This document shows positions 1 through 22,634 of a stretch of 22,634 nt of DNA, one piece after another. The DNA lies in IMG/VR virus record IMGVR_UViG_3300030098_000277, positions 1 through 22,634 of that record; one strand, given 5' to 3'. The notes below the pieces were generated by a model. It was not told the DNA's origin, made no database searches, and was given only the letters and a program-made list of their open reading frames with translations. Position 1 is the first letter of the stretch; each line of letters opens with the position of its first letter. The translations under genes were made by a program, and so were the position numbers. The stretch is from a virus.

Positions 1-1742
1 AACTGCATGTTCCATTGAAAGTATGATTCGCCTAATGGTTTTAATAAAAAGTCATCAAGATTCTTGACAACAGTTTTAATATTTAAACTAGATGCTCCAA
101 GTAACATTGACATACCTGAAGCAGTCCTTGTCATACTTTGAACACCAGTTTGCCCATGTGAGTAACTTGGTATTCCTGTTTGTTCATCTGCAAGTTGTCT
201 AAACTTGTCAAACATCATTAAGTTTTCTTGTGATGTATTAGGAAACTTTAATCCATGTATAGCTTGTCCGGGCATTCCTGCTTGTCTTCTAAATATTTTA
301 CCCGGATATATTTCCATTGATTGTCCACCAACTAAAGCAGACTCATCGACATCAAATACTAGCGAACCTGACATAGCTAAATTATCAATAGCCATTCTTG
401 CATGACCATTCATAATTTGTTGACTGTCATCCATATTTTCTGCTATACCAATACCAAAAAAGTTATATGGATTTCTTTCATATGGAAAAGCATGATATGG
501 TATTCTATATGGAGTAAATGGATTAATTACAGCTCTTAGTAATTTATCTCCACATATCCATGCATTTATTTGTACTTCATCTAAATCATCTATAGAGTCA
601 TCAAGGTTTATACCAACTTCTCTTGCATACTCAGCATCCATAATACCCCAGTATTCAAGCACTTCAAAATTAGTTTGATAATCTTCTTCTGCTCTATTAT
701 CATCTTTTAATGCATACTCGTAATCTTTTTCAACATAGTTAGCACCCATTTGAATAGCTTCACGAATAGCATCTTCATCAAAGTATGGCATGTGTCGCAG
801 TTGTCTTAGTTGACTACGATTCATTTTATGTCTATGAACTATGTATTCACATTCATCCATAGTAGTGCCAGAAGGGTCAGGATAAAAATCCCAACAACTT
901 ACAAACTCTATTCTAGGAACTCTAACTTCTAATGGATTATATGTTCTTTCTCCATCTTCACCTACATCCCACTTGTGTAATTTTTTATTAAAATTAAATG
1001 GTCCTTTTACAATCCCTGTACCAAGTAAAGCAGATTCTAAAAGAGCATTTCTTATTTCTGAAGAACCATTAGATTCATCTATTTGGTCATGGATAAGTTT
1101 TTCCATTCTTCTTGCAGCTTTTTGTGCAGGATTTAATTCTATTGCTTGTGGATTAGCACTTGCTCCATCTGTCAGAATACCAGCATCTTTAGCTTGGTCT
1201 TCTATACTATCTTCAAAGATTCCGTTATAAAAAGATGCACCGGGTTTTAAAGTTTTACCATCGCCTTCATAGCCAACATCATAAGGATTATCTATTCTAT
1301 TACCAATATCATCTGGTATTTCAGTTTCTGTTGTTTCAATACCGGGAGTTGGATTATTTATATCAAGGTGTGCTACATCAGTTTCACCTTCTGGTACTTT
1401 AGTTTCTGATATACCTATAGGAAACTTACCTGTTCCAAATATAACATCTACTAATTGTCCAAAGGCTGCTAATACTTTTGTTTTAGTAATTTTAACAAAT
1501 ACTCTAGACTTTTCAGATTCTCTAAATCTTACATTTTTAGCATATAAACCTCTGTAGTTTTCATATGCTCTTATCCATCTTTTTTCTGCTAAATCTCTAG
1601 AATTTTCTGCTTGAGTATATCTGCCTTTTATAATACCTATAAGATTCCGTTGTTGGTCTTCTTCTAAGCTTAATGTTTTTCCAGCTTCACCTTCAACATC
1701 TTCGTAAATATTGTCAGCATTTAAAAATGTATTTTCTTCCAT
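1..1742 (-). CDS. Portal protein (C-terminus beyond window)
   Basis: The frame opens with ATG at 1742, directly after the terL stop codon (TAGATG junction), and stays open to position 1, so at least 580 residues are present and the C-terminus is missing. The translation is rich in Glu, Asn and Tyr. It contains the segment WDFYPDPSGTTMDECEYIVH about halfway through and a later stretch around QQIMNGHARMAIDNLAM. Both resemble the large portal proteins of podovirus-like marine phages (P22-type portal superfamily). Portal forms the dodecameric channel at one capsid vertex through which the terminase pumps DNA. Position straight after terL is the classical packaging-module order and supports the call. 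The assignment rests on recognition of segments and synteny, not on a database match. Confidence 0.8.
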   Translation of the reverse strand, partial: MEENTFLNADNIYEDVEGEAGKTLSLEEDQQRNLIGIIKGRYTQAENSRDLAEKRWIRAYENYRGLYAKNVRFRESEKSRVFVKITKTKVLAAFGQLVDVIFGTGKFPIGISETKVPEGETDVAHLDINNPTPGIETTETEIPDDIGNRIDNPYDVGYEGDGKTLKPGASFYNGIFEDSIEDQAKDAGILTDGASANPQAIELNPAQKAARRMEKLIHDQIDESNGSSEIRNALLESALLGTGIVKGPFNFNKKLHKWDVGEDGERTYNPLEVRVPRIEFVSCWDFYPDPSGTTMDECEYIVHRHKMNRSQLRQLRHMPYFDEDAIREAIQMGANYVEKDYEYALKDDNRAEEDYQTNFEVLEYWGIMDAEYAREVGINLDDSIDDLDEVQINAWICGDKLLRAVINPFTPYRIPYHAFPYERNPYNFFGIGIAENMDDSQQIMNGHARMAIDNLAMSGSLVFDVDESALVGGQSMEIYPGKIFRRQAGMPGQAIHGLKFPNTSQENLMMFDKFRQLADEQTGIPSYSHGQTGVQSMTRTASGMSMLLGASSLNIKTVVKNLDDFLLKPLGESYFQWNMQ

Positions 1743-3389
1743 CTAGTACCCAAAATTATTATCTGAAGGTTGATATATGTCTGATTTAATTCTTAACATT
1801 CTATCATAAGGATGGTCCATTCTAGGTCTACTCATTAACATATATCTAAGTGCATCATATGCATGGTCAGAAGCTTTAGTATCTACATCCTCCGGATTAT
1901 TTGCAGATAGTGGAATACCTTGTAATTCTTTTATTAAATTTACACAGTTACTAAATATTTGTAACCTTGGTCTTCCTGCTCCTTCTCGCTGTCTTAAATG
2001 CTCATGTATTTGAGTCTTACCAGCTATCCTATTCTTATCAGCTCTTCTTAATTTATGTCCTCTATTGACAAGTGTTTCTCCAATAGTAGGACCTGTATAT
2101 CCAGTTCTTGCCCATGCAGCAGTATCTAATACACCCGGAATAGATTTAATTTCATTCTCTTCCATTTGTGTTATTGTGTCAGCAAGTGCTTCCCCTGTAA
2201 GACCTTTTCTGTATAACTCTCTATATATAATGATGGTCTTATCATCAGGGTCTACAGCACCCCATAGACAACAACTTTCTGCAGCATAACCATAGTCAAT
2301 CCCTTTTACTCTTTCCCACCAGCTAGGTAATTCAAAAGGTGGTATTACATGTACATCTGTAGAAAATTCTGCAAATGCTGCACCCTCTGCTACATCCCAG
2401 TTACCTTCTAGCAGTTGTCTTCTTTGAACTGCAGGTAAGGATTGTAACATCCTTTCGTATTCACCATCTTCAGCAAGGTAAGGATTGTCCTGTAACAATG
2501 CTGGAATAAACTTCCTTGTTAAACCATCTTTGCCTTTAAATGTTTTATTAGGCTCAGATGCTTCTATGTATCTTTTCTTTACCCATTGTGCACCTACACC
2601 ACCGGGGTTAGCTGTACATCTTAGGTATGTTTCTAAGTTTGGATTAGTAGTTCTCAAACGAGAAGCTAAATAATTCCAACCAAACTCTGTAGGTAAATGA
2701 GTTATTTCATCAAAACCTATCCAGCTATACGCTTGTCCTTGATACCGATAAACATCTGCATCTTTTTCCAAGAAGCCAAATTCTATTTTAGCTCCCGATG
2801 GAAAGCTCCAAAGCTTTTCTACTTCTCTAAACTTAGCACCTTTAAATGCTTTTGGATAGAGTTCACGAGACTTATCTATAAGTTCTCTTAGCTCTGGCAT
2901 AGACCTTCTTAGTATCAAGGCTCTATGTTCTTTTATGTGGCAATATCGCAATGGGTCAATTAACATTGCAAAACTTTTACCACCACCTGCTGCTCCTCCG
3001 TAGAGTACATCTTTTTCTGCAGCAGCTAAAAAATCTGTTTGTGGTCCTTCATTAGGCATAAACGCCACATAAGAACCTGTAGTATCTAAATGTTCTTGTA
3101 TAGAATCAGGTAATACTTTTGTTTCTGATTCTGTTAAAACATTTGAAGTAAGAGCTTTTTCTTCTTTCTGTACTTCTTTTTTAACTCTAGCTAAACTTCG
3201 TGTTAGCTTTTTAACTTTTTTATTTTTTTTATCTAATTTTCTTTTAGCCTGTAAAGCTAGTTTAACATTAGATAGTTCACTATTTTTAGGTCTACCTACT
3301 TTTTTCTTTGTAGATTTACTTTCTTTTAGTATATAGTCTTTTTCAACATTTGTCAAGTCTTTTGTAATCTTTTTTTTCTTATCGACCAT
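1743..3389 (-). CDS. terL: Terminase large subunit (packaging ATPase/nuclease)
   Basis: This 548-aa motor protein docks on the portal, hydrolyses ATP to translocate DNA and cuts the concatemer. The ATPase domain shows a Walker A motif, YGGAAGGGKS, near residue 133, and a Walker B motif, IGFDEIT, near residue 225. The RNase H-like nuclease domain starts with VKGIDYGYA near residue 364 and ends with the conserved SDHAYDALRYML near residue 510, supplying metal-binding Asp residues. The first ~95 residues are an unusual Lys-rich extension containing KKVGRPKN, which resembles an AT-hook, followed by a probable coiled coil. Most TerL proteins start close to the ATPase core. The start overlaps the upstream gene by 11 nt. 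A consensus promoter sits inside codons 12-21 (separate entry). Confidence 0.95.
   Translation of the reverse strand: MVDKKKKITKDLTNVEKDYILKESKSTKKKVGRPKNSELSNVKLALQAKRKLDKKNKKVKKLTRSLARVKKEVQKEEKALTSNVLTESETKVLPDSIQEHLDTTGSYVAFMPNEGPQTDFLAAAEKDVLYGGAAGGGKSFAMLIDPLRYCHIKEHRALILRRSMPELRELIDKSRELYPKAFKGAKFREVEKLWSFPSGAKIEFGFLEKDADVYRYQGQAYSWIGFDEITHLPTEFGWNYLASRLRTTNPNLETYLRCTANPGGVGAQWVKKRYIEASEPNKTFKGKDGLTRKFIPALLQDNPYLAEDGEYERMLQSLPAVQRRQLLEGNWDVAEGAAFAEFSTDVHVIPPFELPSWWERVKGIDYGYAAESCCLWGAVDPDDKTIIIYRELYRKGLTGEALADTITQMEENEIKSIPGVLDTAAWARTGYTGPTIGETLVNRGHKLRRADKNRIAGKTQIHEHLRQREGAGRPRLQIFSNCVNLIKELQGIPLSANNPEDVDTKASDHAYDALRYMLMSRPRMDHPYDRMLRIKSDIYQPSDNNFGY
3328..3356 (-). promoter_or_regulatory. 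Intragenic sigma70-type promoter within the start of terL
   Basis: Read on the minus strand: TTGACA (3356-3351), 17-bp spacer, TATACT (3333-3328). The 11-mer GACTATATACT covering the -10 box is identical to that in the promoter in front of terS (5888-5916). It lies in coding sequence (DLTNVEKDYILK). Transcripts would start near 3321 inside terL and would mainly raise portal and downstream capsid expression. No function is shown beyond the motif match. Confidence 0.55.
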
Positions 3390-3630
3390 ATATCTTATCT
3401 ACATATTTTTTTAATCCCGGTCTTGACATTTGTCTTCCTGTCTCTGCTTCTAACCAATCTACACCGATACCTAAACTTATTTCACCATGAAATATAGCTT
3501 CTGATACTTCTTTTAATATATTAAGTTCTTGAGGTATAGGTTTTAAATAACCTTCAAAGTTTTCATCTAATTCATAACCAAATGGTATAGTTGAAGATGT
3601 TCTTCTTATGTAATCATCAGGTATAAACAT
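3379..3630 (-). CDS. Hypothetical 83-aa protein between small basic genes and terL
   Basis: I do not recognise this protein. It begins MFIPDDYIRRTSS and is mixed in charge, unlike the strongly basic proteins encoded just upstream. It has no membrane segment or signal peptide. Its middle is rich in Glu and Leu and is probably helical (NILKEVSEAIFHGEISLGI), and a short basic tail ends in YVDKIYGR. The start codon overlaps the upstream stop (shared base 3630) and the end overlaps terL by 11 nt, so it is translated as part of the packaging operon. Position next to terL would suit a packaging accessory protein, but nothing in the sequence proves that. Confidence 0.75.
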   Translation of the reverse strand: MFIPDDYIRRTSSTIPFGYELDENFEGYLKPIPQELNILKEVSEAIFHGEISLGIGVDWLEAETGRQMSRPGLKKYVDKIYGR

Positions 3631-3881
3631 TAATTTACTCTTCTATACTTTCTAACTTTTCTGGCTGTCTTCTTTGATTGTCTTGAAAACTGTTTTCCTT
3701 TTTTAGTATCTTCTCGTTTTTTTCTTGTTGATGCAGCATATTCAGCCGGTGATAGTGCCTTAATCGCCTTCTCTGGGAGATACCTCTCACCCGTTTCCGA
3801 AGATTTCTTCCCACTCTTCGTTCTCCATTTTTGTTTAGTCCAAGCCCTAAGACTTCTTTGTGACTTTTTTAGTCTTGACAT
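3630..3881 (-). CDS. Small Lys/Arg-rich phage protein, 83 aa
   Basis: This very basic protein (MSRLKKSQRSLRAWTKQKWR...) carries the segment KWRTKSGKKSSETGERYLPE and then EKAIKALSPAEYAASTRKKR. I recall this pattern from many marine phage hypothetical proteins, possibly the Pfam DUF5872 group, though the number is from memory. There is no hydrophobic segment, so it is cytoplasmic or packaged. The charge suggests nucleic-acid binding, which is inference. Its first 35 nt overlap the end of the upstream gene (3847-4161) in another frame, showing tight coupling. It is one of several consecutive basic genes between terS and terL. Confidence 0.85.
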   Translation of the reverse strand: MSRLKKSQRSLRAWTKQKWRTKSGKKSSETGERYLPEKAIKALSPAEYAASTRKKREDTKKGKQFSRQSKKTARKVRKYRRVN

Positions 3882-4161
3882 GTTTTTTCCTTATTGCTTC
3901 CTTGCCTCGTTTAGCTATTGCAGCTTGTTGATTTTTACCAGCTACTTTTGCTCTTTGTTCTAATACTGTTAAGATTTGAATTTTTCTAGCAAATGGTTTC
4001 CTAATTCTTTTAACTTTTGCCACAGTTGCTCTAGCATCTGCTGGAGTTTTAAAAGCAATTCTAATAGTATCTTTTGGATTTTCATCTGTATATAGTCTCC
4101 TTCCTGTTCCTTTTGGTTTTTTCCCTGTTCCTACTTTAGGGTCTCGTTTTTTTCTAGGCAT
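3847..4161 (-). CDS. Small basic phage protein, 104 aa
   Basis: The protein starts MPRKKRDPKVGTGKKPKG, continues with GRRLYTDENPKDTIRIAF and a central TPADARATVAKVKRIRKPFA segment, and ends in a Lys-rich tail (KKHVKTKKVTKKS). This arrangement is familiar from conserved short proteins of marine podoviruses and pelagiphages with no assigned function. The middle (about residues 38-75) looks like a compact helical domain; both ends are disordered and basic. The start shares base 4161 with the previous stop (TAATG-type overlap), so translation is probably coupled. DNA binding is likely from composition only. Confidence 0.85.
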   Translation of the reverse strand: MPRKKRDPKVGTGKKPKGTGRRLYTDENPKDTIRIAFKTPADARATVAKVKRIRKPFARKIQILTVLEQRAKVAGKNQQAAIAKRGKEAIRKKHVKTKKVTKKS

Positions 4162-4358
4162 TATTTATAACCACCACCTTTAGCTTTATATTGTTTAGCT
4201 AAAAGCTGGGCTTTCCGAGCAGACCATTGTCCGGGTTTACCTCCTTTAGAACCGGCTTTGATTCTTTCGAAAAGCCTCTTACGCATAGTAGGCTTAGTAT
4301 AATTACCAGCTTTATTTACTGTCGACTTTCTTTTAGTCGCTGTCTTTTTTCTTGGCAT
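4161..4358 (-). CDS. Small Lys-rich phage protein, 65 aa
   Basis: The sequence runs MPRKKTATKRKSTVNKAGNY followed by TKPTMRKRLFERIKAGSKGG and KPGQWSARKAQLLAKQYKAK, ending GGGYK. The block with KAGNYTKP...GGKPGQWSARKAQ is a pattern I associate with a widespread phage family of unknown function (possibly Pfam DUF6321, from memory). It is strongly basic, lacks cysteines and membrane segments, and probably binds nucleic acid or other phage components. It overlaps the upstream 58-aa gene by 26 nt and abuts the downstream basic gene by one base. Confidence 0.85.
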   Translation of the reverse strand: MPRKKTATKRKSTVNKAGNYTKPTMRKRLFERIKAGSKGGKPGQWSARKAQLLAKQYKAKGGGYK

Positions 4359-4509
4359 TCTTATTCTCCTTTTTCTTAAAAATCATATCCCAATTTTTAT
4401 CAAACTCTTCACGAGTAACATGTCCGGGTTTACCTTGGTTTCTCCTCATAGATAATCTACCTTTTTGTTTGTGTAAAGCTTTGAATGTTATGTTTCCTAA
4501 ATGAGGCAT
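4333..4509 (-). CDS. Small basic protein, 58 aa, coupled to iscU
   Basis: ATG at 4509 shares its A with the iscU stop (TAATG), and the frame runs 58 codons to TAA at 4333. The product begins MPHLGNITFKALHKQKGRLS, has RRNQGKPGHVTREEFDKNWD in the middle and ends with a Lys-rich tail (KKKENKNAKKKDSD). I do not recognise it. The one-base overlap with iscU and the overlap with the next basic gene make it a real operon member. It is basic and soluble, like its neighbours. Confidence 0.75.
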   Translation of the reverse strand: MPHLGNITFKALHKQKGRLSMRRNQGKPGHVTREEFDKNWDMIFKKKENKNAKKKDSD

Positions 4510-4928
4510 TATGTATAATAATTATGTTTTCTATGTGCAACTTTTTGTTCCCAATCTTTTATTGCTTGTCGTATACTATCTTCTGCTAGTACACTACAAT
4601 GCAATTTAATTGCTGGTAGTTCTAAAGCTTCTGCTATATCTTTATCTTTAATAAGTTTAGCTTCTTCTATAGTCTTACCTTTTAACATATCTACAAACAT
4701 AGTAGAGGATGCGATTGCACTTCCACATCCATATGTTTTAAACTTGACATCTTCTATAACATCATTGTTTAATTTAATTTGTAGTTTCATCACATCACCA
4801 CATGCAGGTGCACCCACCATACCTGTAGCAACATTTGGGTCTTTAGGGTCAAATCTTCCAACAGAATGTTTTGCTGGATTGTTTAAAACACTTTCAAACC
4901 TATCAACTACTTTTTGTGAATATGCCAT
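4509..4928 (-). CDS. iscU: IscU-type iron-sulfur cluster scaffold
   Basis: The 139-aa protein is near full length and clearly IscU-like: TGMVGAPACGDVMKLQIK, FKTYGCGSAIASS and LHCSVLAEDSIRQAI are all present. The cluster ligands are intact (Cys43, Asp45, Cys68, His110, Cys111, matching E. coli C37, D39, C63, H105, C106). The chaperone-recognition motif LPPVK is present as LPAIK (104-108). In hosts, IscU accepts sulfur from IscS and passes assembled clusters to apoproteins, with help from HscA/HscB. No iscS, hscA, hscB or fdx is nearby, so it would have to work with host partners. A short insertion near residues 13-20 (SVLNNPAK) distinguishes it from the E. coli protein. It is embedded in the late packaging operon with TAATG-type junctions on both sides, so it is not a random insertion. 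Confidence 0.95.
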   Translation of the reverse strand: MAYSQKVVDRFESVLNNPAKHSVGRFDPKDPNVATGMVGAPACGDVMKLQIKLNNDVIEDVKFKTYGCGSAIASSTMFVDMLKGKTIEEAKLIKDKDIAEALELPAIKLHCSVLAEDSIRQAIKDWEQKVAHRKHNYYT

Positions 4929-5005
4929 TATTTAAACATTTTCCAAACTTTATTTATCCTACCACACTTCATAAATTTATGTAGCTTGTTAAATAAACTT
5001 ACCAT
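4928..5005 (-). CDS. Possible 25-aa cationic mini-protein upstream of iscU
   Basis: ATG at 5005 overlaps the end of the basic 96-aa gene by 7 nt, and the TAA at 4930-4928 overlaps the iscU ATG (TAATG). The frame exactly fills what would otherwise be a 70-nt gap. The peptide MVSLFNKLHKFMKCGRINKV (then WKMFK) is cationic and amphipathic, with one Cys. iscU itself has only a weak Shine-Dalgarno, so translation of this mini-ORF could carry ribosomes to iscU. It has no clear ribosome binding site of its own. It may be a leader peptide, a functional microprotein or chance. Confidence 0.4.
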   Translation of the reverse strand: MVSLFNKLHKFMKCGRINKVWKMFK

Positions 5006-5289
5006 TTAACTTTATTAGCCCAAAAAGCTGCTGACATTTTACCCTTGGCAATATTCTTTCTATGCCTAGCTTTAAAAGATTTTCGTTTCATTTTAGTTTT
5101 ACGAGACTCTCCTGCTTTAGGTTTACCTGCAGTCTTTGCACCTTGTTGTCCAAATCTAATTGTTTTAATTTTATCGCCTTCTTTAGCAACAACAATATGA
5201 GACTTAGTAGGATGACTAGGAGTACGCTTGGGTTTATTATAACCACTTACTCCTGCTCGTTCTAATCTTGAATCTTTCTTTTTAGCCAT
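4999..5289 (-). CDS. Conserved-type basic phage protein, 96 aa
   Basis: The N-terminus (MAKKKDSRLERAGVSGYNKP) is followed by a short central segment, SHIVVAKEGDKIKTIRFGQQ. The C-terminus is KSFKARHRKNIAKGKMSAAF, ending WANKVKW. I recall this IRFGQ...KARH.KNI..GKMSAA.WA pattern as a conserved hypothetical protein in many marine phages. Lys and Arg make up roughly a third of it. It is predicted soluble and probably nucleic-acid binding, by charge only. The start shares base 5289 with the upstream stop (TAATG), so it is the third gene in the terS operon. Confidence 0.85.
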   Translation of the reverse strand: MAKKKDSRLERAGVSGYNKPKRTPSHPTKSHIVVAKEGDKIKTIRFGQQGAKTAGKPKAGESRKTKMKRKSFKARHRKNIAKGKMSAAFWANKVKW

Positions 5290-5465
5290 TAGTGTATTGT
5301 TTCCTGTTTTTCTGGTAATTTGTGAGTTAGTTCATGTAGTTCACCTATGATTGTCAAAGCATACATATCAGCTATCTCTATAGCTTTGTCAAGTGTTTCT
5401 GCTTTAATATATGGTCCTATTAAAGGTTTATCATCTTTGACAACTTCAGTCAGAAATATCTTCAT
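5289..5465 (-). CDS. Short conserved-type phage protein, 58 aa
   Basis: ATG at 5465 lies 20 nt inside the end of terS in another frame, and TAA at 5291-5289 overlaps the next gene's ATG. The product begins MKIFLTEVVKDDKPLIGPYI, followed by KAETLDKAIEIADMYALTII and GELHEL. Small proteins with this K-F-x6-D-x3-GP-I-A...A...A...G-x-V-GEL layout recur in marine phages, in my recollection, without a known function. It looks like a small alpha/beta fold and has balanced charge. Overlaps on both sides support expression. Confidence 0.7.
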   Translation of the reverse strand: MKIFLTEVVKDDKPLIGPYIKAETLDKAIEIADMYALTIIGELHELTHKLPEKQETIH

Positions 5466-5880
5466 AGTCTGCTTCTTCTAAGTCTAAAGGTTTTTTATCA
5501 GGCATTAAAAATATTCCACCACTTTGAACATTATGATTAACATCAACTCTATCCACTTTACTTACACCTACTCTGTCTAATAGAGTTGTAGCAGCAGCTA
5601 ATTTGTTGTTTGCTTGTATTATAGGTCTATTAGAATCCATAATCTCTACAAGTTTAAATGCTGCTTTAGGTGCAGAGTTAGCTAATACTTCTTGAGTTAG
5701 TTCAAGTATCTCAGACTTTAAAGTCTTTACAACATGATGATAGTGTGAAGAGTAACCAGCAAGTTTTGCAGCCTCTTTTGCATCTCCTTGTGTTTCTACA
5801 AGGTGATTTAAGAAAGACTGTTGCTTTTCTGTGAGTTCTCTTTTACGAGTATTGTTATCTATGCTCGGAAGTATAGCCAT
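5446..5880 (-). CDS. terS: Terminase small subunit (probable), leaderless start
   Basis: Starting at ATG 5880 the protein has 144 residues. After MAILPSIDNNTRKRELTEKQ comes an N-terminal helix-turn-helix-like region (QSFLNHLVETQGDAKEAAKLAGYS, residues ~20-43) of the kind that recognises the pac/cos region. A helical oligomerisation segment follows (ILELTQEVLANSAPKAAFKL), then an acidic tail (DLEEADYEDISD). The frame stays open upstream to 6039, but that extension would run through two promoters, so 5880 is preferred. A minus-strand TATACT box ends 7 nt before this ATG, so the transcript would start at or next to the start codon. There is no Shine-Dalgarno. It is the first gene of the packaging operon, with terL and portal downstream. 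Confidence 0.75.
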   Translation of the reverse strand: MAILPSIDNNTRKRELTEKQQSFLNHLVETQGDAKEAAKLAGYSSHYHHVVKTLKSEILELTQEVLANSAPKAAFKLVEIMDSNRPIIQANNKLAAATTLLDRVGVSKVDRVDVNHNVQSGGIFLMPDKKPLDLEEADYEDISD

Positions 5881-5887
5881 GTATATT

Positions 5888-5916
5888 AGTATATAGTCAT
5901 AAACTAGTTTTGTCAA
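5888..5916 (-). promoter_or_regulatory. Sigma70-type promoter for the terS/packaging operon
   Basis: Minus strand: TTGACA (5916-5911), 17-bp spacer, TATACT (5893-5888). Predicted start is about 5881, adjacent to the terS ATG at 5880, suggesting a leaderless mRNA. It diverges from the plus-strand promoter at 5943-5971, with only 26 bp between the two -35 boxes. Confidence 0.75.
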
Positions 5917-5942
5917 GTCTTTTAAAATATTTTCTAAAACTA

Positions 5943-5971
5943 TTGACAAAATGCAATATGAAGTATATAAT
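5943..5971 (+). promoter_or_regulatory. Consensus sigma70 promoter reading rightward
   Basis: Perfect TTGACA (5943-5948), 17-bp spacer and TATAAT (5966-5971). Predicted start is about 5978. It would transcribe the ~550-nt noncoding leader and then the sprT-like gene. As the strongest-looking promoter facing the early genes, it is a candidate immediate-early promoter served by host RNA polymerase. Confidence 0.8.
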
Positions 5972-6154
5972 AACATTGAGCCCTCCGGGGTCAAATAGTA
6001 CCTATCAGGGGTTCTATTTCTACCTAAATAAACTATCAAATACTACTTAAGGCTTTAAAGTTTATAGAGCCGGGTCGTAAACTAGATAGCCCTATCTGGT
6101 TAATGGTGTTTTTCTGTAATTATATGCGACTATTACCTCTATACCTACCCCCCA

Positions 6155-6201
6155 CCCCCGTGCATCCTACCTACCCTCATAGACTTAGAAAACTACGGGG
6201 G
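6155..6201. repeat. GC-rich inverted repeat
   Basis: CCCCCGT (6155-6161) is the reverse complement of ACGGGGG (6195-6201), separated by 33 nt. A second C6 run (6148-6153) lies just before it. Such G/C tracts are striking in a genome near one-third G+C. There is no T-run after the stem, so it is not an obvious terminator. Confidence 0.6.
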
Positions 6202-6213
6202 GCTAGTACTTTA

Positions 6214-6263
6214 GCTGTACAAAAATTATACAGCCTTTATAGTTGTATAAAAATTGTACAGCC
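6214..6263. repeat. Tandem palindromes, candidate operator pair
   Basis: GCTGTA...TACAGC (6214-6234) is followed 28 bp later by a near-copy, GTTGTA...TACAGC (6242-6262). They share the core TGTAYAAAAATTRTACAGCC at 6216-6235 and 6244-6263. Each is a dyad with an A/T-rich centre, the usual form of a dimeric repressor site. They lie about 240 bp downstream of the rightward promoter start, so they could control elongation, a second promoter or replication initiation. Confidence 0.55.
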
Positions 6264-6370
6264 ACTTTTTAAACTAGAAAGACTTTAAAGACTAGAGGAA
6301 AGCACATCAAATTTTATCAAGTTTATCTAGTTTACACTGAATCTTTAAAGTTTTAATGTTGGCTCGACAC

Positions 6371-6407
6371 ATAATAATTCAAGATAAATATATAATAATT
6401 TAAGATA
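6371..6407. repeat. AT-rich 21-bp-period direct repeat
   Basis: ATAATAATTCAAGATA (6371-6386) recurs with one change at 6392-6407. The period is 21 bp, two helical turns. The surrounding 6365-6465 stretch is almost all A/T. This would suit a DNA-unwinding element, but AT-rich DNA produces such repeats easily. Confidence 0.4.
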
Positions 6408-6525
6408 TAAGACATAAAATTTTACTTCAAAGGCTAAAATAATTTAATTAATTTCATATTTGCTATTGTGTTTAAACAGTATATCAAGTAAAATTATCTT
6501 ATATTAAACAACACAAGGAGATAAT

Positions 6526-7116
6526 ATGAAAAATAATATCAAATATAGAGAGGAGTGGCTAAACAAAGTTGCTCAAGAACTGGACGAAAGGGCGTTTAAA
6601 CCTAACGGGTATAAATTGCCACCAGTTAAAATTAGTTGCTCATGGGCGTTAGGCAATAGAGCAAAGAATAAAACAACACTCGGTCAATGCTTTCCTACAA
6701 GTTGGAGTGATGCAAATATCAATGAGATTGTAATAGTTCCAACTGTTGCTGATAGCTTTGAGATTGCTGATACACTTGCTCACGAGTTAGCTCATGCAGT
6801 TGATGATTGTAAATCTGGACACGGAAAAGGGTTCAGAAAAATATGCTTAGCTGTTGGGCTTGATGGTGAATCTCAAATGCGATATGCAAAGGCTGGTGAT
6901 ATGTTAGCTGATAAAATAAAAGCTATCATTAAAAAAGTTGGAGAATACCCTCACGATAAAATGAATATATCAGATAGGAACAAACAGACAACCAGAAATA
7001 TTAAGGTTGAATGTTCCGAATGTGGATTTGGGTGGAGAGCATCAAGAACTATGGTGGCTAGGATGACTAACTCAACTTGCAACTGTTGTGGGAGTGATAC
7101 TTTAGAACTCAGCTAG
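6526..7116 (+). CDS. SprT-like zinc metalloprotease domain protein
   Basis: This 196-aa protein has the zincin motif HELAH (His86, Glu87, His90), preceded by IADTLA and followed by a third ligand candidate, His99 (GHGKGF). A C-terminal zinc ribbon has Cys163-x2-Cys166 and Cys185-x2-Cys188. This HExxH plus zinc-ribbon order is that of SprT/Spartan-related proteins, which in cells cleave DNA-protein crosslinks; phage members are common but little studied. It could clear proteins from phage DNA or host nucleoid. That is inference from the family. A good ribosome site (AAGGAG) precedes ATG 6526. It is isolated from the following genes by a strong terminator, so it may be a single-gene immediate-early transcript. 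Confidence 0.88.
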   Translation: MKNNIKYREEWLNKVAQELDERAFKPNGYKLPPVKISCSWALGNRAKNKTTLGQCFPTSWSDANINEIVIVPTVADSFEIADTLAHELAHAVDDCKSGHGKGFRKICLAVGLDGESQMRYAKAGDMLADKIKAIIKKVGEYPHDKMNISDRNKQTTRNIKVECSECGFGWRASRTMVARMTNSTCNCCGSDTLELS

Positions 7117-7130
7117 ACTTCACAACCTTA

Positions 7131-7157
7131 AAAGCCCCCTTGATTGGGGGTTTTTTT
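7131..7157 (+). terminator. Strong rho-independent terminator after sprT-like gene
   Basis: CCCCC (7135-7139), loop TTGATT, GGGGG (7146-7150), then seven T (7151-7157). Preceding A residues can extend the stem into the T-run. It lies 18 nt past the stop codon. Confidence 0.92.
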
Positions 7158-7340
7158 ATGCCTAAAATAAATATCCCCTACGAGCCACGGAGATGCTCTG
7201 TATTGAATCAGTTGACTAAGTAAGGGCTTAGTATCTCTTTTTAAAAGTAATGGATTCTGTAAATGTCAATCCCTAAATTAAAAAAAGTGTATTTATTTTT
7301 TTATCTATTGACTTTGTTAATAAAATACTGTAGCGATTTA
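7158..7340. other. Intergenic stretch with a second hairpin and a shared short element
   Basis: GAGCCACGGAGATGC at 7182-7196 resembles GAGGCACGGAGAAGC at 21813-21827. A second hairpin, ACTAAG-TAAGGG-CTTAGT (7215-7232), is followed by ATCTCTTTTT and could act as a weak backup terminator. A 21-codon frame starting ATG 7158 crosses it but has no ribosome site, so I do not call it. The rest (7243-7340) is AT-rich with nothing recognised. Confidence 0.45.
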
Positions 7341-7348
7341 TAAAAAAT

Positions 7349-7399
7349 AATTCACAGAAAGTTCACAAAGTTGTCACAAAACTGTAACAATAATATGTT
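7349..7399 (+). promoter_or_regulatory. 11-bp-repeat promoter, copy 1
   Basis: Four units with exact 11-bp period start at 7349, 7360, 7371 and 7382 (consensus TTGTCACAA plus two; the first two are degenerate, sharing TTCACA). Unit three supplies the -35 box TTGTCA (7371-7376). A 17-bp spacer leads to -10 TATGTT (7394-7399). It drives the gene at 7451 and probably the one at 7662. Confidence 0.75.
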
Positions 7400-7450
7400 T
7401 CAATACAGACTGTTTAAATTAATTAACTAACACAAAGGAGGCGTTTAAAC

Positions 7451-7648
7451 ATGACAAGGAAAGATTACATTAAAATAGCAGATGTTTTTAAATATGCGTA
7501 TGATGAGGCTAATGGATTTTCTATTAAAGAAATACATCAAAGAGATATTTTAGATATTATGTTAGCTGAAATGATGCACACATTAAAAGCAGACAACAGA
7601 AGATTTGATAAAACTAAATTTGTAGATTACATAAACTTTAACAGATAG
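7451..7648 (+). CDS. Small phage protein, 65 aa, early gene
   Basis: The product reads MTRKDYIKIADVFKYAYDEA, then an alpha-helical middle, and ends ADNRRFDKTKFVDYINFNR. The N-terminal TRKDY-IA and C-terminal ADN-RFD-F ends match a small phage protein pattern I have seen repeatedly in marine and actinobacterial phages, with no known function. It is soluble, with no Cys. The start is set by GGAGG at 7437-7441, followed by the GCGTTTAAAC motif and ATG. It is the first gene after the first 11-bp-repeat promoter, so it is likely made very early. Confidence 0.85.
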   Translation: MTRKDYIKIADVFKYAYDEANGFSIKEIHQRDILDIMLAEMMHTLKADNRRFDKTKFVDYINFNR

Positions 7649-7661
7649 GAGGCGTTTAAAC

Positions 7662-8015
7662 ATGATATATAAATATAATAATAGTGATGATGTAATTGAT
7701 AGTAGAGACATATTAGATTACATTGAGAAACATGAGGATGATGAAGACTTTAAGGAGGAAGTAGAAGCATTGCAAAAGGTAGTGAATCAATACTGTGATA
7801 ACTATAAAGAAGGTTTGAAGGACTTAGAGTTTGGAGTAACTTTTATCAAAGATGATTACTTTGAAGATTACATGTGGGATTACTTCTTGGAATTTGCTAA
7901 CATAGATGAGGCTTTAGAGTGCTATATAGATATAGAGGCTTTTGCTAGAGACCAACAATATGGATATGATTGGGTTGATTTTGATGGAGAACAATATTGG
8001 TATCTACAACATTAA
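7662..8015 (+). CDS. Very acidic protein, ArdA-like antirestriction candidate
   Basis: This 117-aa protein has about 34 Asp/Glu residues, nearly 30 percent. It opens with MIYKYNNSDDVIDSRDILDY. Its C-terminal half has DDYFEDYMWDYFLEFANIDE and then DIEAFARDQQYGYDWVDFDG, ending QYWYLQH. The DSRDI...F-x-YFEDY...I-x-x-x-AxARD...YxxVDFDGxxYWY layout resembles the short phage proteins often labelled ArdA-like antirestriction. ArdA proteins mimic B-form DNA and block type I restriction enzymes. The extreme acidity and early position fit, but the assignment rests on pattern recall. The next promoter begins directly after the stop codon. Confidence 0.6.
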   Translation: MIYKYNNSDDVIDSRDILDYIEKHEDDEDFKEEVEALQKVVNQYCDNYKEGLKDLEFGVTFIKDDYFEDYMWDYFLEFANIDEALECYIDIEAFARDQQYGYDWVDFDGEQYWYLQH

Positions 8016-8066
8016 TTGTTACAAGATTGTCACACGATTGTCATAAAACTGTAACAAAAGTATGCT
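8016..8066 (+). promoter_or_regulatory. 11-bp-repeat promoter, copy 2
   Basis: The units are TTGTTACAAGA (8016), TTGTCACACGA (8027), TTGTCATAAAA (8038) and CTGTAACAAAA (8049), an exact 11-bp period. Unit three gives -35 TTGTCA (8038-8043); after 17 bp the -10 is TATGCT (8061-8066). The first unit abuts the upstream stop codon. It drives the small-gene operon from 8107 onward. Confidence 0.8.
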
Positions 8067-8106
8067 AACATAACTACATAATTTAATAACACAAAAGGAG
8101 AAAAGA

Positions 8107-8244
8107 ATGGAAGAATGGAAACAACAAGAATTTGACTTTAACGAATGGCAAGAAGAGGACTTTGAAAATTTTGAAGACTTGACAGACATTATAGTTAATG
8201 GTAAGATTAATATAGCTAATGATTGGCTAGAGTTTAAAAACTAG
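8107..8244 (+). CDS. Tiny acidic early protein, 45 aa
   Basis: ATG 8107 follows AAAAGGAGAAAAG, a good ribosome site. The 45-codon product MEEWKQQEFDFNEWQEEDFE plus NFEDLTDIIVNGKINIANDW is rich in Glu, Asp, Trp and Phe. I do not recognise it. Its charge pattern and early position fit a host-takeover or DNA-mimic type protein, but no motif proves a role. It is the first gene after the second 11-bp-repeat promoter. Confidence 0.7.
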   Translation: MEEWKQQEFDFNEWQEEDFENFEDLTDIIVNGKINIANDWLEFKN

Positions 8245-8261
8245 GAGGGCGTTTAAACATT

Positions 8262-8417
8262 ATGAATTACATAATTAAAATAGCACATGGTACAGAATAT
8301 TTAATAAATGCTAACACATTATTAGATTTATATAATCAATTAACAAAACTAAAATCAAAATTTTGTTTTTATGATGATGAGATAGTATCTATAGAGGAGG
8401 TGTCAGATGAAAGATAG
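8262..8417 (+). CDS. Small hypothetical protein, 51 aa
   Basis: ATG 8262 is preceded by GGAGGGCGTTTAAACATT, a ribosome site plus the recurrent motif. The product begins MNYIIKIAHGTEYLINANTL, has a helical middle and ends acidic (EIVSIEEVSDER). No family is recognised. It overlaps the next gene by 11 nt, so it is probably translated in series with it. Confidence 0.7.
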   Translation: MNYIIKIAHGTEYLINANTLLDLYNQLTKLKSKFCFYDDEIVSIEEVSDER

Positions 8418-8583
8418 TATATATAAAAGTTTTACTTTAGCTGATAAAATTTATATTATAGATGATGTTATAACTAGAGAGATTGAATTGTCTGGTGAGT
8501 CTAGATTTACAGATGATATTCAAAATGCTTGGGTTGACATTAAACATATAGTTAATAAGTTTTATAAGGAGGAAAGTAAATGA
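8407..8583 (+). CDS. Small hypothetical protein, 58 aa
   Basis: ATG 8407 lies inside the end of the previous gene, with GAGGAGG just upstream (8395-8401) as the ribosome site. The product begins MKDSIYKSFTLADKIYIIDD and ends NKFYKEESK. It is soluble and mixed in charge, with a single Trp. No known family. The stop overlaps the next ATG (ATGA). Confidence 0.7.
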   Translation: MKDSIYKSFTLADKIYIIDDVITREIELSGESRFTDDIQNAWVDIKHIVNKFYKEESK

Positions 8584-8726
8584 GTAATCTAGTAGTAGAA
8601 TATATAGAGGCAGTCAATAAAATATATGCCACGAATCCACCAGAGATTGCAGGAGAAATGGTTAAGATAATGACTGAAATAGCTATGCCAAAGACAGCGT
8701 TTAAACAGGAGGAAGAAGATGAATAA
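8580..8726 (+). CDS. Small hypothetical protein, 48 aa
   Basis: ATGA overlap with the previous stop, and AAGGAGG at 8566-8572 as ribosome site. The product begins MSNLVVEYIEAVNKIYATNP, continues PEIAGEMVKIMTEIAMPKTA and ends FKQEEEDE. It is probably two short helices with an acidic tail. A GCGTTTAAAC copy (8697-8706) encodes part of the tail. Function unknown. Confidence 0.7.
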   Translation: MSNLVVEYIEAVNKIYATNPPEIAGEMVKIMTEIAMPKTAFKQEEEDE

Positions 8727-8880
8727 ACAAATAACTTTAGAACGAATAGAATGGATAGCAGAAGATATAATTGATGATGATGGTTGGGTAAATGATAGCC
8801 ATACACAAGCAGAACACAAAGGAATTAAAGCTGGATTGTATGCTTTAATACATCACTTACAGGAGTTAGGATATGAGTAA
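8719..8880 (+). CDS. Small acidic hypothetical protein, 53 aa
   Basis: ATG 8719 follows AGGAGGAAGAAG. The product begins MNKQITLERIEWIAEDIIDD, continues DGWVNDSHTQAEHKGIKAGL and ends HLQELGYE. It is mostly helical and acidic at the N-terminus. It overlaps both neighbours by 8 nt, typical of a packed early operon. No family recognised. Confidence 0.7.
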   Translation: MNKQITLERIEWIAEDIIDDDGWVNDSHTQAEHKGIKAGLYALIHHLQELGYE

Positions 8881-9061
8881 TTATTATAACGACTTAGCAT
8901 TTGAAAAGATAATGCAACAAGTAGAAGAAGATGATAAGAATGGGTTGTTAGAAGAAGAAATCTTTACTTACGAAACAAGGCTTGGACTTCATGCAGATGA
9001 TGACAGGGATGAGATACTGTATCAAATTGCAGAACAAAGAGCATGGGAGTTAGGAGTATGA
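8873..9061 (+). CDS. Small acidic hypothetical protein, 62 aa
   Basis: ATG 8873 overlaps the previous gene by 8 nt, and AGGAG (8861-8865) serves as ribosome site. The product begins MSNYYNDLAFEKIMQQVEED, has the strongly acidic stretch DDKNGLLEEEIFTYETRLGL and ends IAEQRAWELGV. It is helical and soluble. I do not recognise it. The stop overlaps the next start (ATGA). Confidence 0.75.
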   Translation: MSNYYNDLAFEKIMQQVEEDDKNGLLEEEIFTYETRLGLHADDDRDEILYQIAEQRAWELGV

Positions 9062-9273
9062 CTTTATATGGAAGAGTGCAAGAGGTAGCTGTAAGAGACT
9101 TTGAGTTCTTACGATTGCTTTCAGAAGGTAGTCTGGACATGTTAGTGACAAAAGTTACTAATGAAGTTAAGAACACCGAAGGCGAGGACAGTAAGGAAGG
9201 CTACATATATCAATGTATTATGGAGGAGGTAGCACACTTGACAAGTAAAGGACTGCTACTGGAGATGCAATGA
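9058..9273 (+). CDS. Small hypothetical protein, 71 aa
   Basis: I choose ATG 9058, which overlaps the previous stop (ATGA) and has GGAGTTAGGAG upstream, over an in-frame ATG at 9043 inside the neighbour. The product begins MTLYGRVQEVAVRDFEFLRL and ends LTSKGLLLEMQ. It is mildly acidic, helical and soluble, with one Cys. No family recognised. The stop overlaps the next ATG. Confidence 0.7.
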   Translation: MTLYGRVQEVAVRDFEFLRLLSEGSLDMLVTKVTNEVKNTEGEDSKEGYIYQCIMEEVAHLTSKGLLLEMQ

Positions 9274-9464
9274 CACAATATAAAGATAGAGTTGAAGCAC
9301 AACAAGAAAAACTTGAACAAGAAAAGTTAGATAATCAAGTAACATCTATAGACTGTAGATATAAAAATGGTAAGTGGACTAAGATGATTACTTGTTATGG
9401 TAATGGTAAACAAGTTACAGAATATAGAGATAAAAGAAAAAAGGATAAAGTAGAATGGCTTTAA
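9270..9464 (+). CDS. Small charged hypothetical protein, 64 aa
   Basis: ATGA overlap with the previous gene. The first ~25 residues (MTQYKDRVEAQQEKLEQEKL) look like a short coiled coil. A beta-like segment follows (SIDCRYKNGKWTKMITCYGN) with two Cys, and then a basic tail (YRDKRKKDKVEWL). No family recognised. It overlaps the next gene by 10 nt. Confidence 0.7.
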   Translation: MTQYKDRVEAQQEKLEQEKLDNQVTSIDCRYKNGKWTKMITCYGNGKQVTEYRDKRKKDKVEWL

Positions 9465-9613
9465 GAACCAAAGTAATACAAAGTATAGACCATGTTAAAA
9501 AGTCTACATCACAGGGCATAGGAGGGCGTTCTAGGACTATTAAAATATCAACTAAACATATGAACAAAAACAAAAGACGTTCATATAAAAAATATAGAGG
9601 ACAAGGAAGATGA
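9455..9613 (+). CDS. Small Lys/Arg-rich protein, 52 aa
   Basis: ATG 9455 starts within the previous gene, and TGA (9611-9613) overlaps the next ATG. The product begins MALRTKVIQSIDHVKKSTSQ, continues GIGGRSRTIKISTKHMNKNK and ends RRSYKKYRGQGR. It is strongly basic, in contrast with its acidic neighbours, so nucleic-acid or ribosome binding is plausible but unproven. It is too short for family assignment by eye. Confidence 0.65.
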   Translation: MALRTKVIQSIDHVKKSTSQGIGGRSRTIKISTKHMNKNKRRSYKKYRGQGR

Positions 9614-9981
9614 TTAAGAATTTTTTTTATTGGGTATCAGAATGTTGGAATCTAGTTATGAATGTAAAATATAATCCACTAAAAAATATTAATGAACCTT
9701 CATTACAAGCATATTTTATGTTAGTATTGTTTACAATGTGGTCAGTATTTTTTGGATTTATAGCTACATATTATTTAGGTTGGTATGGCTACAATACTGT
9801 TACAAGCATTGTAGTTCATCTAACTGTATTAATACCAATTATATTTACTAATGCAGTATTTAAAGATGCAGAAAGGAATGGCGATAAATGGTTTGTAATA
9901 TTCAAAGATGAACAAAGAAAGAAAAAATTATTTAGTAGAAATAATAATATTGTTAAATGGGATTTAGACAAGGAGGCATAA
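9610..9981 (+). CDS. Two-helix inner-membrane protein, 123 aa
   Basis: The protein has two clear hydrophobic helices, about residues 34-54 (AYFMLVLFTMWSVFFGFIAT) and 64-84 (VTSIVVHLTVLIPIIFTNAV), joined by a short Tyr/Gly-rich turn. A charged C-terminal tail of ~40 residues contains the basic patch RKKKLFSR. The N-terminal 30 residues carry aromatic residues and one Cys. This is the only definite membrane protein among the early genes. The two-helix hairpin could suggest a holin, but location in an early operon far from lysis genes argues against that. It may instead act on the host envelope, for example in superinfection exclusion. Confidence 0.75.
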   Translation: MIKNFFYWVSECWNLVMNVKYNPLKNINEPSLQAYFMLVLFTMWSVFFGFIATYYLGWYGYNTVTSIVVHLTVLIPIIFTNAVFKDAERNGDKWFVIFKDEQRKKKLFSRNNNIVKWDLDKEA

Positions 9982-9982
9982 T

Positions 9983-10162
9983 ATGAAAGCAACAATGACT
10001 AAAGAAGAGTACAGACACTTTACAGAGAGTCTAGTAATTATAAAACAAAAAGCAGACATAGATATTGCTCATACTGTTGAGTATCAAGGCGATAACTTTA
10101 TAGTAGAGATACTAGATGATGTAAGTTTAGAGGGGCTAGATGAGATATTGGAATCCAAATGA
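9983..10162 (+). CDS. Small hypothetical protein, 59 aa
   Basis: ATG 9983 has AAGGAGG (9970-9976) upstream and follows the membrane-protein stop by one base. The product begins MKATMTKEEYRHFTESLVII, continues KQKADIDIAHTVEYQGDNFI and ends LEGLDEILESK. It looks like a small alpha/beta protein with an acidic C-terminus. No family recognised. Confidence 0.7.
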   Translation: MKATMTKEEYRHFTESLVIIKQKADIDIAHTVEYQGDNFIVEILDDVSLEGLDEILESK

Positions 10163-10418
10163 ATGCGTATTGATTTTAATGGTAATGTTGGTATTGGCAA
10201 TGAGTATGTTTAAACACTATCAAAATTGTCACAATATTGTCACACAAATGTCATCATATTGTCACAATAGTATGGTAGACTATACACATAAAAATATCTT
10301 GAGTAACCGAACAAGCCCTCTATCTCCATGTGTTAGTAGGTTTGGTTCTGACCACGACTCTGAGAGTAGTCGGCTCACAACTCTCATTTATTTTAACAAC
10401 TTCTTAACTAAATCATAG
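10140..10418 (+). CDS. Doubtful 92-aa frame with an N-terminal membrane helix
   Basis: ATG 10140 has GAGGGG eight bases upstream and overlaps the previous gene. The first part, MRYWNPNECVLILMVMLVLA, followed by MSMF, would form a membrane helix. The rest runs through the third 11-bp-repeat promoter and a structured leader, and its translation is low-complexity Ser/Thr/His/Asn-rich. It is either a tiny membrane protein with a meaningless tail or not a gene. I include it only because the start is plausible. Confidence 0.25.
   Translation: MRYWNPNECVLILMVMLVLAMSMFKHYQNCHNIVTQMSSYCHNSMVDYTHKNILSNRTSPLSPCVSRFGSDHDSESSRLTTLIYFNNFLTKS
10226..10276 (+). promoter_or_regulatory. 11-bp-repeat promoter, copy 3
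   Basis: The units are TTGTCACAATA (10226), TTGTCACACAA (10237), ATGTCATCATA (10248) and TTGTCACAATA (10259), an exact 11-bp period. -35 is ATGTCA (10248-10253), spacer 17 bp, -10 TATGGT (10271-10276). It drives the replication operon starting with the ssDNA-binding protein. GTTTAAAC (10208-10215) lies just upstream. Confidence 0.8.
10302..10386 (+). other. Structured leader before the ssDNA-binding protein gene
   Basis: AACCGAAC (10305-10312) can pair with GTTTGGTT (10340-10347), with one G-U. A second hairpin pairs CGACT (10355-10359) with AGTCG (10368-10372). The leader is richer in G+C than its surroundings. It could be an RNase III processing site like those in T7 early mRNA, or a regulatory leader. 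No known riboswitch is recognised. Confidence 0.35.
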
Positions 10419-10427
10419 GAGGTATAT

Positions 10428-10841
10428 ATGATAGTAGAAGGAACGGGGTATTGGGCATCTATCAAGACACCTAATACTACTTTTGAACCTGTATACACTA
10501 TTAACTTAGTAGTGGAACAGGGTGTTGCTGATGACTTTGCAAGTCGTGGGCATACAATAAAGCAAATGGATGAAGGTCCGGCTTTGGTTATCAAGAGAAA
10601 GGTTAATGGTCCTAATGGTATGGTTAGGAATGCACCTAGATTACTTGATTCCAATAAGCAAGACATCAATGTTGCTGTAGGGAATGGCTCTAAAGTTAGA
10701 GTTCAATGTAGTGAATACGAATGGGAGTATGCTGGTAAGTCAGGCAAGAGTCTTGACCTACAAGGTGTACAAGTCGTTGAGCTTGTTGAATACAAAGCTG
10801 AAGATGGGTCAGAATTTTTTGATGATAACGAGGAGTTTTAA
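10428..10841 (+). CDS. ssb: Single-stranded DNA-binding protein
   Basis: This 137-aa protein begins MIVEGTGYWASIKTPNTTFE and has the beta-rich pattern of an OB fold (YTINLVVEQG, ALVIKRKV, GNGSKVRVQCSEYEWEY). Its last residues (DGSEFFDDNEEF) form an acidic tail ending in Phe. That tail is the hallmark of T7 gp2.5-type phage SSBs and contacts polymerase and primase-helicase. It coats exposed ssDNA during replication and recombination. AGGAGG precedes ATG 10428. It is first in the replication operon, under the third 11-bp-repeat promoter, with primase-helicase and DNA polymerase downstream, which supports the call. Confidence 0.85.
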   Translation: MIVEGTGYWASIKTPNTTFEPVYTINLVVEQGVADDFASRGHTIKQMDEGPALVIKRKVNGPNGMVRNAPRLLDSNKQDINVAVGNGSKVRVQCSEYEWEYAGKSGKSLDLQGVQVVELVEYKAEDGSEFFDDNEEF

Positions 10842-10843
10842 TA

Positions 10844-11110
10844 ATGATTATTACCATCAAGAATGAGAGTGGCGAAACAGTTTATGATGTTTCAAAGATA
10901 GAGAATAGTGATTCCAGAGTGAATGCTAGTGTTAGCATAAATAAAATGGGAACATTAAATACTTTAGTTGAAGCACTAAACTTTGCTACACAAGGACATC
11001 AAGGTAATCTTGAAACATTACTAGCTGATTGTCCAGAAGCTGTGGTGGAAACACCAACAGAAGAAGAAGAAACTTCAACAGAAGATGATTCTTTAAACGA
11101 GGTATCGTAA
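10844..11110 (+). CDS. Acidic hypothetical protein, 88 aa
   Basis: The product starts MIITIKNESGETVYDVSKIE, has an Asn/Leu-rich middle (GTLNTLVEALNFATQGHQGN) and ends with a disordered acidic tail rich in Thr and Glu (ETPTEEEETSTEDDS). It begins two bases after the ssb stop. The short N-terminal beta segments followed by an acidic tail suggest a replication accessory protein or anti-host factor, but I do not recognise a family. Confidence 0.7.
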   Translation: MIITIKNESGETVYDVSKIENSDSRVNASVSINKMGTLNTLVEALNFATQGHQGNLETLLADCPEAVVETPTEEEETSTEDDSLNEVS

Positions 11111-11117
11111 TACCTTA

Positions 11118-11231
11118 GTGGCTAGGAGTGAGCTGTTGTAAAAGCCTTGCGTATATTGACAGTTGAGTCCTATACAAAAGTAGGTTACAGATGAAAGTAA
11201 ATAAGAACTACCACCACCATGCACTAGCCAC
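11118..11231 (+). ncRNA. Candidate structured RNA upstream of primase-helicase
   Basis: GTGGCTAG (11118-11125) pairs perfectly with CTAGCCAC (11224-11231), enclosing ~98 nt. Inside are AGCTGT/ACAGTT (11131-11136 with 11159-11164), CCTA/TAGG (11169-11172 with 11181-11184) and TTAC/GTAA (11185-11188 with 11197-11200). Together these make a multi-branched fold. No tRNA T-loop is present and no riboswitch class is recognised. It fills the only sizeable gap between ssb and polymerase, and the ribosome site TAGGAG follows 11 nt after. It could be a regulatory leader, a processing site or a free small RNA. Confidence 0.45.
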
Positions 11232-11251
11232 AATTTTTTATAGGAGATAGA

Positions 11252-12913
11252 ATGAATACAAAATTTATTAAACACAAACTACCATGTCCTAAGTGTGATA
11301 GTAGTGATGCTGTTTCACTTAATGATAATGGTTCTGCTAAATGCTTTAGCTGTAATACATTTTTTCCAGACTATGATAATGCGAGTGCGTTTAAACAGGA
11401 TGATAATATATTAGAAATGAAACAACCAGAAACATCTTTCTTAAATTCTTATACTGGTATCTATGCACCTTTAACAGATAGAAACATATCTGAAAAGACA
11501 GCTAGAAAGTTTGGAGTCAAAGTAGTTAAAGACCACAACGGACAAATCAAACAACACATCTATCCTTTTCATAATGGAAGTGAGATAGTTGCAACCAAGA
11601 CTAGGTATGTTGACAATAAAAACTTTTCATGCAACGGAACTTTTGAAGGAACAGGATTGTTTGGAGAACAACTGTATCGTAATAAAGGTGGTAAGTATTT
11701 AACTATTACAGAGGGAGAGTGTGATGCAATGGCAGTCTATGAATTAATGCAAGGTAAGTCTAGTGTTGTATCAATAAAACGAGGGGCTTCATCTGCTGTT
11801 AAAGATATACGAGAGAGCATTGAGTTTGTAGAATCATTTGATAATGTTGTTCTTTGTTTTGATAATGATAAAGCTGGTATTGAATCTGCAAGGCAAGTGG
11901 CTAGAATACTTAAGCCAAGTAAAGCTAAGATAATAAATTTACCTAACGGATATAAAGATGCTAACGAGATGTTAGCTAAGAAAAAGTTTCAAGAGTTTTC
12001 TACTGCATGGTGGGAAGCCAAGACTTATACACCATCTGGTATTATGGAGTTAGCTAGTAAGAAAGATGAATGGTTAAACAGAGAAGAGAAAGAAAGTATT
12101 GCATATCCTTGGGAAGGTTTAAACAAGAAGTTATATGGTATGCGTAAAGGAGAACTTGTAACTCTTACTGGTGGTACAGGACTTGGTAAATCTAGTGTGA
12201 CTAGAGAACTTGAGCATCATCTCATAAAGAATACAAAAGATAATGTAGGTATCATAGCACTAGAAGAAAACTGGTTGAGAACTGCAGATGGTATTGTGTC
12301 TATCGAAGCTAATGATAGAATATATTTATCAGAGAAACGAGCTAAGTATACAGATGAAGAACTAAATACTTTATTTGATAATGCAATAGAAGAGGGGAGA
12401 GTTTATATTCATGCACATTTAGGAGCAACAGATATTGATGAGATATTTTCTAAGTTAAGATATATCATTGTTGGTTGTCAATGTGACTGGGTGGTGGTTG
12501 ACCACTTACACATGCTTGTAAATGTGTTGACAGAGGGAGATGAGAGAAGAGGTATCGACATGCTAATGAATAGACTTCGTAGTCTGGTAGAGGAAACTGG
12601 TGTGGGTATGATACTGGTATCGCATTTGCGTAGGGCATCTGGCGATAGAGGACACGAGAAAGGTATACAGGTATCTCTATCTCATCTCAAGGGTTCACAA
12701 GGTATAGCACAATTATCTGATTGTGTTATAGCACTAGAGAGAAATCAACAAGCAGAGAATCCAGATGAAGCTAACATAACTAAAGTAAGAGTGCTGAAGT
12801 CAAGATATACAGGGGATACTGGAATGGCTTGTAGTTTAAAATATGATATTGATACTGGTAGATTACATGAAATAACAGGGGAGGAAACATTTGACAATGA
12901 AGCTGATTTTTGA
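11252..12913 (+). CDS. Replicative primase-helicase (T7 gp4-like)
   Basis: This 553-aa bifunctional enzyme unwinds the fork and makes primers. The N-terminal zinc finger has Cys12-x2-Cys15 and Cys31-x2-Cys34. A TOPRIM primase core follows, with ITEGECDAMA near residue 153 and LCFDNDKAG near residue 200. The C-terminal hexameric RecA-like helicase (DnaB/gp4 class) has Walker A GGTGLGKSS near residue 306, Walker B VVVDHLHM near 412, then HLRRASG and GSQGIAQLSD motifs. The full set matches T7 gp4 in order and length. TAGGAG precedes ATG 11252. The 3' end overlaps the polymerase gene by 17 nt, so the two replisome genes are coupled. Confidence 0.95.
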   Translation: MNTKFIKHKLPCPKCDSSDAVSLNDNGSAKCFSCNTFFPDYDNASAFKQDDNILEMKQPETSFLNSYTGIYAPLTDRNISEKTARKFGVKVVKDHNGQIKQHIYPFHNGSEIVATKTRYVDNKNFSCNGTFEGTGLFGEQLYRNKGGKYLTITEGECDAMAVYELMQGKSSVVSIKRGASSAVKDIRESIEFVESFDNVVLCFDNDKAGIESARQVARILKPSKAKIINLPNGYKDANEMLAKKKFQEFSTAWWEAKTYTPSGIMELASKKDEWLNREEKESIAYPWEGLNKKLYGMRKGELVTLTGGTGLGKSSVTRELEHHLIKNTKDNVGIIALEENWLRTADGIVSIEANDRIYLSEKRAKYTDEELNTLFDNAIEEGRVYIHAHLGATDIDEIFSKLRYIIVGCQCDWVVVDHLHMLVNVLTEGDERRGIDMLMNRLRSLVEETGVGMILVSHLRRASGDRGHEKGIQVSLSHLKGSQGIAQLSDCVIALERNQQAENPDEANITKVRVLKSRYTGDTGMACSLKYDIDTGRLHEITGEETFDNEADF

Positions 12914-14618
12914 TATAGAAACTGATGACCTAGATGCTACAAAAGTTTGGTGTATTGTAGCAAAAGAATTAGATGGTAAGTCTTATAGATTTACACCAGA
13001 TGAAATAGAAGATGGTATAAAACTATTACAAGATGCAGACACTTTGATAGGACATAACATCATAGGTTTTGACTTACCGGTTCTTGGTAATCTTTACAAC
13101 TTTAAATACAAAGGAGAAATTATAGATACTTTAGTTATGTCAAGACTTTACAATCCAGTTAGAGAGAATGGACATAGCCTTAAGACTTGGGGATATAGAT
13201 TAGGAATACCTAAACAAGAACAACCAGAGTTTGAAAGTTATACTCCGGCTATGTTAAATTACTGTGAGCAAGATGTAATATTAAATGAAGCTGTATATAA
13301 ATATTTATTGGATGAGGGTACAGGTTTTAGTAAACAATCATTTGATTTAGAACAAAAAACTTCAGCGATTATTAGAGAACAAGAGAGGACAGGTTTTTAT
13401 TTTGATAGTAAACAAGCCATGACTTTACTTGCTGAACTTAATCAAAACAAAGCAGATGTAGAAGATGAAGTACAAAAAACATTTAAGCCTAAATGGGTAG
13501 AAGATAAGATGGTACTACCCTACACTAATAAGAATGGAGAGTTAAGTAAGAGAGGACTTACAGATGATGAGTATGAAAATATTCTTATGTCTGGTAACAG
13601 AGAACCTTTTATGCGTAGAAAGTTAGTTGACTTTAATTTAGGTAGTCGTAAACAAATAGGAGAGTATCTTATAGACTTTGGTTGGAAACCAGAAAAGTTT
13701 ACTCCTACTGGACAACCTATTGTAGATGAAGGAACACTTAAAAAGATTACTCATATCAAAGAGGCTAAACTAATAGCTGATTATTTATTGTATCAGAAAA
13801 GAATAGCACAGGTCTCATCTTGGATTGATGAATTAAAAGATGACAGAGTTTATGGTAGAGTTATACCTAATGGAACTATTACAGGTCGAATGACCCATAG
13901 AAACCCTAACATGGCTCAAGTTCCAAACTTGGGTAGTCCTTATGGTAAAGAGTGTCGTGCTTGTTGGACTGTTCCAGAAGGATATAAACTTGTAGGTATA
14001 GATGCTAGTGGACTAGAGTTAAGAATGTTAGCACACTATATGAATGATGCTGATTACATTGAAGAGGTAGTCAATGGCGATATACATTCTACTAATCAAG
14101 AACTAGCTGGTCTTAAAACTAGAGACCAAGCTAAGACATTTATTTATGCTTTAGTATATGGAGCTGGTGATGCCAAGATAGGTAAGATAATAAACGGAGA
14201 CATTAAAAAAGGTAAAGCATTACGAGAAAGATTCTTCCGTAATTTACCGGCTCTAAAAAAGTTAAGAGATAGAGTACAACAAGCTTCTAATCGTGGATTC
14301 CTAAAAGGTATAGATGGTAGGAAGATATATGTAAGGAGTCAACATGCTTCTTTAAATACACTATTACAAGGATGTGGTGCTATTGTAATGAAACAAGCTA
14401 TGGTAAACTTATATGAACTAATCAAACTTAATACAGTAGATGCTCAGTTTGTAGCTAACATACATGATGAGTGGCAACTACAAGTCAAAGAATCTCAAGC
14501 AGATTATATTGGCAGACTAGGTGTTGAGTCAATAGAAAAAGTAACAGAGCAGTTTAACATGAGATGTGATTTAACTGGTCAATATAAAGTAGGAGGTAAT
14601 TGGAGTGAAACCCACTAA
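12897..14618 (+). CDS. Family A DNA polymerase with 3'-5' exonuclease
   Basis: This 573-aa T7-type replicative polymerase has exonuclease motifs FDIETDD (residues 5-11), LIGHNIIGFDLPVL and YCEQDV. Polymerase motif A has Asp369 (DASGLELR). Motif B spans residues 409-417 (RDQAKTFIY) and motif C is HDE (523-525). All catalytic residues are present. The position equivalent to E. coli Phe762 is Tyr417, the state typical of T7-like phages. I chose ATG 12897 over an in-frame TTG at 12891 because the ribosome site GGGGAGG is better spaced from it. It overlaps both the primase-helicase and the next gene, and works with the SSB and primase-helicase encoded upstream. Confidence 0.96.
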   Translation: MKLIFDIETDDLDATKVWCIVAKELDGKSYRFTPDEIEDGIKLLQDADTLIGHNIIGFDLPVLGNLYNFKYKGEIIDTLVMSRLYNPVRENGHSLKTWGYRLGIPKQEQPEFESYTPAMLNYCEQDVILNEAVYKYLLDEGTGFSKQSFDLEQKTSAIIREQERTGFYFDSKQAMTLLAELNQNKADVEDEVQKTFKPKWVEDKMVLPYTNKNGELSKRGLTDDEYENILMSGNREPFMRRKLVDFNLGSRKQIGEYLIDFGWKPEKFTPTGQPIVDEGTLKKITHIKEAKLIADYLLYQKRIAQVSSWIDELKDDRVYGRVIPNGTITGRMTHRNPNMAQVPNLGSPYGKECRACWTVPEGYKLVGIDASGLELRMLAHYMNDADYIEEVVNGDIHSTNQELAGLKTRDQAKTFIYALVYGAGDAKIGKIINGDIKKGKALRERFFRNLPALKKLRDRVQQASNRGFLKGIDGRKIYVRSQHASLNTLLQGCGAIVMKQAMVNLYELIKLNTVDAQFVANIHDEWQLQVKESQADYIGRLGVESIEKVTEQFNMRCDLTGQYKVGGNWSETH

Positions 14619-15018
14619 AAAAGATAGAAAAAAGTTTGACCTTGATTTAGAATATGGTCAGATAAGAGAAGATAAAATAGCAGATATGCTTAATAATAAA
14701 AAGATAGAAGTTAAGTCTGAAAGAGGTATGTGGATGAAGACAGGTAATATTTGTATTGAGTATGAATCTTATGGTAAACCCTCTGGTATTATTACAACTG
14801 AAGCAGACTTTTGGTTTCATAATCTTTGTATTGATGATGACATATTCTGTACCTTTATATTTGATGTACCAAAACTAAAACAACTTATAGATAAATTAGA
14901 TTTTAAAAAATCTGTATGTGGTGGAGACCATAAAGCAAGTAAGATGTGGTTAGTAAATATTAGAAAATTATTTACATCTGATGTATTTAAAACATTTAAG
15001 GACCTAAAAAATGACTAA
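14605..15018 (+). CDS. Putative PD-(D/E)XK endonuclease, 137 aa
   Basis: The start is GTG 14605, supported by AGGAGG at 14591-14596. The segment KKIEVKSERGMWMKTGNICI, followed by EYES, contains the E-x-K core (Glu35, Lys37) and a trailing beta strand as in small PD-(D/E)XK-fold phage nucleases. An upstream acidic residue in the helix around EDKIADML would complete the site. Such proteins are often resolvase- or restriction-like and sit beside DNA polymerase in phages. The likely role is recombination or junction processing, by inference. It overlaps polymerase by 14 nt and the exonuclease by 8 nt. Confidence 0.65.
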   Translation: MKPTKKDRKKFDLDLEYGQIREDKIADMLNNKKIEVKSERGMWMKTGNICIEYESYGKPSGIITTEADFWFHNLCIDDDIFCTFIFDVPKLKQLIDKLDFKKSVCGGDHKASKMWLVNIRKLFTSDVFKTFKDLKND

Positions 15019-15805
15019 ACCACTTGACAAAACTAAATTAGATAAGTATAATAAATTTACATCCGAGTCCGGACATTGGTATTCTCTTGAGGGAGAACCT
15101 ATGTATACTATCATAGGGGCTAATGGTAAAGAAAGAAATACTACATTAAGGGATGCTAAAAGTATAGGACTTGTTCCTTCCGTTACTACTATTCTCGGTA
15201 TGGTTGCAAAACCAGCACTAGAAAACTGGAAGATAACTCAAGCTATAAAATCTGCAGCTACTTTAGACATAGGAGATGAAGAGTCTATGGATTCTTTTGT
15301 GTATAGATGTAAGGCTGATGCAAAACAGATTGGTTCAAAAGCTGCAAAAGAAGGAACTAAAATACATGCACAAATAGAGAAAGGATTTCTTGGCAAAGGT
15401 AAATCTAAACCTTACAAGATTATTCAATCATGGTTGGATAAAAACTTTCCTAATGAAGATTGGATAGCAGAAGATTCTTTTTGTGCTAATCAAGGTTATG
15501 GTGGTAAGATAGACTTGTATTCTAAGTCAGGGATATTTGTGGACTTTAAAACTAAAGATAACCTTGAGGGTAAAGAACCTAGTAAATTAGTTTATGATGA
15601 ACATGGTATGCAACTATCAGCGTATGCTCAAGGTTGTAACATAGATGACCCTACAAGAGTTTCTATCTTTGTAGATAGAGCAGATACAAGTATAGTTCTT
15701 TGTCATATATGGGATAAAGAATCACACGAGAAACATAAACAAATGTTTAATAGTATATTAAAATATTGGCAACTGGTAAAGAATTATGAATGGCAAGAAA
15801 TCTAA
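15011..15805 (+). CDS. PD-(D/E)XK exonuclease (RecB/Cas4-type fold)
   Basis: The 264-aa protein shows VPSVTTIL near residue 57, GTKIHAQIEKG near residue 116, then GYGGKIDLYS with Asp168 and VDFKTKD with Asp178 and Lys180. Together these give the catalytic D...DxK set of RecB-like nucleases. A later QLSAYA matches the conserved Q-x3-Y motif of the same family. In T7-like phages the equivalent position holds the 5'-3' exonuclease that degrades host DNA and removes primers. The four Cys residues are scattered and do not form a Cas4/AddB iron-sulfur pattern. A perfect consensus promoter lies inside codons 5-14. Confidence 0.85.
   Translation: MTKPLDKTKLDKYNKFTSESGHWYSLEGEPMYTIIGANGKERNTTLRDAKSIGLVPSVTTILGMVAKPALENWKITQAIKSAATLDIGDEESMDSFVYRCKADAKQIGSKAAKEGTKIHAQIEKGFLGKGKSKPYKIIQSWLDKNFPNEDWIAEDSFCANQGYGGKIDLYSKSGIFVDFKTKDNLEGKEPSKLVYDEHGMQLSAYAQGCNIDDPTRVSIFVDRADTSIVLCHIWDKESHEKHKQMFNSILKYWQLVKNYEWQEI
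15024..15052 (+). promoter_or_regulatory. Intragenic consensus promoter at the start of the exonuclease gene
   Basis: TTGACA (15024-15029), 17-bp spacer, TATAAT (15047-15052). Both boxes are perfect. Predicted start is about 15059, inside the exonuclease gene. It would feed the genes from 15786 on, including nrdA, nrdB and the cyclase. It could be a coding coincidence (LDKTKLDKYNK is A/T-rich), but the match is complete. Confidence 0.6.
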
Positions 15806-16022
15806 ACTAATAAGAAGAAAAGCAGAGGAAAGATTATTAGATTGGTTAAGAACCATGACACCAGATGGAGAAGATAAATCTAGAATTAACAGAAAAAATT
15901 TACATGAGTTTCTTCCTGAACAAACACACATCTTTGCTAATAATAAATTTATGATTAGTGCGTACAGTTTAAGATGGTTTTATAAACAAACAAAAAAAGA
16001 ATATTATGAAAAAAAGAATTAA
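15786..16022 (+). CDS. Basic hypothetical protein, 78 aa
   Basis: The product begins MNGKKSKLIRRKAEERLLDW and continues LRTMTPDGEDKSRINRKNLH. Its C-terminal SAYSLRWFYKQTKKEYYEKK is rich in aromatic and basic residues. I do not recognise a family. It is soluble and probably helical. It overlaps the exonuclease by 20 nt and the next gene by 17 nt, with no strong ribosome site, so it depends on coupled translation. Confidence 0.75.
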   Translation: MNGKKSKLIRRKAEERLLDWLRTMTPDGEDKSRINRKNLHEFLPEQTHIFANNKFMISAYSLRWFYKQTKKEYYEKKN

Positions 16023-16284
16023 TTATAAATTTAATGAAGATAAAATTCTTAATGTTATTAAATCATATATAGATGAAACTTATACTCAACATTATGCTAA
16101 TGGTAAATATCAAGCTACTGATATGATAATAGATGCCGGACATGGAGAGGGTTTTACTGTTGGTAATATTATGAAGTATGCTATGCGATATGGAAAGAAA
16201 GATAATAAAAAAGCAGAACTATATAAGATAATACATTATTCAATTATAGCATTATATTTAGAGGAAACAAATGGTAGAAGATAA
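16006..16284 (+). CDS. DUF3310-like phage protein, 92 aa
   Basis: The segment GEGFTVGNIMKYAMRYGKKD followed by NKKAELYKIIHYSIIALYLE matches the core of the DUF3310 family (GF-x-x-GN-x-x-KY-x-x-R...DL-K-x-x-Y), common in phages and often called nucleotide kinase-like without proof. The first half, MKKRINYKFNEDKILNVIKS, is Lys/Asn-rich. Its position directly before nrdA suggests a role in nucleotide metabolism, which is inference. It overlaps nrdA by 14 nt. Confidence 0.75.
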   Translation: MKKRINYKFNEDKILNVIKSYIDETYTQHYANGKYQATDMIIDAGHGEGFTVGNIMKYAMRYGKKDNKKAELYKIIHYSIIALYLEETNGRR

Positions 16285-18166
16285 AATAGGAACTAAAAGT
16301 TATTTAGGAATTATAATAGACTATGACAAAGAAAAAAACTTTGATAAGTTTAGTATAGATACTCTCAAAGATAGATATTTTTGGGATAATGAAACTCATG
16401 CACAGGAGGCTTTTGCAAGAGCTGCAGTTTTCGGTGCAACATTTAAAGGAGAAACAGATTATGTATTGGCTCAAAGACTTTATAATTACAGTTCCGACTG
16501 TTGGTTCATGTTTAGCACTCCTATTCTTAGTAACGGGGGAACTACTCGTGGGCTACCTATCTCTTGCTTTCTTAATTATGTACCTGATAGCCGGACTGGT
16601 TTATCTACTCATTATGATGAGAATATATGGTTGGCAAGTTCAGGTGGGGGCATCGGTGGATATTGGGGAGATGTTAGGAGTAATGGTATATCTACTACTC
16701 ATGGCTCTAGGTCAACTGGCTCTATTCCTTTCATGCATGTAGTTGATTCTCAAATGTTAGCTTTTAATCAAGGCACAACTAGAAGAGGTTCTTATGCTGC
16801 ATACATGGATGTAAGTCATCCAGAGATTGAAGAGTTTATTAACATTAGAAAAGAATCTGGTGGAGATATAAATAGAAAGTGTTTAAACTTACACAATGGA
16901 GTAAACATTACAAACAATTTTTTAGATGCTGTAAAGAATGATGAAGATTGGAGATTGATTGACCCTAAAACTAATGAGGCAGTTAAGACTATTAATGCTA
17001 GAGATTTATGGTTTCAAATAATAAATGCTCGTGCTGAAACAGGAGAACCTTACATGGTTAATATTGATACCTGTAATGATGCATTACCTAAACAACAAAA
17101 AGATTTAGGATTAGAAATAAAACAAAGCAACTTATGTTCTGAAATTACATTACCAACTAATGAAGAAAGAACAGCAGTCTGTTGTTTGTCATCTGTTAAT
17201 TTAGAACACTTTGATAAATGGTCTAAAGATAAAAACTTTATATCAGATTTAATAACTATGCTTGATAATATAATAGAACATTATATAGAGAATGCAGTAG
17301 ATACATCACAACTAGGAGGATATAGTGCAAATTACAATAGATTTAACAAATATATTAAAGAAGGTAAAGAAGGATATAATAAATCTGCCTATTCGGCATA
17401 TAGAGAAAGGAGTCTCGGATTGGGTGCAATGGGTTTTCATGCATATTTACAATCTAAAAACATACCTTTCGATGGTATTTTTGCGACTGGATTTAACCAC
17501 AAAGCTTTCAAACATATTAAATCCAAAGCTATACAAGCTACTAAAGAGTTGTCTATCAATAGGGGTGAAGCTCCTGACATACATGGTTCAAATCGTAGAA
17601 ACGCTAACTTACTTGCTATTGCTCCTAACGCTAGTAGTGGGATTATATGTAGTGGCACTTCTCCTAGTATCGAGCCTTATAGAGCTAATTGCTATACTCA
17701 CAAAACTTTATCAGGAAGCTATCAAGTTAAGAATAAATATCTTGAAAAAGTTTTAAAAGAAAAAGGATTAAAAGGTAAAAAGCTAGAAGAAACATGGAAA
17801 GATATAGCTGGTAGTAATGGGTCAGTACAACATTTAGATATTCTTACTGAAGAAGAAAAAGAAATATTTAAAACTGCAAATGAAATAAATCAAATATGGA
17901 TTGTTGAACATGCATATCAACGACAACAATATGTATGTCAAGCACAATCTGTAAACTTATTCTTTACTTTACCAAAAGCAACAGAGGGTCAAGGAATACA
18001 TGATGATTATATGCAATATGTAAATGATGTTCATTGGTATGGTATGAATAAACTTAAATCACTCTACTATTTTAGGTCTAACGCAGCTAGAAATGTAGAA
18101 AATGTAAACATTAAAGTTCCAAGAATCAAGTTAGATGATGTGGAATGTATAGCCTGTGAGGGATAA
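16271..18166 (+). CDS. nrdA: Class I ribonucleotide reductase, large subunit
   Basis: This 631-aa enzyme reduces ribonucleoside diphosphates to dNDPs. Active-site residues are present: Cys99 (ISCFLN), the triad Asn287/Cys289/Glu291 (SNLCSE), the partner disulfide Cys304 (VCCLSS), the radical-relay Tyr599-Tyr600 (LYYFRS) and the C-terminal reducing pair Cys626-x2-Cys629. It is ~130 residues shorter than E. coli NrdA and lacks the N-terminal ATP-cone; the catalytic barrel begins almost at once. Without the cone it should not be shut off by dATP, a useful property during phage replication. It is paired with nrdB downstream, and the polymerase upstream is its consumer. Confidence 0.96.
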   Translation: MVEDKIGTKSYLGIIIDYDKEKNFDKFSIDTLKDRYFWDNETHAQEAFARAAVFGATFKGETDYVLAQRLYNYSSDCWFMFSTPILSNGGTTRGLPISCFLNYVPDSRTGLSTHYDENIWLASSGGGIGGYWGDVRSNGISTTHGSRSTGSIPFMHVVDSQMLAFNQGTTRRGSYAAYMDVSHPEIEEFINIRKESGGDINRKCLNLHNGVNITNNFLDAVKNDEDWRLIDPKTNEAVKTINARDLWFQIINARAETGEPYMVNIDTCNDALPKQQKDLGLEIKQSNLCSEITLPTNEERTAVCCLSSVNLEHFDKWSKDKNFISDLITMLDNIIEHYIENAVDTSQLGGYSANYNRFNKYIKEGKEGYNKSAYSAYRERSLGLGAMGFHAYLQSKNIPFDGIFATGFNHKAFKHIKSKAIQATKELSINRGEAPDIHGSNRRNANLLAIAPNASSGIICSGTSPSIEPYRANCYTHKTLSGSYQVKNKYLEKVLKEKGLKGKKLEETWKDIAGSNGSVQHLDILTEEEKEIFKTANEINQIWIVEHAYQRQQYVCQAQSVNLFFTLPKATEGQGIHDDYMQYVNDVHWYGMNKLKSLYYFRSNAARNVENVNIKVPRIKLDDVECIACEG

Positions 18167-18167
18167 T

Positions 18168-18386
18168 ATGATAAAAGAAAAATTATATGATGCTTTGTAT
18201 GATAGATATAAAGCAAAACAATCAGAAGCTTTATGTAATATACAAGTATATTTTAGACAAGGGGTTGGAGTATCTGACCATCCTAACACAGTAAAAACTG
18301 TAGCTAAATTAATTGAAGATTATGCAGATGCAACTGAACATTTAAAAATATTAAAGGAGAATAGATATGAGTTTGTTGGGCAATAG
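18168..18386 (+). CDS. Hypothetical protein between nrdA and nrdB, 72 aa
   Basis: I choose ATG 18168, one base after the nrdA stop, with GAGGGA as ribosome site; an in-frame GTG at 18156 lies inside nrdA. The product begins MIKEKLYDALYDRYKAKQSE and continues ALCNIQVYFRQGVGVSDHPN, ending in a helical segment (EDYADATEHLKILKENRYEF). A coiled-coil-like small protein that I do not recognise as a family. It overlaps nrdB by 20 nt, so it may assist RNR assembly, but that is only context. Confidence 0.75.
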   Translation: MIKEKLYDALYDRYKAKQSEALCNIQVYFRQGVGVSDHPNTVKTVAKLIEDYADATEHLKILKENRYEFVGQ

Positions 18387-19338
18387 AGATTATTATAAAC
18401 CATTTGAATATCCATGGATGTTTGATTATTATGTATTACAAAATCAAATGCATTGGATGCCGGAGTCTGTGCCTTTACATACAGATGTAAAAGACTGGCA
18501 AGAACTTACAGACAAAGAAAAAAATTTACTTACACAAATATTTAGATTATTTACCCAATCAGATGTAGATGTAGCTAGTGGGTACATTGATAAATATATG
18601 CGTACATTTACAAAACCAGAAGCAAGAATGATGATGTCATCTTTTGCTAACATGGAATCAATACATCAACATGCGTACAGTCTACTACTAGATACTGTAG
18701 GTATGCCTGATATAGAGTACAAAGCTTTTGCTGACTATGAAGAGATGTCAGATAAACATGATTATGTTTCTAACTTTAAACCTACTAAGTCTGATAAAAG
18801 AACTATAGCTAAAACTCTAGCAGTTTATTCTGCTTTTACTGAAGGCTTACAACTTTTTAGTAGTTTTGCAATTTTATTAAACTTTCCTAGATTTGGTAAG
18901 ATGAAAGGCATGGGTCAAATAGTAACCTATAGTATTAGAGATGAATCTATGCATGTAGAAGCTATGACTAAATTATTTAGAGAGTTTATCCAAGAAAACA
19001 TAGAGATATGGACTGATGATTTTAAAAAAGAACTATATGAAATATGTAGACAAATGGTTACACTTGAAGATAAGTTTCTTGATTTAGTATTTGAAATGGG
19101 AGACTTACAAGGACTAACTAAAAAAGATATGTACGCTTACAATAGATACATAGCTGATAGAAGATTACTTCAGCTTGGTCTTAAAACTAATTATAATCAA
19201 AAAGAAAATCCTCTTGGTTGGATTGATGAAGTTATGGGAGTAGAACATCAAAACTTTTTTGAGGGTAGAGCAACTACATATATGAAAGCTGGACTTAGAG
19301 GAAGACAAGATAATATTACATTTGCAGGATTTGAATAA
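18367..19338 (+). CDS. nrdB: Class I ribonucleotide reductase, small (radical) subunit
   Basis: This 323-aa ferritin-fold protein stores the tyrosyl radical used by NrdA. The metal ligands are all visible: Asp66, Glu97 and His100 (ESIH), Glu159 (TEGLQLF), Glu193 and His196 (ESMH). Tyr104 sits seven residues after Glu97, where E. coli has its radical Tyr122. So it is a Tyr-radical di-metal (class Ia-like) enzyme rather than a Tyr-less class Ic type. AAAGGAG precedes ATG 18367. The stop overlaps the following ATG (TAATG). Confidence 0.96.
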   Translation: MSLLGNRDYYKPFEYPWMFDYYVLQNQMHWMPESVPLHTDVKDWQELTDKEKNLLTQIFRLFTQSDVDVASGYIDKYMRTFTKPEARMMMSSFANMESIHQHAYSLLLDTVGMPDIEYKAFADYEEMSDKHDYVSNFKPTKSDKRTIAKTLAVYSAFTEGLQLFSSFAILLNFPRFGKMKGMGQIVTYSIRDESMHVEAMTKLFREFIQENIEIWTDDFKKELYEICRQMVTLEDKFLDLVFEMGDLQGLTKKDMYAYNRYIADRRLLQLGLKTNYNQKENPLGWIDEVMGVEHQNFFEGRATTYMKAGLRGRQDNITFAGFE

Positions 19339-19562
19339 TGAAAAGAGAAGAAGCTACTTTAATAGGTTATAAACTTTTATATAACAGGTCAGGTAAATTA
19401 ATTACTGAAAGAACATCTACAGATATAAAAAAATTAAAACCTTATTTTACAAAACAAGAATATGCTACACTACAAACTGTAATTAGAGAAGGAACAATAA
19501 AATTAGATAACATTCATAATTACATAGAAGCTAATTTAAATGCAAGGATAATGACAGATTAA
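19338..19562 (+). CDS. Hypothetical protein between nrdB and cyclase, 74 aa
   Basis: The product begins MKREEATLIGYKLLYNRSGK and continues LITERTSTDIKKLKPYFTKQ, ending IHNYIEANLNARIMTD. It is basic, soluble and probably alpha/beta. No family is recognised. It is joined by TAATG overlaps to nrdB upstream and to the cyclase downstream, which ties the cyclase into the nrd transcript and makes it unlikely to be a recent isolated insertion. Confidence 0.75.
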   Translation: MKREEATLIGYKLLYNRSGKLITERTSTDIKKLKPYFTKQEYATLQTVIREGTIKLDNIHNYIEANLNARIMTD

Positions 19563-21310
19563 TGAAATGGGCTAGTTTACTATTAGGATTATTAACATTA
19601 CCTTTAATATTTAATCTTACACCTTTAGAGGTTATGAGGTTAAAAACCTTTGATGCTTTTGTACAAACACCAGAACCATCTGGTAACTTTGTAATCTTAA
19701 ATATAACTGAAGAAGATGTACAAAAACGAGGTGGTTATCCTTTTCCTAGGCAAGACCTTGCAGAAATACATAGACAACTACTTAATGAAGGTGCATTAGG
19801 GGTTGGTTGGGTTATATTATTTCCACAACCAGATAGGTTTGATGGAGATAAAATATTTGGACAAATGTTAAGTTATGCTCCTAGTGTATTAGCTATGCCA
19901 GAGTTTGATAATGGAGAGTACCCTAAAACTCATGGTACTGTTATACTTGGACCAAATGTAGAATTACCAAAAGCTAAAGGATTTTTACAAAACATACCAG
20001 AGCTTCAAGAAGTATCAGCTCAAGGTGCTGTATCTGCACCAGTAGATGTAGATAATTTAGTAAGAAGATTACCATTATTACAACAAACACCTGATGGTTG
20101 GGTTGCTGCTTTTGGCACAGAAGTTTTAAAAACATTAGTTGGCTCTAATACATATCAAATAAAAACAAATGAGAATGGTATTGAACAAATAAGAGTTAGA
20201 GGACTAGAGCCAATATCAACAGATAGTCTTGGTCGTAAGTGGATAAGTTGGGTAGATACTTCACAAACTACACTATCTGAAATGAATGTTGCAGGTAAGT
20301 TTGTATTCGTAGGTGTTACTGCAGAGGGGGTAATGCCTACTTTAGCCACACCAAATGGGCTATTAGAGCCTCACAAGATACAGGCTGCCCTTGCAGAAAG
20401 TATTTTGATTAACTCTCCGTTCATACCAGACTATAGATTATTTGTGGAGCTACTAATATTATGCATTTCAGGATTACTTGTCGCATTTGTAATAAATCGT
20501 TTTGGTATTACCATGGGATTACTATCAGCAGGAACATTGATTATTTCGATAGCTGGATTAGGTTACTATTTTATATTACGAGGATTTTTAATTGATGTAA
20601 CTTGGAGTATGACAAGTATGACACTTTTAGCTACTCAACAATTTTATTTAAACTTTAGAACTCAATATAAATTAAGACAACAAATAAAGAAACAGTTTGA
20701 ACATTACCTTGACCCAAGACAAGTAAAACAATTACAAGATAATCCGGAGTCTTTAAAACTTGGTGGAGAAAGAAAGGAATGTACAATTCTTTTTACTGAT
20801 GTTCGTGGCTTTACTTCTCTTTCAGAAAAATTACCACCAGAACAAATTACAGATTTAATGAATAAGACATTAACTATACAAGCTAACGCAGTTAAAAAAT
20901 ATGGAGGAATGGTAGACAAATATATAGGCGATGCAATGATGGCTATATTTAATGCTCCTATTAGCGTAGATATGCATGAAGATAGAGCTATACTTGCAGC
21001 TATAGAAATAAAAAGAAAAATGAAAGAAGCTGACTTAGGTATTGACATTGGCATAGGAATTAATTCAGGTGTAGTTATGTTAGGCAACTGTGGTAGTAAT
21101 GATAGATTTGATTATACTGCTATAGGAGATGCTGTTAATCTTGCTGCTAGATTAGAAAGTTCTACTAAAGAAGTTGGAGAAGATATTGTAATAGGTTATA
21201 ATACTAAAAAGAATAGTGATATGAAATTAAAATTATTAAAACCTATATATGTAAAAGGTAAAGAAAAACCTATAACAATTTATACAATAGACTTGACAAA
21301 TGATGTTTAA
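19562..21310 (+). CDS. Membrane-bound CHASE2 class III adenylyl cyclase
   Basis: The 582-aa protein starts with a membrane helix (residues ~3-19). An extracytoplasmic CHASE2 sensor domain follows (~20-290; note the VILFPQPDRFDGDKIFGQML segment), then three membrane helices (~293-364) and a cytoplasmic cyclase domain (~400-575). The catalytic set looks complete: metal-binding Asp413 (FTDVRGFT) and Asp457 (YIGDAMMAIF), purine-contacting Lys453 and Thr519 (DYTAIGDAVN) as in cyanobacterial CyaC, and transition-state Asn526 and Arg530 (NLAARLE). It should therefore make cAMP rather than cGMP. CHASE2 domains sense unknown periplasmic signals. It is coupled to the nrd operon by a TAATG overlap. I do not know of a standard phage function for such a protein. 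Host-derived origin is likely, but codon use looks like its neighbours. Confidence 0.93.
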   Translation: MKWASLLLGLLTLPLIFNLTPLEVMRLKTFDAFVQTPEPSGNFVILNITEEDVQKRGGYPFPRQDLAEIHRQLLNEGALGVGWVILFPQPDRFDGDKIFGQMLSYAPSVLAMPEFDNGEYPKTHGTVILGPNVELPKAKGFLQNIPELQEVSAQGAVSAPVDVDNLVRRLPLLQQTPDGWVAAFGTEVLKTLVGSNTYQIKTNENGIEQIRVRGLEPISTDSLGRKWISWVDTSQTTLSEMNVAGKFVFVGVTAEGVMPTLATPNGLLEPHKIQAALAESILINSPFIPDYRLFVELLILCISGLLVAFVINRFGITMGLLSAGTLIISIAGLGYYFILRGFLIDVTWSMTSMTLLATQQFYLNFRTQYKLRQQIKKQFEHYLDPRQVKQLQDNPESLKLGGERKECTILFTDVRGFTSLSEKLPPEQITDLMNKTLTIQANAVKKYGGMVDKYIGDAMMAIFNAPISVDMHEDRAILAAIEIKRKMKEADLGIDIGIGINSGVVMLGNCGSNDRFDYTAIGDAVNLAARLESSTKEVGEDIVIGYNTKKNSDMKLKLLKPIYVKGKEKPITIYTIDLTNDV

Positions 21311-21320
21311 ACACTATAAT
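21293..21320 (+). promoter_or_regulatory. Consensus sigma70 promoter for hsp20
   Basis: TTGACA (21293-21298), 16-bp spacer, TATAAT (21315-21320). The spacer contains GTTTAAAC (21305-21312). The -35 box lies in the last codons of the cyclase gene. Predicted start is about 21327, giving a ~53-nt leader. Confidence 0.85.
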
Positions 21321-21328
21321 ATAAATAA

Positions 21329-21374
21329 GGGTGTGCGAAAGGTCGGCACTCATAAACTTGCTTTATAAAAGGAG
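21329..21374 (+). promoter_or_regulatory. ROSE-like RNA thermometer candidate in the hsp20 leader
   Basis: Hairpin 1 pairs GGGUGU (21329-21334) with GCACUC (21346-21351), plus inner CGA/UCG (21336-21338 with 21343-21345) and loop AAGG. Hairpin 2 pairs UUGCUUU (21358-21364) with AAAGGAG (21368-21374) across an AUA loop, burying the whole Shine-Dalgarno. The stem has a central G-G opposition (21360/21372) within UUGCU facing AGGAG, the signature of ROSE heat-sensing elements that control small heat-shock genes. The ATG is at 21380. The fold is drawn by hand. Confidence 0.6.
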
Positions 21375-21379
21375 TTAAT

Positions 21380-21793
21380 ATGACAAATATAAAAGCATTT
21401 GGGCAGTTCAGCCCGTTCTCTGTTGGTTTTGATGAAATGTTTAATACATTGCAAAGAGCATCGACACCAGCATCAAACTATCCACCTTATAATATTATTA
21501 AAAAAGGTGAAGCATACTTTATTGAAATGGCAGTAGCAGGACATAAACAGTCTGATATTGAAATTGAAATAGAAGATAATACTTTAAGAGTCTCTGCAAC
21601 TTATGGAGATAGAGATGATGATATAGAATTTGTTCACAAAGGAATTTCTGAACGAGGATTTTATAAATCATTTGCTCTTGCAGAGTATGTTGAAGTTAAA
21701 AAAGCTAAGATGTCTGATGGTATTCTAGTAATTGAACTAGAAAAAAACATACCAGAAGAGCAAAAGCCTAAAAAAATTAAAATTTCTAGGTAA
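21380..21793 (+). CDS. hsp20: Small heat-shock protein, Hsp20 family
   Basis: The 137-aa protein has an N-terminal arm (MTNIKAFGQFSPFSVGFDEM) and an alpha-crystallin domain starting at YPPYNIIKKGEAYFIEMAVA. That domain includes DIEIEIEDNTLRVSATYGDR, the F-x-x-KGISERGFYKSFAL segment and the closing DGILVIELEKNIPEEQKPKK. The C-terminal KKIKISR gives an I-x-I anchoring motif. It is of the IbpA/class A bacterial type. Such ATP-independent chaperones hold unfolding proteins and occur in several marine phage groups, where a role in capsid or tail folding is suspected. It has its own promoter and a thermometer-like leader, and is followed by a structured intergenic region. Confidence 0.95.
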   Translation: MTNIKAFGQFSPFSVGFDEMFNTLQRASTPASNYPPYNIIKKGEAYFIEMAVAGHKQSDIEIEIEDNTLRVSATYGDRDDDIEFVHKGISERGFYKSFALAEYVEVKKAKMSDGILVIELEKNIPEEQKPKKIKISR

Positions 21794-21805
21794 AAATAGC
21801 TAAAT

Positions 21806-21906
21806 CCTCTCAGAGGCACGGAGAAGCCCGTGGTTAAATAATAGGTCTTTTTGAAGCAAAGGTATTAACTACCCTCTAAATGTTTAACCTAGGGCATCCT
21901 GTGAGG
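21806..21906 (+). ncRNA. Candidate structured RNA between convergent genes
   Basis: Closing stem: CCTC-T-CAG (21806-21813) with CTG-T-GAGG (21899-21906), seven pairs around a T-T mismatch. Inside are CACGG/CCGTG (21817-21821 with 21828-21832), GGTTAAA/TTTAACC (21832-21838 with 21883-21889) and GGTA/TACC (21861-21864 with 21870-21873). GCCC (21826-21829) could also pair with GGGC (21892-21895) as a pseudoknot. It sits after hsp20 and before a convergent gene, where a plain terminator would be expected; no T-run terminator is seen. Not a tRNA, and no riboswitch class is recognised. Confidence 0.5.
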
Positions 21907-21914
21907 TCAATTTT

Positions 21915-22301
21915 TTAAAAATGACTATAATTATTAATAACTGCAAATGTTAGACCTACATTCATAGCAGTTATATAATTTTTACTACCATTTCTTGCCA
22001 TAAAAGTACCAAGCACAGCTTTGTGTAATATTAATTGTTCTAACTCTGGTCTATCAGGTAAAAGAGGATTAGCTTCTTTACAGGAAAGACATCTTTTCAT
22101 ACCTTCATAAGTTGTATAAACATCTAAAACATTAAAAGTCCAATAAGTTATTAACTGTGCTTTTGTAGGAGGTTCATTGTAGTCTCCTAAATTTAATAAT
22201 TTAGTTTCTGGTGGTATATATGCAGCAGGTTGTTCAGGTAATGTTAAATCTAGTTCAGCCTGTAAACTTATTCCAAATAATAATAGACATAAATATTTCA
22301 T
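21915..22301 (-). CDS. Secreted or membrane-anchored hypothetical protein, 128 aa
   Basis: The first 17 residues (MKYLCLLLFGISLQAEL, cleaved perhaps after LQA) form a short signal peptide. The mature part includes PPTKAQLITYWTFNVLDVYT, followed by TYEGMKRCLSCKEANPLLPD, with a Cys-x2-Cys pair. A C-terminal moderately hydrophobic helix follows (YITAMNVGLTFAVINNYSHF). The layout of a helix, EANPLL and a second helix is one I have seen in small phage membrane proteins of unknown role. AAGGAA precedes ATG 22301. It converges with hsp20 and belongs to a second minus-strand block that continues off the right edge, probably late genes. Confidence 0.75.
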   Translation of the reverse strand: MKYLCLLLFGISLQAELDLTLPEQPAAYIPPETKLLNLGDYNEPPTKAQLITYWTFNVLDVYTTYEGMKRCLSCKEANPLLPDRPELEQLILHKAVLGTFMARNGSKNYITAMNVGLTFAVINNYSHF

Positions 22302-22302
22302 T

Positions 22303-22634
22303 TTAATTTCCTTGTTTAATTGTTATGGTAGAAGAACCACCACCATTTACTATAATTTGTGTACTCTTTCCATTTTGTATAAGTATAACAGTATAAGAAC
22401 CAGTTTTGTCTAAATCTAATCTTACTGTATCTTCTAATGATTTTAAGAAAGTTATTATATTATCTGTAGCAAAAGTATTAACTTGAGTATTAGAATCAAA
22501 TCCCATACTTGTTCCTTTTAAATCTAAATTAGTCTTTAACAAAGTTTCTGTTTGGTCTAACTCATTTACATCTTGTATTATGTCTAACAAGTCTTCAAGA
22601 AAGTTTACATCTAAATAATTTATATCTAATTCAG
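22303..22634 (-). CDS. Hypothetical protein, N-terminus beyond window
   Basis: The frame is open from the right edge (22634), reading ELDINYLDVNFLEDLLDIIQ and on to TAA at 22303. So the true start lies outside the window, and an internal TTG at 22590 is not needed. The visible 110 residues are acidic and Leu/Asp-rich, with a repetitive feel (LDINYLDV, LEDLLDII, DQTETLLK), then a beta-rich end (GSYTVILIQNGKSTQIIVNG) followed by GGSSTITIKQGN. The Gly/Ser/Thr-rich beta C-terminus would suit a virion surface or tail-associated protein, but no family is recognised. Its stop codon lies one base before the next gene's start. Confidence 0.65.
   Translation of the reverse strand, partial: ELDINYLDVNFLEDLLDIIQDVNELDQTETLLKTNLDLKGTSMGFDSNTQVNTFATDNIITFLKSLEDTVRLDLDKTGSYTVILIQNGKSTQIIVNGGGSSTITIKQGN

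Follow-up and report, generated by a model that had tools for sequence, protein, structure and literature searches.

A predicted CHASE2-cyclase of marine phages as the likely signalling end of a curli/FecR cassette

Introduction

What is a receptor-type nucleotidyl cyclase doing in a phage genome, and who would read its signal? The window considered here, that is, the whole stretch of DNA that was analysed, is a 22,634-base linear IMG/VR record that carries such a gene. Phage curli modules, which encode among other things a secretion pore for amyloid fibres and to which the gene turns out to be linked, have been puzzling since 2020. Curli genes occur in pelagimyophages (PMC7029224), the CsgGF of phage Melnitz has been proposed as a possible lysis regulator (PMC9004378), and a T8SS module with FecR and an adenylate cyclase, closest to Alphaproteobacteria, is already published for HTVC023P-type podophages and pelagimyophages (PMC9599517). 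The main text of a survey of HMO-2011-type phages makes no mention of curli, FecR or a cyclase (PMC9038755). Our analysis adds a swap of catalytic domains, the sensor staying conserved, that leaves the catalytic residues intact. It also gives evidence that a cyclase and CRP are absent from the presumed SAR11 hosts, as are, for the most part, cyclic-nucleotide-binding (cNMP-binding) domains.

An intact-looking cyclase on a phage contig

The contig is genuine phage DNA from a relative of the HMO-2011-type phages. Its TerL is 63-66% identical, and its PolA 49% identical, to those of Pelagibacter phages HTVC115P, HTVC103P and HTVC104P, and its primase-helicase and NrdAB hit phage families; a SAR11 host is likely. 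An IscU/NifU-like Fe-S scaffold gene (4509-4928, minus strand) was considered as a host marker and dropped, because its match to the SAR11-labelled genome G001 is weak and the best bacterial matches (65% identity) come from different alphaproteobacterial genomes. The window also holds a gene for a SprT-like metalloprotease (6526-7116, plus strand) and a weak ArdA-like (antirestriction) match under the Pfam cut-off (7662-8015, plus strand; E=0.0008).

Table 1. Features of the window around the cyclase gene and at the window end
Feature	Position	Strand	Basis or remark
nrdB, ribonucleotide reductase small chain	18367..19338	+	Pfam
74-aa phage protein separating nrdB from the cyclase; homologue of HTVC115P gp34	19338..19562	+	ORF, comparison
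CHASE2-class III nucleotidyl cyclase, predicted, 582 aa	19562..21310	+	ORF, Pfam, residues, AlphaFold model
CHASE2 sensor domain, residues 16-305 (profile match)	19607..20476	+	Pfam
Predicted membrane helices and signalling helix behind CHASE2, residues 292-377	20435..20692	+	AlphaFold helices, hydrophobic stretches
Class III cyclase catalytic domain; D413, K453, D457, D517, N526, R530	20774..21277	+	Pfam, residue alignment
Small heat-shock protein, Hsp20/IbpA-like, moved along with the cyclase	21380..21793	+	Locus comparison
128-aa protein, signal-like N-terminus, family in 7 loci	21915..22301	-	Gene clustering
Periplasmic FecR-domain protein, C-terminal 109 aa, cut by the window end	22303..22632	-	Clusters with relatives' 368-aa FecR proteins

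The 582-aa product (Table 1) is predicted to be an active enzyme in which a CHASE2 sensor precedes an intact-looking class III cyclase domain. Pfam places CHASE2 above its curated cut-off (E=2.7e-27, 96.4 bits) and Guanylate_cyc over residues 405-572 (E=1.6e-19, 70.6 bits where 21.9 is the cut-off), and in the alignment all six canonical catalytic residues are kept: D413 and D457 for metals, K453 and D517 for the purine, and N526 and R530 for the transition state. The K453/D517 pair is of the adenine type, as in the adenylyl cyclase CyaB, whereas the guanylyl cyclase Cya2 has Glu in place of K453; the product is probably cAMP. The AlphaFold model (mean pLDDT 82.8) runs from an N-terminal helix through an alpha/beta sensor domain and a helical block to a cyclase fold, so that model and Pfam together give the layout of a CHASE2 receptor, with its N-terminal helix and a helical block ahead of the output domain. 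PDB matches to the modelled catalytic domain are CyaB and other class III cyclases, with Pseudomonas aeruginosa CyaB (3r5g, an entry of the catalytic domain alone) having the same fold and catalytic residues at 34-35% identity across that domain. Over its whole length the protein matches, in BFVD, an uncultured phage "predicted transmembrane sensor domain" protein. The earlier note had described a phage-encoded, receptor-type cyclase with a complete catalytic domain joined to CHASE2, and these results agree with it on each point.

A bacterial protein likened to it by architecture, CyaD1 of Sinorhizobium meliloti, is also a CHASE2-class III adenylyl cyclase. Without CHASE2, CyaD1 makes cAMP constitutively, so that CHASE2 restrains the cyclase (PMC5498481).

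The cyclase belongs to a curli/FecR cassette

Phage carriage of such enzymes had been taken to be rare. A scan of viral contigs instead confirmed relatives of the window cyclase at no fewer than 598 IMG/VR loci, which makes the gene common in marine phages and rules out both a chimeric contig and homologues confined to bacterial contigs. Full-length homologues within the same cassette are found in the phages HTVC008M (adenylate/guanylyl cyclase AGE60353, 35% identity) and Melnitz (QZI95054, 32% identity).

Neighbouring genes were clustered for the best 80 of the at least 598 loci, many of which are fragments, and together with Pfam this gave a constant order of a small one-helix protein, CsgF, CsgG, a curlin-like protein (a weak Pfam match), FecR and the cyclase. 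In all 77 loci that are informative on this point FecR adjoins the cyclase; four further loci, cut off or truncated, fall outside the count. In 70 of the 77, FecR lies directly upstream on the same strand, mostly with an intergenic gap of -4 to +1 bp, and in the other seven (the window, L002-L006 and L011) the two genes are convergent. HTVC008M and Melnitz have a second curlin gene inserted between FecR and the cyclase. The order CsgF-CsgG-curlin-FecR-cyclase is common to two podophage groups.

The earlier reading was made without this context, as the curli and FecR genes lie mostly past the window end and only the tail of FecR falls inside. By gene clustering, that fragment belongs to the FecR gene, the first of the cassette met from the cyclase side. 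CsgF, CsgG, curlin and FecR are adjacent in L003 and L011, relatives arranged like the window, and the CsgG and CsgF genes of the window phage would lie past its end, as in L003. In L008 Pfam gives a FecR match (E=5.7e-11); an AlphaFold model of FecR is of low confidence.

The published module (PMC9599517) agrees in gene families and in their order, and likewise ends in an adenylate cyclase. It differs from our loci in several respects. The cassette here is in HMO-2011-type phages, some relatives have a myophage-type catalytic domain, and the window's clade has the cyclase inverted into the nrdAB operon, such that cyclase and FecR, co-oriented in 70 loci, converge in the window and six relatives. 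Furthermore, the published module has a histidine kinase upstream of CsgF, whereas in most of our loci this place is taken by an 81-116-aa one-helix coiled-coil protein (e.g. L008:6681-7031), sometimes duplicated, with a kinase domain in none of 25 members. The published "histidine kinase" may be this coiled-coil protein.

A biofilm operon, BiofilmReg, likewise sets a periplasmic FecR protein next to a CHASE2 receptor, but its output is a histidine kinase with a response regulator (PMC5192318). FecR is no regular neighbour of bacterial CHASE2 cyclases in the small samples scanned (3 of 26 and 0 of 18), and in four alphaproteobacterial genomes no region surrounding a CsgF hit combined curli genes with FecR and a cyclase. 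A recent bacterial origin was considered and rejected: the nine genome-assembly matches are marine MAG contigs, labelled Pelagibacter, Flavobacteriaceae, Maricaulis and others (L085-L093), most of which carry the same phage curli cassette or phage genes and are probably misbinned phage contigs. Cyclase matches filed under "Acinetobacter phage MD-2021a" were also set aside, since the surrounding region (L084, CAKLQH020000011.1), with mfd, isc genes and cyaA, resembles a bacterial chromosome.

Position in the nrdAB operon is derived

The earlier note placed the cyclase in a nucleotide-metabolism operon, coupled by TAATG to nrdB and a small gene. The coupling is real, with TAATG overlaps at 19338 and 19562, and the gene does sit behind nrdB; the metabolic association, however, does not extend beyond the window's clade, and what is conserved beside the cyclase is FecR and the curli genes. 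L008 and L043 have curlin-FecR-cyclase-Hsp20, aimed at nrdB, and compared with these the window has the cyclase-Hsp20 block alone flipped. HTVC115P, from which the cassette is absent, has its Hsp20 aimed at nrdB too, and L006 and L011 have the inverted cyclase without Hsp20. A small inversion has thus put the cyclase, along with Hsp20 in the loci that have it, into the operon in the window's clade. The position, and with it the link to nucleotide metabolism, is therefore derived. An invertible switch was considered and rejected, there being no long inverted repeats on either side of the flipped segment.

Purifying selection and exchange of the catalytic domain

That HTVC115P, a cultured relative, has no cassette means that the cassette is dispensable, and would fit a neutral cargo or a catalytically dead scaffold acquired from an alphaproteobacterium. 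We consider this very improbable. The cyclase gene is under purifying selection, with dN/dS mostly 0.05-0.28 in sensor and catalytic domains alike, and several phage lineages carry it. The active site is also conserved: all six canonical residues are present in 77 of 83 alignment rows, and the metal residues and K453 are never substituted. D517E occurs in four loci, and the Melnitz cyclase has both D517S and N526S.

Five loci (L011, L022, L048, L054 and L055) point the same way. Their CHASE2/membrane part is 78-90% identical to that of the window, but their catalytic domain shares 44-45% identity with the window's and 61% with that of HTVC008M. In the CHASE2 tree the phage domains all fall into a single clade (support 0.91), whereas in the catalytic-domain tree these five group with HTVC008M (0.978-0.996), apart from the other podophage domains. 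At the DNA level, L011 is 88% identical to L006 over gene nucleotides 1-1266 and diverges afterwards, whereas it matches L048 along the whole gene. The catalytic domain has therefore been swapped while the sensor stayed conserved, and the active site came through the exchange intact. Since the exchanged domains retain all six residues, selection appears to act on the output of the cyclase and not on the sensor alone.

Presumed hosts mostly without known readers of cAMP

The earlier note proposed that the phage raises host cAMP. In this scenario host transcription or metabolism would be reprogrammed via host CRP, and an intact cyclase domain with an adenylyl-type K/D pair is what it would call for. 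The host side makes it improbable for SAR11. We scanned 198 genomes from the order to which the Pelagibacter MAG G001 belongs (completeness of at least 80% requested), an order inferred to be SAR11. A class III cyclase was found in one of the 198, on a phage contig within G001 itself; a cNMP-binding domain was found in 15 of 198, mostly as one protein type; and the CRP helix-turn-helix family was found in 0 of 98 genomes of the order. CyaD1, by comparison, is a bacterial enzyme that acts via the CRP-like regulator Clr, a family not found in SAR11. The types of cNMP-binding protein inspected were an acyltransferase fusion, an ABC transporter fusion and one 205-aa protein without the CRP helix-turn-helix. 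The main type is an acyltransferase fusion in the example scanned, and the conserved partners of the phage cyclase are curli and FecR genes, not metabolic ones. The fusion in L097 and L098, both from the SAR11 order, joins the cNMP-binding domain to an acyltransferase of the PlsC type, according to a domain scan of L097; it is present in a minority of SAR11 genomes and is a candidate cAMP target. A receptor encoded by the phages themselves was also sought and rejected, with no cNMP-binding domain in 44 phage records, many of them fragments. Separately, a 1.2-Mb SAR11-order genome with no class III cyclase match encodes a CHASE2 protein (G008:C1:324111-325130).

The same note raised interference with Pycsar, and one could more broadly imagine a decoy, mimic or substrate drain directed at cyclic-nucleotide immunity. 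PADLOC PycC profiles do hit the catalytic domain (best 4.2e-28), but the matches are confined to the cyclase domain that such enzymes have in common, a scan of a subset of the neighbour genes gave no recognisable Pyc effector, adenylyl-type residues do not suggest cCMP or cUMP, and the constant partner is FecR. The proposal is thus poorly supported, with no positive evidence in its favour, and we regard it as scarcely credible.

A candidate envelope sensor

Periplasmic sensing, also suggested in the earlier note, survives as a reading. We think it probable that the cyclase is the signalling end of the phage-borne curli/FecR cassette, acting as an envelope sensor. Gene-level coupling to FecR, CsgG, CsgF and the curlin-like protein argues for this, as do purifying selection, an active site that outlasted the domain exchange, and the lysozyme and holin-like genes nearby; CyaD1 and BiofilmReg are precedents. 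FecR in the periplasm would combine with CHASE2 into one sensor, which late in infection would respond to curli assembly or to conditions in the periplasm; its signal would then cross the membrane helices and the linker and reach a catalytic homodimer, which would turn ATP into cAMP. As SAR11 CRP is absent, cNMP-binding domains are mostly absent from SAR11 and none occurs in the phage records, the message would have to pass via an unrecognised receptor, be exported, or be used in a non-SAR11 host. Against the envelope sensor stand the Melnitz cyclase, without D517 and N526, the poor FecR model, the rarity of FecR beside the bacterial CHASE2 cyclases scanned, and the lack of an effector in the SAR11-order genomes and phage records scanned. 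In the window's clade, moreover, FecR and cyclase genes are convergent and so would not be co-transcribed.

A special case of the envelope sensor would have the cyclase and the curli pore cooperate with the lysis genes, either in timing release or in signalling an envelope breach. Lysozyme and holin-like genes adjoin the cassette in both podophage groups, and a lysis role has been proposed for the Melnitz CsgGF (PMC9004378), but nearness to lysis genes can mirror late-gene order only, and we hold this version to be unlikely. A wider claim, that ocean phages install a foreign circuit of curli pore, FecR and CHASE2-cyclase in hosts without cyclase or CRP, with cAMP as a phage-private or extracellular signal for an unrecognised receptor, is put forward tentatively, as a possibility on the doubtful side. 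If it is true, abundant ocean phages bring a complete envelope-signalling circuit that is foreign to the host. The constant FecR-cyclase pairing, the domain exchange and a SAR11 without known cAMP receptor make two questions testable in the ocean's most abundant bacteria: what the phage senses, and what receives its signal.

As a minor observation, the FecR of L002 (6218-7321, minus strand) has at about residues 229-272 an acidic stretch with eight leucines at a period of five (NILDA DFLDF DDLDV DYLAE DELEF TELDI NYLDV NFLED), which is suggestive of a pentapeptide-type coil.
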